Source of the DNA: Lentilactobacillus laojiaonis
GTDB lineage: Bacteria; Bacillota; Bacilli; Lactobacillales; Lactobacillaceae
NCBI RefSeq assembly: GCF_020616595.1
Contig: NZ_CP085278.1
Coordinates: 1-64,000 of the forward strand
Direction of reading: 5' to 3'
Length of the DNA: 64,000 bases
Below the pieces are notes generated by a model, which saw only the letters and a program-made list of their open reading frames with translations, was not told the DNA's origin and made no database searches. Positions 1 to 64,000 of the stretch are shown here, in pieces. Numbering within the stretch: the first letter of the stretch is position 1; every line of letters begins with the position of its first letter. The position numbers were made by a program, and so were the translations under genes.

Positions 1-1111
1 GTTCCGTAATATCATGTAACACACACACTAACCCACTAATAAAACCAGACTCCCGTTGAATCAATGAAAAATGGGCATGTAAAATTAAATCATGATCTTG
101 ATCTGAAAAATCAATTACAAATTCATTCGGATTTTCCAATAAATCACGCAAATTGTATTTATCATGAATATCCAAAACATCCAAGATTGATTTTCCAATC
201 ATTTGATCTTCATTTTCATCCAATAACAATAACGCCGTTTCATTAACAATCGTTACATTACCTCTACGATCAGTAGCGATAACCCCATCCGTCATGTTTG
301 AGAGCACTGAATCCAGGCGTCGTCGTTCTGATTCGGTCGAGTCATGAGATTGTTCTACTCGCACTGATAAGTTATTAACCGCACTGGCTAACTGGCCCAA
401 CTCATCGGTTCCATAAACATGCACTTGACCGGAATAATCTCCTCGGGCAATACGCATAGTTTGCTTACGCATTTCTTCAATGGGGTTTGTAATCGCTCTT
501 GAAATTACAATTGAAATTAATAGTCCCAATACAATGGCAATGGCAGCAGCAAATAAATAAATTACCGTAATATTGCTAATATTTTGATAGACCGGATCTA
601 AATTAGCTTTGATAAATACGGCCCCCACTACTTCACTATTGTTCCCAAAGTTTTTAATTAGGGGTTTAATTTCGGTATAGTAGCGCTTGCTATTTTGGGA
701 ATCATACGTATTTTTTTCAACCGTTCGATTATTGTAGATTGCGGTTTTAATATTATTATCTGTCGTTTTTTGACCAACGATCGATTGATTATTAATTTCA
801 TTAGTTCCGCGAATGGTTCCTTTATTATCAATAACTTGAATTTGCGCTGAACTAGTGGGATTATAATCATTTAAAATAGTTTTAATTTCTTTATCGGATT
901 TATCCAAATCAGTTTTTGATAACGAGTTGGTTATCGAATTAGTTACATAGGTTTGCAGTTGAATTTGATTTTTAAAGGTTGATAAATTTTGATGTTCTAA
1001 TTGGCGAATAAATACCGCCCCAACAATTTCAACCGTTAATAATAGAACTAAGGCAAAAACCAATGCTATTTTAAACTTAATTGATTGGTAAAATTTAATT
1101 TGATTGTTCAA
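1..1111 (-). CDS. walK: WalK (YycG/VicK) essential sensor histidine kinase, C-terminal part outside window
   Basis: This is the membrane kinase partner of WalR, which controls peptidoglycan turnover. Reading left from a TTG start at 1111, translation gives a short cytoplasmic tail, a membrane segment at about residues 13-35, an extracellular sensor region, a second membrane segment near 175-195, a HAMP linker (TNPIEEM, GTDELGQL) and a PAS domain (NMTDGVIATDRRGNV). The frame is open to base 1, so the dimerisation and ATPase domains lie off the window. It starts 24 bases after the walR stop, with an AAGAAAGG ribosome site about 12 bases upstream. The domain order and the position after walR make the identity secure. 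The TTG start is inferred, since no ATG or GTG lies nearby in frame. Confidence 0.93.
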   Translation of the reverse strand, partial: MNNQIKFYQSIKFKIALVFALVLLLTVEIVGAVFIRQLEHQNLSTFKNQIQLQTYVTNSITNSLSKTDLDKSDKEIKTILNDYNPTSSAQIQVIDNKGTIRGTNEINNQSIVGQKTTDNNIKTAIYNNRTVEKNTYDSQNSKRYYTEIKPLIKNFGNNSEVVGAVFIKANLDPVYQNISNITVIYLFAAAIAIVLGLLISIVISRAITNPIEEMRKQTMRIARGDYSGQVHVYGTDELGQLASAVNNLSVRVEQSHDSTESERRRLDSVLSNMTDGVIATDRRGNVTIVNETALLLLDENEDQMIGKSILDVLDIHDKYNLRDLLENPNEFVIDFSDQDHDLILHAHFSLIQRESGFISGLVCVLHDITE

Positions 1112-1135
1112 GGTAAACGCAAACCTTTCTTAAGA

Positions 1136-1852
1136 TTAGCCCATTTCATTATCCGGATTATTTAAGTAGTAACCGACTCCACGACGAGTAACTAACCAAA
1201 CTGGATGACTAGGATTATCTTCAATTTTTTCTCGTAAACGACGAACCGTTACATCAACTGTTCTAACGTCGCCAAAGTAATCATATCCCCAAACTGTTTG
1301 TAATAAATGTTCACGGGTCATTACTTGGCCAACGTGTTGAGCTAAGTAATTTAGTAGTTCAAATTCACGGTGAGTCAATTCAATGTTTTCTCCTCGTTTA
1401 TAAACCGAGTAAGCTTCCGGATGAATTACTAAATCACCGATGGTAATGGTTTGAATTTCATTATTTTGAGTAGTTGACGTACTGTTAGTATGACGTCTTA
1501 AGTTTGCCTTCACTCGCGCTACTAGCTCACGATTTGAGAAGGGTTTAGTGACATAGTCATCGGCACCTAATTCTAGACCTAAAACTTTATCAATTTCCGA
1601 ATCTTTTGCCGTAACCATGATAATTGGAGTTTCCGAAGTTTTGCGGATTTCTCTAGCAACTTCTAGTCCGTCCATTTTAGGTAACATTAAATCCAAGATG
1701 ATTAAATCCGGATCTAATTCTTTGAATTGTTCTAAAGCTTCTTCACCATCATAAGCAGTAAAGACCTCATAACCTTCTTTTTCTAAATTAAATTTTTCGA
1801 TGTCTACGATGGGTTTTTCATCATCAACAACTAAAACCTTTTTTTCAGCCAT
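1136..1852 (-). CDS. walR: WalR (YycF/VicR) response regulator
   Basis: OmpR/PhoB-family transcription factor of the essential WalRK system that adjusts cell-wall metabolism. The receiver domain is clear: acidic pocket VVDDEKP, phospho-acceptor aspartate in [13 protein letters not shown], the TAK threonine/lysine region and KPF. A winged-helix DNA-binding domain follows, ending in [12 protein letters not shown] and RRGVGYYL. The frame extends 16 codons further upstream, but the ATG at 1852 has an AAGGAG site nine bases before it and begins at the family-typical [11 protein letters not shown]. Length is 238 residues, normal for the family. It is the first gene of the walRK operon here. The tRNA-Lys promoter lies in the same intergenic region, pointing the other way. 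Confidence 0.97.
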
Positions 1853-1966
1853 TTTTTCTATCTCCTTAGGTGGATTCATTTTAAAATGCAATTTTACCAA
1901 TATATTAGCTATATTATAACATAATATAAAATTCGAAAATTTTGGCTTATATATTCAATTTGGGTA

Positions 1967-1995
1967 TTGCAAACGATTTTTTTATATGATACTAT
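1967..1995 (+). promoter_or_regulatory. Promoter of tRNA-Lys
   Basis: TTGCAA at 1967-1972, a 17-base spacer and TACTAT at 1990-1995, about 20 bases before the mature tRNA 5' end. It matches a vegetative sigma-A promoter. Confidence 0.6.
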
Positions 1996-2014
1996 TATCT
2001 AGTCGGTTAGTGAT

Positions 2015-2087
2015 GGGCAGTTAGCTCAGTTGGTAGAGCAACGGACTCTTAATCCGTGGGTCCAGGGTTCGAGCCCCTGACTGCCCA
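2015..2087 (+). tRNA. tRNA-Lys, anticodon CTT
   Basis: The 73 bases fold into a complete cloverleaf. The 7-bp acceptor stem GGGCAGT/ACTGCCC carries discriminator A at 2087. The D arm is GCTC/GAGC, the anticodon stem ACGGA/TCCGT has loop CTCTTAA (anticodon CTT, reading AAG), and the T arm is CAGGG-TTCGAGC-CCCTG. The CCA end is not encoded. It is a single tRNA between the divergent walR and dnaB genes, with its own promoter and terminator. Confidence 0.96.
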
Positions 2088-2099
2088 CTAACAATAAAT

Positions 2100-2140
2100 A
2101 ACAAGCATGCTGCTTTAAAGCCATGCTTGTTATTTTTTTA
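2100..2140 (+). terminator. Terminator of tRNA-Lys
   Basis: Inverted repeat AACAAGCATG (2100-2109) with CATGCTTGTT (2122-2131), followed by ATTTTTTT on the plus strand. Confidence 0.85.
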
Positions 2141-2159
2141 TACTTATTTATAAATTAAA

Positions 2160-2190
2160 AGCAGCCAGTATTTTACTGGCTGCTTTTTTA
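2160..2190 (-). terminator. Terminator of dnaB, probably bidirectional
   Basis: AGCAGCCAGTA and TACTGGCTGCT form an 11-bp stem just after the dnaB stop. T-rich tracts lie on both sides, so it could stop transcription from either direction. Confidence 0.8.
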
Positions 2191-3570
2191 ATTTCCATTA
2201 GGTACATACGCAATTGATGAAAATTTATTATACGATTTAACAAATAGCAATTTAACTGTCCCTCGAGGACCGGAACGGTTCTTTTCAATAATGACTTCAA
2301 CTTCCCCTACATCATTAACTCCTTGATCTTGGGATTCATTATCATCATCGTCGTCACCGTCACGTTCGTAGTAATCATCACGGTATAAAAAGGCAACGAT
2401 ATCGGCATCTTGTTCAATTGATCCCGATTCACGAATATCTGATAACACTGGTCGTTTATCTTGGCGTTGTTCAACCCCACGTGATAATTGTGAAAGGGCG
2501 ATTACCGGCACATGTAATTCCTTAGCTAGCTTTTTTAACTGACGAGAAATTTCAGAAACTTCTTGTTGGCGGCTTTCACGACTACTACCTTCAATTAGTT
2601 GCAAATAGTCAATTACAATTAAGCCTAAATTAGCCGTTTCTTTAGCTAAACGACGACATTTGGCCCGAATTTCAGACATTTTAACTCCGGCATTATCATC
2701 AATAAAGATATTGGCTTTAGATAAACCACCTACCGCCACAATTAGATTTTGCCACTCATTATCGTCTAGGTTTCCGGTTCGCAAATGGTTTGCGTTAATA
2801 CTACCCTCTGAACAAATTAAACGATTAACTAACGATTCAGCACTCATTTCCAAACTAAAAATAGCAACTGATTTATCGGTCTTAGTACCCACGTTTTGAG
2901 CAATGTTTAACGCAAAGGCCGTTTTACCAACCGCTGGACGAGCGGCTAAAATAATTAATTCATCTTCATGCAGTCCGGTAGTCATTTTATCTAATTCTGG
3001 AAATCCCATAGATAATCCAGTAACATCATCGCCTTCTTCGGCTAGTCGACTGATTTCATTTAAAGTAGTATTTAAAACATCTTTAATGGGCTTAAATCCA
3101 GTTTGATTACGATTCTCTGCCACATTCATAATGTCGCGTTCAGCATTATCTAATACCGTGGCTACATCGTCTTCCGTATTAAATCCGTTGGTTACGATAT
3201 TGGTAGCCGTACTAATCAATCTTCTAAGCATCGACTTATCTTTAACGATTTTAGCATAATAAGTAACATTGGCAGCCGATGGAACAAAGGCGGCCAATTC
3301 AGTTATATATGCTAGTCCACCAATATCTTCAAGTTCATTTTGATTAGTTAACAGATCAGAAATCGTAATAACATCAATGGCTTGGTCTTGATCATTTAAA
3401 GTGACCATTGCCTGGAAGATAATTTGATGAGCTCGTTTATAAAAATCGCTTGGTTCAAGAAATTCCATAGCATCCGCTAATGCATCTGGGCTGAGGAAAA
3501 TGGCCCCTAAGACTGATTTTTCAGCATCGAGGTTATGTGGTGGAACTTCATTTACATATTCATTAGCCAT
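2188..3570 (-). CDS. dnaB: Replicative DNA helicase DnaB (DnaC in Bacillus naming)
   Basis: Hexameric helicase that unwinds DNA at the replication fork. The N-terminal DnaB domain (PPHNLDAEKSVLGAI) is followed by a RecA-like ATPase domain with Walker A ARPAVGKTAF near residues 210-220, the Walker B-like LIVIDYLQLI, and the DnaB signature SDIRESGSIEQDADIV. An acidic DDDDDNESQD insert lies near the C-terminus. There are two successive ATG codons (3573 and 3570). The second gives better spacing to the AGGAAG site, so I use it, giving 460 residues. It is the last gene of the gdpP-rplI-dnaB run and closes with a terminator. Confidence 0.97.
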   Translation of the reverse strand: MANEYVNEVPPHNLDAEKSVLGAIFLSPDALADAMEFLEPSDFYKRAHQIIFQAMVTLNDQDQAIDVITISDLLTNQNELEDIGGLAYITELAAFVPSAANVTYYAKIVKDKSMLRRLISTATNIVTNGFNTEDDVATVLDNAERDIMNVAENRNQTGFKPIKDVLNTTLNEISRLAEEGDDVTGLSMGFPELDKMTTGLHEDELIILAARPAVGKTAFALNIAQNVGTKTDKSVAIFSLEMSAESLVNRLICSEGSINANHLRTGNLDDNEWQNLIVAVGGLSKANIFIDDNAGVKMSEIRAKCRRLAKETANLGLIVIDYLQLIEGSSRESRQQEVSEISRQLKKLAKELHVPVIALSQLSRGVEQRQDKRPVLSDIRESGSIEQDADIVAFLYRDDYYERDGDDDDDNESQDQGVNDVGEVEVIIEKNRSGPRGTVKLLFVKSYNKFSSIAYVPNGN

Positions 3571-3649
3571 CATTATCTTCCTTTCATCATAAAAATAGGA
3601 CCCTCACCAGTATATCCTAGGAGCGTCCTAAATTAAATATCTGTAATAA

Positions 3650-4102
3650 CTATTTTTCTTCAACATGTACCCTAATTTTAGCAGTTACTTCTGGGTGTAA
3701 TTTAACTGGGACATTAGTAAAACCAGCTGCTTTAATAGGTTCATGTAATTCAATTTTACGTTTATCAACTTTAATGCCAAATTGTTTATTTAGAGCTTCT
3801 GCAATTTGTTTACTGGTAATTGATCCAAACAAGCGGCCATCATTACCAGCTTTAGCAGTTAGTTCAATAACCGTATTATCAGCTTCTAATTTAGTTTTGA
3901 TAGTTTGAGCTTGCTTTAGTTCTTCAGCCTCTTCACGCTTTTCAGCACGTTGTTTACCAGCTAATTGACTCATAGCTGATTTAGAAGCTTCTTCAGCTTT
4001 ACCATTTTTAATTAGAAAATTTTGTGCATATCCATCCGGAACATTTTTTACTTGTCCACGTTTACCCTTACCTTTTACATCTTCTAAAAAAATAACTTTC
4101 AT
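3650..4102 (-). CDS. rplI: 50S ribosomal protein L9
   Basis: Large-subunit protein that binds 23S rRNA domain V. The N-terminal domain is typical ([18 protein letters not shown], then [12 protein letters not shown]), followed by the long connecting helix rich in K, E and A and the C-terminal domain with [20 protein letters not shown] two codons upstream is also in frame. The ATG at 4102 has AGGAG eight bases before it and gives the standard MKVIFLED start and a normal length of 150 residues. It begins 18 bases after the gdpP stop, so the two are probably cotranscribed. Confidence 0.97.
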
Positions 4103-4120
4103 AACCAATTCTCCTATACA

Positions 4121-6136
4121 CTATTGTTCATTTTTTTGGATTTCGTTAATTGTATTTAACAATAAATCCTTCGTTTGATCAACCGTAGTATCTTTAAGTT
4201 GGGTAGCTCCACTAGATAAGTGGCCACCGCCACCCATTTGTTCCATAATGATTTGTACGTTAACGGCTCCCGTACTGCGGGCAGAAACCACCACCGCACT
4301 ATCAGGACGGCGCGTTATGATGAAGGAAGCGTCCACTCCCGACATACTCAATAATGAATCACAGGCTTGAGCAGCCGTTACCGAGTCATATACTTGATCA
4401 TCTTCACCAACAATTAAAGCCATATTTCCATTGAAAAATTCAACCATGGAAATTAAATGATTTCTTTGGAGGTAACTATCAATATTTTCTTTCATTAACC
4501 GTTGCATATCAGTGGAATCCGCACCCGCTGATCGCAAATAACTGGCTGCATCAAAGGTTCTGGTACCAGTACGCATTGAAAATGAATTAGTATCAATAAA
4601 GATCCCTGTTAGCATAGCTGTAGCTTCCAAACGATTAATGGGTTCACTTTCGTGTGGTTGATATTCAAACATTTCCGTGATCAATTCACAAGTTGATGAA
4701 GCATAGGGTTCAATATATACCAACATCGGATTTTCAGGAAATTCCTCACCCCGACGATGATGATCAATAATTACTACTCGTTCCTTTAAGCGGCTATATA
4801 ATTTTTCAGAAATAGTAATAGATGGCTTAGAAACATCCACCATCACTAGCAAACTATTGTTAGTAGCTTTTTCCAAGGCTTCTTCGGGAGTAATAATTGA
4901 TTCACTAATTTCAGGATAATTTTTAGTAGCTTCCAACAGTCTTTGAATATCGGAATGAACCTTTTCTTTATCCAAAACAATCCAACATTGCTTGTTATTC
5001 ATCTTAGCAATTCGACGAATTCCCAAACATGCACCGATTGAGTCCATATCTGGGCGCGTATGGCCTTCAACAAAAATTTGATCGGATTCATCCATTAATT
5101 CATCAATCGCTTGAGAAATCATTCTAGCTCTAACTCGCGTACGTTTTTCCATTGGATTAGTTTTTCCACCATAGAACCGAGTTTGACCATCTAGTGATTT
5201 AACAACTACTTGATCTCCACCTCGTCCTAAGGCTAAGTCAAGATTAGCTTGAGCTTGGTTGGCCAATTTATTTAAATCAAAATCTCCGTAAGAAATCCCC
5301 ATACTTAAGGTCAATGGGAAGTTTTGTTTAGAAGTGGCTTCACGAACAATATCTAAGATATTAAATTTATCATCTTCAACCTTTTCAAGCGAATTAGCAT
5401 ATGCCAATAAGAAAAAGCGGTCAGCATCAATTTGTTTAAGATACATGCCATATTTTTTCGACCAAGTCGTTAAATCATTCGTAACATAATTATTTAAGTT
5501 CGAAATATCTTGGTCATTCATGGTTTGCGTGATCTCGTCATAGTTATCTAAGTAAATTTGACCAATCGCAATTTGTTCTTGTTCATAACGCTTCTCTAAA
5601 AGTGAATACTTGTTAATATCCAACATATAAATCGTGTTAAATTCAGATTGAATTAACATGGTAAAGGTACGATTTTTCCAAGTGATTTGATGGAATTCCT
5701 CATCATCACCATATTTAGCGATTAAGTTGGCAAATTCGTCATCAGTTTCTTCAATTGAACGTCCCAAAACATCACTTTTACCAAAGTACTTTTGAAGGTA
5801 GGGATTAACCCATTCGATGAGATTATCATCATTATAAATCATGATTCCCATAGGCATTTCCAACAGCGCTTCTTGTTCACCGCGATTTATCTTAAAAGCT
5901 AATTCCTTAATATATTTATTAGTATCGGAGCTAATTTCACTCATTCGTTTTATGACAAAAAATAGTCCAATTATACTAAATATTGCTAGTACTAATCCGA
6001 CTAAAAAATTATACATGAATGAAACAACTAAACCATAAATCATTAAAATTGATATAAAAACTAGGATCCTGCGCAATCTTTTATTGTAAATAAAAGATGG
6101 TAGTCCTGAATGTTTACTTACTATTCCATTTTTCAT
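4121..6136 (-). CDS. gdpP: GdpP cyclic-di-AMP phosphodiesterase
   Basis: Membrane enzyme (YybT family) that hydrolyses c-di-AMP to pApA and so influences potassium balance, wall stress and beta-lactam tolerance. Two membrane helices occupy about residues 25-62. A PAS-like domain (about 85-175), a degenerate GGDEF domain (about 180-310) and the catalytic DHH/DHHA1 module follow. The metal-binding motifs GHTRPDMDSIGA (358-369) and IIDHH (456-460) are intact, as is the C-terminal GGGGHLSSGA. The diguanylate active site is degenerate, as is usual for this family. The 671-residue length is typical. GAGG lies eight bases or so before the ATG. It is the first gene of the gdpP-rplI-dnaB group. Confidence 0.97.
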   Translation of the reverse strand: MKNGIVSKHSGLPSFIYNKRLRRILVFISILMIYGLVVSFMYNFLVGLVLAIFSIIGLFFVIKRMSEISSDTNKYIKELAFKINRGEQEALLEMPMGIMIYNDDNLIEWVNPYLQKYFGKSDVLGRSIEETDDEFANLIAKYGDDEEFHQITWKNRTFTMLIQSEFNTIYMLDINKYSLLEKRYEQEQIAIGQIYLDNYDEITQTMNDQDISNLNNYVTNDLTTWSKKYGMYLKQIDADRFFLLAYANSLEKVEDDKFNILDIVREATSKQNFPLTLSMGISYGDFDLNKLANQAQANLDLALGRGGDQVVVKSLDGQTRFYGGKTNPMEKRTRVRARMISQAIDELMDESDQIFVEGHTRPDMDSIGACLGIRRIAKMNNKQCWIVLDKEKVHSDIQRLLEATKNYPEISESIITPEEALEKATNNSLLVMVDVSKPSITISEKLYSRLKERVVIIDHHRRGEEFPENPMLVYIEPYASSTCELITEMFEYQPHESEPINRLEATAMLTGIFIDTNSFSMRTGTRTFDAASYLRSAGADSTDMQRLMKENIDSYLQRNHLISMVEFFNGNMALIVGEDDQVYDSVTAAQACDSLLSMSGVDASFIITRRPDSAVVVSARSTGAVNVQIIMEQMGGGGHLSSGATQLKDTTVDQTKDLLLNTINEIQKNEQ

Positions 6137-6253
6137 TTGATAACCTCTTGTTTGTTACTCGAATAATTTTATTTTACCATAAATTATAATTTTACGATTA
6201 AACAACTCACGAGTAACTTTTTATAGCAAGAACTGCTTAAAATTACCAAACAA

Positions 6254-6283
6254 AAACCGGAAACGACTTAACGTTTCCGGTTT
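6254..6283 (-). terminator. Terminator of rpsF-ssb-rpsR
   Basis: AAACCGGAAACG (6254-6265) and CGTTTCCGGTTT (6272-6283) form a 12-bp stem. On the minus strand the tail reads TTTTTGTTT. Confidence 0.85.
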
Positions 6284-6289
6284 CCACTA

Positions 6290-6526
6290 TTAATCTTGAG
6301 CAACGAAAGGCATTAAGCCCATGATACGTGATCTCTTAATTGCAATAGTTAATTTACGTTGGTTTTTTGCACTAGTTCCAGTAACACGACGAGGAAGAAT
6401 CTTTCCACGTTCTGAAATGAAACGTTTTAGTAAATCAGTATCTTTGTAATCGATGTATTCGATATGATTAGCTGCAATAAAGTCAACTTTACGACGGCGA
6501 CGGCCGCCACGTCTTTGTTGTGGCAT
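6290..6526 (-). CDS. rpsR: 30S ribosomal protein S18
   Basis: Small-subunit protein that pairs with S6 on the platform of 16S rRNA. The basic N-terminus ([11 protein letters not shown]) is followed by the family core [32 protein letters not shown] and [13 protein letters not shown]. It has 78 residues, as usual. It is last in the rpsF-ssb-rpsR operon, 30 bases after the ssb stop and just before a terminator. Confidence 0.98.
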
Positions 6527-6556
6527 GTTAATTAGCTCCTCTCAATTATTATTCCA

Positions 6557-7051
6557 TTAGAATGGTAAGTCATCATCGGAAATATCAATTGGATCTCCAG
6601 AATTAGCAAATGGATCCATTGCTGAATTGTTATTGCTATTATTTGAAGTTTCAAAAGGATTATTATTTCCATTTGATTGAGAAGCTTGACCAAAGTTGTT
6701 ATTACCACTACCTTGTTGGTTATCACGTTGAGAACGTGGTTCCAATAAAGTAAAGGAATCAACAACTACTTCAGTAACATAGACTCTTTGTCCTTGTTGG
6801 TTTTCATAGTTACGGGTTTGAATCCGTCCATCAATTCCAACTAAAGAACCTTTGTGTACGAAGTTGGCAAAATTTTCAGCCGATTTACGCCAAATAACAC
6901 AGTTAATGAAATCAGCCTCACGTTCACCTTGTTGATTAGTAAATTGGCGATCAACAGCTAAAGTAAACGTACCCACAGCAGTACCACTTTGAGTATATCG
7001 TAAGTCAACGTCACGGGTAAGGCGACCCGTTAAAACTGCTCTATTAATCAT
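6557..7051 (-). CDS. ssb: Single-stranded DNA-binding protein SSB
   Basis: Binds and protects single-stranded DNA during replication, repair and recombination. The OB-fold covers about residues 1-105 ([57 protein letters not shown]). A flexible N/Q/G/S-rich linker follows, then the acidic tip DISDDDLPF that recruits partner proteins. It has 164 residues. It lies between rpsF and rpsR, the standard arrangement, with AGGAG before the ATG. Confidence 0.98.
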
Positions 7052-7079
7052 GCTGAAATGCTCCTCTCATTTTTAAAAA

Positions 7080-7376
7080 TTAGTCTTCGCGAATGATAAT
7101 CATATGACGTAAGATGTTGTCATTGATTTTTGCTAGACGATCAAATTCGTTTAAAGCTTCTTCTTCAGTAGTAGTTAAGTTAACAATGTGGTATACACCT
7201 TCGTTAAAACCACCAATTTCATAAGCAAAACGGCGTTTTGACCAGTCTTTTGAATCAATAATCTTAGCACCATTATCAGTTAAGATTTTGTCAAAACGGT
7301 CAACAACAGCAGTTTTAGCTGCATCGTCGATGTCAGGACGAATGATGTAAGTAATTTCGTATTTCTTTTCTTCCAT
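7080..7376 (-). CDS. rpsF: 30S ribosomal protein S6
   Basis: Partner of S18 in the small ribosomal subunit. It begins with [14 protein letters not shown] and contains [11 protein letters not shown] and EGVYHIVNL, all family hallmarks. Length is 98 residues, normal. A strong GGGAGG site lies eight bases before the ATG. It is first of the three-gene operon. The roughly 80-base leader upstream is where S6:S18 autoregulation is known to act in Firmicutes. Confidence 0.98.
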
Positions 7377-7486
7377 GTTTTTGCACCTCCCTGTGGACTA
7401 ATGGCTCTTTTGCAGAGCAAGGAGAGTTTCTGTATTATCAGATACTCACAATATAAAATACTATCATATAGTTGGTTAAAATTCAA
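7377..7486 (-). promoter_or_regulatory. rpsF promoter and structured leader
   Basis: On the minus strand TTGAAT (7486-7481), a 17-base spacer and TAGTAT (7463-7458) form a sigma-A-type promoter. The leader contains the hairpin GCTCT-GCAAA-AGAGC (7418-7404) shortly before the ribosome site. Firmicute rpsF leaders are known to carry an S6:S18-binding element. That assignment here rests on position, since I did not match the published consensus base by base. Confidence 0.5.
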
Positions 7487-7525
7487 TCGCCTTTTTTAAT
7501 TGACTTACATAATTAACTACGAAAA

Positions 7526-7555
7526 AAAGATGAGATTTTCATCTCATCTTTTTTA
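7526..7555 (-). terminator. Terminator of gyrA
   Basis: AAGATGAGAT (7527-7536), loop TTTC and ATCTCATCTT (7541-7550). T tracts lie on both strands. It sits directly after the gyrA stop. Confidence 0.85.
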
Positions 7556-10051
7556 TTAATCCATATTTTCAGAAGGAACTTCTTCAGTGATGATTTCATC
7601 ACTAAGTTCATCTTCCTTAGCAACTTTTGTCATAGTGGCCACCTTAGTATCTTGATCCATTCTAATTAAATGAACCCCTAAAGTAGCACGTCCCGTTTGA
7701 GAAACTTTATTAATATCAAATCTAATCATGACCCCTTTGTCAGTAATTAGCATGATATCTTCATCTCCGTAAACGGTGGTTAAGCCCGCTAATGGACCAT
7801 TCTTTTCAGTTATGTTTGCGGTTTTAATTCCTTTACCGCCACGACCTTTAATTGGATATTGATCAGCGGGAGTGCGTTTACCGTAACCATTTTCAGAAAT
7901 AACAAAGACTTCGCTATCAGCTGATAAAATATCAGCTCCGATTACATAGTCCCCATCACGTAAACGAACACCGCGAACCCCGGTTGCCGATCGTCCCATT
8001 GAGCGAACGCTGTCGGCTTTAAAACTTACCGCATAACCCAAGTGGGTTCCGATAATTATGTTTTGATCGTCATCAGCGATTAGGACTTTCATTAACTCGT
8101 CACCATCTTTAAGGTGAATAGCCTTTAGACCGTTACTACGAATGTTTTCGAATTCGGAAACTGGTGTGCGTTTTACAACTCCATTTACCGTAGTAAAGAA
8201 AAGATCTTTTTGAGAATCATCACTATCTTTAGCGACATTAATTACTGCTTGGATCTTTTCACCCGAATCAACGTTTAGTAAGTTAACGATTGGAAGACCT
8301 TTAGCTGAACGTCCATATTCTGGAATTTCATAGCCTTTCATTCGATAAACTTTACCGGCATCCGTAAAGAATAGCAAGACATCGTGAGTCGAAGTAGAGA
8401 CTAGGTGTTCAATGAAATCATCATCGTGAACTCCCATTCCCTGAACTCCTCGGCCCCCACGGTTTTGTGATTTAAATTCAGTAGTTGGAACGCGTTTAAT
8501 GTAACCATTATGAGTTAGAGAAACAATTACATCTTCTTCAGCGATTAAATCTTCATCTTCTAGACTTAGTACTTCCCCAACTAAGAGTTCGGTACGACGT
8601 TCATCACCAAATTTAGATTGAATTTCTAATAATTCTTGATAAATGATTTCATTTACACGATCTCGACTAGCTAAAATAGCTTTGAAATCTTCAATATTAG
8701 CCATTAAATCATCGTATTCTTTTTGAATTTTTTCTCGTTCTAAACCAGTTAAACGCACTAATCGCATATCCAAGATAGCTTGAGATTGTTTATCACTTAA
8801 ACCGTAATTTTCAATCAATTCATTTTTAGCGATTTCACCAGTTTGCGAACCACGAATAATTTTTATAATGGCATCAATATGATCTAGTGCAATTAATAAA
8901 CCGTCTAAGATATGAGCTCTAGCTTGAGCTTTCTTTAATTCATAAGCTGTTCGACGTTCAATAACTTCAACTTGATGTTCCAAATAGTAATGCAAAATTT
9001 CTTTTAAGCTTAAAACCTTAGGAGTGCCTTTAACAATGGCTAACATATTAAACCCAAATGAAGTTTGCATTAAAGTAAGTTTATACAAATTATTTAATAC
9101 AATATCCGCACCGACATCTCGTTTAATGTCGATAACAATTCGCATACCCTCACGATCAGATTCATCGTTAATGTCACTAATACCTTCTAAACGTTTATCA
9201 CGAACTAAGTCGGCAATCCGTTCAATTAATTTAGCTTTATTAACCATATAAGGCAATTCAGTTACAATGATGCGTTGTTTGGCATTAGATTCGCCTTCAA
9301 TTTCAACTTTAGCTCGAAGCGTAATGCTACCGTGACCAGTTTCATAAGCTTTTCTAATTCCCGATTTACCCATAACAATTCCGCCAGTTGGGAAATCTGG
9401 ACCAGGTAAGACTTCCATTAAATCGGCAGTGGTTGCATCAGGATTATCCATTAAGATGTGAATAGCACTAATTACTTCAGCTAAATTGTGGGGAGGAATG
9501 TTCGTAGCCATCCCTACCGCAATTCCGGAAGCACCATTAACCAACAAGTTAGGGAAACGAGCCGGTAATACACTCGGTTCTTTTTCGGTACCATCATAGT
9601 TATCCACAAAATCAATGGTGTCCTTGTTGATATCTCGGAGCATTTCAGTAGCGATTTTACTTAAACGCGCTTCGGTGTATCGCATGGCAGCGGCTCCATC
9701 ACCATCGACAGAACCAAAGTTACCATGACCATCGACTAGCATATAACGATAACTAAAGTCTTGAGCCATTCGAACCATTGATTCATAAACTGCTGTATCC
9801 CCATGAGGGTGATACTTACCTAAAACGTCCCCAACAATTCTGGCAGACTTTTTGTAAGGTTTATCAGGAGTAACTCCCAATTCGTGCATATCATATAAAA
9901 TACGACGATGAACTGGTTTTAGTCCATCACGTACATCAGGTAAAGCACGAGCTACAATAACACTCATTGCATAATTTAAAAATGAGGTTTGCATTCTTTT
10001 TGTAAGATCTACGTTAGTTACGCGACCTTGATATTCTTCTTCATCGGCCAA
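7556..10051 (-). CDS. gyrA: DNA gyrase subunit A
   Basis: Breaks and rejoins DNA in the gyrase A2B2 complex that introduces negative supercoils. The winged-helix and tower domains contain the active-site tyrosine in [10 protein letters not shown] (about residue 125). The C-terminal beta-pinwheel carries repeated blades and a GyrA-box-like RGGRGVQG. An in-frame ATG at 10066 overlaps the GGAGG ribosome site itself. The TTG at 10051 lies eight bases after GGAGG and is the likely true start, giving 831 residues. In the quinolone-resistance region the residue equivalent to E. coli Ser83 is Thr ([10 protein letters not shown]). It lies 53 bases after gyrB. Confidence 0.97.
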
Positions 10052-10104
10052 GTTAAATACCTCCATTCGTGGTTCTTGGTCAAAATACTACACATTATAA
10101 AAAA

Positions 10105-13186
<3,082 letters not shown>

Positions 13187-13187
<1 letters not shown>

Positions 13188-13414
13188 TATTTAGCCTGTC
13201 TAGTACGAATAAAAAATAAACCAACATTTGGTACTTCGACACTATCGCCATCGTAAAGTTTCCGACCACGACGATCGTCTAATTCATTATTTACACTTAC
13301 GGCATTTTCTTTTAAATACCACTTAGCCTGTCCACCGGTTCCAATAATTGATTCTTCTTTTAACATTTGGCCTAAAGTAATGTAAGGTCCTTCAATGAAA
13401 ATCTCTTTTTTCAC
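13187..13414 (-). CDS. yaaA: S4-domain RNA-binding protein YaaA (RlbA)
   Basis: Small protein with an S4-like RNA-binding fold, regularly placed between dnaN and recF in Firmicutes. ITLGQMLKEESII and GGQAKWYLKENAVSVNNE contain the S4 core, followed by RRGRKLYDGDSVEV. The open frame begins at 13426, but that GTG is part of the ribosome site AAAGGTGG. The GTG at 13414 has good spacing and gives 75 residues. It overlaps recF by one base. Its molecular role is not firmly established; ribosome assembly has been suggested for the family. Confidence 0.92.
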
Positions 13415-13440
13415 AATTTCACCCACCTTTTACAAATACT

Positions 13441-13446
13441 ATTATA
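13441..13446 (-). promoter_or_regulatory. Probable -10 box of the yaaA-recF-gyrBA promoter
   Basis: A perfect TATAAT on the minus strand, about 27 bases before the yaaA start. The -35 element is weak (TATACT at suitable spacing), so this is suggestive only. Confidence 0.4.
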
Positions 13447-13531
13447 CGCTCTTTTTATTTAAAAGTATACTTGCCAAGACAATCTAACGCGTTTATAGAC
13501 ACTTTAAGTAAAAACGATACTTTTATCCAAA

Positions 13532-13567
13532 AAACCATATTTTCCCTAAAAATTAAAAATATGGTTT
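13532..13567. repeat. Perfect 12-bp inverted repeat between yaaA and dnaN
   Basis: AAACCATATTTT (13532-13543) and AAAATATGGTTT (13556-13567) are separated by 12 bases. There is no T tract after it on the minus strand, so it need not be a terminator. It lies downstream of the dnaN terminator and upstream of yaaA. Confidence 0.7.
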
Positions 13568-13595
13568 ATTAAGCAAAAGTTACTAAAAAAAATTA

Positions 13596-13628
13596 AAACA
13601 GACAATCTAATTTTAGATTGTCTGTTTT
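13596..13628 (-). terminator. Terminator of dnaN
   Basis: AACAGACAATCTAA and TTAGATTGTCTGTT form a long perfect stem directly after the dnaN stop. A T-rich tail follows on the minus strand. Confidence 0.85.
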
Positions 13629-13632
13629 AGCA

Positions 13633-14772
13633 TTAGAAGGTTCTTATTGGAGTGATTAGTTGAATAAATTCTTCTCCATTTTCACTTGGCATCAAAGTAA
13701 ATGGACGTAATGGTGAAGTAAATTCAACATTAATAATAGTTTGCCCTAATGAACGAAGTGAATCTTTCATATAATCAGGATTAAATGAAATTTCGATTCC
13801 CTTACCTTCAACGCTAACCGCATCCAAGGATTCGTTCACGTTTCCGACATCTGGTGAATTACCATAAATTGTGACATTTTTATTGTTAGCATCAATAGTT
13901 AACTTAATAACGTTATTGCGTGATTCATGTGACAATAAAGAAGCTCGTTCAATTGCTGATAGCAAAGCCGAAGTTTCAAACTGAACTTTGGTATCAAATG
14001 AATCCGGAATTAGTCTAGATGTGTCAGGATAATTACCCTCTAACAAGCGAGAATAAAATAGAGTGTTATCGAACATAAATAAAGCTTGATTTTCATTGAT
14101 TGATAATTGAATTTCTTTTTGAGTTTCATCAAGCATTTTAGACAATTCGCTTAAACTTTTACCCGGAATTACAAAGTTATAATCCCCGTTGATTGGTTCA
14201 TTTAAGGTAACTTTGCGTTGACTTAAACGGTGGCTATCAGTAGCTACAGCTAATAGTTGACTATCTTTAATTAAGAAATGCACCCCTGTTAAAATGGGAC
14301 GACTTTCTTGATTAGAAACGGCAATAACTGTTTGACTAATAATTTCTTTAATTAAATCAGTATTAAGAGAAATCGTATCGTCGGTTTCAATTTCTGGTAA
14401 ATGTGGATAATTATTAGCATCTAATCCATTAATGGTAAATGAAGATTTACCAGAAGTAATTTTAGTTTGTAAATTATCCTCAACTTCTAGGGTCATGGTA
14501 TCCATTGGAAGTTTTTTAACAATATCAATAAAGAAACGAGCAGGTAATACAATCTCACCTGTGGATTCAATTGTTAATAAGTTATTCGGGTTAGTAACTG
14601 GAATGGTATGTTCAATAGAGATGTCTGCATTACTACCAGTTAAAATTAACCCTGAGTTGTCTGCTACTAACTTTAAACCAGTTAATATTGGAATAGTAGT
14701 TTTTGATGAAATAGCTCTGGAAACAGTTGTTAGACCTTTAATGAATTCAGTTCGATTAATAGAAAATTTCAT
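13633..14772 (-). CDS. dnaN: DNA polymerase III beta subunit (sliding clamp)
   Basis: Ring-shaped processivity factor that holds polymerase on DNA. Three clamp domains are recognisable: an N-terminal MKFSINRTEFIKGLTTVSRA, a central SQTVIAVSNQESRPILTGVHF, and a C-terminal end QLITPIRTF matching the usual L(I/L)(T/M)P(I/V)R motif. The 379 residues are typical. AGGAGAT lies eight bases before the ATG. It follows dnaA with the second part of the origin between them. Confidence 0.98.
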   Translation of the reverse strand: MKFSINRTEFIKGLTTVSRAISSKTTIPILTGLKLVADNSGLILTGSNADISIEHTIPVTNPNNLLTIESTGEIVLPARFFIDIVKKLPMDTMTLEVEDNLQTKITSGKSSFTINGLDANNYPHLPEIETDDTISLNTDLIKEIISQTVIAVSNQESRPILTGVHFLIKDSQLLAVATDSHRLSQRKVTLNEPINGDYNFVIPGKSLSELSKMLDETQKEIQLSINENQALFMFDNTLFYSRLLEGNYPDTSRLIPDSFDTKVQFETSALLSAIERASLLSHESRNNVIKLTIDANNKNVTIYGNSPDVGNVNESLDAVSVEGKGIEISFNPDYMKDSLRSLGQTIINVEFTSPLRPFTLMPSENGEEFIQLITPIRTF

Positions 14773-14811
14773 TTATCAATATCTCCTAAAATTTATTTAA
14801 TTTAATTAATA

Positions 14812-14938
14812 TAAATAAAGTAGTAATAGTAGGGCCTGTGGAAAATGTGGATAAATATGTTAATAACTAGGGTATCAATGGTTTAAGCATGTGGATAACC
14901 CTGTTGATAACTAGTGGAAAACTCACAACTTATCCACA
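14812..14938. other. oriC: Replication origin, incC-like part with unwinding element
   Basis: Between dnaA and dnaN lie DnaA boxes at 14930-14938 (TTATCCACA on the plus strand) and at 14890-14898 and 14846-14854 (perfect TGTGGATAA). Variants lie at 14902-14910 (TGTTGATAA), 14913-14921 and 14837-14845 (TGTGGAAAA). Reading toward dnaN, the last two tandem boxes are followed by a GC clamp (GGCCC, 14836-14832), then TACTATTACTAC (14831-14820) and an AT-rich tract. That order of boxes, GC clamp, DnaA-trios and AT-rich DNA is the known basal unwinding system of Bacillus subtilis. The trios read 3'-GAT AAT GAT on the plus strand, from 14829 to 14821. Confidence 0.88.
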
Positions 14939-16273
14939 TTACATTAACGACTTCTTCAAATAATTAACTTCTTTTTGAACATTGGGATCGTTTTTAATGA
15001 CCTCACCAATTTTTTCACAGGAGTGAATTACAGTCGTATGATCTTTACCACCAAATTCTTTACCAATTTTGGGTAAGGAATTATTAGTAAGTTCGCGTGA
15101 TAAATACATGGCAATCTGGCGGGGCATTACAATAGATTTAAGACGTTTTTTACCTTTGAGATCGTCGACGGTGACGTGAAAGTAATCGGCAACCTTAGTT
15201 TGAATATCAGCGATGGTTAATTCATGTTCTTCTTCTTCAATATTAAGACCTTTAAGAGATTCATAGACTAGATCAGTGGTAATCGGCGATTTTTTCAATT
15301 CCGCATACGCCTGAACTCGAGTTAAAGCACCTTCCAGTTCGCGAACGTTAGAATCAATTTGACCGGCAATATAACTTAAGGTCTCATTGGGAATATTTAG
15401 ATGGTCGGTTTCCGCCCGGTTTTTGAGAATCGCAATTCTAGTTTCTAAATCTGGTGGGGTAATGTCTACGGAAAGTCCCCAAGCGAATCGAGATACTAAG
15501 CGTTCTTGAAGCTTGGGAATTTCTTGAGGCATCCGGTCTGAAGTTAGCACAATTTGTTTCCCATTATTATATAGATCATTAAACGTATGGAAAAATTCTT
15601 CTTGTGTCCCTTCTTTATCGGCAAAAAATTGAATATCATCAACCATGAGGATATCCACATTGCGATATTCTTTGCGAAATTCTTCTGTTTTGTTGGTTTG
15701 AATGGCGTTAATAAAATCATTAGTGAAGGCCTCACTAGTAACGTATTTTACGTTAGTTTGTGGGTCATCGGTTAAACGTTTGTTACCGATTGCCTGCATC
15801 AAATGCGTTTTACCTAAACCAACTCCGCCATAGAAGAAAAGGGGATTATAGAGTTTTCCGGGCTCTTCTGAAACAATTAACGCAGCTGCATGCGCCATTT
15901 GGTTTCCTTTACCAATAATAAAGTTTTCGAAAGTGTAGTTGGGGTTTAGGTGAGTTTCTTTACTAAACACAAACTCACTATCACTATCGTCAATGGATTC
16001 ATCATTAGAAACTTGATGTTTAAGGTCATCTTCTAAAATGAATTTTGGTTCAATATTACTATTAGTAATGTTGTAAGCATATTTAATTAAACTAGGCGCC
16101 AATTGAGCTTCCCAGTAATCTTTATGAAGAACTGATGGCAATGCTAAGGTCAAAGTATTGTCATCAAAACTAACTGCGATGGCTGGTTTAATCCAAGAAT
16201 CATAGGTTAGCTTAGTTAAATCTTGTTGGAACATCTTTTGGATTTGTTCCCATAACGTTTCCATATCAATCAA
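14939..16273 (-). CDS. dnaA: Chromosomal replication initiator DnaA
   Basis: AAA+ initiator that binds the DnaA boxes on both sides of its own gene and opens the origin. Domain I is [12 protein letters not shown] onward. The AAA+ core has [13 protein letters not shown] (Walker A) and [10 protein letters not shown] (Walker B). The C-terminal domain IV has the DNA-contact signature [12 protein letters not shown]. The open frame runs upstream to 16351. The AGGGGG ribosome site sits seven bases before the TTG at 16273 and 16 bases before the ATG at 16264, so I prefer TTG (444 residues). The ATG would give 441. Expression is probably autoregulated through the boxes upstream. Confidence 0.97.
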
Positions 16274-16341
16274 GCGTTGGCCCCCTTCAAAAATATTCGA
16301 ACAATTAAGCACAAAAAATATTTTATCATCAATACAAATAG

Positions 16342-16690
16342 TTTTCCACAATCATTTTAGGGTTGTGGAAAAATGTTTCACAGGGTGGGAATAACTTTTT
16401 ATTTTGGCTGTGGATAAGTTGGGTGTGCGAATGATTTTAAAAGTTTTCCACAGGTTAATGTTGATAAAAATTTGTTGATATTAAAAGCTTTACTGCCTGT
16501 TGATAACTTTATGCACAGGGGAGTGATTTTATTTTTCAACACCTGTTAATATGTCCTTGGTTAGTGGATAAGATTGTGGATTGTAAAAATAAACCAAAAT
16601 GTTTTTCCACAAGAAACTGTTCATGAAACAAGATTTTATCCACAAACTTAAATCTTAAATTTTTAAATTATTATTTCATTGATTTAGGAT
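16342..16690. other. oriC: Replication origin, incAB-like DnaA-box cluster upstream of dnaA
   Basis: The gap between dnaA and rpmH holds no gene but many DnaA boxes. Perfect matches lie at 16409-16417 (TGTGGATAA) and 16636-16644 (TTATCCACA). One-mismatch forms lie at 16342-16350, 16444-16452 and 16603-16611 (TTTTCCACA), 16364-16372 (TGTGGAAAA), 16459-16467 and 16498-16506 (TGTTGATAA), 16509-16517 (TTATGCACA) and 16563-16571 (AGTGGATAA). An AT-rich stretch follows at 16645-16690. Boxes in both orientations on this side and a second cluster beyond dnaA match the bipartite origins of Firmicutes. Confidence 0.85.
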
Positions 16691-16775
16691 ATGTGATATC
16701 ATATTCCAGTAATGCATTTGAAGATAAAAATAAATCTTTAATCAGAATCCCTAAATAAAGGAGGGTTATTGAATT

Positions 16776-16910
16776 ATGAAAAGAACTTACCAACCAAAGA
16801 AGCGTCACCGTGCCCGTGTTCATGGCTTCCGTAAACGAATGAGTACCAGTGATGGTCGTAAAGTGTTAGCACGCCGACGTCAAAAAGGCAGAAAATCATT
16901 AACTGCATAG
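16776..16910 (+). CDS. rpmH: 50S ribosomal protein L34
   Basis: Smallest large-subunit protein, 44 residues: it opens [18 protein letters not shown] and contains [17 protein letters not shown], a complete match to the family. AAGGAGG lies about ten bases before the ATG. It sits between the origin and rnpA, as in nearly all bacteria, and is followed by a terminator that separates it from rnpA. Confidence 0.98.
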
Positions 16911-16912
16911 AC

Positions 16913-16941
16913 AGACCACTGACCTATTCAGTGGTCTTTTT
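16913..16941 (+). terminator. Terminator between rpmH and rnpA
   Basis: AGACCACTGA (16913-16922), loop CCTAT and TCAGTGGTCT (16928-16937), followed by TTTTTC. It probably lowers rnpA expression relative to the abundant L34. Confidence 0.85.
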
Positions 16942-16973
16942 CATTACAATTAAAATTATTTCGGAGATAAGTT

Positions 16974-17330
16974 ATGCGAAAATCCTATCGAGTTAAAAAG
17001 GAAGCCGATTTTCAAAAGGTTTTCGAAACTCACAATTCAATCGCTAATCGACAATTTATAATTTATAAACTTGATAAACCAAATCAGAAACATTTTAGAG
17101 TGGGAATTTCAGTAGGTAAAAAAATTGGGAATGCAGTTCATCGTAACTGGGTAAAACGAAGAATTCGCCAATCACTACTTGAATTAAAACCAGAATTAAA
17201 AAATGATGTTGATTTTATCATTATTGCAAGACCATCAACCGACCAGATGTCTATGGCCGATATTAAATCTGGTTTAACTCACGCCTTAAATTTAGCTAAT
17301 TTAATAGAACAAAACGATAGTGAGGATTAA
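16974..17330 (+). CDS. rnpA: Ribonuclease P protein component
   Basis: Protein cofactor of RNase P, which trims the 5' ends of precursor tRNAs. It begins MRKSYRVKKEADFQKVF and carries the RNR signature region NAVHRNWVKRRIRQSL, then DFIIIARPS. The 118 residues are typical. GGAGAT lies before the ATG. It is followed at once by yidC, whose TTG start is four bases beyond the rnpA stop. Confidence 0.97.
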   Translation: MRKSYRVKKEADFQKVFETHNSIANRQFIIYKLDKPNQKHFRVGISVGKKIGNAVHRNWVKRRIRQSLLELKPELKNDVDFIIIARPSTDQMSMADIKSGLTHALNLANLIEQNDSED

Positions 17331-17334
17331 TCAA

Positions 17335-18171
17335 TTGAATAAGAGATTAAAAAAGATTTTGACTTTTGCTTCCATACTTAGTATTGCTGTATTTCTTTCG
17401 GCCTGTGGTACCTCGCCGATTACTGAACATAGTACGGGAATTTGGGACGGATTAATTGTTTTGAACTTCTCTAGAGCAATTATTTGGTTATCCAGTTTCT
17501 TTAACCATAATTATGGCGTGGGAATTATAATCTTTACAATCATTGTAAGAATTATTTTATTACCACTAATGATTTTACAAACTAGAAGTATGCGTAAAAC
17601 CCAAGAAATTCAGCCACAACTTAAAGCTTTACAAGCTAAATATTCTTCTCGTGATACAGAAACTATGCAAAAATTACAAGAAGAACAACGTAAACTTTAT
17701 GCTGAAGCCGGAGTTAATCCGGTTGCGGGATGTCTTCCTTTATTAATCCAATTGCCAATTATTTTTGCGTTGTATCAAGCAATTTTAAGAACTCATATTT
17801 TAAGAACTGGACACTTTTTATGGTTACAATTAGGGGCTAAAGATCCTTACTACATCTTACCGATTTTGGCCGCTTTATTTACCTTCCTAAGTTCATGGTT
17901 AAATGTTAAATCTCAACCTGAGTCAAATTCAATGACTACCATGATGACTATTGGAATGCCAGTTATTATTTTCTTCACGGCTTTAAATGTTCCATCCGCC
18001 CTATCACTTTATTGGGTAGTTACGAATGCGTTCCAAGTTTGTCAAACTTTAATTATTCAAAACCCTTGGAAAATTAATCGCGAACGCGAACAAAAAGAAA
18101 ATGAAGAAAAAACACGTCAAAAAGCAATTGAAAAAGCTAAACGCAAAGCCCTTAAGGGAAAACGCAAATAA
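17335..18171 (+). CDS. yidC: YidC/OxaA membrane protein insertase (lipoprotein form)
   Basis: Inserts membrane proteins with or without Sec. The N-terminus is a lipoprotein signal with lipobox LSAC (ILSIAVFLSACG), usual for Gram-positive YidC1. The insertase core has membrane segments at about 55-75, 125-150, 170-190 and 205-235. It includes the positively charged TIIVRIILLPLMILQ helix and GCLPLLIQLPIIFALYQA. A basic K/R/E-rich tail ends the protein. The open frame starts at 17320, but the TTG at 17335 follows GAGG by nine bases and gives 278 residues. It is cotranscribed with rnpA and ends at a terminator. Confidence 0.95.
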   Translation: MNKRLKKILTFASILSIAVFLSACGTSPITEHSTGIWDGLIVLNFSRAIIWLSSFFNHNYGVGIIIFTIIVRIILLPLMILQTRSMRKTQEIQPQLKALQAKYSSRDTETMQKLQEEQRKLYAEAGVNPVAGCLPLLIQLPIIFALYQAILRTHILRTGHFLWLQLGAKDPYYILPILAALFTFLSSWLNVKSQPESNSMTTMMTIGMPVIIFFTALNVPSALSLYWVVTNAFQVCQTLIIQNPWKINREREQKENEEKTRQKAIEKAKRKALKGKRK

Positions 18172-18206
18172 AAAGAGTAACCAATTAAATTTGGTTGCTC
18201 TTTTTT
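18172..18206 (+). terminator. Terminator of rnpA-yidC
   Basis: AAAGAGTAACCAA and TTGGTTGCTCTTT pair (one wobble) and are followed by a T run. Confidence 0.85.
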
Positions 18207-18220
18207 ATTTATAGTATAAT
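18191..18220 (+). promoter_or_regulatory. Promoter of jag
   Basis: TTGGTT (18191-18196), an 18-base spacer and perfect TATAAT (18215-18220). The -35 lies in the right arm of the preceding terminator. Confidence 0.55.
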
Positions 18221-18260
18221 TGAATTTGTGAAAAACAAATTAAAGGGGAATCTTTTCAAA

Positions 18261-18941
18261 ATGACAATTTATAAGGGTAGAACAGTTATGGAAGCAATTG
18301 CGACTGCGTTAGATTATCTCAATGTTAAACGAGATAATGTCGAAGTTAAAATTATTCAAGAGGGTCGCAATGGATTTTTAGGCATTGGTAAAAAACCAGC
18401 GATCATTGACGTAACTGAATTGGAATCAAATCTAAAAGTAGATACACTTGTAAATTCACCAATGAAAGATTCCTTAGAAGTAGTAGATGTGGATAAATTA
18501 GTTAAAGAATTACAGGCCTATTTAACTTCAGTAATTGAAAAAATGGGTTTTGAGCCACAATTAGTAGCCGAGGTCCAACACACCAAAGATATTTATATTG
18601 ATATTGTGGTCCAAGAAAGAAGCCGGCTAATTGGACACCATGGAAAAACTATTAACGCCTTACAAGGACTAGGACAAATTTTTATTAATCGAAGTGGCGG
18701 GAAGAATATTAATCTAATTTTAGATTCGGCCAACTATCGAGCTAAACGCCGGGATGCCCTAATTCAATTAGCTGATAAAACGGCGCGAAACGCCATTGCA
18801 AATGGTAAGCCTATTTATCTAAATCCGATGAATGCTAACGAACGAAAAATTATTCATAATTCCTTAAAAACCAATCAACACGTGACCTCATATTCAACTG
18901 GCAAGGAGCCTCGCCGGGTGATTGTGGTCGTTCCAAGATAA
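18261..18941 (+). CDS. jag: Jag/KhpB RNA-binding protein
   Basis: RNA-binding protein that usually works with KhpA and influences cell division and wall growth in streptococci and lactobacilli. The Jag N-terminal domain (TIYKGRTVMEAIATAL, GFLGIGKKPA) is followed by a linker, a KH domain (RLIGHHGKTINALQ) and an R3H domain (MNANERKIIHNSL, TGKEPRRVIVV). The open frame starts at 18195 inside the terminator. The ATG at 18261, after AAAGGGGA, gives 226 residues beginning at the conserved MTIYKG. It is separated from yidC by a terminator and has its own promoter. Confidence 0.95.
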   Translation: MTIYKGRTVMEAIATALDYLNVKRDNVEVKIIQEGRNGFLGIGKKPAIIDVTELESNLKVDTLVNSPMKDSLEVVDVDKLVKELQAYLTSVIEKMGFEPQLVAEVQHTKDIYIDIVVQERSRLIGHHGKTINALQGLGQIFINRSGGKNINLILDSANYRAKRRDALIQLADKTARNAIANGKPIYLNPMNANERKIIHNSLKTNQHVTSYSTGKEPRRVIVVVPR

Positions 18942-18943
18942 TA

Positions 18944-19057
18944 TTGACAAATTAAGAACTTTTGTTATTATATAACTAATCATTCTTATCTTAACTTAGA
19001 TGAAGTAGTGAAAGTGCTTTGTCCACGTAAATATGCGTGGAGTGGGCACTTTTTTTG
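18944..19057 (+). promoter_or_regulatory. mnmE promoter and leader containing an internal terminator
   Basis: TTGACA at 18944-18949 is followed by AT-rich -10 candidates at 18967-18974. About 45 bases into the transcript is a strong hairpin: the outer stem AAAGTGC (19011-19017) pairs with GCACTTT (19046-19052), enclosing TCCACG/CGTGGA. It ends in a T run (19050-19056). This terminator stands before mnmE, whose ribosome site is at about 19083. The leader therefore looks like an attenuator or a short separate RNA. Confidence 0.7.
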
Positions 19058-19095
19058 TATTCTAAATGATTATTTGTGCGAGAGGAGATACATTT

Positions 19096-20490
19096 ATGGT
19101 TCTAACAACGACTGAATTTGATACAATCGCTGCGATTTCAACACCTGTAGGCCAGGGAGGAATTTCGATTATTCGTATTAGTGGTGATGATGCTATCAAG
19201 GTTGCCAAAAATTTATATCGTGGTAAAAATTTGGATAAAGTGGAAACTAACACCATTAACTATGGACATATTATTGATCCAGAAACTCAAAAAACAGTTG
19301 ATGAAGTAATGCTTTCAGTTATGCGTGCACCAAAAACTTATACTAAAGAAGATATTATTGAAATTAATTGTCATGGTGGGATTATTGCTACAAATAAAAT
19401 TTTACAATTGGCATTAAGTTATGGGGCTAGAATGGCCGAACCTGGTGAATTTACTAAACGGGCCTTTTTAAATGGTCGAATTGATTTATCACAATCTGAA
19501 GCGGTTATGGATTTAATCGAAGCCAAAACCGATCGTTCAATGAAGGTAGCGCTAAATCAGTTAGATGGAAATTTATCACATTTAATCAAACAACTTCGTC
19601 AAGACATTTTAGATGTATTGGCTCAAGTTGAGGTAAATATCGACTACCCTGAATATGATGATGTAGAAACTATGACTAGTCAGTTATTGTTGAATAAGGC
19701 TACTCAAGTCAAAGCTAGTGTAGAGCAGTTACTACAAACCGCAAACCAAGGTAAAATTTTACGGGATGGTTTAGCTACTTCCATTATTGGTCGTCCCAAT
19801 GTTGGTAAATCCAGTTTGCTAAATCATCTAATCCATGAAGATAAGGCGATCGTGACTGATGTTCCCGGAACGACTCGGGATGTTTTGGAAGAATATGTGA
19901 ATGTTAAAGGAGTTCCGTTAAAACTAATTGATACGGCTGGAATTCGAGAAACCGACGATACGGTTGAAAAAATCGGAGTAGAACGGTCTCGAAAAGCTAT
20001 TGATATGTCGGATTTAGTCTTACTAGTACTAAATTCTAGCGAAGCTTTAACTAAAGAAGATTTGGAACTAATTGATTTAACCAAAGATAAACAACGTATT
20101 ATTGTTTTAAATAAAACCGATTTACCGGCTAAATTAGATTTAGCTAAAGTTAAACAACTTACTCAAAGTAAAAACATTATTTCCACTTCAGCCATTGAAG
20201 CTGACGGTTTAAAACAGTTAGAAGAAGTTATTGCCCACATGTTTTTTAATGAAGGCATTGAAAATAGTCAAAATGATGTAGTGGTTACTAATGCACGTCA
20301 CATTGGGCTATTGAATCAAGCTAAACAAGCTTTAGATGAAGTAATTAGTGGATTAAGTGCGGGATTACCCGTTGACTTAGTACAAATTGATATGACTAGA
20401 TGCTGGGAATTATTAGGTGAAATTACTGGTGATAGTTATCAAGATGAATTACTGGATCAATTATTTAGCCAATTTTGTCTAGGAAAATAA
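19096..20490 (+). CDS. mnmE: tRNA modification GTPase MnmE
   Basis: With MnmG it installs the aminomethyl-type modification on wobble uridine 34 of certain tRNAs. It has an N-terminal tetrahydrofolate-binding domain ([19 protein letters not shown]), a helical domain, an inserted G domain with [16 protein letters not shown] and NKTD, and the C-terminal CLGK whose cysteine is characteristic. The G domain also contains [13 protein letters not shown]. The frame opens at 19066. The ATG at 19096 has AGGAG eight bases upstream and gives 464 residues. It is followed closely by mnmG. Confidence 0.97.
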
Positions 20491-20511
20491 TTGACCAATT
20501 GGAGGAAAACA

Positions 20512-22443
20512 GTGAAAAGTTTACAAGTTAGTGATGTTAAGCAAACCTATCGTGCTGAAGATTATGACGTTGTCGTAGTTGGTGCTGGTCATGCTGGTAG
20601 TGAAGCCGCATTAGCTGCCGCACGAATGGGTAATAAAACTTTATTAGTAACAATTAATTTAGATATGGTAGCTTTTATGCCATGTAATCCATCCATTGGA
20701 GGCCCTGCTAAAGGAACCGTAGTTCGCGAAATCGATGCTTTGGGTGGAGAAATGGGTAAAAACATTGATAAAACCTATGTTCAAATGCGGATGCTAAACA
20801 CCGGAAAAGGTCCGGCAGTTCAAGCTTTACGTGCTCAAGCTGATAAGCATGCTTACCATGCCGAAATGAAAAAGACGATTGAAAAAGAACCTAATTTGAC
20901 TTTACGCCAAGGAATTGTGGATTCGCTAATTGTCGAAGATGGCGAATGTAAAGGAGTTATCACTAATACTGGTGCTAGATACTATGCCAAAGCGGTTGTA
21001 ATTTGTGCAGGAACGGCAGCACGAGGAAAGATTATTATTGGTGAATTAATGTATGCTTCTGGCCCCAATAATTCCCAACCAGCGGAAAAATTATCCGAAA
21101 ATTTAGCCGATCTAGGCTTTGATTTGGAACGTTTTAAAACGGGAACTCCTCCACGAGTAGATGGTAATACCATTGATTATGCTAAGACAGAAGAACAACC
21201 GGGAGACGAACACCCTAATCACTTTAGTTATGAAAACTCTGATGACGATTATTTAGCTGTTAAGAATCAATTGTCATGCTGGTTAACTTATACTAATAAG
21301 AAAACTCATGAAATTATTCGTGAGAATTTAGATCGAGCACCAATGTTTACCGGTGTTATTGAAGGGGTCGGACCTAGATATTGTCCATCAATTGAGGATA
21401 AAATTGTTCGATTTGCTGATAAAGATCGCCACCAATTATTCTTAGAACCTGAAGGCCGTAATACTGATGAATGGTATGTTCAAGGACTATCTACCTCGAT
21501 GCCCGAAGAAGTGCAACAAGATATTGTCCACTCCATTGCTGGCTTAGAAAATGCGCAAATGATGCGTCCAGGTTATGCAATTGAATATGATGTGGTTGCA
21601 CCTTACCAATTAAAACCATCCCTAGAAACTAAGGTAGTTAAAAACTTATTTACGGCGGGCCAAACTAATGGTACTTCTGGTTATGAAGAAGCAGCTGGCC
21701 AAGGAATTATCGCCGGAATTAATGCTGGTTTACGAGCTCAAGGTAAGGCACCGTTTGTGCTAAAACGTGATGAAGCTTATATTGGGGTTATGATTGATGA
21801 TTTAGTTACTAAGGGAACTAATGAACCTTATCGTTTACTAACTAGTCGAGCTGAATACCGTTTACTATTAAGAAATGATAATGCGGATATGCGTTTAACT
21901 GAAAAAGGTCATGAATTAGGCCTAATTTCAGATGAACGTTATAATCAATTTATCCAAAAACGAACTATGATTGAAGATGAATTAGCTCGTTTAGATAATA
22001 TTCGTATCAAACCAAGTGACGAAGTAAATACCTTTGTAGAACAATTTGGTGATAAACCTCTTAAAGACGGTATTTTAGCTTCAGTCTTTTTACGTCGACC
22101 ATACGTTACTTATGATATTTTAATGCAATATATTCCAGCTTCAGATGTTGAATTACCAGCTCGCGTAATTGAGCAAATTGAAATTCGTACGAAGTATGCG
22201 GGATACATTGCTAAAGCAGAAGCTAATGTTGAACGGATGAAGAAAATGGAAGCTAAGAAAATTCCAGAAAATATTGACTATGATGCTATTGATGGAATTG
22301 CCACTGAAGCTCATCAAAAATTAAAGAAAATTATGCCAGAAACTCTAGCACAAGCCTCACGAATTAGTGGAGTTAACCCTTCCGATATCGCGATTTTAAG
22401 TGTTTATATCAAACAAGGAAAAATTGCTAAAGTAACTGAATAA
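20512..22443 (+). CDS. mnmG: tRNA uridine 5-carboxymethylaminomethyl modification enzyme MnmG (GidA)
   Basis: FAD-dependent partner of MnmE. The N-terminal dinucleotide-binding motif [17 protein letters not shown] is followed by [13 protein letters not shown], the family signatures [11 protein letters not shown] and [14 protein letters not shown], and a helical C-terminal domain. The open frame reaches upstream to 20491, but GTG at 20512 follows GGAGG by six bases. This gives 643 residues, close to the usual length. The start lies 21 bases after the mnmE stop, so the two are an operon. Confidence 0.97.
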
Positions 22444-22445
22444 AT

Positions 22446-22482
22446 AAAAAGATCTAGCTAATTAATTAGCTAGATCTTTTTT
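22446..22482. terminator. Bidirectional terminator between mnmG and the drug exporter gene
   Basis: AAAAAGATCTAGCTAATT pairs perfectly with AATTAGCTAGATCTTTTT, giving A and T tracts on each side. It serves converging genes. Confidence 0.9.
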
Positions 22483-23658
22483 GTTAGATTGAATAATTAG
22501 GTAACTGATAATCATACAAATTAGGATGGCTAAAGCCATTGGCAAATAAGTGTGTACGCCCATTAAACCAACTACTGGGGACATGATACTACCGATAGCA
22601 TTTTGAGAGAGTCCCATCAAAGCAGAAGTTCCGCCGACACTCTTTACTTTGGTGTTCATTACTGTAGCGGATGTAAGGGTTAATAAGATGCCTAATTGAA
22701 TCGTAATAATAAATATTAAAGTACAAACAAGCCAGAAGTTTGGCATGATAAACCAACTTAAAAGAAGGAGCGTTCCGGTAAATAAAATACTTAACATAGT
22801 GGAATTAGTTTGTTGTTGCGCCGAAAAACGATCAATCAATTTAGCTGGTAATAAGGAACCAACGGCGATGCCAACTCCATTTAGTGCGTAGATTAGACTA
22901 AATCCTTGCGCTGATAAGTGATAATAGCTTTGGAAAATAAAGGATGAAGCAGAAATATAACTAAATAATGCGCCATATACTAAACCAGAAACTAAAATAC
23001 TTTTACGTAAAGGCCGGTTTATAAGTAATTTAACGGTATCAATAATGCTAGTTGTTAAATTACTATTGATCCGTTGTTGTGATGGTAACGATTCCGAGAA
23101 ACCAAAAATAATGGATAGAATAATTATTAATCCAATAATTGCTAATAAGAAAAAGATTCCGCGCCAATTAAGGAATTTAACTAGTTGACCACCGATAATT
23201 GGTGAAATTACTGGGAAAATTCCATTAACGCCAGATAGCATAGAATAAAAACGGAGTAAAAGTGGTCCAGAGAAGTGATCGCGAGCAATGGCTCGGGATA
23301 ACACTTGGCCACTAGAACCACTTAGACCTTGGATTAATCTTAAAAATATTAAGAGGTAGATGGAATTCGTAAAAGCAATTAATAATGAAGATAAACTGAA
23401 AACAGCAAATCCAATGATCAATGGGATTTTACGGCCATATTTATCACTTAGAGGTCCAATAATTAGTTGGCCAATCGCTAACCCGAATAAACAAGCACTT
23501 AAGCTAAGTTGCATTAATGAAGCTGAAGTATGTAAATTTTGGGTTATTTGCGGAAGGGCCGGTAAATATAAGTCAATTGAAAGGGGCCCCGTGGCACTAA
23601 TGGTACCTAATAAGATCGTTAGCCAAACTTTCTTGGCTGTTGAAACATTTTTGTTCAT
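22462..23658 (-). CDS. Bcr/CflA-type multidrug efflux MFS transporter
   Basis: Proton-coupled exporter of the major facilitator superfamily with 12 predicted membrane helices. The first helix region contains SIDLYLPALPQI, a hallmark of the Bcr/CflA (bicyclomycin/chloramphenicol) subgroup. The MFS loop 2-3 motif reads GPLSDKYGRKIPL, and FLRLIQGLSGSSGQVLSRAIARD is the typical fourth-helix region. The 398 residues are usual. It runs divergently from lepB, with a 22-bp inverted repeat between them that may be an operator. The substrate cannot be inferred. Confidence 0.88.
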   Translation of the reverse strand: MNKNVSTAKKVWLTILLGTISATGPLSIDLYLPALPQITQNLHTSASLMQLSLSACLFGLAIGQLIIGPLSDKYGRKIPLIIGFAVFSLSSLLIAFTNSIYLLIFLRLIQGLSGSSGQVLSRAIARDHFSGPLLLRFYSMLSGVNGIFPVISPIIGGQLVKFLNWRGIFFLLAIIGLIIILSIIFGFSESLPSQQRINSNLTTSIIDTVKLLINRPLRKSILVSGLVYGALFSYISASSFIFQSYYHLSAQGFSLIYALNGVGIAVGSLLPAKLIDRFSAQQQTNSTMLSILFTGTLLLLSWFIMPNFWLVCTLIFIITIQLGILLTLTSATVMNTKVKSVGGTSALMGLSQNAIGSIMSPVVGLMGVHTYLPMALAILICMIISYLIIQSNKKDLAN

Positions 23659-23712
23659 GTCAGTCGCTCGTTTCTAAAATAAAATTGTCAATTTAACTGC
23701 TAGTATACCATA

Positions 23713-23734
23713 TTGACCGCAGAATTACGGTCAA
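23713..23734. promoter_or_regulatory. Operator-like inverted repeat between the exporter and lepB
   Basis: TTGACCG (23713-23719) and CGGTCAA (23728-23734) form perfect 7-bp arms around 8 bases. The left arm also provides a plus-strand -35 (TTGACC) with TATAAA 17 bases later, so a bound protein would compete with polymerase. No T run follows. Confidence 0.5.
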
Positions 23735-23788
23735 ATATAAAACTATGGTACAATTGCTATATAAATTAATTAAGGGAGCAATTGCTTA

Positions 23789-24376
23789 ATGAAAACAATT
23801 AAAGAAATTTTAAGTTGGGTAATTCCAATTGTAGCCGGAATTTTAATTGCTTTAGCGATTAAACAATTTGTAGTAACCATTGCTAAAGTGGACGGTCCAT
23901 CAATGGAACCTAATTTAGTTAATAAGGAACGAATGTTAGTATGGCGCAATTCTGATATTAAACGGATGAGCGTAATTGTTTTTGATGCTTATGGAGAAGA
24001 TCCTAGTGCGACCACCAAAAATACTGATTATGTAAAACGAGTAATTGGGGTTCCGGGTGATACAGTTGCAAGTAAAAACGGTAACCTTTATGTTAACGGA
24101 AAATTAGTTAAACAAAATTTTATTAGCGAATATGAACGGACCCAAGGAACTGGTAATTGGGATCTTAAGACGCTATCCAAAAACTGGAGTAAGAATGTTG
24201 GGGTAACTAAGGTTCCTAAAGGCCAATACTTTGTAATGGGAGATCATCGTAGTGTTTCTAATGATGGACGTTACTGGGGATTTGTGCCTAAAGATAAAAT
24301 TGCGGGAGTTGTTAAAGTACCGTTCTGGGCAACGGATGCTACTAAACGCCACAATGTAAATAAATTGGCTGAATAA
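23789..24376 (+). CDS. lepB: Signal peptidase I
   Basis: Membrane-anchored protease that removes signal peptides from exported proteins. One N-terminal membrane helix (about residues 8-28) precedes the catalytic serine Ser38 in DGPSMEPNL and the general base Lys83 in YVKRVIGVPGD. The later box GDHRSVSNDGRYWG is intact. The 195 residues are typical of the Gram-positive type. GGGAG lies before the ATG. It is a single gene with a terminator after it. Confidence 0.97.
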   Translation: MKTIKEILSWVIPIVAGILIALAIKQFVVTIAKVDGPSMEPNLVNKERMLVWRNSDIKRMSVIVFDAYGEDPSATTKNTDYVKRVIGVPGDTVASKNGNLYVNGKLVKQNFISEYERTQGTGNWDLKTLSKNWSKNVGVTKVPKGQYFVMGDHRSVSNDGRYWGFVPKDKIAGVVKVPFWATDATKRHNVNKLAE

Positions 24377-24377
24377 T

Positions 24378-24407
24378 AAAAACCGCTAACCTAGGTTAGC
24401 GGTTTTT
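24378..24407 (+). terminator. Terminator of lepB
   Basis: AAAACCGCTAACC and GGTTAGCGGTTTT with loop TA, followed by T residues. Confidence 0.88.
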
Positions 24408-24428
24408 ATTAACAATGGGGGAATGACA

Positions 24429-25196
24429 ATGTTAAAGTTGGAATCATGGAATGTAAATGGAATTCGAGCAGCAGTTAAACATGGTTTTATGGATATTTTT
24501 AATCAATTAGATGCGGATATTTTTTGTATTCAAGAAACTAAACTGCAAGCGGGGCAAATCGAATTAGAGTTACCGGGATACTATCAATTTTGGAACTATG
24601 CCGATAAAAAGGGATATTCAGGAACGGCGATCTTTACTAAATATCAACCTAAACGAGTTAGTAATGGAATCGGGTCCCCACAGTTTGATGATGAGGGGAG
24701 GGTGATAACTTTAGAGTACGAAAAGGTATTTATCGTTACCAGTTATACGCCGAACTCACAGCCTAAATTAAAACGTCTAGGTTATCGTCGTTTGTGGAAT
24801 GATGCTTTTTTAGCCTATATTAATCAATTAAAAGCTGTTAAACCAGTAATTTTTTGTGGGGATTTAAATGTGGCTCATCAAGAAATTGATTTAAAACATC
24901 CTGATCATCATCATTTGTCATCCGGATTTTCTAATGAAGAGCGTGCTGATTTTAGTGAGTTATTGAAATCCGGGTATGTGGATACTTTTAGATGCTTACA
25001 TGCTGATAAACTTGATGCCTACACTTGGTGGTATTATCGATTTCATGCTAGAAATACCAATGCGGGTTGGCGAATTGATTACTTTGTAGTTTCAGAAAAT
25101 TTAGCCTCCCATATTGTGGAAGCTAATATCTTAGATGAAGTATACGGATCAGATCATGCCCCAGTTGAATTGAAAATTGAATTAGATTTAAATTAG
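24429..25196 (+). CDS. exoA: Exodeoxyribonuclease III / AP endonuclease (ExoA type)
   Basis: Repairs abasic sites and trims 3' ends in base-excision repair. It has the exonuclease-endonuclease-phosphatase fold with WNVNGIRAAV, the metal-binding glutamate in IQETKLQ, the catalytic GDLNVAHQEIDL and the C-terminal GSDHAPV. The family core DAYTWWYYR and NAGWRIDYFVVS are also present. There are two in-frame ATGs; the second at 24429 lies eight bases after GGGG and gives 255 residues. It forms its own transcription unit. Confidence 0.96.
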   Translation: MLKLESWNVNGIRAAVKHGFMDIFNQLDADIFCIQETKLQAGQIELELPGYYQFWNYADKKGYSGTAIFTKYQPKRVSNGIGSPQFDDEGRVITLEYEKVFIVTSYTPNSQPKLKRLGYRRLWNDAFLAYINQLKAVKPVIFCGDLNVAHQEIDLKHPDHHHLSSGFSNEERADFSELLKSGYVDTFRCLHADKLDAYTWWYYRFHARNTNAGWRIDYFVVSENLASHIVEANILDEVYGSDHAPVELKIELDLN

Positions 25197-25209
25197 CCAT
25201 TGAATGAAA

Positions 25210-25246
25210 ACCGGTTCTCGTTTATAATGGAAACTGGTTTTCAAAC
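25210..25246 (+). terminator. Weak terminator-like hairpin after exoA
   Basis: TGAAAACCGGTT and AACTGGTTTTCA pair with one G-U. Only a short T tract is present, so termination may be partial. Confidence 0.4.
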
Positions 25247-25283
25247 AGATTGCACTATAAATGTATGGTAATGAGGTGAAATT

Positions 25284-25793
25284 ATGGCTAAAACAATTAA
25301 AAACTTAGCTGATGAATTAGGTGTTTCTAAAACAGCGATTAGAAAGCACATGGATGATCAATTCAGAGAAGAATTTACCATTAAAGATGGAAATAAGATT
25401 TTGATTAAAGATGAGGGAGCTGAAGAACTTAAAAACCAGTTCGCAAATCAATCAGAAACCGAGCACGAACCTATCGAAAAGCCTGAAGAAATCAAAGATT
25501 CTAATGCTAGTAGTTCAGTGAATCAATTTGATATCTTAGCAAAACAATTAAATAGCCAAGCTGATCAATTGATTGCTAAAGATAAACAAATTGCCGATTT
25601 ACATAAATTACTTGATCAATCTCAACAACTTCAGTTGGATGTTCAAAATAAATTAAGAAAAATCGAAAGTGCTCCTAAAGTGGAACAAATTGCTAATGAT
25701 AATGGTGATACCGCAGTAGAAACTTTAACTAAAGAATCTACAGAACAAACTAATCACGTCAAACCTAAAAAACGCCACTGGTGGAATTTCTAA
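25284..25793 (+). CDS. DUF536-like protein: helix-turn-helix head and coiled-coil body
   Basis: The first 30 residues form a putative helix-turn-helix (KTIKNLADELGVSKTAIRKH). A short basic segment and an acidic linker follow, then a predicted coiled coil at about residues 90-130 (heptad-like QLNSQADQLIAKDKQIADL). The C-terminus ends in the aromatic KKRHWWNF. This layout matches the DUF536 proteins found next to replication genes on Lactobacillus plasmids and also on chromosomes. The function of the family is not established; a DNA-binding accessory role is inferred. It has 169 residues and stands alone with its own terminator. Confidence 0.7.
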   Translation: MAKTIKNLADELGVSKTAIRKHMDDQFREEFTIKDGNKILIKDEGAEELKNQFANQSETEHEPIEKPEEIKDSNASSSVNQFDILAKQLNSQADQLIAKDKQIADLHKLLDQSQQLQLDVQNKLRKIESAPKVEQIANDNGDTAVETLTKESTEQTNHVKPKKRHWWNF

Positions 25794-25820
25794 AGTCAAA
25801 GTATTTACTTTGGCTTTTTT
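25792..25820 (+). terminator. Terminator of the DUF536-like gene
   Basis: AGTCAAAGTA, loop TT and TACTTTGGCT, followed by TTTTT. Confidence 0.82.
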
Positions 25821-25881
25821 ATTTACTTGTTTATTTAAAAGCATTAATATCTAATTAAAACTTACTTTGGAGGAAAATGTG

Positions 25882-27207
25882 ATGAGTAAACTTAACCAAC
25901 CTTTAGATGCAACCGAGCTAAAGGAATTACATGATAATTTAAGTCAGCAGCCGGGAAATGAATTACTAAGTAATATCATCACCCAAAACGGTATCAATCA
26001 AGCTGCTCAAGATCCTAAAGCGGCCACACGATTAGACCCAGTATTTTCAATTGATTTAGATACGGGCAAAGTTTCCAATCAAAAACGTAGTGGGCGTTGT
26101 TGGTTATTTTCACTATTAAATACTTTACGACACCAGTTCGCTAAAACCTACCATGTTAAGGATTTCGAATTTTCTCAAAAGTATCTATTCTTCTGGGATA
26201 AAATTGAACGGGCCAATATCTACTATGATAATATCTTAGCAACGGCGCATAAGCCAGCTAATGATCGCGAAGTTGAATTTTATATGAGTATGCCCGGTGA
26301 AGATGGAGGACAGTGGGCCATGGCCGCTGGTTTAGTTCAAAAATATGGAGTAATGCCAGCTAGCGTTTATCCAGAAACTATCAATTCCGAAGATACTTCG
26401 GCTTATGATGCCGTGATGAATCGCAAATTAAGAAAAGATGGGATGCAACTACGCCAACTAATTAATACGGCTGCTGATGATCAAACCATTACGGATACTC
26501 GTAAACGGATGCTAAAAGAAGTTTATCAAATAACGGCCTACTCTTTTGGGGAACCGCCAATGAAATTTGATTTAGAATATCGCGATGATGATCATAACTA
26601 TCATTTAGATCAAGGTCTAACACCACAAGAATTTTATACTAAATATGTGAATGTTGATTTAGATAATTACGTAGTTTTGAGTAATTCTCCGGATAAGGAA
26701 TATAACCAAGTCTATACTTTACCTAGTCAAGATAATATCGTAGGTGGTAAAAAAATTGAATTTTTAAATCTACCGATGAAAGACCTGAAACAAGCAGCTA
26801 TTCAAACGCTACAAAATGGTGAAACGCTTTGGTTTGGTAATGATGTTTTACAACAAATGAGTCGTAAGCAAGGATATTTAGATGCCAATCTTTATCACTA
26901 TTCTCAATTATTCAACGTTGATTTATCAATGAGTAAGGCCGATCGTTTAACTTATCATGAAGCCGAAGTCTCCCATGCGATGACTTTAACGGGAGTGGAT
27001 TTAGTTAATGATCAACCAACTAAATGGAAAGTTGAAAATTCCTGGGGTGAAAAAACCGGCGAGAAAGGTTACTTCACAATGTCGGATGACTGGATGGATG
27101 CATATGTCTATGAAGTAGTGGTTAAAAAAGATTATTTAACTAAGCCACAGTTAGCCATTTTAGATCAACCCAAAATTCAATTGGATCCTTGGGATTCATT
27201 ACGTTAA
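25882..27207 (+). CDS. pepC: Aminopeptidase C (bleomycin hydrolase family)
   Basis: Cytoplasmic cysteine aminopeptidase used by lactic acid bacteria to release amino acids from peptides. The papain-like catalytic residues are visible: Cys73 in NQKRSGRCWLFS, His in EVSHAMTLTGVD and Asn in WKVENSWGEKTG. The C-terminal tail that blocks the active-site cleft is present (QLDPWDSLR). The open frame begins at 25867, but ATG at 25882 lies eight bases after GGAGG and gives 441 residues, normal for PepC. It is a single-gene unit. Confidence 0.96.
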   Translation: MSKLNQPLDATELKELHDNLSQQPGNELLSNIITQNGINQAAQDPKAATRLDPVFSIDLDTGKVSNQKRSGRCWLFSLLNTLRHQFAKTYHVKDFEFSQKYLFFWDKIERANIYYDNILATAHKPANDREVEFYMSMPGEDGGQWAMAAGLVQKYGVMPASVYPETINSEDTSAYDAVMNRKLRKDGMQLRQLINTAADDQTITDTRKRMLKEVYQITAYSFGEPPMKFDLEYRDDDHNYHLDQGLTPQEFYTKYVNVDLDNYVVLSNSPDKEYNQVYTLPSQDNIVGGKKIEFLNLPMKDLKQAAIQTLQNGETLWFGNDVLQQMSRKQGYLDANLYHYSQLFNVDLSMSKADRLTYHEAEVSHAMTLTGVDLVNDQPTKWKVENSWGEKTGEKGYFTMSDDWMDAYVYEVVVKKDYLTKPQLAILDQPKIQLDPWDSLR

Positions 27208-27242
27208 AAAAAGACCAACTAATTTAATTAGTTGGTCTTTTT
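27206..27242. terminator. Bidirectional terminator between pepC and the eRF1-like gene
   Basis: AAAAAGACCAACTAA and TTAGTTGGTCTTTTT with a five-base loop. Converging genes share it. Confidence 0.9.
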
Positions 27243-27251
27243 GAGTGGGTA

Positions 27252-28424
27252 TTATTTATTTAATTGGGATTCGGTTTGTGGAAAACGGATGATAGCGGCC
27301 ACGTCTTCGTTTTTAACGGGCATATCGGCTTCATCTAGAATATAAACTGGACCATCAAAACCGCTGACAGTAATTGCTAAATCATTTAAAGCATTACTTG
27401 GGTGCCCTTCGGCATTGTGCATGTCATATTGAATGTTAGCTGTGTCTTTTTCTGGAATATAAGCATCGCGTTTAATAAATAAAGTATCAACTTGTCCAGA
27501 TACAGCTGCATCCACGATTTTGTGAATATCAGTTAGCGTCTTCTTAGCACCAGTTTGGGCATCGTAACGGCTAGCCAACTCTTTGATTGAAGCAGCGTTA
27601 AATTGTTGGTTAATGCTACGGACGATATTTAAAATTTCTTGGTGTGAAGTCTTCATACTTGGAATCTTGTTAACTTTAATATCTTTAGATAGCAATGGGT
27701 TTTGAGAAACCTTTCTAAATTCACCATCTTCAGCTACTAAAGCAGCTAAGACGACGGGAAGATGATCTTTGTTGGTGAAATTGATACGAACATATTCATC
27801 AATGGCTTTAAAGAAGCGACCTTGATCATTGCGAACGGTTTCTTCTTTTGGATTATGCGCATTAAGAGTAGTGCCTCGACCAGTTCCGGTTGATTTTTGT
27901 TTTTGTTTACCACCGATTAAATCTTCACCTAAAGTACCAGTTAAAGTCTTAGGCATGTTAGGATCATCAATTTCGGTAATGGTACGATCTTTAATTTGGA
28001 ATAATCTAAAGGTATCTTTTCTTGCGATAATTAAATTGTAAGCTAAGGTAAATTGATAGTCTTTCATAAGTGGTAATACTTGCATTGTTTCGCTAACAGC
28101 AAAGCCAGTGTCAACGGGATAGTTTAAACGAAAGGCTTGCATGTCATCAGGACTGACGTATAAAGCTAATCCTTGGGAAACATCGTTACCGAGGGTTTCA
28201 GTTTGTAAGAGTTGTTGTAATTGTTGTTCGTATTTAGGCCAGTCCTTGCTAGGATATTGTTTAAGATAAGCTGCCTTAGCATCGGTAATTAAGCTGTTTA
28301 ATTGGGTCTTATCACTAACTGAATCGTCAATCTTGGGGCTTAATGGCATGACGATTGAAACAATCGGTGTTTTTTTAGATTCTAAAGTTAATAAATTTTT
28401 CATTTTAATTGTATTATTTGCCAT
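27252..28424 (-). CDS. Bacterial eRF1-like protein (baeRF family, probably family 6)
   Basis: A 390-residue protein that resembles the bacterial archaeo-eukaryotic release factor group, whose members share the domain plan of eRF1 and the ribosome-rescue factor Pelota. An N-terminal domain (about residues 1-150) includes IVSIVMPLSPK and LALYVSPDDMQAF. A loop rich in G, K and T follows (LIGGKQKQKSTGTGRG), in the place where eRF1 has its GGQ loop. The C-terminal domain (about 230-385) has VDTLFIKRDAY, as in eRF1 domain 3. The subfamily call is from memory of its general look. Its function in lactobacilli is not known; action on ribosomes is inferred. Confidence 0.65.
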   Translation of the reverse strand: MANNTIKMKNLLTLESKKTPIVSIVMPLSPKIDDSVSDKTQLNSLITDAKAAYLKQYPSKDWPKYEQQLQQLLQTETLGNDVSQGLALYVSPDDMQAFRLNYPVDTGFAVSETMQVLPLMKDYQFTLAYNLIIARKDTFRLFQIKDRTITEIDDPNMPKTLTGTLGEDLIGGKQKQKSTGTGRGTTLNAHNPKEETVRNDQGRFFKAIDEYVRINFTNKDHLPVVLAALVAEDGEFRKVSQNPLLSKDIKVNKIPSMKTSHQEILNIVRSINQQFNAASIKELASRYDAQTGAKKTLTDIHKIVDAAVSGQVDTLFIKRDAYIPEKDTANIQYDMHNAEGHPSNALNDLAITVSGFDGPVYILDEADMPVKNEDVAAIIRFPQTESQLNK

Positions 28425-28629
28425 AAATAAATCCCTCCAATTTCAAACTATAATTCACGATAATAATAGCACGCTGGTTCTAAAAAGTGTTATCAAACGC
28501 CTAGCCTTCATTCGCGACTAAGCAACCTAATTTAGAAACCCGCTTTGTTTATGGTTTAATTTTAGTATATATTAATATAGTAAAAATTATTCTAAATGTG
28601 CTCTAAATAAATCGTTGGAGGTTACGATA

Positions 28630-30087
28630 GTGATTAATTGGCACTTATTTTTTGAATTTATAATCATTTTAAATGCGGTTCTAGCAATTATTACAGTGTT
28701 TAGACAAAAAAGAGATATTGCTGCTATTTGGGCTTGGCTATTGGTGCTTACGTTTTTGCCCATCATTGGTTTTATAATCTATGCTTTTTTTGGTCGCAAA
28801 CTACCCAAAAACCGGCTATTTAAGTTACACAATCATGTACAAATGCAGTTAGACGAACGGTTAACTGATCAACGAAGCCAAGAAGGTAATTCCAATTTTT
28901 CAGAATCGGATTTAATTTCTAGCGAATATCGTAACGTAGTGGATTTATTTATTAATTCAGATTTTGCATTTTTGGCCCGCAAGAATCGAATCCATATCTT
29001 TACTGATGGTAATGATTTATTTCACCGAATGATTGAAGATATCGAAGCGGCTAAAAGTAGTATTAATATCGAATTTTATACGTTTTATAATGACGAAATT
29101 GGTAATGAGATGTTAGATTTACTAGTTAAAAAGGCCCAAGAAGGTGTCGAAGTGCGAGTTTTGTATGATGCTTTTGGATCATTAGGAACGACACGAAAAT
29201 TTTTCGAACCTTTGCGTAAGGCCGGGGGCTACGCCTATCCCTTTCTAAATACGCATTCATTTATCATCGATTTTCGAATTAATTTTAGAGACCACCGTAA
29301 AATTGTCGTCATTGACGGAAAAATTGGCTATATTGGCGGCTATAATATTGGCGATCAATATTTGAATCGAAGTAAAAAGTTTGGTCGTTGGCGCGATACC
29401 CATTTACGAATTGTTGGTTCAGCCGTGTTTGGTTTACAATCTAGGTTTGTTTTAGATTGGGATGCCACTAGTACCGAAGCTCAATTCAATGAGAAAAAAG
29501 TCGATGCTAAATATTTTCCTGTTAGTGCGACTAAAGGAACGGCTAACGTTCAAGTAGTTTCTAGTGGGCCTAACTCTGAAAATCAGCAAATTAAACTGGG
29601 ATATATAAAAATGATTTTATCAGCAAAACGATATTGTTGGATTCAAACTCCGTACTTAATTCCGGACGACAGTGTGCTCGATGCGATTAAAATAGCGATT
29701 CAATCGGGAGTGGACGTGCGGATTATGGTCCCTAATATGCCGGATCATCCCTTTGTTTATCGAGCTACTCAATACTATGCTAATCAATTGGCTCAAGAAG
29801 GCGTCAAAATATATTATTATCAAGACGGCTTTTTACATGCCAAAACTACCATGATTGATGGTAAGCTTGCTTCAGTAGGTTCCGCTAATTATGATTTTAG
29901 AAGTTTTAAATTAAATTTTGAAACGAATTCATTTATTTATGATGAAACTATTACTAAAGAATTGACCCAGATCTATAAAGAAGATATTAAAAATAGCATT
30001 TTACAAACTCCAGAAATGTTTAATCAACAAAGTAGTTGGTTGAAATTTAAGCAAATATTTAGTCGATTATTCTCGCCAATTTTGTAG
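28630..30087 (+). CDS. cls: Cardiolipin synthase
   Basis: Phospholipase D-family enzyme that joins two phosphatidylglycerols to make cardiolipin in the membrane. Two N-terminal membrane helices (about residues 3-25 and 33-55) precede two HKD motifs: HRKIVVIDGKIGYIGGYN and HAKTTMIDGKLASVGSAN. Each is followed by the expected downstream residues. The frame opens at 28615, but GTG at 28630 lies eight bases after GGAGG and gives 485 residues, the usual size. It is a single gene, divergent from the eRF1-like gene. Confidence 0.94.
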   Translation: MINWHLFFEFIIILNAVLAIITVFRQKRDIAAIWAWLLVLTFLPIIGFIIYAFFGRKLPKNRLFKLHNHVQMQLDERLTDQRSQEGNSNFSESDLISSEYRNVVDLFINSDFAFLARKNRIHIFTDGNDLFHRMIEDIEAAKSSINIEFYTFYNDEIGNEMLDLLVKKAQEGVEVRVLYDAFGSLGTTRKFFEPLRKAGGYAYPFLNTHSFIIDFRINFRDHRKIVVIDGKIGYIGGYNIGDQYLNRSKKFGRWRDTHLRIVGSAVFGLQSRFVLDWDATSTEAQFNEKKVDAKYFPVSATKGTANVQVVSSGPNSENQQIKLGYIKMILSAKRYCWIQTPYLIPDDSVLDAIKIAIQSGVDVRIMVPNMPDHPFVYRATQYYANQLAQEGVKIYYYQDGFLHAKTTMIDGKLASVGSANYDFRSFKLNFETNSFIYDETITKELTQIYKEDIKNSILQTPEMFNQQSSWLKFKQIFSRLFSPIL

Positions 30088-30096
30088 GCAAATTAT

Positions 30097-30126
30097 TTGT
30101 AAAGGCATAATTGCTAGGGCTATAAT
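30097..30126 (+). promoter_or_regulatory. Orphan promoter-like sequence after cls
   Basis: TTGTAA (30097-30102), an 18-base spacer and perfect TATAAT (30121-30126) point to the right into DNA with no gene on this strand. The next terminator is about 130 bases away. It encodes at most an 8-codon frame at 30132. Confidence 0.35.
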
Positions 30127-30255
30127 AAATTATGAAGAAAGTTGGATATTTATTGTAATTTTGTTAGTTAATTGAATAATTTACTATTAATTTGACATAT
30201 TTCATTCTTTTTCTTCACGGCTCTAAACTCGGGAATAAATTCCTTCAATAATATA

Positions 30256-30292
30256 AAAAAATGGCTTACCGTTTACGCGGTAAGCTATTTTT
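30256..30292 (-). terminator. Terminator of queT
   Basis: GCTTACCG and CGGTAAGC form the stem, with A and T tracts on each side, directly after the queT stop. Confidence 0.85.
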
Positions 30293-30810
30293 TATTTACT
30301 AAGATTAAATTTTAAGTTAACAATATATAAAATAATGGCACCAATACTCATGGTTACAAATTCTGAAATTCCCGTGGTCAAGTAAGCACTCCAAAATGTA
30401 GGCCAGAAAGCGGTACTACCTACAAAGGCAATTTCAAAAGCAATAATAAACATGAAGAAAGTTCCAATTAAAACTGAGGTTGCTAATTTAGCTACTAGGT
30501 TTTTCATCTTACGAGTAACTAAATTAATCGTAAGTAAGGCAACCAAGGTTTCTAAAGTCCCGACTACCATATCAATAGCGCCCAAAGATGACACCATGTT
30601 AGAAATAAAGCATCCTAAAGTAATCGCAATTACATAGCGTTTATTAAAAACTGCTAAATTGTTCAAACCTTCGGATGGTCTAAATTGTAAGGGACCGTAA
30701 CTAAAGACTGCAAAGACCATCGTAACAGCGATGTAGAGGGCAGCAACAACGGCAGCTTTGGTTAAATCCCGTACACTGTCGATGCCGAATAAATTTGTCT
30801 TAGAATTCAT
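30292..30810 (-). CDS. queT: QueT family queuosine-precursor transporter (ECF S component)
   Basis: Substrate-binding membrane component of an energy-coupling factor transporter for a 7-deazaguanine precursor of queuosine. It is a 172-residue protein with about five membrane helices. The N-terminal DLTKAAVVAALYIAVTMVF is followed by FSYGPLQFRPSEGLNNLAVF, which is the clearest family signature. It ends in a short basic tail. It follows the purine permease gene by 77 bases and may be cotranscribed. The region between them forms a hairpin next to the ribosome site. The ATPase module is not in this window. Confidence 0.9.
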   Translation of the reverse strand: MNSKTNLFGIDSVRDLTKAAVVAALYIAVTMVFAVFSYGPLQFRPSEGLNNLAVFNKRYVIAITLGCFISNMVSSLGAIDMVVGTLETLVALLTINLVTRKMKNLVAKLATSVLIGTFFMFIIAFEIAFVGSTAFWPTFWSAYLTTGISEFVTMSIGAIILYIVNLKFNLSK

Positions 30811-30821
30811 AAAAATTCCTT

Positions 30822-30876
30822 CCTTTAAAAAGTTGTGTTATTAGATAACCTAATTAACCTTATCTCTTTTTAAAGG
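30822..30876 (-). promoter_or_regulatory. Hairpin in the queT leader that abuts the ribosome site
   Basis: On the minus strand CCTTTAAAAAG (30876-30866) pairs perfectly with CTTTTTAAAGG (30832-30822). The right arm overlaps the start of the AAAGGAAGGA ribosome site, seven bases before the ATG. A smaller stem AGATAA/TTATCT lies inside. PreQ1 riboswitches are common before this gene family, but I could not match a preQ1-I or preQ1-II consensus here. Confidence 0.45.
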
Positions 30877-30887
30877 CGAGGTCAAAA

Positions 30888-32201
30888 TTATTTAGCGTTT
30901 AAGATCCATAAGAAAATTACGAAGACAATGGCTAAGCCATACATCATTGGTGTAACTTCTTTGCCACGTTTAGCGGCAATCATACTAATCGGATAAACAA
31001 TAAATCCAAGCGCAATTCCATCAGCAATACTGTAAGTAAAGGCCATCCCAATGACAATTAAAAATGAAGGAGCAGCAATTTCAAATTTTTCCCAATGAAT
31101 ATTTTTAAGTGATTGAGCCATTAAAATCCCAACTGTAATTAAGGCCGGTGCCGTAACTTGATTGGTAATTACGGAAAGTAATGGCGAGAAGAAAGTACCT
31201 AAAATAAATAAAATCCCAACTACAACTGTAGTAAAACCAGTCCGTCCCCCAACGGCGATACCAGCAGATGATTCAACGAATGCCCCCATAGGTGAAGTTC
31301 CTAAGATTGATCCGGCCATCATAGTAGCAGAATCAGCGGCTAGTGCCTTACCGATGTTAGGAATTTTATTATCTTTGACTAAACCAGCTTGTTCAGATAA
31401 AGCTACCAAAGAACCTGCGGTATCAAAAAATGTAACTAGTAAGAAAGTTAAAACTACGACAATCATTTGTGGTGAATTGATGTTACCAATATGAGTAAAA
31501 GCTTGGCCAAAAGTAGATTTAATACTTGGCATGGCTGAAACAAAGTGAGTTGGAACTTGAATAAGTCCAAAAATCATTCCGCCGATGGCACTAACTACCA
31601 TCGAAATAAAGATTGCCCCCGGTACCCGTTTAACCATTAAAATGATGGTTAATAGTAGGCCAAAAATGGTTAACCAAGTGGTACTAGCGCCTAAAGGTCC
31701 TAAACCAATAATGGTCTCTTTGTTAGCGGCAACGATACCACCTTGACTTAAACCTAATAAAGCCACAAAAATACCAATTCCACCCGCAATAGCGGCCTTT
31801 AAATCAGCAGGAATATCATCAATAATTTTCTCACGTAACTTTAAGGCAGTTAAGATAATGAAAATAATTGATGCGACAAATACCCCAGATAGTGCAGTTT
31901 GCCAGCTAACGCCCATGCCTAAACATACGGAGTAAGCAAAAAAGGCGTTAATTCCTAAACTAGCTGAAATAGCAATGGGATAGTTAGCTAAGATTCCCAT
32001 TAAAAAACATCCGATAGCTGAAGCTAGAGCAGTTGCTGTAAAAACAGCCCCTTGATTCATGCCAGCTGCACCTAAAACGTTGGGATTAACGAATAAAATA
32101 TAAACCATTGATACGAAAGTGGTAATCCCGGCAATAATTTCTCTTTTGAAATTAGTATGGCGTTCTTCGAAGTTAAAAAACTTTGCGATAGCTGTTAACA
32201 T
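30888..32201 (-). CDS. NCS2-type purine permease (AzgA/PbuG-like)
   Basis: Proton-coupled importer of hypoxanthine, guanine or adenine. It has 437 residues and about 12-14 membrane helices. ISASLGINAFFAYSV and TSPMGAFVESSAGIAVGGRTG are characteristic of the AzgA branch, and FFDTAGSLVALSEQAGL supports it. The N-terminus MLTAIAKFFNFEERHTNFKR is also typical. AGGAG lies before the ATG. The promoter is flanked by two inverted CGAA-type boxes that could bind PurR. It may be cotranscribed with queT, which would link purine and 7-deazaguanine uptake. The exact substrate is not decided by sequence. Confidence 0.88.
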   Translation of the reverse strand: MLTAIAKFFNFEERHTNFKREIIAGITTFVSMVYILFVNPNVLGAAGMNQGAVFTATALASAIGCFLMGILANYPIAISASLGINAFFAYSVCLGMGVSWQTALSGVFVASIIFIILTALKLREKIIDDIPADLKAAIAGGIGIFVALLGLSQGGIVAANKETIIGLGPLGASTTWLTIFGLLLTIILMVKRVPGAIFISMVVSAIGGMIFGLIQVPTHFVSAMPSIKSTFGQAFTHIGNINSPQMIVVVLTFLLVTFFDTAGSLVALSEQAGLVKDNKIPNIGKALAADSATMMAGSILGTSPMGAFVESSAGIAVGGRTGFTTVVVGILFILGTFFSPLLSVITNQVTAPALITVGILMAQSLKNIHWEKFEIAAPSFLIVIGMAFTYSIADGIALGFIVYPISMIAAKRGKEVTPMMYGLAIVFVIFLWILNAK

Positions 32202-32222
32202 AATCCATCTCCTAAATAATTG

Positions 32223-32289
32223 TTCGTGTTTTTTATTTAAATCAACTATTAAATGATATCATTTAATAAAAATATTATCAATACACGAA
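32223..32289 (-). promoter_or_regulatory. Purine permease promoter flanked by two inverted PurBox-like sites
   Basis: The minus-strand promoter is TTGATA (32281-32276), a 17-base spacer and TATCAT (32258-32253). One ACACGAA box (32283-32289) lies immediately upstream on the plus strand, and an inverted copy (TTCGTGT, 32223-32229) lies in the leader. Each is extended by AT-rich sequence, as in PurR boxes of Firmicutes (core CGAA). A perfect 20-bp palindrome (32248-32267) covers the -10. Confidence 0.5.
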
Positions 32290-32406
32290 TAATAATAAAA
32301 TTTAATTAACTAAAGTTAGCTAATTTTTATTATCTATGATTATGGAGTTGCATAATCGCTAATTTGTTTTAAAATGTTAACATCTAAGTTAAAGGATGGA
32401 ATATAG

Positions 32407-32817
32407 ATGATTAAACCAATTAACCATAACGAATTAACGCTAGCTCAACCATCGGTACCTGCCCAATTAACCGATAAGCAAGTCATCATTGACTTAAATG
32501 ATACCTTTAATGCGCATCGTGAAAATTGTGTGGGAATGGCTGCCAATATGATTGGGGTTAATAAAAACATCATTATTTTTGAAATGGGAATCTTGGCAAT
32601 TACCATGGTCAATCCTGAAATTACTAGTCGTTTAGAAGCTTATCCCGTGAGTGAAGGATGTTTGTCATTAAAAGGACAAAGGGAAACAATTCGCTATCAA
32701 AAAATTACGGTTAAATATCTAGATAGTAATTTCAAACCGCAACAACAGCAATTTTCCGGTTTCGTGGCTCAAATTATTCAGCATGAAATTGATCATTGTA
32801 ATGGGATTTTAATTTAA
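32407..32817 (+). CDS. Peptide deformylase paralogue with altered motif 1
   Basis: Resembles the metalloenzyme that removes formyl groups from new proteins. Motif 2 EGCLSL (metal Cys85) and motif 3 QHEIDH (His126, Glu127, His130) are intact. Motif 1, normally G-L-A-A-x-Q, reads GMAANM (43-48), with Met in place of the catalytic glutamine. At 136 residues it is shorter than the standard Gram-positive enzyme of about 185. Similar short paralogues occur in other lactobacilli and streptococci. It is probably not the main deformylase; activity is uncertain. It stands alone, divergent from the purine permease. Confidence 0.85.
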   Translation: MIKPINHNELTLAQPSVPAQLTDKQVIIDLNDTFNAHRENCVGMAANMIGVNKNIIIFEMGILAITMVNPEITSRLEAYPVSEGCLSLKGQRETIRYQKITVKYLDSNFKPQQQQFSGFVAQIIQHEIDHCNGILI

Positions 32818-32848
32818 AAAAAGGACTTCCTCGCGGGAAGTCCTTTTT
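32818..32848. terminator. Bidirectional terminator between the deformylase paralogue and the aldo/keto reductase
   Basis: AAAAAGGACTTCC, loop TCGC and GGGAAGTCCTTTTT (one-base offset). It serves converging genes. Confidence 0.88.
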
Positions 32849-32851
32849 ATT

Positions 32852-33796
32852 TTATAGAAAACTTTTAAAGGTATTATCAATAATATTATATTCACTGTTA
32901 GTGATTGCTACGTTCATAGAACGAGCGTTAGTTTTAGCTTGCTCCGGAGTTTTAGCTCCTGGAATTACGACCGTAATATTGGGATTTTTAATGTACCAAG
33001 CTAAGACTAATTCCGTAATGGAAATGTCATGATTTTTAGCAATAGGTTTTAAACTATTGGTAGCTGTTACGATGGCTTTAAAGTTTTCACCGTTAAAGTT
33101 TTTATCGTTTTTACGTAAATCACCTTCGGGAAATTCAATGGGATGTGAATATTTTCCAGTTAGTAACCCGGAAGCCAGTGGAAAATAGGGAACAAAAGCG
33201 ATATTATGGGCATTTAAGTAGGGAAAAATTTGAGTTTCCGGTTTGCGATAAATTAAGCTATAATTATCTTCAACAACGTCAATTTGGCCATTTTGATTGG
33301 CTTCCACTAATTGCTCATAAGAAAAATTAGAAACACCGATGGCTTTAATGATGCCTTGATCTTTTAATTCCTGAAGAGCGGCCACCGCCACGTCTTTAGG
33401 AGTATCTTCATCGGGAAAATGAATGTAAAAGATGTCTAGGTAGTCAGTTTGAAGTCGTTTTAAGCTATCGTAGACACACTGTTTTAAAAAATCTGGATCG
33501 TTGCTAATGGAAACTTTACCATTATGTATAGCTTGAGCTCCTTTAGTAGCAATGATTAATTTATCACGATCAAAGGGCTTAATTGCTTCTCCGATAAGCG
33601 TTTCAGACTTACCATAGCCATATGCATAAGCAGTGTCGATGAGGTTAATGCCATTATTGATAGCAGTTTGGACCGTTTGAATTCCCAACTGGTCGTTTAA
33701 GTTGGGAAATAGATTGTCACCGCCAACTGAATTTGCTCCAAAACCAAGTGGAGTTGCTAAAACCTGGGATTTACCGATTTTAACTAATTTTGTCAT
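32852..33796 (-). CDS. Aldo/keto reductase
   Basis: NADPH-dependent oxidoreductase with a TIM-barrel fold. The catalytic Asp-Tyr-Lys-His set is suggested by LIDTAYAYGYGKSE, IATKGAQ and YIHFPDEDTPK. ALQELKDQGIIKAIGVSNFS is the usual strand-loop after the active site, and VIPGAKTPEQAKTN is the coenzyme-phosphate loop. The open frame starts at 33811, but ATG at 33796 follows AAGGAG by seven bases and gives 314 residues. The substrate is unknown. It is convergent with the deformylase paralogue and divergent from the next gene. Confidence 0.9.
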   Translation of the reverse strand: MTKLVKIGKSQVLATPLGFGANSVGGDNLFPNLNDQLGIQTVQTAINNGINLIDTAYAYGYGKSETLIGEAIKPFDRDKLIIATKGAQAIHNGKVSISNDPDFLKQCVYDSLKRLQTDYLDIFYIHFPDEDTPKDVAVAALQELKDQGIIKAIGVSNFSYEQLVEANQNGQIDVVEDNYSLIYRKPETQIFPYLNAHNIAFVPYFPLASGLLTGKYSHPIEFPEGDLRKNDKNFNGENFKAIVTATNSLKPIAKNHDISITELVLAWYIKNPNITVVIPGAKTPEQAKTNARSMNVAITNSEYNIIDNTFKSFL

Positions 33797-33879
33797 GTTT
33801 AGCTCCTTCATACATTATTCAATACTTACATTATGTAACAAATTTAAAAATAAATAAATAAAATAGATTGGAATTTATC

Positions 33880-34437
33880 TTGAAAAAAATATTAATTTTA
33901 AATCAAAACTCTAAAGTGTTAGATCCTTTACTAGCCGTCATTAAGCAAAATGCTAATTTAAGCTATCAAATTTTTGCGGGTGATTTAAAGAACTCTCAGG
34001 ACTATCTTGCGTATGTTAAAGATACAGATATAATTATTTCACTATTGGGTCCACAAGATGTTGATTGGTATTTTGGGGCTTTGTTTGAGGCGATTTACCA
34101 ACAAAAAATTAATTTAAAACATTTTATAATGCTTTCATATGCTGGAATTGATGATGAACTAACTCAACCAATTGAGTATGCTGGAATTACGGACCGTTTA
34201 GAATTTTTTAAACAGCAACGGTACGCCATTAAGATTGTTGATGAGGCCGAATTTCCTTACACCATTATCCGGCAAAGTCAGCCAACCGACCACTCCGGAA
34301 AGAAGCTTCAAATTTTTGCGGAAGGTCAACCCATGCCCGCTGGGTATGTTTCACGTGAAACTATAGCGAATTTAATTTATCAGATAGTAGAAACCGGTCA
34401 ATATAAATACGAATCAATCGGAATTTTAGAAAATTAG
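33880..34437 (+). CDS. NAD(P)H-binding Rossmann-fold protein
   Basis: A short atypical dehydrogenase-like protein of 185 residues. The first strand KKILILNQNSKVLDPLL replaces the usual glycine-rich turn with NQNSK, so cofactor binding is uncertain. DTDIIISLLGPQDVDW and HFIMLSYAGIDDEL correspond to the next strands, and EFPYTIIRQSQ resembles the post-active-site region of the NAD(P)H-binding family. YVSRETIANLIYQIVE is also typical. The start is most likely the TTG at 33880; another in-frame TTG lies four codons upstream. It lies 10 bases before the next small gene, so they are probably cotranscribed. Confidence 0.7.
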   Translation: MKKILILNQNSKVLDPLLAVIKQNANLSYQIFAGDLKNSQDYLAYVKDTDIIISLLGPQDVDWYFGALFEAIYQQKINLKHFIMLSYAGIDDELTQPIEYAGITDRLEFFKQQRYAIKIVDEAEFPYTIIRQSQPTDHSGKKLQIFAEGQPMPAGYVSRETIANLIYQIVETGQYKYESIGILEN

Positions 34438-34447
34438 GTGATTTTAA

Positions 34448-34804
34448 ATGGATAATTTTAAAGGTATGAGTATTGCAGAAGTTAAGGAACGATTGGAGTA
34501 TTTAAATAAAATATATCGTTTTGTGATCGTTAGATTCCAAAGTAAGCGCCCCAATAAAAAGCCAGTTTTTTTGATCTCCAATCGTGCTAATTTGGATCAA
34601 GTAATTGAAAAATCTAGTAATTTTTTTACTGCTAAAATCGTTCGGGATATGGTCTTAGTTACTGATAATTTAGCTTATTGGGCGATTTACCAAGATAAAT
34701 TAGATGAGCATAATCTATATTCGGAAGAACAACAACATATTATTAAAATGAATCGATACTTTATTAATCAAGTTTTAATCGAAAATAAAGTGCAAAAAAA
34801 ATGA
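34448..34804 (+). CDS. Protein of unknown function, 118 residues
   Basis: Not recognised. The sequence is soluble-looking, with alternating strand-like and helical segments (FVIVRFQSKRPNKKPVFLIS; VRDMVLVTDNLAYWAIYQDK) and a basic end. There is no signal peptide or membrane helix. AGGTGA lies eight bases before the ATG. It starts 10 bases after the Rossmann-fold gene, so the two probably act or are expressed together. Its stop codon overlaps the end of a hairpin that would work as a terminator on the opposite strand. Confidence 0.7.
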   Translation: MDNFKGMSIAEVKERLEYLNKIYRFVIVRFQSKRPNKKPVFLISNRANLDQVIEKSSNFFTAKIVRDMVLVTDNLAYWAIYQDKLDEHNLYSEEQQHIIKMNRYFINQVLIENKVQKK

Positions 34805-34838
34805 TAGTGCAGCCAACTGGGAATTGGCTACACTATCA
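34802..34838 (-). terminator. Minus-strand terminator hairpin
   Basis: TGATAGTG-AGCCAA pairs with TTGGCT-CACTATCA (one mismatch, 7-base loop). On the minus strand it is followed by seven T (34801-34795). On the plus strand A residues follow instead, so it would not stop the upstream genes. Confidence 0.6.
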
Positions 34839-35006
34839 AAAAAGTATAACTATGTAGTACGCCAGAGAAGGGCGTACATATAGGAGTTAAAGTCGAATTA
34901 AAAGTAGTGAGTTTATAGAAATCATAGAATAAGCAAACTAGGTAAAAACGACTTTGAATTGAACAAAATGAACAAAAATTCATTAAAAAATGTATGGGTT
35001 ATGGGT

Positions 35007-35036
35007 TTGAAACACATTTCTGTGTTCATATATAAT
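35007..35036 (+). promoter_or_regulatory. rexBA promoter with inverted repeat in the spacer
   Basis: TTGAAA (35007-35012), an 18-base spacer and perfect TATAAT (35031-35036). Inside the spacer AACACA (35011-35016) and TGTGTT (35021-35026) form an inverted repeat that could be an operator. It does not fit the Gram-positive LexA consensus. Confidence 0.6.
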
Positions 35037-35113
35037 AATAGACTTTTTAATAAATTGTTCAAACAATTAGCTTATAAATTTAGTGATTTAGTTTAAATAG
35101 TGAGGTAAACCGT

Positions 35114-38100
35114 ATGACACTGCAGTTTGTGCTAGGCAAGGCCAGCCAAGATCATCAGGCCGTTTTAATCGATATTCTTAAAAATAAACAAAAAGATTTT
35201 CCTAATGATACTTATTTTTATATTGTTCCAAATCACATTAAATTTGAAACTGAAATTCAAGTGATCAAACAATTGAATGAGGAAAACAGTAAAATAACTG
35301 CGCAAAGTCAACTGCAAGTATTTTCTTTTTCCAGATTGAGTTGGTACTTTTTAAGAGATACCCCTCAATATCAAAGACAACGAATTAGCCCGGCGGGAAC
35401 TAATATGTTACTGTATCAAATCATTAACCGCCGCGCTGATGATTTATATTTATTTGGTAAAGATGCTAATAAACCAGGATTTTTGCAAAAGTTAGCTCGC
35501 CAAATTAATGAAGTTCAACTAGGTAATATCCAACCTAATGATCTATTTGAGATTTTAGAAACTCAAAAAGTTAGTGATAGTTTATCCGATAAACTCCACG
35601 ATTTTAGTATCATTTATCAAGAATATATCGATCAAATTTCTCAGCAATATTTTGATAATTCAAATGGTATTCAACTATTAAATGATTATTTAGTTAATGC
35701 CGATTTACAAAATTATCATTTTATAATTGATGGATTTAATAAATTATCCGCACAAGAAATGCAGATACTAAATATTTTAATTCAAAAAAGTGCTAGTGTG
35801 ACGATTTCACTGAATTTAGACCGCGAATATCGCTTAGAATTACCTAACGCAACTAACATATTTTATCAACCAGCCAAACTATTTAATTACTTATACAAAT
35901 TTGCAAGTGCAAATCAGGTGCCATATTTAGCGGCACAATACGCTAGCAATTCTAAGAATTATCATGACTTAGAAAAATTAGAAGACTACTGGATTCAATC
36001 GAACAGTTTATTACCAATTACGGTAGATCATAAAATCCATCCGCAAAGTATTAAGATTATTAAAGCCGAAAATAAATATTCTGAATTGTTACAAATTACC
36101 AGTAAAATTCGTCAATTAGTAGCTACGGGAAATTATCGTTATACCGACTTTTTAATTTTAACTAGGCACCTAGATGGTTATCGAAATATTATCGAAGCTG
36201 TTTTTAAGATGCAAAATATCCCGTATTTTATGGATATTCAAAAGCAAATGATTGATCATCCATTTGTGGAATTTCTAGCAGCTCTTTTTGAAATCGATGG
36301 TCCAAATTTAGAACATCGCAGTTATCGCTATCAAGATATGATGCGATTATTAAAATCGGAATTATTAATTCCAATCGATGAAAATGGCCAACCGATGGAA
36401 TTAAAAAAATATCGTCGCGCTGTAAATTTATTAGATAATGCAGTATTAAAAAATGGCTATCTAAAATCTCAATGGTTACAGACTGCTGATTGGCAAGGAC
36501 TACCAGGTGACCCGAATGAAGACGAGATTCAACTAATAAATTACTTAAGGCATTTTGTTAAAGATACGTTGCCTCAATTTTATAATAAATTATTTAGTAG
36601 CTCGACTAATCAAATGGCACTAACGACTTTGTACCAATTTTTAAATCAAACGGGAGTCCTAGCCCAACTTAAACAATGGCAAAAAATGGCTTTAGAGCAA
36701 GCTGATTTAAATACGACCAACCAAATTGAACAAATTTGGAATACCTTTTGCCAAATTAGTGATGAATTTGCCAATATTTTAGGAGATCAGCCGTTTATGG
36801 CCGATACTTTTTGGCCGTTAATTCAAGCAGGCTTTCAAGGCGCTAATTATTCACAAATTCCATCTACGTTGGATCAAGTGGCCATTTCAGAAAGTGGAAT
36901 GGTCCAAGCTAATACGCATAAGGTAACCATAATGATTGGCTCAACGAATGAACAAATGCCGGCAATGGCTGTTGAAGAGCAGTTATTTGGTGACGATGAT
37001 AAAAATCAATTGGAAGCTAATTTACGTGATGATCAATATTTAAATGATCGAGCACAACTCCAAGTTAGTGGAGAAGTATATTTAAATTATTTAGCCTTTA
37101 TGAGTGGTCGAGAACGTTTGATTTTTTCGTATGCGCTTAGCGAGGGAGACGAACAAAGCATTAAAATTTCGCCTTATGTGGAACGGATTCAAGATTATTT
37201 TAAAATTAAGGAAATTAATCATCCGGCCATTCCAAATAATGATCAACCGATTGAGGCCTATCTAGGCACTAAGCAAACTACTTTACATCATTTGATTCAA
37301 ATTGCTCAGAATAGTTTTCAACAAAATCAAGCATTATCGCCAATTTGGCAATATGTTTATAATTTATTAATTAATGATGCTAACTATAAATCAAAAACGA
37401 AAACCTTAATTAGTAGTATCAATTATCGGAATATTCCGACCAAGTTACTAACTGAAAATGTAATTAATTTATATGGACAGAATTTGAAATTATCGATTTC
37501 GCAATTAGAAAAATTCTATAGCAATCCCTATGAATACTTTTTAAGATATGGGTTAAAACTTCATGAGCGGGATGAATTTGGATTATCATCGCAAAGTACT
37601 GGAAATTTTTTCCATGAAGCTTTAGATATGATCTTTAAATTAGTTAATAACCAAAACGTAGATTTAGTTAATTTAGATGAGCAAGCACTAGGGGAACTAA
37701 TTAATGAAGCCGTGTATAAAATGATTGAAGCCGATGATAGCCAATATTATATTTTAAAAAGTTCCAATCGTATGAAATACTTGGCGCAAAAATTACAGGC
37801 AACCATTAAGCGAATGCTTAAAATTATGCAAAAACAACAGACCTTTACTGGCATGCGGCCGAAAAAAACGGAAATTAATTTTGGCGTTGATGGCTTAAAA
37901 CCACTCACTTATAAGGTATCTGATCAACATAAGGTCTCGGTACGCGGTAGAATTGATCGAATTGATACCATGATCGATTCAAAAAGTGGCCAACGATATG
38001 TAGGTATTGTGGATTATAAATCGAGCCAACATGAATTTGATTTTGTAGATGCCTATAACGGAATTTCTATGCAGTTACCGACTTATTTGCAAGTCGTTCA

Positions 38101-38665
38101 AGATAATTTGGCCCAATTAAGTTCGGTGGATACTAAATTAGCGGGCGCTTTGTACCTTCATTTAAAGAATTCTAAATTATCATTTGAAAAATTAAAAAGT
38201 CAGGAAAACTTAGAAAGTACTTTATTACGCGATAATAAATATGATGGACTAATTGTTAAAGAAGATGATGATGACTATTTACTTCCATTATTGGACCAAG
38301 TTATTCAACCTACCGAATCTTCACTAATTTTTCCCTTTGGAATCAATAAAGATAATAGCCTTAAAAAAGCTAGTAAGGTAATTAGTGACAAGGCGTTAGA
38401 CAATTTGTTAGCTCATAACCAGCGATTAATTATTGAAGCCGGTCAACGAATTTATGACGGAGATATTTCCCTTGAACCATATCGTAAAAACCAAGAATCT
38501 AAAATTATGCAATATTCTCCTTATAAATCAATTATGAATTTTGATCCACTGCTAGGAGAGAATAATTATCGAGATGGCGATATTTATCAAGACGGTGAAA
38601 ATATTGAAAAATTAAATGCGAACTTAGTTAAAAAATTATTAGAACAGGAGAACCGCAATGATTAA
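35114..38665 (+). CDS. rexB: ATP-dependent helicase/nuclease subunit B, RexB (AddB type)
   Basis: One subunit of the RexAB complex, which resects broken DNA ends for RecA and processes ends at Chi sites. The 1183-residue protein has a degenerate N-terminal helicase-like region: FVLGKASQDHQAV stands where a Walker A would be, so no ATPase is expected. The C-terminal nuclease domain has GRIDRIDTM and IVDYKSSQ. The iron-sulfur cysteines of Bacillus AddB are absent: the region reads IMQYSPYKSIMNFD. This fits the RexB branch of Lactobacillales. AGGT lies before the ATG, and the last 8 bases overlap rexA. Confidence 0.93.
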   Translation: MTLQFVLGKASQDHQAVLIDILKNKQKDFPNDTYFYIVPNHIKFETEIQVIKQLNEENSKITAQSQLQVFSFSRLSWYFLRDTPQYQRQRISPAGTNMLLYQIINRRADDLYLFGKDANKPGFLQKLARQINEVQLGNIQPNDLFEILETQKVSDSLSDKLHDFSIIYQEYIDQISQQYFDNSNGIQLLNDYLVNADLQNYHFIIDGFNKLSAQEMQILNILIQKSASVTISLNLDREYRLELPNATNIFYQPAKLFNYLYKFASANQVPYLAAQYASNSKNYHDLEKLEDYWIQSNSLLPITVDHKIHPQSIKIIKAENKYSELLQITSKIRQLVATGNYRYTDFLILTRHLDGYRNIIEAVFKMQNIPYFMDIQKQMIDHPFVEFLAALFEIDGPNLEHRSYRYQDMMRLLKSELLIPIDENGQPMELKKYRRAVNLLDNAVLKNGYLKSQWLQTADWQGLPGDPNEDEIQLINYLRHFVKDTLPQFYNKLFSSSTNQMALTTLYQFLNQTGVLAQLKQWQKMALEQADLNTTNQIEQIWNTFCQISDEFANILGDQPFMADTFWPLIQAGFQGANYSQIPSTLDQVAISESGMVQANTHKVTIMIGSTNEQMPAMAVEEQLFGDDDKNQLEANLRDDQYLNDRAQLQVSGEVYLNYLAFMSGRERLIFSYALSEGDEQSIKISPYVERIQDYFKIKEINHPAIPNNDQPIEAYLGTKQTTLHHLIQIAQNSFQQNQALSPIWQYVYNLLINDANYKSKTKTLISSINYRNIPTKLLTENVINLYGQNLKLSISQLEKFYSNPYEYFLRYGLKLHERDEFGLSSQSTGNFFHEALDMIFKLVNNQNVDLVNLDEQALGELINEAVYKMIEADDSQYYILKSSNRMKYLAQKLQATIKRMLKIMQKQQTFTGMRPKKTEINFGVDGLKPLTYKVSDQHKVSVRGRIDRIDTMIDSKSGQRYVGIVDYKSSQHEFDFVDAYNGISMQLPTYLQVVQDNLAQLSSVDTKLAGALYLHLKNSKLSFEKLKSQENLESTLLRDNKYDGLIVKEDDDDYLLPLLDQVIQPTESSLIFPFGINKDNSLKKASKVISDKALDNLLAHNQRLIIEAGQRIYDGDISLEPYRKNQESKIMQYSPYKSIMNFDPLLGENNYRDGDIYQDGENIEKLNANLVKKLLEQENRND

Positions 38666-41600
38666 CTATACGGATAGCCAAAAACAAGCAATCAACGATC
38701 ATCCTAAGGGTAATGTATTGGTATCAGCCTCAGCTGGCTCCGGAAAAACGCGGATACTAGTTGATCGGATTATTAAAATGATCATTGAACAGGGAATTAG
38801 TGTAGATGAATTATTAGTAGTTACGTTTACTAAAGATGCTACTAAAGAAATGAAAGAACGGTTAGAGCAAGCGTTAAAAGCTAATTATCAAGCAACGCAA
38901 AACCAAGACCTAAAAGCATACTTGCTTAGCCAAATTCAAAAAATTCCCGTTGCCGATATTGCTACCTTTGATGCGTATTGTCAAAAGTTAGTTAATCGTT
39001 ATTACTATCTATTGGGTATTGATCCCAATTTTCGAATTTTATCCGATAGCACGGAAATTACCTTATTAAAAGATCAAGTCTGGGACGAAGTTCGTGAACA
39101 ATTATATGGAGATGCTGAGGCCGAAATATTTAAAGAATTAGTAGATAACTTTTCGAGTCGCGATGATCGAAACGATGATAATCTCACGGAATTAGTTTAT
39201 AAGATGTATGACTTTGCTAATGTTACGCAAGATCCCCAAGCTTGGTTAGACCAGGCCGTACAATTATATGAAATTGATGAAACGCAAAACCTCGTTCAAA
39301 GTTCCCTATTTATTAACGGAGTGTTACCAATTGTTCAAATGCAGGTTAGGGAAATTCAAAATGGCAAGCAACAAGCCTTAAAATTGGCTAGCGATTATGG
39401 ATTAGAACGCCATGAAAAATATTTAACGGATAATTTTGAGTTTATTAATCAGTTGGCAGAAATGTTAGCTAATCAGGCCAGTTGGGATCAAATTAAACAA
39501 TTTTTGACTACGATTAAATTTGGTAGGCTAACTAAAAAGGCTACCGATGATCCTCAGATTCATGAACAAATCAAGGATATAATTAAGGGATGTAAAACCA
39601 GTATTGAAGATTTGCGCAAAATCTTCCAGTTAACGGAAACCAAGGTTATAACTAACCTTAAGGAATCAAAACGCTTAGTTGATAAATTAATCCAAGTTGT
39701 TAAAAAATTTGCTAAGGCCTATCAACGGGCAAAACAAAAGCAAAATGTGATGGAATTTGTCGATTTGGAACATGCTGCATATAATATCTTAACTAGTTCG
39801 GATCCACGCTCACAAAATATTTTAACCAATTTACAGAAACATTATTATGAAATTCTAGTGGATGAATATCAAGACAACAATCAACTCCAGGATGCGATTT
39901 TAGATCAACTCAGTTTTGATAATAATCGTTTTATGGTAGGGGATGTCAAACAGTCGATTTATAAATTTAGATTAGCTAGTCCTCAGATGTTTGTGGATAA
40001 GCAAGTTCAATATTCGCAAACCGATAATGCCAATGAATTAATTACCTTATCAGAGAATTTCCGTTCTAACGAAAACATTATTAATTTTGTTAATTTGATT
40101 TTCAAACAAATTATGGATAAAGATTTGGGAGAAATTGATTATGATGAGGCCGCCCAATTAAAATTTGGTGCGACTTATTATCCTAAGGAAGTTTCCTCAG
40201 ATATTGAAGTTTTATTATATGATGAAAATGAGCAAAATAATGCCATTAAGGTCAATCAACAAATCGAAATTGAAAATTCTAAAGTAGCCCAGGCTACCAT
40301 AATCGCTAATAAAATTACGGAATTGGTTGAATCGAAAACCGAAATCTATGATCGCAAACTAGGGGAAACTAGACCGATAACTTATCGCGATATTGTGGTA
40401 TTATCAGCAACCCGCGGTAATGACCTAATTTTTTCTGAGGTCTTCAATAAATACCATATTCCAGCAGTCATTACCGGAGCAAAAAACTACTTTAAAACTA
40501 CGGAAATCCAAACAATGATGGCTTTATTATCTATCATTGATAATCCCTATCAAGATATTCCTTTAGTGGCCGTTTTACGTTCCCCAATCGTAAACCTAGA
40601 CGAAAACCAGTTAGCGTTTTTAAGAATTAATGATAAAACCGATAATTACTTCACCGCGGTTTTAAAATTTTATGAAGAGTATCAAGATACGGGTAACGTC
40701 TATCAAGCAGCTTTATATGAAAAGATTGCTAAATTTATGGAACAAATCAATTTATTCCGTGACCTTTCTAAACGCGTTGATTTGGTAACGTTAATTTGGC
40801 GAATCTATGAAGAAACAGGTTACCTAGATTACGTTGGGGGCATGCCCGCAGGCTATCAACGACAAACTAATTTGCATGCCTTGTATGAACGCGCTAGCCA
40901 ATATGAAAAGTCTAATTTTAAAGGGATTTTCCAGTTTGTACGGTTTATTAAACGAATGCAGGATAAAGATGACGATTTAGAACTAGCTACTCCGAAGGTA
41001 GAGGAGGATGCGGTCCAGTTGATGACTATCCACCGAAGCAAGGGGTTGGAATTTCCCGTTGTTTTCTTAAATGATTTGGATCATCAATTTAATGAGCATG
41101 ATACTAAGTTAAATTACGTCTTAAATGACCAACTGGGAATTGGTATTAAGTATTTTGAACGGGATACCCGAATTATTTACGATACTTTACCCTATACCAT
41201 TATTAAAGATCGTTTAGAAAAAGAGATGCACGCAGAGGAAATGCGTAAATTATACGTAGCTTTAACCCGTGCCGAACAACATCTTTATTTAGTTGGTAGT
41301 ATTAGTATTAAAAAAGATATCCAAAAACTCATTACGGAGTATCAAGATAGGGTTACTAATCAATTGATGATTCCTAAGGGAGTTCGGCTAAAAAGTAAAA
41401 GCTATGAAAAGTTGATTTTGGCAGCTTTAGCACGTCATCCCCAGGTTTATCAACAATTTGGTGATTCTACGGGTGATAAATTTTTAATAGATGACCCAAC
41501 TAAATTTAAAATTACTACCTATAATAAAAGTAATTTAGAACCTAATGTAGAATTGGAAGTAGCTAATCGCCAACCAGCTCAAGGATGGCTAGATAACCTA

Positions 41601-42380
41601 GAACAAACTAGTTCAAAAGTTCCAGAGGATCTTAATACTCAATTAATTAAGCAAAGTTTTGACTTTAAATATCCTTACCAGTCAGCTATTAAAACGACGG
41701 CTTATCAGTCGGTTTCTGAGATTAAACGTATGTTTGATGATCCGGACAACCAAGAACTAAGTAATATTAATTTAAATGAATTAAATCAGGTCCAACAGGT
41801 TGGTCGTTATTTGGATGATGAGTTTAGGGCTCCGCAATTTATGCAAAAAATCGCGCAGCCATCTGCTAGCGAAATCGGTACGGCTACTCACTTGGTACTC
41901 CAAAAAGTTGATTTAGCATTTCAACCGACTAAGGATTCTTTAAGTAAATTAGTGGACGACTTAATTAATCGTCAACTAATCACTCCGGCCATCGCGAAAC
42001 GAATTAATTTAAACCAAATATTGCAGTTATTTGATAGTTCATTAGGTCAGCAATTATTAAATCCAGCAGCTAAAGTTTATCGAGAAGTTCCGTTTTCACT
42101 TTTAATCAAGGCCGATCAACTATTTACTGGTTTTGAAAATGATGATCAAGCAATTTTAGTCCATGGAATTATTGATGGTTATATAATCTTAAATGATCAG
42201 ATTTTAATCTTTGATTATAAAACTGATCATATCAATTCGCATAACACGATTGAGGACATTAAACAACGCTACCAAGGTCAGTTAGCCATCTATGCCATGG
42301 CATTAGCTGATATCTTAAAGCGACCTATCGATGCTAAATATATCTACGCATTATCGGCCAATCAAGTGATTGAACTGTAA
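38658..42380 (+). CDS. rexA: ATP-dependent helicase/nuclease subunit A, RexA (AddA)
   Basis: Motor and second nuclease of the RexAB complex. The 1240-residue protein is a UvrD-like superfamily 1 helicase: Walker A SASAGSGKT (23-31), DEYQD motif II, QLMTIHRSKGLEFPVVF and the C-terminal helicase motif YVALTRAEQHLYLV. The nuclease domain ends with ASEIGTATHLVLQ and the catalytic LIFDYKTDHI. AGGAG lies eight bases before the ATG, inside the end of rexB, so the two subunits are translationally coupled. Without Fe-S ligands in RexB, both nuclease centres still appear complete. Confidence 0.96.
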   Translation: MINYTDSQKQAINDHPKGNVLVSASAGSGKTRILVDRIIKMIIEQGISVDELLVVTFTKDATKEMKERLEQALKANYQATQNQDLKAYLLSQIQKIPVADIATFDAYCQKLVNRYYYLLGIDPNFRILSDSTEITLLKDQVWDEVREQLYGDAEAEIFKELVDNFSSRDDRNDDNLTELVYKMYDFANVTQDPQAWLDQAVQLYEIDETQNLVQSSLFINGVLPIVQMQVREIQNGKQQALKLASDYGLERHEKYLTDNFEFINQLAEMLANQASWDQIKQFLTTIKFGRLTKKATDDPQIHEQIKDIIKGCKTSIEDLRKIFQLTETKVITNLKESKRLVDKLIQVVKKFAKAYQRAKQKQNVMEFVDLEHAAYNILTSSDPRSQNILTNLQKHYYEILVDEYQDNNQLQDAILDQLSFDNNRFMVGDVKQSIYKFRLASPQMFVDKQVQYSQTDNANELITLSENFRSNENIINFVNLIFKQIMDKDLGEIDYDEAAQLKFGATYYPKEVSSDIEVLLYDENEQNNAIKVNQQIEIENSKVAQATIIANKITELVESKTEIYDRKLGETRPITYRDIVVLSATRGNDLIFSEVFNKYHIPAVITGAKNYFKTTEIQTMMALLSIIDNPYQDIPLVAVLRSPIVNLDENQLAFLRINDKTDNYFTAVLKFYEEYQDTGNVYQAALYEKIAKFMEQINLFRDLSKRVDLVTLIWRIYEETGYLDYVGGMPAGYQRQTNLHALYERASQYEKSNFKGIFQFVRFIKRMQDKDDDLELATPKVEEDAVQLMTIHRSKGLEFPVVFLNDLDHQFNEHDTKLNYVLNDQLGIGIKYFERDTRIIYDTLPYTIIKDRLEKEMHAEEMRKLYVALTRAEQHLYLVGSISIKKDIQKLITEYQDRVTNQLMIPKGVRLKSKSYEKLILAALARHPQVYQQFGDSTGDKFLIDDPTKFKITTYNKSNLEPNVELEVANRQPAQGWLDNLEQTSSKVPEDLNTQLIKQSFDFKYPYQSAIKTTAYQSVSEIKRMFDDPDNQELSNINLNELNQVQQVGRYLDDEFRAPQFMQKIAQPSASEIGTATHLVLQKVDLAFQPTKDSLSKLVDDLINRQLITPAIAKRINLNQILQLFDSSLGQQLLNPAAKVYREVPFSLLIKADQLFTGFENDDQAILVHGIIDGYIILNDQILIFDYKTDHINSHNTIEDIKQRYQGQLAIYAMALADILKRPIDAKYIYALSANQVIEL

Positions 42381-42386
42381 GTTACG

Positions 42387-42414
42387 TTGAATTTATATTA
42401 GGATTAGTTATAAT
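42387..42414 (+). promoter_or_regulatory. Promoter of the L,D-transpeptidase gene
   Basis: TTGAAT (42387-42392), a 16-base spacer and perfect TATAAT (42409-42414). It is likely also to drive the amino acid transporter genes that follow. Confidence 0.6.
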
Positions 42415-42458
42415 AAAAAGTAAGTAAATTACGAATCTATTAAAATTGGGAGGGAAAT

Positions 42459-43043
42459 ATGAAAAAATCATTTATTGGATTGTCTATACTTTTAATGGCT
42501 GTGGGGTTAGTAGGCTGTTCAAGCACTAGTGAATCAACCAAATCAAAACCTAAAGCTACTACTACTCAGACAGTTAAAAAGCCAGTCAAAAAAACCGTTA
42601 CCAAAGTTAATTGGAGAAAACCATCCGAAAATAAACCTTACCCAACTATTACGGCTAAAAATGGTCGCTATTTATACGTTTCAATTAAAAAACAACGTAC
42701 GTATGTAATGAGTCCTAAAAATAAAGTTTTATATACTATGTACGCATCTACTGGTAAAAACAACTCGACTCCACGAGGAACTTTTAGTATTCAAGCGGAA
42801 CGCGGGGATACCTTCTACAATGCTGAATCTAAAGAAGGTGCCAATTACTGGACTTCATTTAAAGATCATGGAATTTATCTATTCCACACGGTTCCCGTTG
42901 ATCAAAATGGTAAGTATGTAGTTAAGGAAGCTGATCAATTAGGTAAAGAATCTAATTCCCATGGTTGTGTAAGATTAACTATTCCCGATGCTAAATGGAT
43001 TAATGAACACGTTCCATTCGGTACTAAAGTAGTAATTAAGTAA
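42459..43043 (+). CDS. L,D-transpeptidase-like lipoprotein (YkuD domain)
   Basis: Extracellular protein of 194 residues. It has a lipoprotein signal with lipobox LVGC (Cys20), a low-complexity K/T/S/P linker (about 22-60) and a YkuD catalytic domain (about 68-194). The conserved His143 (LFHTVPV) and SHGCVRL with catalytic Cys170 are present. YkuD enzymes make 3-3 cross-links or attach proteins to peptidoglycan; which of these applies here is not shown. GGGAGG lies before the ATG. It is followed 21 bases later by the transporter operon. Confidence 0.92.
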   Translation: MKKSFIGLSILLMAVGLVGCSSTSESTKSKPKATTTQTVKKPVKKTVTKVNWRKPSENKPYPTITAKNGRYLYVSIKKQRTYVMSPKNKVLYTMYASTGKNNSTPRGTFSIQAERGDTFYNAESKEGANYWTSFKDHGIYLFHTVPVDQNGKYVVKEADQLGKESNSHGCVRLTIPDAKWINEHVPFGTKVVIK

Positions 43044-43064
43044 TCGATAAAGGAGAGATAGACT

Positions 43065-43877
43065 ATGAAAAATAAGTACAAAAAATTAGGCGCACTAGTT
43101 TTAACCGGCTTGGTCGGTTTATTGGTGATTACTGGCTGTGGTAAAAACAATAACTCTAAAAATGAAAGTTTAGATAGTGAATTAAAGACCAGTAAAACTT
43201 TAACCATTGGACTTGAGGGTACTTATGCACCATATTCTTATCGCCAAAATGGTCAATTAAACGGTTTTGAAGTTGAACTTGGCAAAGATTTAGCTAAAGA
43301 AATGAATTTAAAAGCGGATATTGTACCAACCAAATGGGATTCTCTCATTGCTGGTTTATCAGCCCGTAAATTTGATATTGTGTTAAATAATGTAACCATG
43401 ACTCATGATCGTGAAAAACAATTCCTATTCTCTAAACCTTACATCTATTCCAAAACGGTCTTAATCGTCCCTAAGGATAGCTCAATTAAATCCCTAAAAG
43501 ACATTAAAGGTAAGACTTTTGCTAATAGTATGGGTACTGAATTTGGTTCATATGCTAAACAATATGGTGCCAAGGTTATTCCTTCTGATAACTTCCAAAA
43601 CACGGTTTCACTATTGGAGGAAGGCCGCGCCCAAGGAACTTTAAACTCTAAAGAAGCCTTTGCTAGTTGGCAAAAAGATAATAAAGCCAATACTAAATTA
43701 AAAGCTATTGATATTCCAGCTAGTCAAATTCCGACCCTTAAAGTAGGAGCAATTTTCAACAAAAAATCAACTAAGTTACAATCAGACACTAACAAAGCTT
43801 TAGATAAATTAGCTAAAGATGGAACTTTAAGCAAATTATCTGAAAAGTATTTTGGTACTGATATTACTAAAAAATAA
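43065..43877 (+). CDS. Amino acid ABC transporter, substrate-binding lipoprotein
   Basis: Family 3 solute-binding protein of 270 residues. The lipobox is ITGC, with the lipid-modified Cys at about residue 25. The mature part starts with the typical KTLTIGLEGTYAPYSYR and contains FEVELGKDLAKEM and KFDIVLNNVTMT. The binding residues resemble cystine or polar amino acid binders (TcyA/TcyJ type), but the substrate is only inferred. It is the first gene of the three-gene transporter, 17 bases before the permease. Confidence 0.9.
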   Translation: MKNKYKKLGALVLTGLVGLLVITGCGKNNNSKNESLDSELKTSKTLTIGLEGTYAPYSYRQNGQLNGFEVELGKDLAKEMNLKADIVPTKWDSLIAGLSARKFDIVLNNVTMTHDREKQFLFSKPYIYSKTVLIVPKDSSIKSLKDIKGKTFANSMGTEFGSYAKQYGAKVIPSDNFQNTVSLLEEGRAQGTLNSKEAFASWQKDNKANTKLKAIDIPASQIPTLKVGAIFNKKSTKLQSDTNKALDKLAKDGTLSKLSEKYFGTDITKK

Positions 43878-43894
43878 TAAAGGGGAATTAAGTT

Positions 43895-44590
43895 ATGTGG
43901 CAAACTATCACTAGTTCTTTGCCTGAACTAATTGCCGCTGGAGTTAAATTTACAATTCCCTTGGCGCTAATTTCATTTGCTTTTGGATTAATTTTAGCGG
44001 TTATTACCGCAGTCATAAAATTGACCAATCCCAGTGGAAATTTATTCATTAAATCAATTTGGAAAGTCATCCAAGCAATCGCTTATTTCTATGTTTGGAT
44101 TTTTAGATCAACCCCACTATTGGTTCAATTATTTATCATATTTTTTGGTTTACCAAGTGTGGGACTAGAAATTCCAGCTTTTACGGCGGCAGTGATTACC
44201 TTCTCATTAAATACGGGAGCATATGCTTCTGAAAATATTCGAGCTGCTTTGTTGTCTATTCCACGTGATCAATGGGAGGCAGCCTATACTTTAGGATTTA
44301 ATAATCGTCAAACGCTGTTTAAAATTATTTTTCCGCAAGCTATTCGCATTGCCTTACCACCACTTTCCAATGAATTTATTGGCTTAATTAAAGATACTTC
44401 TTTAGCTAGTTCAATTACCATCTTGGAAATGTTTACGGTAAGTCAGCAAATTGCCGCTAAAAATTATCAACCACTCCTAATGTACGGTATCGTTGCTGTT
44501 TTGTATGCAATCTTGTGTAGTCTATTGAGTTTATTGCAACGTTATCTAGAAAAACGAGCTAATCGCTACATTAAGCGGGGTGATAATTAA
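43895..44590 (+). CDS. Amino acid ABC transporter permease
   Basis: Membrane component of 231 residues with about five helices. The N-terminal helix follows SLPELIAAGVKFTIPLALIS. FRSTPLLVQLFIIFFGLP is the family entrance motif, and the EAA loop EAAYTLGFNNRQTLFKIIFPQA contacts the ATPase (only the first 20 residues are essential). The stop codon overlaps the ATPase ATG by one base. It belongs to the HisM/YecS group for polar amino acids, possibly cystine. Confidence 0.93.
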   Translation: MWQTITSSLPELIAAGVKFTIPLALISFAFGLILAVITAVIKLTNPSGNLFIKSIWKVIQAIAYFYVWIFRSTPLLVQLFIIFFGLPSVGLEIPAFTAAVITFSLNTGAYASENIRAALLSIPRDQWEAAYTLGFNNRQTLFKIIFPQAIRIALPPLSNEFIGLIKDTSLASSITILEMFTVSQQIAAKNYQPLLMYGIVAVLYAILCSLLSLLQRYLEKRANRYIKRGDN

Positions 44591-45330
44591 TGATTGAATT
44601 TGAACATGTTAGTAAATTTTATAAGGAACGTAAGGCGTTAGATGATGTTTCAGTAGAATTTCCTAAAAGCCAAACTTCTGTAATAGTTGGGCCTTCTGGA
44701 TCAGGAAAATCAACCCTACTTAGATCAATTGACTTATTAGTTCGTCCCGATCAAGGAAAATTAAAAATTGATGATTTAGCAGTCGACTTTAGTAAGGAAA
44801 TTTCTAGAAAAGAAACTTTTAATATTCGCCGTAAATCGGGAATGGTTTTTCAAAATTGGAACCTATTTCCGCATTTAACAGTATTAGAAAATATTACGGC
44901 TGCACCAATTAACGTGTTGAAAGAAGACAAAGCTAAAGCAATTAAACGGGCCTACGAATTATTAGATCTAGTAGATTTACGATACACTGCGGATCAATAT
45001 CCCGGTCAATTATCCGGTGGCCAACAACAACGTATTTCAATTTGTCGAGCTTTGGCAATGAATCCGGAATATTTATTATTAGATGAACCTACTAGTGCCT
45101 TAGATCCGGAATTGGAAACCCAAGTGTTACGAATTCTAGAAAATATCGCCAAAATTGAAAAAGATAAGGGCATGGTTATTGTGACCCATAACATGCAATT
45201 TGCCCGACTAGTGGCTGACAAAATTATTTTTCTGGAAGATGGAAAAATTTTATTTGATGGTCCTACTGAAGAATTTTTCAATGGAGATAATCAACGGATC
45301 CGAGAATTTTTATCAGCACTATCTATATAA
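44590..45330 (+). CDS. Amino acid ABC transporter ATP-binding protein
   Basis: ATPase of 246 residues with Walker A GPSGSGKST, Q loop MVFQNWNLFPHLTV, signature LSGGQQQR, Walker B YLLLDEPTSALD and H-loop histidine in VTHNMQFA. These match the GlnQ/TcyN group for polar amino acids. Its ATG overlaps the permease stop by one base (TAATG). A terminator shared with the opposite gene closes the operon. Confidence 0.96.
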   Translation: MIEFEHVSKFYKERKALDDVSVEFPKSQTSVIVGPSGSGKSTLLRSIDLLVRPDQGKLKIDDLAVDFSKEISRKETFNIRRKSGMVFQNWNLFPHLTVLENITAAPINVLKEDKAKAIKRAYELLDLVDLRYTADQYPGQLSGGQQQRISICRALAMNPEYLLLDEPTSALDPELETQVLRILENIAKIEKDKGMVIVTHNMQFARLVADKIIFLEDGKILFDGPTEEFFNGDNQRIREFLSALSI

Positions 45331-45365
45331 AAAAAGAACCTACCAGTTGGTAGGTTCTTTTTTTA
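45329..45365. terminator. Bidirectional terminator between the transporter operon and the esterase
   Basis: AAAAGAACCTACCA and TGGTAGGTTCTTTT with loop GT, with T tracts on both strands. Confidence 0.9.
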
Positions 45366-46163
45366 TTTTAAATATTCATCAAAAAAATCTAAAGTGGGTT
45401 GTAGGGCATCATCCATATATTTTTTTCCATGGCGATTACCTTCAATTAATTTAGCCACTGACGGAACCATTTGCTCAGTTAAAGTAGCTTGTAGTTTTAA
45501 AACTCCCGAAGTAGGAACTAACTCATTTAGCGAATTAGCTAAAAACATCGGACCAGCATCCTTAGTAACTCGATGAACTGGCGAAGCTTCTTGTAATAAT
45601 TGCTCATTATCACCGACATAATTTAAGACAAACCATTTGTAGTAGGGATCATCTTGACCGCTTTGGTCAATGTTGGTACTGGCAGTGTTGGGATTAGGAG
45701 CGTCTTTTTTGGAAGCAACCACTTGTGGATGCGTATTTATCCAATGATCTAAATCAATAATTCCAGACCAAGAAGCGATCGGAATGCCTTTGCGGATTGC
45801 TAATTCTACTGCCAAATTTCCCCCAGCTGACATACCAATGGCACCAATTTTTTGATGGTCAAATTGATAATTAGAATTTTTAATCCAATTATAGGCCGTA
45901 ACAACATCATCGATAGCAGTTGGAAAGAGATATTGAGGGGCCAAACGATAATTGACTACGAAAACAATGTATCCTTCATTAACAAAGTCACTAGCCCAAT
46001 CACTATCTTTAGATTTATCACCTTGCCACCAACCTCCACCGTGCAAATCAATAATTGCGCGGCGTTGCTGATTAGCATTAGCAGGATCTTGGTAAACATC
46101 CAATTTTAAATTATTATTTTCATCATATACAATATCTTTTTCGACTTTTATATTTGACATCAT
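45363..46163 (-). CDS. Alpha/beta-hydrolase esterase (HSL-like)
   Basis: A 266-residue serine hydrolase. The oxyanion-hole motif DLHGGGWWQGD, the nucleophile elbow GAIGMSAGGNL and the acidic/histidine region near LNELVPTSG and EGNRHGKKY are present. This is the pattern of the hormone-sensitive-lipase and carboxylesterase group. The real substrate is unknown. GGAGG lies six bases before the first ATG. It is convergent with the transporter operon and transcribed alone. Confidence 0.88.
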   Translation of the reverse strand: MMSNIKVEKDIVYDENNNLKLDVYQDPANANQQRRAIIDLHGGGWWQGDKSKDSDWASDFVNEGYIVFVVNYRLAPQYLFPTAIDDVVTAYNWIKNSNYQFDHQKIGAIGMSAGGNLAVELAIRKGIPIASWSGIIDLDHWINTHPQVVASKKDAPNPNTASTNIDQSGQDDPYYKWFVLNYVGDNEQLLQEASPVHRVTKDAGPMFLANSLNELVPTSGVLKLQATLTEQMVPSVAKLIEGNRHGKKYMDDALQPTLDFFDEYLK

Positions 46164-46227
46164 AATCTACCTCCCTATGAAAATAATTATATTAGGGTTG
46201 CTCAAAATAAGTCGGATTTTTGTCTAT

Positions 46228-46262
46228 AAAAAAAGCTACCATAGCCATAGCTATTGGTAGCT
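46228..46262 (-). terminator. Terminator after the small membrane protein
   Basis: On the minus strand AGCTACC and GGTAGCT pair around a partly self-complementary loop (AATAGCTATGGCTAT), followed by TTTTTTT. Confidence 0.82.
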
Positions 46263-46451
46263 CTAGAGTTGATACAATTCGGTTAAAATGATTCCCATTA
46301 CGAAAATCACACTAATTAATCCAATCGAAAATTTGGTAAAAAATTGTCCATTTACTTTCTTTAAAACAAAAAAGGTAATTCCTAAGCAAATGATGCCAAT
46401 TAAATACATAATTATTAAAGCAGTTTTAACTTCGTTGTTTGATACCGCCAT
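46263..46451 (-). CDS. Small membrane protein, 62 residues, unknown function
   Basis: Two predicted membrane helices: TALIIMYLIGIICLGITFFV and SIGLISVIFVMGIIL, joined by a short basic loop (LKKVNGQFFTK). GGAGA lies before the ATG, and a terminator follows the stop, which supports a real gene. It follows the GNAT gene by 40 bases and is probably expressed with it. I do not recognise the family. Confidence 0.7.
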   Translation of the reverse strand: MAVSNNEVKTALIIMYLIGIICLGITFFVLKKVNGQFFTKFSIGLISVIFVMGIILTELYQL

Positions 46452-46491
46452 GTTAATCTCTCCGATCTTATAATTAGTTTTTATTGATAAA

Positions 46492-47025
46492 TTAGTTAAT
46501 TAATAGTTGATATGCATAACGAGGAGTTTCCTCATGACCATTTTCTTGCATGTAAATAATTCCACGTTTAGTAAAGCCATTAGTAGTAATTACGTGTTGC
46601 ATACCTAAGTTTTCTGGATGTGTATCAATTCGGATATCTTTATAACCGAGTACGCCAGAAATGGTAACTAATCCGCTAATCATCTTTTGTGATAAACGTT
46701 GTCCTCTAAATTCAGTTGACATGGCAATTCGGTGAATTGCGGTATAACGACCTTCAACACCATTTACCCATTCACCATCGTGAATGCTTAAATAATTAAT
46801 ATCTAGTCCTTGATGTAAAGCGGCCGTAGCAGCAATTTGATCGTCAACTATTAAGACATATGAAATCCCATCCCGAACATCTTTTTCTAGGTCCTCATAT
46901 CCAGGATACCCTTTTTGCCATTGGTCGATTCCTTGTTCGTGCAAATAATCGATAGCCTCTTGAATTATTTTTTTAATTGCTGGGAGGTCTTCATTAGTAG
47001 CTTGTCTTACGTAAGTCGCAGCCAT
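46492..47025 (-). CDS. GNAT-family N-acetyltransferase
   Basis: A 177-residue acetyltransferase. The fold is shown by YVRQATNEDLPAIKKIIQEA at the N-terminus, then AIHRIAMSTEFRGQRLSQKM, which holds the acetyl-CoA pyrophosphate loop in the place of the R/Q-x-x-G-x-G/A motif, then GYKDIRIDTHPENLGMQH and NGF. The frame opens at 47034, but ATG at 47025 has better spacing from AAAGGA. The acceptor substrate is unknown. It probably forms an operon with the small membrane protein. Confidence 0.88.
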   Translation of the reverse strand: MAATYVRQATNEDLPAIKKIIQEAIDYLHEQGIDQWQKGYPGYEDLEKDVRDGISYVLIVDDQIAATAALHQGLDINYLSIHDGEWVNGVEGRYTAIHRIAMSTEFRGQRLSQKMISGLVTISGVLGYKDIRIDTHPENLGMQHVITTNGFTKRGIIYMQENGHEETPRYAYQLLIN

Positions 47026-47208
47026 AAAATTCACATCCTTTGTTTTTCTTATAATTTAACATAGAAGAAAATTATAATTCATAAATTGCCGATCCGCAAC
47101 CAAATTTTAAATAACATTTGGAAAAAGGTTTAAAAGCAAGTATTATAAAAAAGGAATTTTAATATTGAGCAAATTTATGAACTTAAATAAAGTATATAAC
47201 ATTTTGAG

Positions 47209-48567
47209 GTGAAAGTTATCAATAAACTAACTAGAAGTGATTATCTATCACTTAGTTCCATGTTATTTGGAATTTTTTTCGGCGCTGGAAATCTCATCTT
47301 TCCAGTACTTTTAGGCCAACAAGCCGGTAGTCAAACGCTTGAGGCAACCCTGGGATTTATTTTATCGGCCGTTGGTTTTTCATTAATGGGACTTTTAGGT
47401 CTTAGTTTAACTAAAAGTAACAATGTATTAGATATTGCCAGTCCAGGTGGTAAATTATTTGCGTACTTTTTTAATATTGTCATGCTATTAGTCATCGGTC
47501 CGGCTTTAATTTTACCTAGATTAGCCACCACTTCGTTTGAATTGGGCATTTCGGCCTTTATTCAACCGAAACATTATTTTATCGCTCGGTTAATATTTTC
47601 GGTAGGATTCTTTTTGATTGTCTTTTTACTAGCTCTTAAGCCTACTAAATTAGTGGACTACATTGGCAAATATTTAACGCCTACTTTTTTAGTTCTACTA
47701 TTAATACTAATTATCTTTGCCCTAATTAAAACGCCAGTACATATCGGTAACTTACCAGCCACGGCCGCCTATCAGCATAATGCATTTTTGTCTGGATTCT
47801 TAGAAGGGTATAATACGGTCGATGCCGGGGTCTCAATTTTATTTGGTTCCCTTGCGATTAGTGCTTTAAAAGATTTAGGAGTAGCGAAGCCTAAACAAAT
47901 CGCCATTGATACCGTCAAAGCCGGATTTTTTGCCATGGCATTAATGGCCGCTTTATATGGCCTACTAACATTAGTAGGCGCGATGAGTGTAAATTATACT
48001 TCCCGAGCAGCTAATGGTGGTATTATTTTAGTAGCTGTGGCTAAACATTTATTTGGCACGCTAGGTTTAATTTTATTGATGTTAATCGTGATTCTAGCTT
48101 GTCTGAAAACGGCTATTGGGATTTCTTCAGCAGTCGCCGATGGATTTAATGAAATGTTGCCAAAAGTTTCTTATCCAATATTTTTAGCGTTAGCCTGTGT
48201 AATTAGCATGTTATTAGCTCTTTTTGGACTAACTAAAATTACTATTATTACTAGTCCGCTATTAATGTTTATTTACCCCTTCGCCTTAGTAATTATTATG
48301 TTGGCCTTTTTAAATCCGCTAGTTCAACATAATCCATTAATCTATAAAGTTACGTTAGGTTTTACCTTTTTACCAGCGGTGGCTTGTGGATTAAGAGAAT
48401 TACCAGCACAAATGCAACAAATTGGCTGGATTAAGCAATATTTAAATCTGATCAACCATTTACCATTAGCTAATGTGGGGATGGCTTGGGTAATTCCAGC
48501 GTTGATTGGTTTTGTTTTAAGTTTGATAATTTCTAAAATTATTTCAAAATTACTTAAGGTTTCTTAG
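47209..48567 (+). CDS. brnQ: BrnQ branched-chain amino acid transporter
   Basis: Cation-coupled importer of leucine, isoleucine and valine, with 12 predicted membrane helices. The N-terminal INKLTRSDYLSLSSMLFGIF and FGAGNLIFPVLLG are family hallmarks, as is YNTVDAGVSILFGSLAISAL. The start is odd. The GAGGTGA ribosome site overlaps the in-frame GTG at 47209. Eight bases after GAGG, where ATG would be expected and where homologues have their Met before NKL, stands ATC (47218). The GTG at 47209 is used here as the outer limit. Identity is secure; the start is not. Confidence 0.9.
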   Translation: MKVINKLTRSDYLSLSSMLFGIFFGAGNLIFPVLLGQQAGSQTLEATLGFILSAVGFSLMGLLGLSLTKSNNVLDIASPGGKLFAYFFNIVMLLVIGPALILPRLATTSFELGISAFIQPKHYFIARLIFSVGFFLIVFLLALKPTKLVDYIGKYLTPTFLVLLLILIIFALIKTPVHIGNLPATAAYQHNAFLSGFLEGYNTVDAGVSILFGSLAISALKDLGVAKPKQIAIDTVKAGFFAMALMAALYGLLTLVGAMSVNYTSRAANGGIILVAVAKHLFGTLGLILLMLIVILACLKTAIGISSAVADGFNEMLPKVSYPIFLALACVISMLLALFGLTKITIITSPLLMFIYPFALVIIMLAFLNPLVQHNPLIYKVTLGFTFLPAVACGLRELPAQMQQIGWIKQYLNLINHLPLANVGMAWVIPALIGFVLSLIISKIISKLLKVS

Positions 48568-48633
48568 AAAAATATAATTCTAGTTAGTGGAATGGTACTA
48601 TAAATTAAAGTTAATATAATAGGAGGTTTAACG

Positions 48634-50841
48634 ATGGTAGGGGAAAAAGATATGAATGAAAGCGTAGTTACATTAGGAGATCAACTAGATCGTCCACAAG
48701 TGATGATGTTTTCTAATGATAATGATACTAATCAAACTACGAACCCAAGTGAAATTAACCAGAGTAAAAAACCCAAAAAAAATCCCAAAAATAAAACCAA
48801 CAAGCATGAACCCTTTAAATTTAAATTTTATCGTTTTTTTGCCAAGCTAATTGGTGAAGCTACGTTTGCTAAAAATGCAATTTATTCCGAGCAAAATCGA
48901 TATGAGCGTCAGCCTTACTTAAATAAATTTAAGACTAAGCTAGCCTCTAAAGATGAAATGACTAAATCTAAGGATATCCAAATGGGCTACGGAACAGCCA
49001 TATTAGATTTAGAGGATGCTAATTTTGATCAATTATATTTTATGACGTTATGGTCAGCTGGTGAGAGTAGTTCTGAAATTATTAATCGGGCTGCTGGAAA
49101 AGCTTACTCTTATCAATTAGAAAATAGTGATAATCAGCAACAATTTCAATTAGGTTATTTGACGGCGGTTTATCAATTTGTCGTAGCCATTTCTGGACCT
49201 AAGGGTGATGGCCTTAGCGGTATAATTTTTGATATTAATAATCAACTCAATAATTTAACCAAAAATGATCAAATAGATTTAACTAATGCGTGGTTTAAAC
49301 AAACCGAAAACTATATGCAAGGACGCACGCCGAATAAATTTTTGAAGAGTTCCGATGTCTTAAAAACTAATGAAGATAATCGCCGAATCTTTACCAATGT
49401 TCGTAGTAGTTTAGACAATGGCTTTTTATCGAAATACTTAGTTCCAAGTTTACAGCAACCCTTAATGAAAAATATTACTTATCACGGAGTAGATTATACT
49501 AATCGAATTAATAGTGAGGTTGCTAAATTTATTCAATTAGAAGATATGACTTTATCGCGTTCGATTGAACACTTTGCTAATAATATGATTCCTAAGGTAA
49601 TTAATGCTATTGGTGAAGCCGGCTTATATCATTTTGTATACAACGATTTGTATCAATTTGATCGTAATATGTTGGGGATGCCAATTACCACTTCAACTGA
49701 TTATGATGAAGTTTTTACCTCAGTGAATAATAATATTGAAGAATTATTTGATCGCATTTGTATACCTAGTAAAATTAATCAAGCCGCTAAACGCTTGCCA
49801 ATTTTAGATCTCAGTCATGCCCGAGATAGTAAACATGAAGAAGTTCATTGGGACTATCGCCGAAAATTTAGCTTTATCCTTGATAAAAATAATAACGTTA
49901 TTTTTGATGATATGAGTAACCCGATGCCAGTTTACTATGGGGCCTTAGATTTAACCTATCGTTTACTATTCAAAAAAATGTTAACGCCAATTTTGGCAGA
50001 ATTTACTATGGAACGAAACCGATTATTAAGTGAAATTAAAGCCGGCAACTATCAAACTAAACGGGATGCTTTGGCACCTAAATTGGACGGTGAAGATGTC
50101 ACGGTTGCCGATATTGCTAACCAAGCTGCTCGATTTGATATAGATCAGGTAGTGGGCTTAGTAACGAAAGGCCATGATGACTATCAGGCGGGAGTATTTG
50201 CCAACTCCTTTAGTGAGTTTGAACATTTAATGCAAACTGATCCTCGCCTTAAACGAATTAGGGGCACTAATTATAAGAAGGTTTCAAAAACCACGCGTTA
50301 TGTTTATTATTGGTTATATCAAAGCTCGGTAGCAGATCAATTACCTAACGATCAATTAGTTAAACTTGATAATCGTGGTGAAGTAGCTAATGGAAATAAT
50401 CCTAAGGTAGTAGAAGACTTGTTACAAGAAATTCGTCATGATCATGTAAGTGCTAATGTAAGTAGTGATCCATTAATCACTAAAGCAAGTTTAAGTGATA
50501 TATTAACCGGTCAAATTAAGCAAACTATGAAATTAACTGCGGCTAATGTAGAAAATATTACTAATATAGCTGATATGGTTAGCAATTTGTCTACGGATCA
50601 TCAAACGATGTTAGCAGATTTTAACACAGCTAAGGCGGATTTAAATCAACAAATTAAATTGGCTAAGCAAGCTGCGGAAGAAGCCCAACTATTATTAGAT
50701 TCGGTACAACCTTATGTTAATCAAGCAGTCGAACAGGATATTTTACCAGTTACTAAAACAACGGAAATTTTAAAAGAAAAATCAAATCGTTATTTACAAA
50801 CTGCCAATGGTATTTTTTATACTTTGGTTAATAAAATATAA
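48634..50841 (+). CDS. Large cytoplasmic protein of unknown function, 735 residues
   Basis: Not recognised. There is no signal peptide and no membrane helix. The N-terminal 60 residues are low-complexity and rich in N, D and K (NQSKKPKKNPKNKTNKHE). A mixed central region spans about residues 65-600 (for example KDIQMGYGTAILDLEDANFD, AAKRLPILDLSHARDSKHEE). The last 120 residues are a predicted coiled coil (FNTAKADLNQQIKLAKQAAE). AGGAGG lies eight bases before the first ATG. It is a single gene with its own terminator. Base use resembles the neighbours, so recent transfer is not suggested. A structural or membrane-peripheral role could be imagined, but nothing here shows it. Confidence 0.8.
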   Translation: MVGEKDMNESVVTLGDQLDRPQVMMFSNDNDTNQTTNPSEINQSKKPKKNPKNKTNKHEPFKFKFYRFFAKLIGEATFAKNAIYSEQNRYERQPYLNKFKTKLASKDEMTKSKDIQMGYGTAILDLEDANFDQLYFMTLWSAGESSSEIINRAAGKAYSYQLENSDNQQQFQLGYLTAVYQFVVAISGPKGDGLSGIIFDINNQLNNLTKNDQIDLTNAWFKQTENYMQGRTPNKFLKSSDVLKTNEDNRRIFTNVRSSLDNGFLSKYLVPSLQQPLMKNITYHGVDYTNRINSEVAKFIQLEDMTLSRSIEHFANNMIPKVINAIGEAGLYHFVYNDLYQFDRNMLGMPITTSTDYDEVFTSVNNNIEELFDRICIPSKINQAAKRLPILDLSHARDSKHEEVHWDYRRKFSFILDKNNNVIFDDMSNPMPVYYGALDLTYRLLFKKMLTPILAEFTMERNRLLSEIKAGNYQTKRDALAPKLDGEDVTVADIANQAARFDIDQVVGLVTKGHDDYQAGVFANSFSEFEHLMQTDPRLKRIRGTNYKKVSKTTRYVYYWLYQSSVADQLPNDQLVKLDNRGEVANGNNPKVVEDLLQEIRHDHVSANVSSDPLITKASLSDILTGQIKQTMKLTAANVENITNIADMVSNLSTDHQTMLADFNTAKADLNQQIKLAKQAAEEAQLLLDSVQPYVNQAVEQDILPVTKTTEILKEKSNRYLQTANGIFYTLVNKI

Positions 50842-50874
50842 AAAAGAGAATCGATTAATCGATTCTCTTTTTTT
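50839..50874. terminator. Bidirectional terminator between the 735-residue protein and thiolase genes
   Basis: AAAAGAGAATCGATT and AATCGATTCTCTTTT form a palindromic stem with T tracts on both strands. Confidence 0.9.
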
Positions 50875-52051
50875 AGATAATTTCTAAATTTAAGGCCATT
50901 CCCATACCTCCACCAATGCAAAGGGCGGCAATACCAGTATGTTGATTAGTTTGTTTAAGATTATGAATTAGGGTGGTAACAATTCTAGCTCCTGAGGCGC
51001 CGAGTGGATGTCCCAAAGCAATTGCGCCTCCATGGATGTTAACTTTATTTTCAGGAATTTTTAGATCCCGAGTAACGGCCACTGACTGTGAGGCAAAAGC
51101 TTCGTTAATTTCAAATAGATCAAAATTAGTAAGCGGTTGGTCAATTTTATCAAGTAATTGATTGATAGCATAGTAAGGTGCATATCCCATAATACTAGGA
51201 TCAATTCCAGTCTCAACATAACTACCAAGAGTTGCGATGGGAATTAAACCATGTTTTTCAGCAAATGATTTAGTAGTCATGATCATAGCGGAAGCACCGT
51301 CATTCAGTGGAGCAGAATTACCAGGTGTTACGGTTCCATCAGCTTTAAAAATGGTTTTTAAATTAGCTAGTTTTTCTAAACTAGTATCTGGACGAATTGT
51401 TTCATCAGTATCAATTACGCTCTCACCATGCTTAGATTTAATAGTAATAGGAATAATTTCATCCTTAAATTGATTTTGTAAAGTGGCACTATTAGCTTTT
51501 TGGTGGGAGTTTAGTGCGAAAGTATCCTGCTGGCTTCGAGTTACTTGATATTGTTGAGCAACATTTTCAGCAGTAACTCCCATTGGTTGACCAGAAAAAG
51601 CATCAATCAATCCATCAGTTTCTAAACTATCTTCTATAGTAAACTTACCATACTTGTTACCTAAACGTTGGTTACGGTTAATGTAGGGAGCGTTGGTCAT
51701 GCTCTCTGTACCACCAGCAATAATTAAGTTAGCTTCACCTAATAGTAAATTCATTCGAGCTAATTGAATAGCTTTTAAGCCTGAACCACAAACTTGATTA
51801 ATTGTTGAGGCGGTTTTATTTACAGGGATGTTCGAATTGATTTGAATTTGGCGAGCAACATTTTGCCCATTGCCGGCTTGTAAAACATTACCAAAAATAA
51901 CTTGGTCGATCAGATTGGGATCAACGTTATTTTTTTGAATTAATTCTTTAGTTACGATGGTGCCCAATTCCACGGCGGAAAAACTAGCTAGATTACCGCC
52001 AATTTTACCGATCGGAGTTCTAAGAGCATCAATAATTACAATTTCTTCCAA
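50873..52051 (-). CDS. Acetyl-CoA C-acetyltransferase (thiolase)
   Basis: Joins two acetyl-CoA to acetoacetyl-CoA, the entry to the mevalonate pathway in lactobacilli. The catalytic Cys88 is in NQVCGSGLKAI, the histidine in GGAIALGHPLGASGARI and the second Cys in ALCIGGGMGMAL. The 392 residues are typical of biosynthetic thiolases. It stands alone here; the remaining mevalonate genes are not in the window. The minus-strand gene is convergent with the large unknown gene. Confidence 0.94.
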   Translation of the reverse strand: MEEIVIIDALRTPIGKIGGNLASFSAVELGTIVTKELIQKNNVDPNLIDQVIFGNVLQAGNGQNVARQIQINSNIPVNKTASTINQVCGSGLKAIQLARMNLLLGEANLIIAGGTESMTNAPYINRNQRLGNKYGKFTIEDSLETDGLIDAFSGQPMGVTAENVAQQYQVTRSQQDTFALNSHQKANSATLQNQFKDEIIPITIKSKHGESVIDTDETIRPDTSLEKLANLKTIFKADGTVTPGNSAPLNDGASAMIMTTKSFAEKHGLIPIATLGSYVETGIDPSIMGYAPYYAINQLLDKIDQPLTNFDLFEINEAFASQSVAVTRDLKIPENKVNIHGGAIALGHPLGASGARIVTTLIHNLKQTNQHTGIAALCIGGGMGMALNLEII

Positions 52052-52179
52052 ATGATTACCCCTTTAAATTAATTTTCGTTAGTATACGCTAAAACTAGTA
52101 ATACCAGTACATTTATTGTAATAACTTAACAACAACTTTATAAATATTAATAGAAAATAAAAATAAATGCAAAAAAGTG

Positions 52180-52208
52180 TTGACCTAGCTTATTAATCTT
52201 GGTAAGAT
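52180..52208 (+). promoter_or_regulatory. rRNA operon promoter P1
   Basis: TTGACC (52180-52185), a 17-base spacer and TAAGAT (52203-52208). Confidence 0.7.
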
Positions 52209-52274
52209 ATTACCTGTTGCTGATGAGCAAGCAAATGTATACCAATTATTAAATAAATTAATTTTAAAAAGTTG

Positions 52275-52303
52275 TTGACTTTCTAAAATACATGATATAT
52301 AAT
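52275..52303 (+). promoter_or_regulatory. rRNA operon promoter P2
   Basis: TTGACT (52275-52280), a 17-base spacer and perfect TATAAT (52298-52303). Two tandem promoters are usual for Firmicute rRNA operons. Confidence 0.8.
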
Positions 52304-52373
52304 AATTTATGTTGCTTGAGAGAAAAGCAAACGAACTTCAAAATTAAATATACCAATTAATTTTGAAACAGTA

Positions 52374-52387
52374 GATCTTTGAAAACT
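52374..52387 (+). promoter_or_regulatory. boxA antitermination site in the 16S leader
   Basis: GATCTTTGAAAACT matches the boxA sequence on which Nus factors assemble. A second boxA (GTTCTTTGAAAACT, 54159-54172) lies in the 16S-23S spacer. Confidence 0.75.
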
Positions 52388-52388
52388 G

Positions 52389-52418
52389 AACAAAGTTTCG
52401 ATTAAACAAATGTGCAGG
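52389..52418 (+). repeat. Left arm of the 16S processing stem
   Basis: Bases 52389-52405 are perfectly complementary to 54113-54129 after the 16S gene, and 52411-52418 to 54105-54112. The pair forms the long stem that RNase III cuts. No gene lies between 52052 and the 16S gene apart from promoters and this leader. Confidence 0.85.
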
Positions 52419-52511
52419 GCGTCATAAATCATTTCGGTTTATGACCAAAACATTTGCGAAGTCAATTCGCTAGTAAATAGAACAACAAAATGAGCTTACA
52501 AGCTTAATCAT

Positions 52512-54094
<1,583 letters not shown>

Positions 54095-54104
54095 ATAAAG
54101 GAAG

Positions 54105-54300
54105 CCTGCACATTAATCGAAACTTTGTTTAGTTTTGAGAGGTCTACTCTCAAACTTGGTTCTTTGAAAACTAGATAATATTAATTTTTCTGTAGTAATT
54201 ATAATAAATATAATTAAACCGAGAACACCGCGTAATTTTGAGTTTTTAACAAGAAAAAATCGCAAATACTCAATAACTAATGCACAACCGTAGGTTGTGA
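54105..54300 (+). other. 16S-23S spacer without tRNA genes
   Basis: The spacer holds the right arm of the 16S processing stem (54105-54129), a boxA (54159-54172) and the left arm of the 23S processing stem (54171-54190). I find no tRNA-Ile or tRNA-Ala in it. Confidence 0.85.
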
Positions 54301-57221
<2,921 letters not shown>

Positions 57222-57302
57222 TAGAGTTGATTTGGTGTTCTCAATGCGGAAAAATTAATATTAGCTAGTTTTGAGAGAACGAAGTTCTTTCTAGATATAT
57301 AG

Positions 57303-57419
57303 TGTGGTGGCGATAGCCAGAAGGATACACCTGTTCCCATGCCGAACACAGTAGTTAAGCTTCTGAACGCCGATAGTAGTTGGGGGATCGCCCCCTGCGA
57401 GGGTAGGAAGTTGCCATGC
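57303..57419 (+). rRNA. 5S ribosomal RNA
   Basis: It contains the typical GGCGATAGC, TGTTCCCATGCCGAACAC and GCGAGGGTAGGAAGTTGCC segments. The terminal stem pairs TGGTGGCGA with TTGCCATGCC, using some G-U pairs. Length is about 117 bases. No tRNA cluster follows. Confidence 0.95.
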
Positions 57420-57426
57420 CAATCAT

Positions 57427-57468
57427 AAAAAGAGGTCTTGTTAGCATATGCTAGCGAGATCTCTTTTT
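57427..57468 (+). terminator. Terminator of the rRNA operon
   Basis: AAAAAGAGGTCTTGTTAGCA and TGCTAGCGAGATCTCTTTTT pair with a few mismatches, and T residues follow. Confidence 0.85.
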
Positions 57469-57541
57469 GTTTAGCAATTATTGTGAATTGATTGATAATA
57501 TGTTATATATACGAAAAATATCTATATTTAAGTTATTTTGC

Positions 57542-57570
57542 TTGCTATAGAAAAGTAATAGAGATATACT
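57542..57570 (+). promoter_or_regulatory. Distal promoter P1 of the first S-layer-type gene
   Basis: TTGCTA (57542-57547), a 17-base spacer and TATACT (57565-57570). It would give a leader of about 270 bases. The 379-base gap before the gene is AT-rich and holds no coding frame. It also carries a perfect 16-bp palindrome at 57619-57634. Confidence 0.55.
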
Positions 57571-57805
57571 ATAAAGTGTTCTAAAGAATTAAGACTTTAG
57601 AAAATTGAATTTCATATTATATGAATATTCATATGGGGAATTATATGTCTAATTATTTTATTATGAAATACTTAGATTAAGGGGTTTATATTATACATAG
57701 ATATATATGCAAAATTCCGAGTCACTTTATTTGTAAAATATAAATAGTAGATGTATATTAATGATGTTCAAAAAAATATTTGAATATTGATCCTTGTATT
57801 ATTTG

Positions 57806-57811
57806 TATAAT
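57806..57811 (+). promoter_or_regulatory. Proximal -10 box (P2) of the first S-layer-type gene
   Basis: A perfect TATAAT about 38 bases before the ATG, followed by an AGGGGG ribosome site. The -35 is weak. Two promoters are known for the L. brevis slpA gene, which makes a second start here plausible. Confidence 0.45.
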
Positions 57812-57848
57812 ATGAGATCAAATATATATTATAGGGGGATTTATTACA

Positions 57849-59087
57849 ATGAAATCTAGTTTAAAGAATTCATTATTTATTGGTTTAGCAGCATTAGGAT
57901 TTGTTGCAGCTGCTGGTTCTGTTAACGCAGATGCCGCTACTACTTCAAATGGTTTCCACAATTTAACAACTCCAGCATCATCACGTAACGTGTCACTTAC
58001 TGGAGCAAACGCAATTTACAACAAACCAGGTACTATCAAAGGTGCCAAAACTGTTGTTTCAACTACTACTGCTGCAAAATTAGCTTCATCAACTAATAGT
58101 GCAAAAGCAAACTTCCGTGCATACGGTTATACTGAAACTAGCCGTGGATCAGTTTACTACAAAGTTGTAAACATGGATGGTTCATACCGTGGTTATGTTT
58201 ACGGTGGTAAAACTTTAAACAAATATGCCGGTGGTGTTAAATCATTTGCAACTACTAAAGATGCAAGTTTAACTTCAGATGAAAAATCAACTACTTATGT
58301 TTTCAAAACTCCAGGTAAAGAAAACAACGGTGAAGAATTAACTTACGCTGCACCTATGTACACTCAATACAAATTAGGTCGTAAGATTATGGATTCAACC
58401 GATTACGCAAAAGACAAATTAAAAGTTACTAAAGCTGCAACTCGTACTCGCGAAGGCGATCGTTGGGTATACGTTGAAGATGCAGACAATTCAAACGTTA
58501 ACGGTTGGATTAAAGCATCAGGACTTAAAGCTTACAACTCAGAAGGTGTAAACCAAACTACTGTAAGTATGGTCTTTAACTACTCAAACTACGACCAAGC
58601 AGGTCAAAAGAATACTAACGCTATTTCAAACATCAGTGGCTTACGTCTATTATTCAACTCAAACGTAAACTTCACTAATTCCGTAAATACTTTCAACCGC
58701 GATACTGCTGTTAAAGGTAACAAGAACGATGTTCTTCCTAAGAGCAAGTTAGTTTCAACTCTTGAAAAAGATGGTCTTAAGACTGTTTACATGAAGATTA
58801 CACCAACATTAATCCCACGTTTAGGTGGCGGAATCGTTGATAACTTAGATTCTACTGGTGTATTCATGAAATTTAACTTAGACACTGATGATCTTCCAAA
58901 CAATGTTCACTACGGTGACAAACTACGTCTATCATACACTATTGAACCTAGTGTAGTATACGTTAAATCAGCAAAACAAACTCTTATCGATGATAAGACC
59001 CAAAACGCTGATGGTTACTACCCAATCACTGTAAGCAATGACATTATTGCTGACATCATCAACAGAATTGCTACTAACGAATTCTAA
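57849..59087 (+). CDS. S-layer protein, SlpA (L. brevis) type
   Basis: Secreted surface protein of 412 residues that should self-assemble into a crystalline layer outside the wall. The signal peptide ends near VNADA (cleavage after Ala29). The N-terminal wall-binding part (about 30-230) has repeated GW/SH3-like units: RGSVYYKVVNMDGSYRGYVY, then TREGDRWVYVEDADNSNVNGW. The C-terminal half is the likely assembly domain. The first part closely resembles L. brevis SlpA. Codons are strongly biased to AAC, TAC, TTC, CGT and GGT, as in highly expressed genes. AGGGGG lies ten bases before the ATG. It is followed by its own terminator and a paralogue. Confidence 0.85.
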   Translation: MKSSLKNSLFIGLAALGFVAAAGSVNADAATTSNGFHNLTTPASSRNVSLTGANAIYNKPGTIKGAKTVVSTTTAAKLASSTNSAKANFRAYGYTETSRGSVYYKVVNMDGSYRGYVYGGKTLNKYAGGVKSFATTKDASLTSDEKSTTYVFKTPGKENNGEELTYAAPMYTQYKLGRKIMDSTDYAKDKLKVTKAATRTREGDRWVYVEDADNSNVNGWIKASGLKAYNSEGVNQTTVSMVFNYSNYDQAGQKNTNAISNISGLRLLFNSNVNFTNSVNTFNRDTAVKGNKNDVLPKSKLVSTLEKDGLKTVYMKITPTLIPRLGGGIVDNLDSTGVFMKFNLDTDDLPNNVHYGDKLRLSYTIEPSVVYVKSAKQTLIDDKTQNADGYYPITVSNDIIADIINRIATNEF

Positions 59088-59116
59088 TCTAATTAGAACT
59101 AGTTAACAGTAATTAA

Positions 59117-59152
59117 TAAAAAAGGATTAACTGAAAAGTTAATCCTTTTTTT
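59117..59152 (+). terminator. Terminator of the first S-layer-type gene
   Basis: AAAAAAGGATTAACT, loop GAAA and AGTTAATCCTTTTTTT. Confidence 0.9.
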
Positions 59153-59250
59153 ATTGGGTAATAGTTAATGGCATTTACAATAACCATAATTTAATGGTAT
59201 GCTTATTATGTTCAAAATGTAATTAAAAAATTCTATGGGAGAATTGTATT

Positions 59251-60492
59251 ATGAAATCAAATTTAATGAGCACCTTAATTATGGGATCAGCTGTTTTAGG
59301 ATTTACTTTAGCTGCCGAGCAAATCAATGCTAATGCTGCTAAAGTTACTTCAAATGGCTTTCACGCTTTAAATAGCAATCCTAACAACCGTAATGTAACT
59401 TTTACAGGAAATAATGCCGTTTATAATAAACCGGCAACTTTATCAGGTAAAAAAGAAGTAGTGATTTCAAAGGCTACATTATCAATATTAGCTGCTTCTA
59501 CAAATAGTAAAAATAATTTCCGCGCTTATGGATATACTAAAACTAATCGTGGATCAATCTACTATAAAGTAGTTAGTTTTGATGGACAATATCGTGGCTG
59601 GGTCTATGGTGGTAAAGCAGTAAATAAATTTAGTGGTGGATTAAAACCATTTACCACAACTGTTTTTAGTAATCCATCATCTACTGAAAGCAAACAAACC
59701 TATGTATTTAATAATCCCGGTATCCAAAATGATGGTACTGCCGTTACATATAAATCACCAATGTACACTCAATATAAAATTGGCCGTCAGGTAACCGATA
59801 CTACTGATTTTGCTAATGATAAATTAAAAATTACTAAGGCAGCTACACGTACTCGTGAAGGCGATCGTTGGGTCTATGTAACCGACTCAGAGCATTCTGA
59901 AGTAAATGGTTGGATTAATGCAAAAGGGCTTAAAGCTTATAAATCGACGGGAGTTAACCAGACTACTGTCAGCATGGTCTTTAATTATTCAAATTACGAC
60001 GTAGCTGGTCAAAAAACGACTAACTTTATTTCAAATACTAGTGGTTTGAGCCTATTATTTAATTCTAATGTTAATTTTACTAACGCCGTAAATACCTTCA
60101 ATCGAGATACCGATGTGAAAGGAAATAAATCCGATGTATTAGCTAAGGATGATTTAGTTAACACGCTTACTAAAGATGGCTTAGCATCAGTTTATATGAA
60201 GATTACACCTACCTTAATTCCTAGAATTGGTGGCGGTATTTTAGATAACTTAGACACAACCGGATTATTTATGAAATTTAATCTAGATACCGATGCCTTA
60301 CCAAGTGTAGTTCATTATGGTGATAACATTCGTTTATCATATACCATTGAACCAAGCTTTATCTATGTTAAGGCTCCTGAACAAAGCATTATTGATGATC
60401 AAACTAAAAACGAAGACGGATATTATTCTATTGTGATTAGTAACGATTTAATTCGTGAAATTATTGATTTAATTGCAACTAATGAATTTTAA
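59251..60492 (+). CDS. Second S-layer-type protein, paralogue of the first
   Basis: A 413-residue secreted protein colinear with the preceding gene product over its whole length. It has a signal peptide (cleavage near NANAA), RGSIYYKVVSFDGQYRGWVY, TRTREGDRWVYVTDSEH and the same end IATNEF. The two share most motifs but are clearly diverged. Codons here are the ordinary AT-rich mix (AAT, TAT, TTT), unlike the biased first gene, so expression is probably lower. It has its own candidate promoter (TTACAA, 17 bases, TATGCT at about 59174-59203) and terminator. It could be an alternative or minor surface protein. Confidence 0.85.
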   Translation: MKSNLMSTLIMGSAVLGFTLAAEQINANAAKVTSNGFHALNSNPNNRNVTFTGNNAVYNKPATLSGKKEVVISKATLSILAASTNSKNNFRAYGYTKTNRGSIYYKVVSFDGQYRGWVYGGKAVNKFSGGLKPFTTTVFSNPSSTESKQTYVFNNPGIQNDGTAVTYKSPMYTQYKIGRQVTDTTDFANDKLKITKAATRTREGDRWVYVTDSEHSEVNGWINAKGLKAYKSTGVNQTTVSMVFNYSNYDVAGQKTTNFISNTSGLSLLFNSNVNFTNAVNTFNRDTDVKGNKSDVLAKDDLVNTLTKDGLASVYMKITPTLIPRIGGGILDNLDTTGLFMKFNLDTDALPSVVHYGDNIRLSYTIEPSFIYVKAPEQSIIDDQTKNEDGYYSIVISNDLIREIIDLIATNEF

Positions 60493-60493
60493 T

Positions 60494-60524
60494 AAAAAAG
60501 CCAATTCAAAGAATTGGCTTTTTT
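60494..60524 (+). terminator. Terminator of the second S-layer-type gene
   Basis: AAAAAAGCCAATTC, loop AAA and GAATTGGCTTTTTT. Confidence 0.9.
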
Positions 60525-60606
60525 GTTTGGGAGTAAATATTTAACTTTATTTAAAAAACATGTCATAATTAAAGAGATCCTAATAAATAAAAAAGGAAGT
60601 GTTATA

Positions 60607-60951
60607 GTGGCTGACGAACTTACTTTTGACCTTTTAGATGCTGATACTAAAAACACGGTGACTTTAGACTTTATTAGTTTCTATGTAAAGCACTATTTAG
60701 AAGGTAGTTTAGAAATAATTTCAGCCTATCCCGTTGATTACAATATGGCTGATATTAATAACGTGATTTCTCAAAATTATGGCATGCAACCGGAAGAATT
60801 GATTACCTTATTGCATGAGAAAATGGGCACACAATTTAATAAAATTATTGTCACTATGGATGTTAAGTATGATTCTAACGGTAATCCCCAAGCGGGCTCT
60901 TGGGAAGCTTGGTATCAGCAACAATATACTAATATTGAAGTGGGAAATTAA
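60607..60951 (+). CDS. Protein of unknown function, 114 residues
   Basis: Not recognised. An acidic soluble protein with MADELTFDLLDADTKNTVTL at the start and a strand-helix pattern. There is no signal peptide. The open frame runs upstream to 60514 through the terminator of the previous gene. The GTG at 60607 lies nine bases after AGGAAG and is the likely start. It is followed 20 bases later by another small gene, and the two are probably one operon. Confidence 0.7.
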   Translation: MADELTFDLLDADTKNTVTLDFISFYVKHYLEGSLEIISAYPVDYNMADINNVISQNYGMQPEELITLLHEKMGTQFNKIIVTMDVKYDSNGNPQAGSWEAWYQQQYTNIEVGN

Positions 60952-60971
60952 GTTGAATAGGGGGAATAATT

Positions 60972-61178
60972 ATGGTAAAACCAGTAATCCTTGCAGAAAG
61001 TGAAATTACGGTAGAACAATTATTAATTAATCAAGCAGTGGCTTCCATTAAAACACCTAAAGACGTGGCTCAAATTCAAGCGGTAATTCAAACTGATAAA
61101 TTATATAATCAAGGCCATACTCCTAGGTCCATTAAGCAGGAGACTAGTCGTAAATTAAGTGGTCTATATTATGAATAA
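60972..61178 (+). CDS. Small protein of unknown function, 68 residues
   Basis: Not recognised. It begins MVKPVILAESEITVEQLLIN and has a basic C-terminal half (TPRSIKQETSRKLSG). There is no membrane helix. GGGGGA lies about eight bases before the ATG. It follows the 114-residue protein and ends at a terminator shared with gnd. Confidence 0.65.
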   Translation: MVKPVILAESEITVEQLLINQAVASIKTPKDVAQIQAVIQTDKLYNQGHTPRSIKQETSRKLSGLYYE

Positions 61179-61189
61179 AAATTGTAAAT

Positions 61190-61221
61190 AAAAAAGACCA
61201 ACGATTGTTGGTCTTTTTTTA
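61190..61221. terminator. Bidirectional terminator between the small gene and gnd
   Basis: AAAAAAGACCAACGA and TTGTTGGTCTTTTTTT pair with T tracts on both strands. Confidence 0.88.
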
Positions 61222-61227
61222 TTGGTT

Positions 61228-62658
61228 CTATTGTTCTTCGTACCAAGGGTAGTGGAAGTTACCTGGACGATCAGTACGTTCATAAGTGTGAGCACCAAAG
61301 TAATCACGTTGTGCTTGAAGTAAGTTAGCTGGTAACACTTCTGCACGATATGAATCGTAGTATGAAATAGCAGCTGAAAGTGAAGGAGTTGGAATACCTG
61401 CTTTAATTGAAAGAGCAAGTACTTCACGAGCTGAGTCTTGGTATTTTTTACAAATATCAGTGAAGTAAGGATCTAATAATAAGTTAGTTAACTTAGGATC
61501 CTTGTTGTATGCACTGGTAATGTTTTGTAGGAATTGGGCACGAATGATACATCCGGCACGCCAGATTTTTGCTAATTCGCCTAAATCTAGATCCCAATCA
61601 TAATATTCTGAAGCAACACGTAATTGTTCAAATCCTTGAGCATAACTCATAACTTTACTAAAGTAGAGGGCTTCGCGAACTTTTTCAACGATTTCTTTCT
61701 TATCAAATTCAACTTTTGCAGTTGGTTTTGGAAGAATTTTTGATGCTTCAACACGGTTTTCTTTAAACATTGAAATGTAACGTGCATATACTGATTCAGT
61801 GATAACTGATTGGTCAACACCGACTTCAAGAGCATCTTCTGAACTCCATTTACCAGTACCTTTGTTAGCACCACGGTCTAAAATACGATCAACGATTGGA
61901 GTACCGTCATCAACAAGATCATCTTTTCTTGAAAGGATGTCACCAGTGATTTCGATTAGGTAACTGTTAAGTTCACCTTTATTCCATTCTTTGAAAATAT
62001 CTGATAATTCATCAACTGAGTAGCCAGCAACATTACGTAAAATGTTGTAACTTTCATCAATTAATTCTTCATCACCGTATTCGATACCGTTGTGAACCAT
62101 TTTTACGTAGTGTCCGGCACCGTTTGGTCCGATGTAAGCTACACATGGTTCGCCATCTTCAGGAGCTTTAGCAGAAATCTTTTCTAAGATTGGAGCTACT
62201 AAATCATAAGCTTCTTTTTGACCACCTGGCATTAATGAAGGACCTTGTAAGGCACCTAATTCACCACCAGATACACCCATTCCGATAAAGTTAATACCTG
62301 ATTCATCAAGTTTAGCATTACGTTTCATAGTATCGTGGAAGTTTGTGTTACCACCGTCGATTAAAACATCACCTTTTGAAAGTAATGGTAATAATTCTTC
62401 GATAACAGCATCAGTTGGTTTACCAGCTTTAACCATTAATAAGATACGACGAGGTGTTTCAAGTGAGTTAACAAAATCTTCAATTGAGTAACTTGGAATA
62501 AGATTTTTGTCACTGTGGTCTTTCATAACAGCTTCAGTTTTTTCTTTTGAACGATTGGTAATTGCAACGGTATATCCGCGGCTTTCAATGTTAAGGGCAA
62601 GATTTTTACCCATAACGGCCATACCAACAACACCAATGTTTGCTTTTTGATCAGCCAT
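61228..62658 (-). CDS. gnd: 6-phosphogluconate dehydrogenase (decarboxylating)
   Basis: Converts 6-phosphogluconate to ribulose 5-phosphate with NADP reduction, the step that feeds phosphoketolase fermentation. The N-terminal coenzyme-binding [15 protein letters not shown] is followed by the signature [20 protein letters not shown] and the catalytic region [17 protein letters not shown]. The C-terminal domain carries [17 protein letters not shown]. The frame opens at 62670; ATG at 62658 is the usual start and gives 476 residues. It follows zwf by about 115 bases with its own promoter. Confidence 0.97.
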
Positions 62659-62697
62659 AATATAACCCATCCTTTATATAAAGTTTTAATAATACAA

Positions 62698-62725
62698 AAT
62701 ATAAACATAGTGTAACACTACACAA
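62698..62725 (-). promoter_or_regulatory. gnd promoter with palindrome in the spacer
   Basis: On the minus strand TTGTGT (62725-62720), a 16-base spacer and TATATT (62703-62698). The spacer holds TAGTGT-T-ACACTA, a perfect 6-bp inverted repeat around one base (62708-62720), which might be an operator. Confidence 0.45.
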
Positions 62726-62773
62726 GGTATTTGTTAAACAAAAAGATTAAAAAAATGAATTATTAATGAATTA

Positions 62774-64000
62774 TTATTGATTTAATTTATAAATCCATTG
62801 ACGATGATCCTTAGTTAATAGTTCATCGGCAGCTACCGGACCCATAGTTCCTGGTTGGTAGTTAGGGAACATAGGTTGTTGAATATCCCAAACTCGGCGA
62901 ATTTGATCAACAAATTTCCAAGCATAGCCAACTTCTTGCCAACTTGAGAAGTTAGTACCGTCACCTTTTAAGACATCATGGATAAGACGTTCATAAGGTT
63001 GTGGAACATCACGAGTTTTATCTTCGATAAACTTAAGATCGACTGGTTCAGTATGGAAACCTTGGTCGCCGTTCTTAGCATTTACACGTAGTGAGAATCC
63101 TTGAGCCGGATCAACGAAAATGGTTAAAACATTTTCAGTTAATGGAGTGCTACCACTTTGTGGGAAGGCAAAGATATCAATGAGTGGTTTTTTAAAGACT
63201 ACGTCAACTCTAGTAAATTTACCAGCTAATTTTTTACCAGTTCGAATATAGAATGGAGTTCCTGACCAGCGATAGTTATCAAATAATAATTTACCTGCTA
63301 CGAAAGTTTCAGTACGTGAATCGCTTGGTACGCCGGCTTCTTGACGATAACCAGGGTTCTTACCTTCTGGATCATATTGGCCACGAACAAAGTTAACTGA
63401 AGCTTCTGCGACGTTATATACACGTAAACTACGTAAAGCTTTAACTTTTTCAGCACGAATATCTACATCTTTGAAAGCTACTGGTTGTTCCATAGCTAGT
63501 AATGAAACGATTTGCATAATATGGTTTTGAACCATATCTCTTAAAGCACCAGAATTATCATAATAACCAGCACGTTCTTCAACTCCTAAATCTTCAGCTA
63601 AAGTAACTTGGATGTTATCGATATAACGATTATTCCAAAGTGCTTCAAAAATAGTGTTACCAAAACGTAGTGCTTCAATATTTTGAATCATTTCTTTACC
63701 AAGATAGTGATCAATTCTAAAGATTTGATCTTCATTGAATGAAGCACTTAAGGCATCATTTAATGCTTTTGCAGAAGCAAAGTCACGACCAAATGGTTTT
63801 TCAATAACTAGTCGGTTAAAGCCACCGTTAGTTGATAAAACATTTTGAGTTTTAAGATTTTTAGCTACTACCCCAAAGAAGTTAGGTGCCATTGATAGAT
63901 AGAAAATACGGTTACCTTGTAAATCATATTTCTTATCTAATTCGTCAGCTTTATCGCGTAGGACTGAGTAATGGGCTGAATCAGTAACATCATGAGCTTC
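62774..64000 (-). CDS. zwf: Glucose-6-phosphate 1-dehydrogenase, N-terminal part outside window
   Basis: Oxidises glucose 6-phosphate to 6-phosphogluconolactone, making NADPH. The visible 408 residues (from base 64000) include VIEKPFGRD, the active-site RIDHYLGKE, the substrate-binding YIRTGKKLAGK and the C-terminal YQPGTMGPVAADELL. The frame stays open from 63892 to the window edge, and the upstream residues RIFYLSMAPNFF are typical of the family, so the gene is cut by the edge rather than starting at the internal Met. The zwf-gnd order fits a heterofermentative pentose-phosphate route. Confidence 0.96.
   Translation of the reverse strand, partial: EAHDVTDSAHYSVLRDKADELDKKYDLQGNRIFYLSMAPNFFGVVAKNLKTQNVLSTNGGFNRLVIEKPFGRDFASAKALNDALSASFNEDQIFRIDHYLGKEMIQNIEALRFGNTIFEALWNNRYIDNIQVTLAEDLGVEERAGYYDNSGALRDMVQNHIMQIVSLLAMEQPVAFKDVDIRAEKVKALRSLRVYNVAEASVNFVRGQYDPEGKNPGYRQEAGVPSDSRTETFVAGKLLFDNYRWSGTPFYIRTGKKLAGKFTRVDVVFKKPLIDIFAFPQSGSTPLTENVLTIFVDPAQGFSLRVNAKNGDQGFHTEPVDLKFIEDKTRDVPQPYERLIHDVLKGDGTNFSSWQEVGYAWKFVDQIRRVWDIQQPMFPNYQPGTMGPVAADELLTKDHRQWIYKLNQ

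Follow-up and report, generated by a model that had tools for sequence, protein, structure and literature searches.

A probable new structured small-RNA family encoded next to rexB in Lentilactobacillus, with a probable diverged copy in Lentilactobacillus laojiaonis

The window analysed here is a 64,000-nucleotide stretch of the Lentilactobacillus laojiaonis genome (assembly GCF_020616595.1, contig NZ_CP085278.1, positions 1 to 64,000). A 309-base gap (34805–35113), already picked out by a sequence-only reading of the window as lying between two plus-strand genes, was confirmed: the upstream ORF, which encodes 118 aa and has no Pfam match at E ≤ 0.01, stops at 34804, and rexB starts at 35114. 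The features of the locus are as follows.

34448–34804, plus strand: ORF of 118 aa, convergent with the RNA gene
34794–34838, minus strand: intrinsic terminator, a 17-pair stem (34838–34802) followed by eight T, overlapping the last codons of the ORF at 34448–34804
34795–35028, minus strand: predicted small RNA, roughly 230 nt between the expected start and the T run; place and strand as in 20 relatives
34857–34877, minus strand: GC-rich hairpin 4, GTACGCC-CTTCTCT-GGCGTAC, then TACATAG; ACGCC...GG[CT]G(G)TACATA in 18 of 20 relatives
34881–34887, minus strand: ACTCCTA, immediately 3′ of helix 3; same motif in the RNAs of 15 of 20 relatives
34889–34955, minus strand: long helix 3, AAAGTCG (34955–34949) with CGACTTT (34895–34889); counterpart of the covarying helix 3 of the relatives
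34967–34984, minus strand: hairpin 2, AATGAA-TTTTTG-TTCATT; counterpart of AATG-A-AAGC-UUUAU-GCUU-G-CAUU in the relatives
34994–35026, minus strand: 5′ hairpin region, from the predicted fold; hairpin 1 sits here in the relatives
35035–35062, minus strand: RNA promoter, TTGAAC (35062–35057), 16-base spacer, TATTAT (35040–35035); same register in 20 of 20 related RNAs
35114–38665, plus strand: rexB (addB), a DNA-repair gene, Pfam ADDB_N and PDDEXK_1; divergent neighbour of the RNA gene
38658–42380, plus strand: rexA/addA, directly after rexB; UvrD-type helicase

The minus-strand promoter, TTGAAC-16-TATTAT, is present at 35062–35035 as the earlier reading described it, and RNA synthesis would be expected to start near 35028. 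The internal hairpins are likewise present, the GC-rich one among them being GTACGCC...GGCGTAC at 34857–34877. The terminator had been given seven T and assigned to the minus strand only; the strand is borne out, since on the plus strand A follows the hairpin, which can therefore serve the minus strand only, but the number of T is eight. With no T run after the hairpin at 34794–34838 on the plus strand, read-through towards rexB is possible.

Counted by themselves, promoter-like sites are no commoner than expected (11 found and 12.2 expected in 2 kb), and terminator-like sites hardly are (2 found and 1.0 expected), in a scan that ignores stem length. The fold is more distinctive. Specifically, the RNA taken with promoter and terminator has a minimum free energy of −65.8, compared with −32.2 (sd 4.2) for shuffled sequences (z −8.1), and the part remaining after removal of promoter and terminator has a z of −4.7, reached by 0 of 200 shuffles. 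In the 5′ hairpin region, AACACA-GAAA-TGTGTT at 35026–35011 is one alternative; the predicted minimum fold forms a longer hairpin that exposes a C-rich loop, with ACCCATAACCCAT at 35006–34994. Helix 3 of the window encloses an AT-rich stretch.

The gap sequence has no second copy in its own genome at E ≤ 0.001, and a DNA search with it across 41 genomes returned, outside its own copy, short matches only (best E 9.6e-4 over 37 bases). A mobile or repeated element was rejected on the lack of a further copy in the own genome; searches of plasmids with the window and one relative, and of phages with another relative, gave no match.

We read the regions upstream of rexB in 24 genomes of the genus, the window's own included, and built a covariance model, R1, from 18 of the RNAs. 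In 20 of these genomes R1 locates the RNA upstream of rexB, on the strand opposite to it, with E values from 7.6e-31 to 2.9e-63. The 20 include L012 and L027, neither of which had contributed to the model and whose RNA promoters are 453 and 550 bp away from rexB. Long inverted repeats, seen by eye, stand between the RNA gene and rexB at these two loci and may explain the larger distance. A search of the 24 whole genomes with R1 returns the same 20 places and then weak matches (best 23.2 bits, E 0.0012); rexB adjoins the RNA in all 20 relatives. A single distant clostridial locus from the scan of RexB contigs was left out of the analysis.

Beyond the genus, R1 matches 20 of 397 genomes of the family, all of them in the genus and none among the 373 outside it, and 4 of 395 genomes of the order, namely three in the genus and one weak match of 20 bits; searches of more than 40 genomes ran with stricter filters, which diverged versions outside the genus could escape, as the window's does. 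At 25 rexB loci of sister genera, no R1 match falls below E = 1. A comparison of related lactobacilli, the check proposed together with the sequence-only reading, thus shows that 20 of 24 genus genomes share a structured, covarying RNA with the position and orientation of the proposed one. This supports the unannotated minus-strand small RNA of about 230 nt that had been put forward. As far as sequences can tell, the comparison shows an RNA gene, its strand, its structure in the relatives and its presence across most of the genus; transcription in the strain of the window would be expected.

The RNA of the family has five helices. The promoter, TTGAA[CG]-N16-TAT[TC]AT, keeps the same register in 20 of 20 relatives and is followed by hairpin 1, GGATGTA...TACATCC with a variable loop, and then, in most relatives, by unpaired AUUUGACCUAA. 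Hairpin 2 is AAUG-A-AAGC-UUUAU-GCUU-G-CAUU, followed by GAUCUUGUU. Helix 3 is long and encloses, besides a small hairpin, the nearly invariant GAUCUACCCCCAAUAUAUCU. All 18 aligned RNAs share GATCTA-CCCC-AATAT without change, except that L029 lacks one further C. On the 3′ side of helix 3, CUCCUAA (CTCCTAA in DNA) occurs in 19 of 20 relatives, and hairpin 4 with GUACAUA behind it is found by pattern match in 18 of 20. An intrinsic terminator lies downstream in 10 of 20 relatives according to a simple scan that misses some terminators visible by eye, as in L029 and L034, where it was found in that way. The 3′ arm of helix 3 appears by reading to have been lost in L026. The L026 locus also carries, at 903–1103 on the minus strand, the strand leading away from rexB, a T-box-like leader (75.8 bits, below the Rfam gathering score of 93).

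The R1 structure was drawn from helices read in single rows, and pair counts are therefore given on two alignments: A5, 20 RNAs fitted to the model structure, and A2, 18 RNAs aligned by plain MAFFT without fitting and with helix 3 misaligned in one group. In A5, 93.6% of cells pair, cells counting sequences of related species rather than events, and 20 of 40 pairs have changed on both sides, among them all 13 pairs of helix 3; helix 2 is paired in 100% of cells. The covariation score of A5 is 0.338, against 0.174 (sd 0.011) for shuffled alignments, none of 500 reaching it, and structures slid along the alignment give at most 0.080. In A2, both-side changes occur in 14 of 40 pairs (reached by 8 of 500 shuffles) and in 10 of the 13 pairs of helix 3, and the covariation score is 0.219 against 0.155 (0 of 500). 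Counts of further pair types are little above the shuffles, with 128 of 500 reaching them for A2 and 21 of 500 for A5. Helix 3 does not appear in the RNAalifold consensus, as one group of rows is displaced by a base in the MAFFT alignment. A further alignment, A3, with 8 RNAs, was misaligned and excluded.

The copy in the window is too diverged for the covariance model, yet keeps place, strand, promoter, hairpin order and terminator. R1 has no match to the RNA in the gap with filters off, giving only 2.1 bits there, at hairpin 2 on the other strand, and the conserved CCCCC motif of the relatives is missing. What is kept comprises the promoter spacing and much of the spacer (compare L022), a hairpin next to the start, AATGAA...TTCATT as hairpin 2, the long-range helix 3 AAAGTCG/CGACTTT, ACTCCTA after helix 3, the GC-rich hairpin 4 with GGCGTAC and TACATAG, and a strong terminator. 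A sequence profile of promoter and RNA scores 1.4 bits at the gap, through its promoter part, a value also reached by 6 of 2000 dinucleotide shuffles and, among 840 other windows of equal length, by 3; the promoter motif, whose pattern was written after the relatives had been seen, occurs in 2 of 2000 gap shuffles and 0 of 840 other windows. Across the 64 kb, the gap is the second-best match of the profile (E 3.7), and the shuffle and window figures therefore count only because the place was fixed beforehand. With R1 blank and the profile at E 3.7, the case for homology of the window copy depends on its place, its promoter and the order of its hairpins. We consider it very probable that the gap contains an RNA gene, and common descent with the family probable as judged from these retained elements.

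The other genomes without the R1 form bear on how the locus has evolved. A RexB tree (FastTree) of 23 genus members, with G023 left out as its gene is broken, places 19 RNA carriers in one clade with a support of 0.99; the window genome branches first, then G002 with G007 and G015, the branch that decides the deepest place between the window and G002/G007/G015 having a support of 0.50. At the rexB loci of G007 and G015 (L032 and L033), a promoter with 17-base spacing and a terminator stand at the same place and delimit a candidate RNA gene of about 240 nt, again with no R1 match. From promoter to terminator the two agree in 253 of 270 columns (93.7%), compared with 79–80% in the flanks (46 of 58 columns on the rexB side and 238 of 296 on the far side). 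In G002, the 700 bp next to rexB contain no such promoter, and R1 finds no RNA there. Our reading is that the sequence of a single locus has turned over in the small-genome branches, independent origin being the alternative.

There are rival explanations of the window features. That the RNA of the relatives is real while the window copy is unrelated or decaying, its hairpins and promoter being accidental features of an AT-rich gap in a genome that is shrinking, would account for the blank R1 result and the lost C-rich core motif, and the genome is small (1.24 Mb, 88.8% complete, against 1.5–3.3 Mb in the genus). However, chance or decay sits poorly with fold z values of −4.7 and −8.1, with an intact 17-pair terminator followed by eight T, and with a promoter in place and hairpins in order, and we regard this explanation as unlikely. 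The transcript could also be a small mRNA for a peptide of about 51 aa, as a 51-aa ORF does exist at 34828–34983 on the minus strand of the window. Among the relatives, however, ORF lengths and frames vary while sequence changes preserve the helices: in a count of at most four ORFs per locus, restricted to those with ATG or a Shine-Dalgarno (SD) sequence, the commonest ATG ORF is 16–62 aa long in 17 of 20 carriers, where by the rule of the script it never has an SD-like sequence, and is shorter than 15 aa or absent in L012, L029 and L031. No reading frame is kept across the 20 carriers, and we rejected the small mRNA, to which we give almost no credence.

An action in cis on rexBA would mean that the RNA or its transcription interferes with the rexBA promoter or leader; the earlier reading had suggested interference from an overlap of the two promoters. 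The overlap exists in the window, where a plus-strand promoter-like TTGAAA-18-TATAAT (35007–35036) shares two bases with the minus-strand −10 element, and the RNA stays next to rexB in 20 of 20 relatives. Interference, however, is not a conserved arrangement: the RNA promoter is 51 bp from the rexB start in the window but 78–550 bp in the 20 relatives, and, of the 22 other genomes that have an RNA promoter at this place, none has an overlapping plus-strand promoter-like pair. Furthermore, conservation spans the whole RNA, and its complementarity to the rexB leader does not exceed that of shuffles, the duplex energy falling among the best 5% of 200 single-base shuffles in 0 of 23 genomes (best ranks of 200: 18, 22 and 30, in L024, L029 and L033). 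Promoter interference with rexBA is thus possible in the window only, and a cis role as the explanation of the RNA is improbable.

The RNA matches no Rfam family. A search of the window gap gave nothing at gathering thresholds and three noise-level matches at E up to 10, and at the rexB loci of six carriers and of L032 and L033 nothing falls on the RNA, in line with the earlier statement that no known family could be matched. We therefore rejected tmRNA, RNase P RNA, SRP RNA, riboswitches and other Rfam families, none of whose models matches the RNA. The 6S-like identity that had been raised for it is not supported either, neither RF00013 nor a 6S model of sister genera giving a match. Specifically, RF00013 finds nothing in the window gap at E ≤ 10 and nothing at the rexB loci of six carriers and of L032 and L033 at E ≤ 1. 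The second model, R2, derives from 11 6S RNAs found in 8 sister genera, whose loci are the best Rfam matches, all over the gathering score, and not a random sample. As a control, it recovers all 12 of the further 6S RNAs tried from the family, with scores of 61–124 bits; six genera absent from its alignment contribute seven of the 12. All control loci are RF00013 matches, 9 of them below the gathering score, so that the control covers Rfam-visible 6S only. L125, at 154 bits with R2, had been kept out of the alignment but is identical to the training row L126 and is no control. R2 has no match to the rexB RNA in 12 of 20 carriers, nor in L011, L030, L032 and L033. On RF00013, R2 and the locus, which is rexB and not rarA–uspA, a canonical 6S RNA was rejected.

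A broader possibility is that the rexB RNA is 6S-like, either relocated or re-invented, and binds RNA polymerase in place of a missing rarA–uspA 6S. The genus has no 6S RNA visible to RF00013 or R2: RF00013 matches in 0 of 24 whole genus genomes (E ≤ 1), against 49 of 121 genomes of the family (E ≤ 0.01), and R2 does not exceed 24.7 bits (G016, E 0.001) in any of the genus genomes. A survey of lactic acid bacteria reports a 6S RNA between rarA and uspA for nearly all species (PMC8414754), and 11 of 11 sister 6S loci, from 8 genera, sit there; a small membrane-protein-like ORF stands between 6S and uspA in 10 of the 11, the genes being named by reading and not by profile. In the 12 of 24 genus genomes whose rarA was read (L097, L101, L102, L105–L112 and G006), rarA is followed within a few dozen bases by a small ORF, leaving no room for an RNA, and five larger regions have no 6S match. 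The rarA–uspA loci inspected include those of the window's own genome (L107, L113) and L114–L117. Two proteins with a RarA C-terminal domain are encoded in 15 of 24 genus genomes, and in several the gene next to the second RarA-type gene looks macro-domain-like by eye.

These observations make a genus-wide loss or strong divergence of 6S possible, and it speaks for a replacement that the rexB RNA occurs as a single copy with a length of about 200 nt. Such a role is nevertheless very improbable, judged as it is from sequence features. RF00013 matches are found in 21 of 40 genera of the family (E ≤ 0.01), and the absence is not unique, as 19 of 40 genera, this one included, are without a match. 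In addition, the RNAalifold consensus has no stem joining the two ends, although a stem of at least 3 pairs joins them in 6 of 20 single-sequence folds, and four genus genomes, the window's included, are without both the R1 form and a detected 6S. We rate marginally lower still the variant in which the genus deleted its rarA–uspA 6S and an unrelated rexB RNA, with the large internal loop of helix 3, took over the control either of RNA polymerase or of gene expression in stationary phase. The rexB RNA is thus like 6S RNA (SsrS, RF00013) in being single-copy, about 200 nt long and provided with its own promoter, but unlike it in adjoining rexB, not rarA–uspA, and in an RNAalifold consensus without an end-closing stem, which some single-sequence folds do show. 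6S RNA itself is a rod that has a central bubble and paired 5′ and 3′ ends, binds RNA polymerase and serves as template for product RNAs.

Other known RNAs close to the family are C-rich base-pairing sRNAs. Firmicutes have such RNAs in the RsaE/RoxS, FsrA and LhrC type, and unpaired C-rich stretches beside helices are a common layout of their base-pairing regulators. Like these, the rexB RNA is intergenic, with its own promoter and terminator and with unpaired C-rich stretches, next to covarying helices and among its most conserved parts, able to mask Shine-Dalgarno sequences; compared by description, it differs in having no Rfam match, a long covarying helix and matches in one genus only. As in trans-acting sRNAs, the RNA has its own promoter, is non-coding and has its own terminator, found in the window and, by the scan, in 10 of 20 relatives.

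We propose that a sigma-A-type promoter would drive transcription of the RNA away from rexB, and that the RNA would fold into a series of hairpins and stop at its own terminator. The unpaired C-rich stretches, GAUCUACCCCCAAUAUAUC and CUCCUAA in the relatives and ACCCAUAACCCAU and ACUCCUA in the window, would then pair with G-rich ribosome-binding regions and repress the translation of target mRNAs, the helices providing stability and presentation. The C-rich stretch is conserved and unpaired in the RNAalifold consensus of the relatives, ACCCAUAACCCAU of the window lies partly inside a predicted loop, and ACTCCTA could pair with Shine-Dalgarno sequences, a function that we infer, as we do trans-acting base pairing as the mode of action. 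With up to 3 mismatches allowed and G-U scored as a mismatch, the 24 genomes contain no complement of the 21-nt C-rich stretch outside the RNA gene. As there is no such long complementary site and the rexB leader is no target by energy, a protein-binding role is possible, and we hold the choice of a base-pairing regulator over a protein-binding RNA to be evenly balanced.

In the published record, the matches listed for open-licence literature contain, as far as their accessible text goes, no report of an RNA at rexB, and no title on small RNAs of Lentilactobacillus is among them. A long, abundant ncRNA is reported from RNA-seq in Lactobacillus salivarius (PMC5643018); it is also an ncRNA of a lactobacillus, and is set apart from the rexB RNA, by description only, as long and from another species. 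For Lactobacillus buchneri CD034, a likely member of the genus, the words 'small RNA', 'non-coding' and 'ncRNA' are absent from the main text of the transcriptome paper (PMC4521753). The same text does mention two abundant small 'hypothetical proteins' without an Rfam match (PMC4521753); their locus-tag numbers do not suggest the locus of the rexB RNA.

Taken together, we favour, with a probability of roughly 0.6, the reading that positions 35028–34795 on the minus strand of the window are a small non-coding RNA gene, a diverged member of a new genus-restricted family that likely acts in trans. The family itself is, on the comparison of genomes, a new and well-supported family of structured bacterial sRNAs found in one genus, and the window probably has a diverged member. 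As the genus apparently has no 6S RNA, one may ask whether something has taken its place, and what that would be. The covariance model and the coordinates make the RNA directly testable with the published RNA-seq data of L. buchneri CD034 (PMC4521753). For Lentilactobacillus, a genus of food and silage lactobacilli, the finding adds a well-supported structured RNA family that has no match in Rfam release 15.
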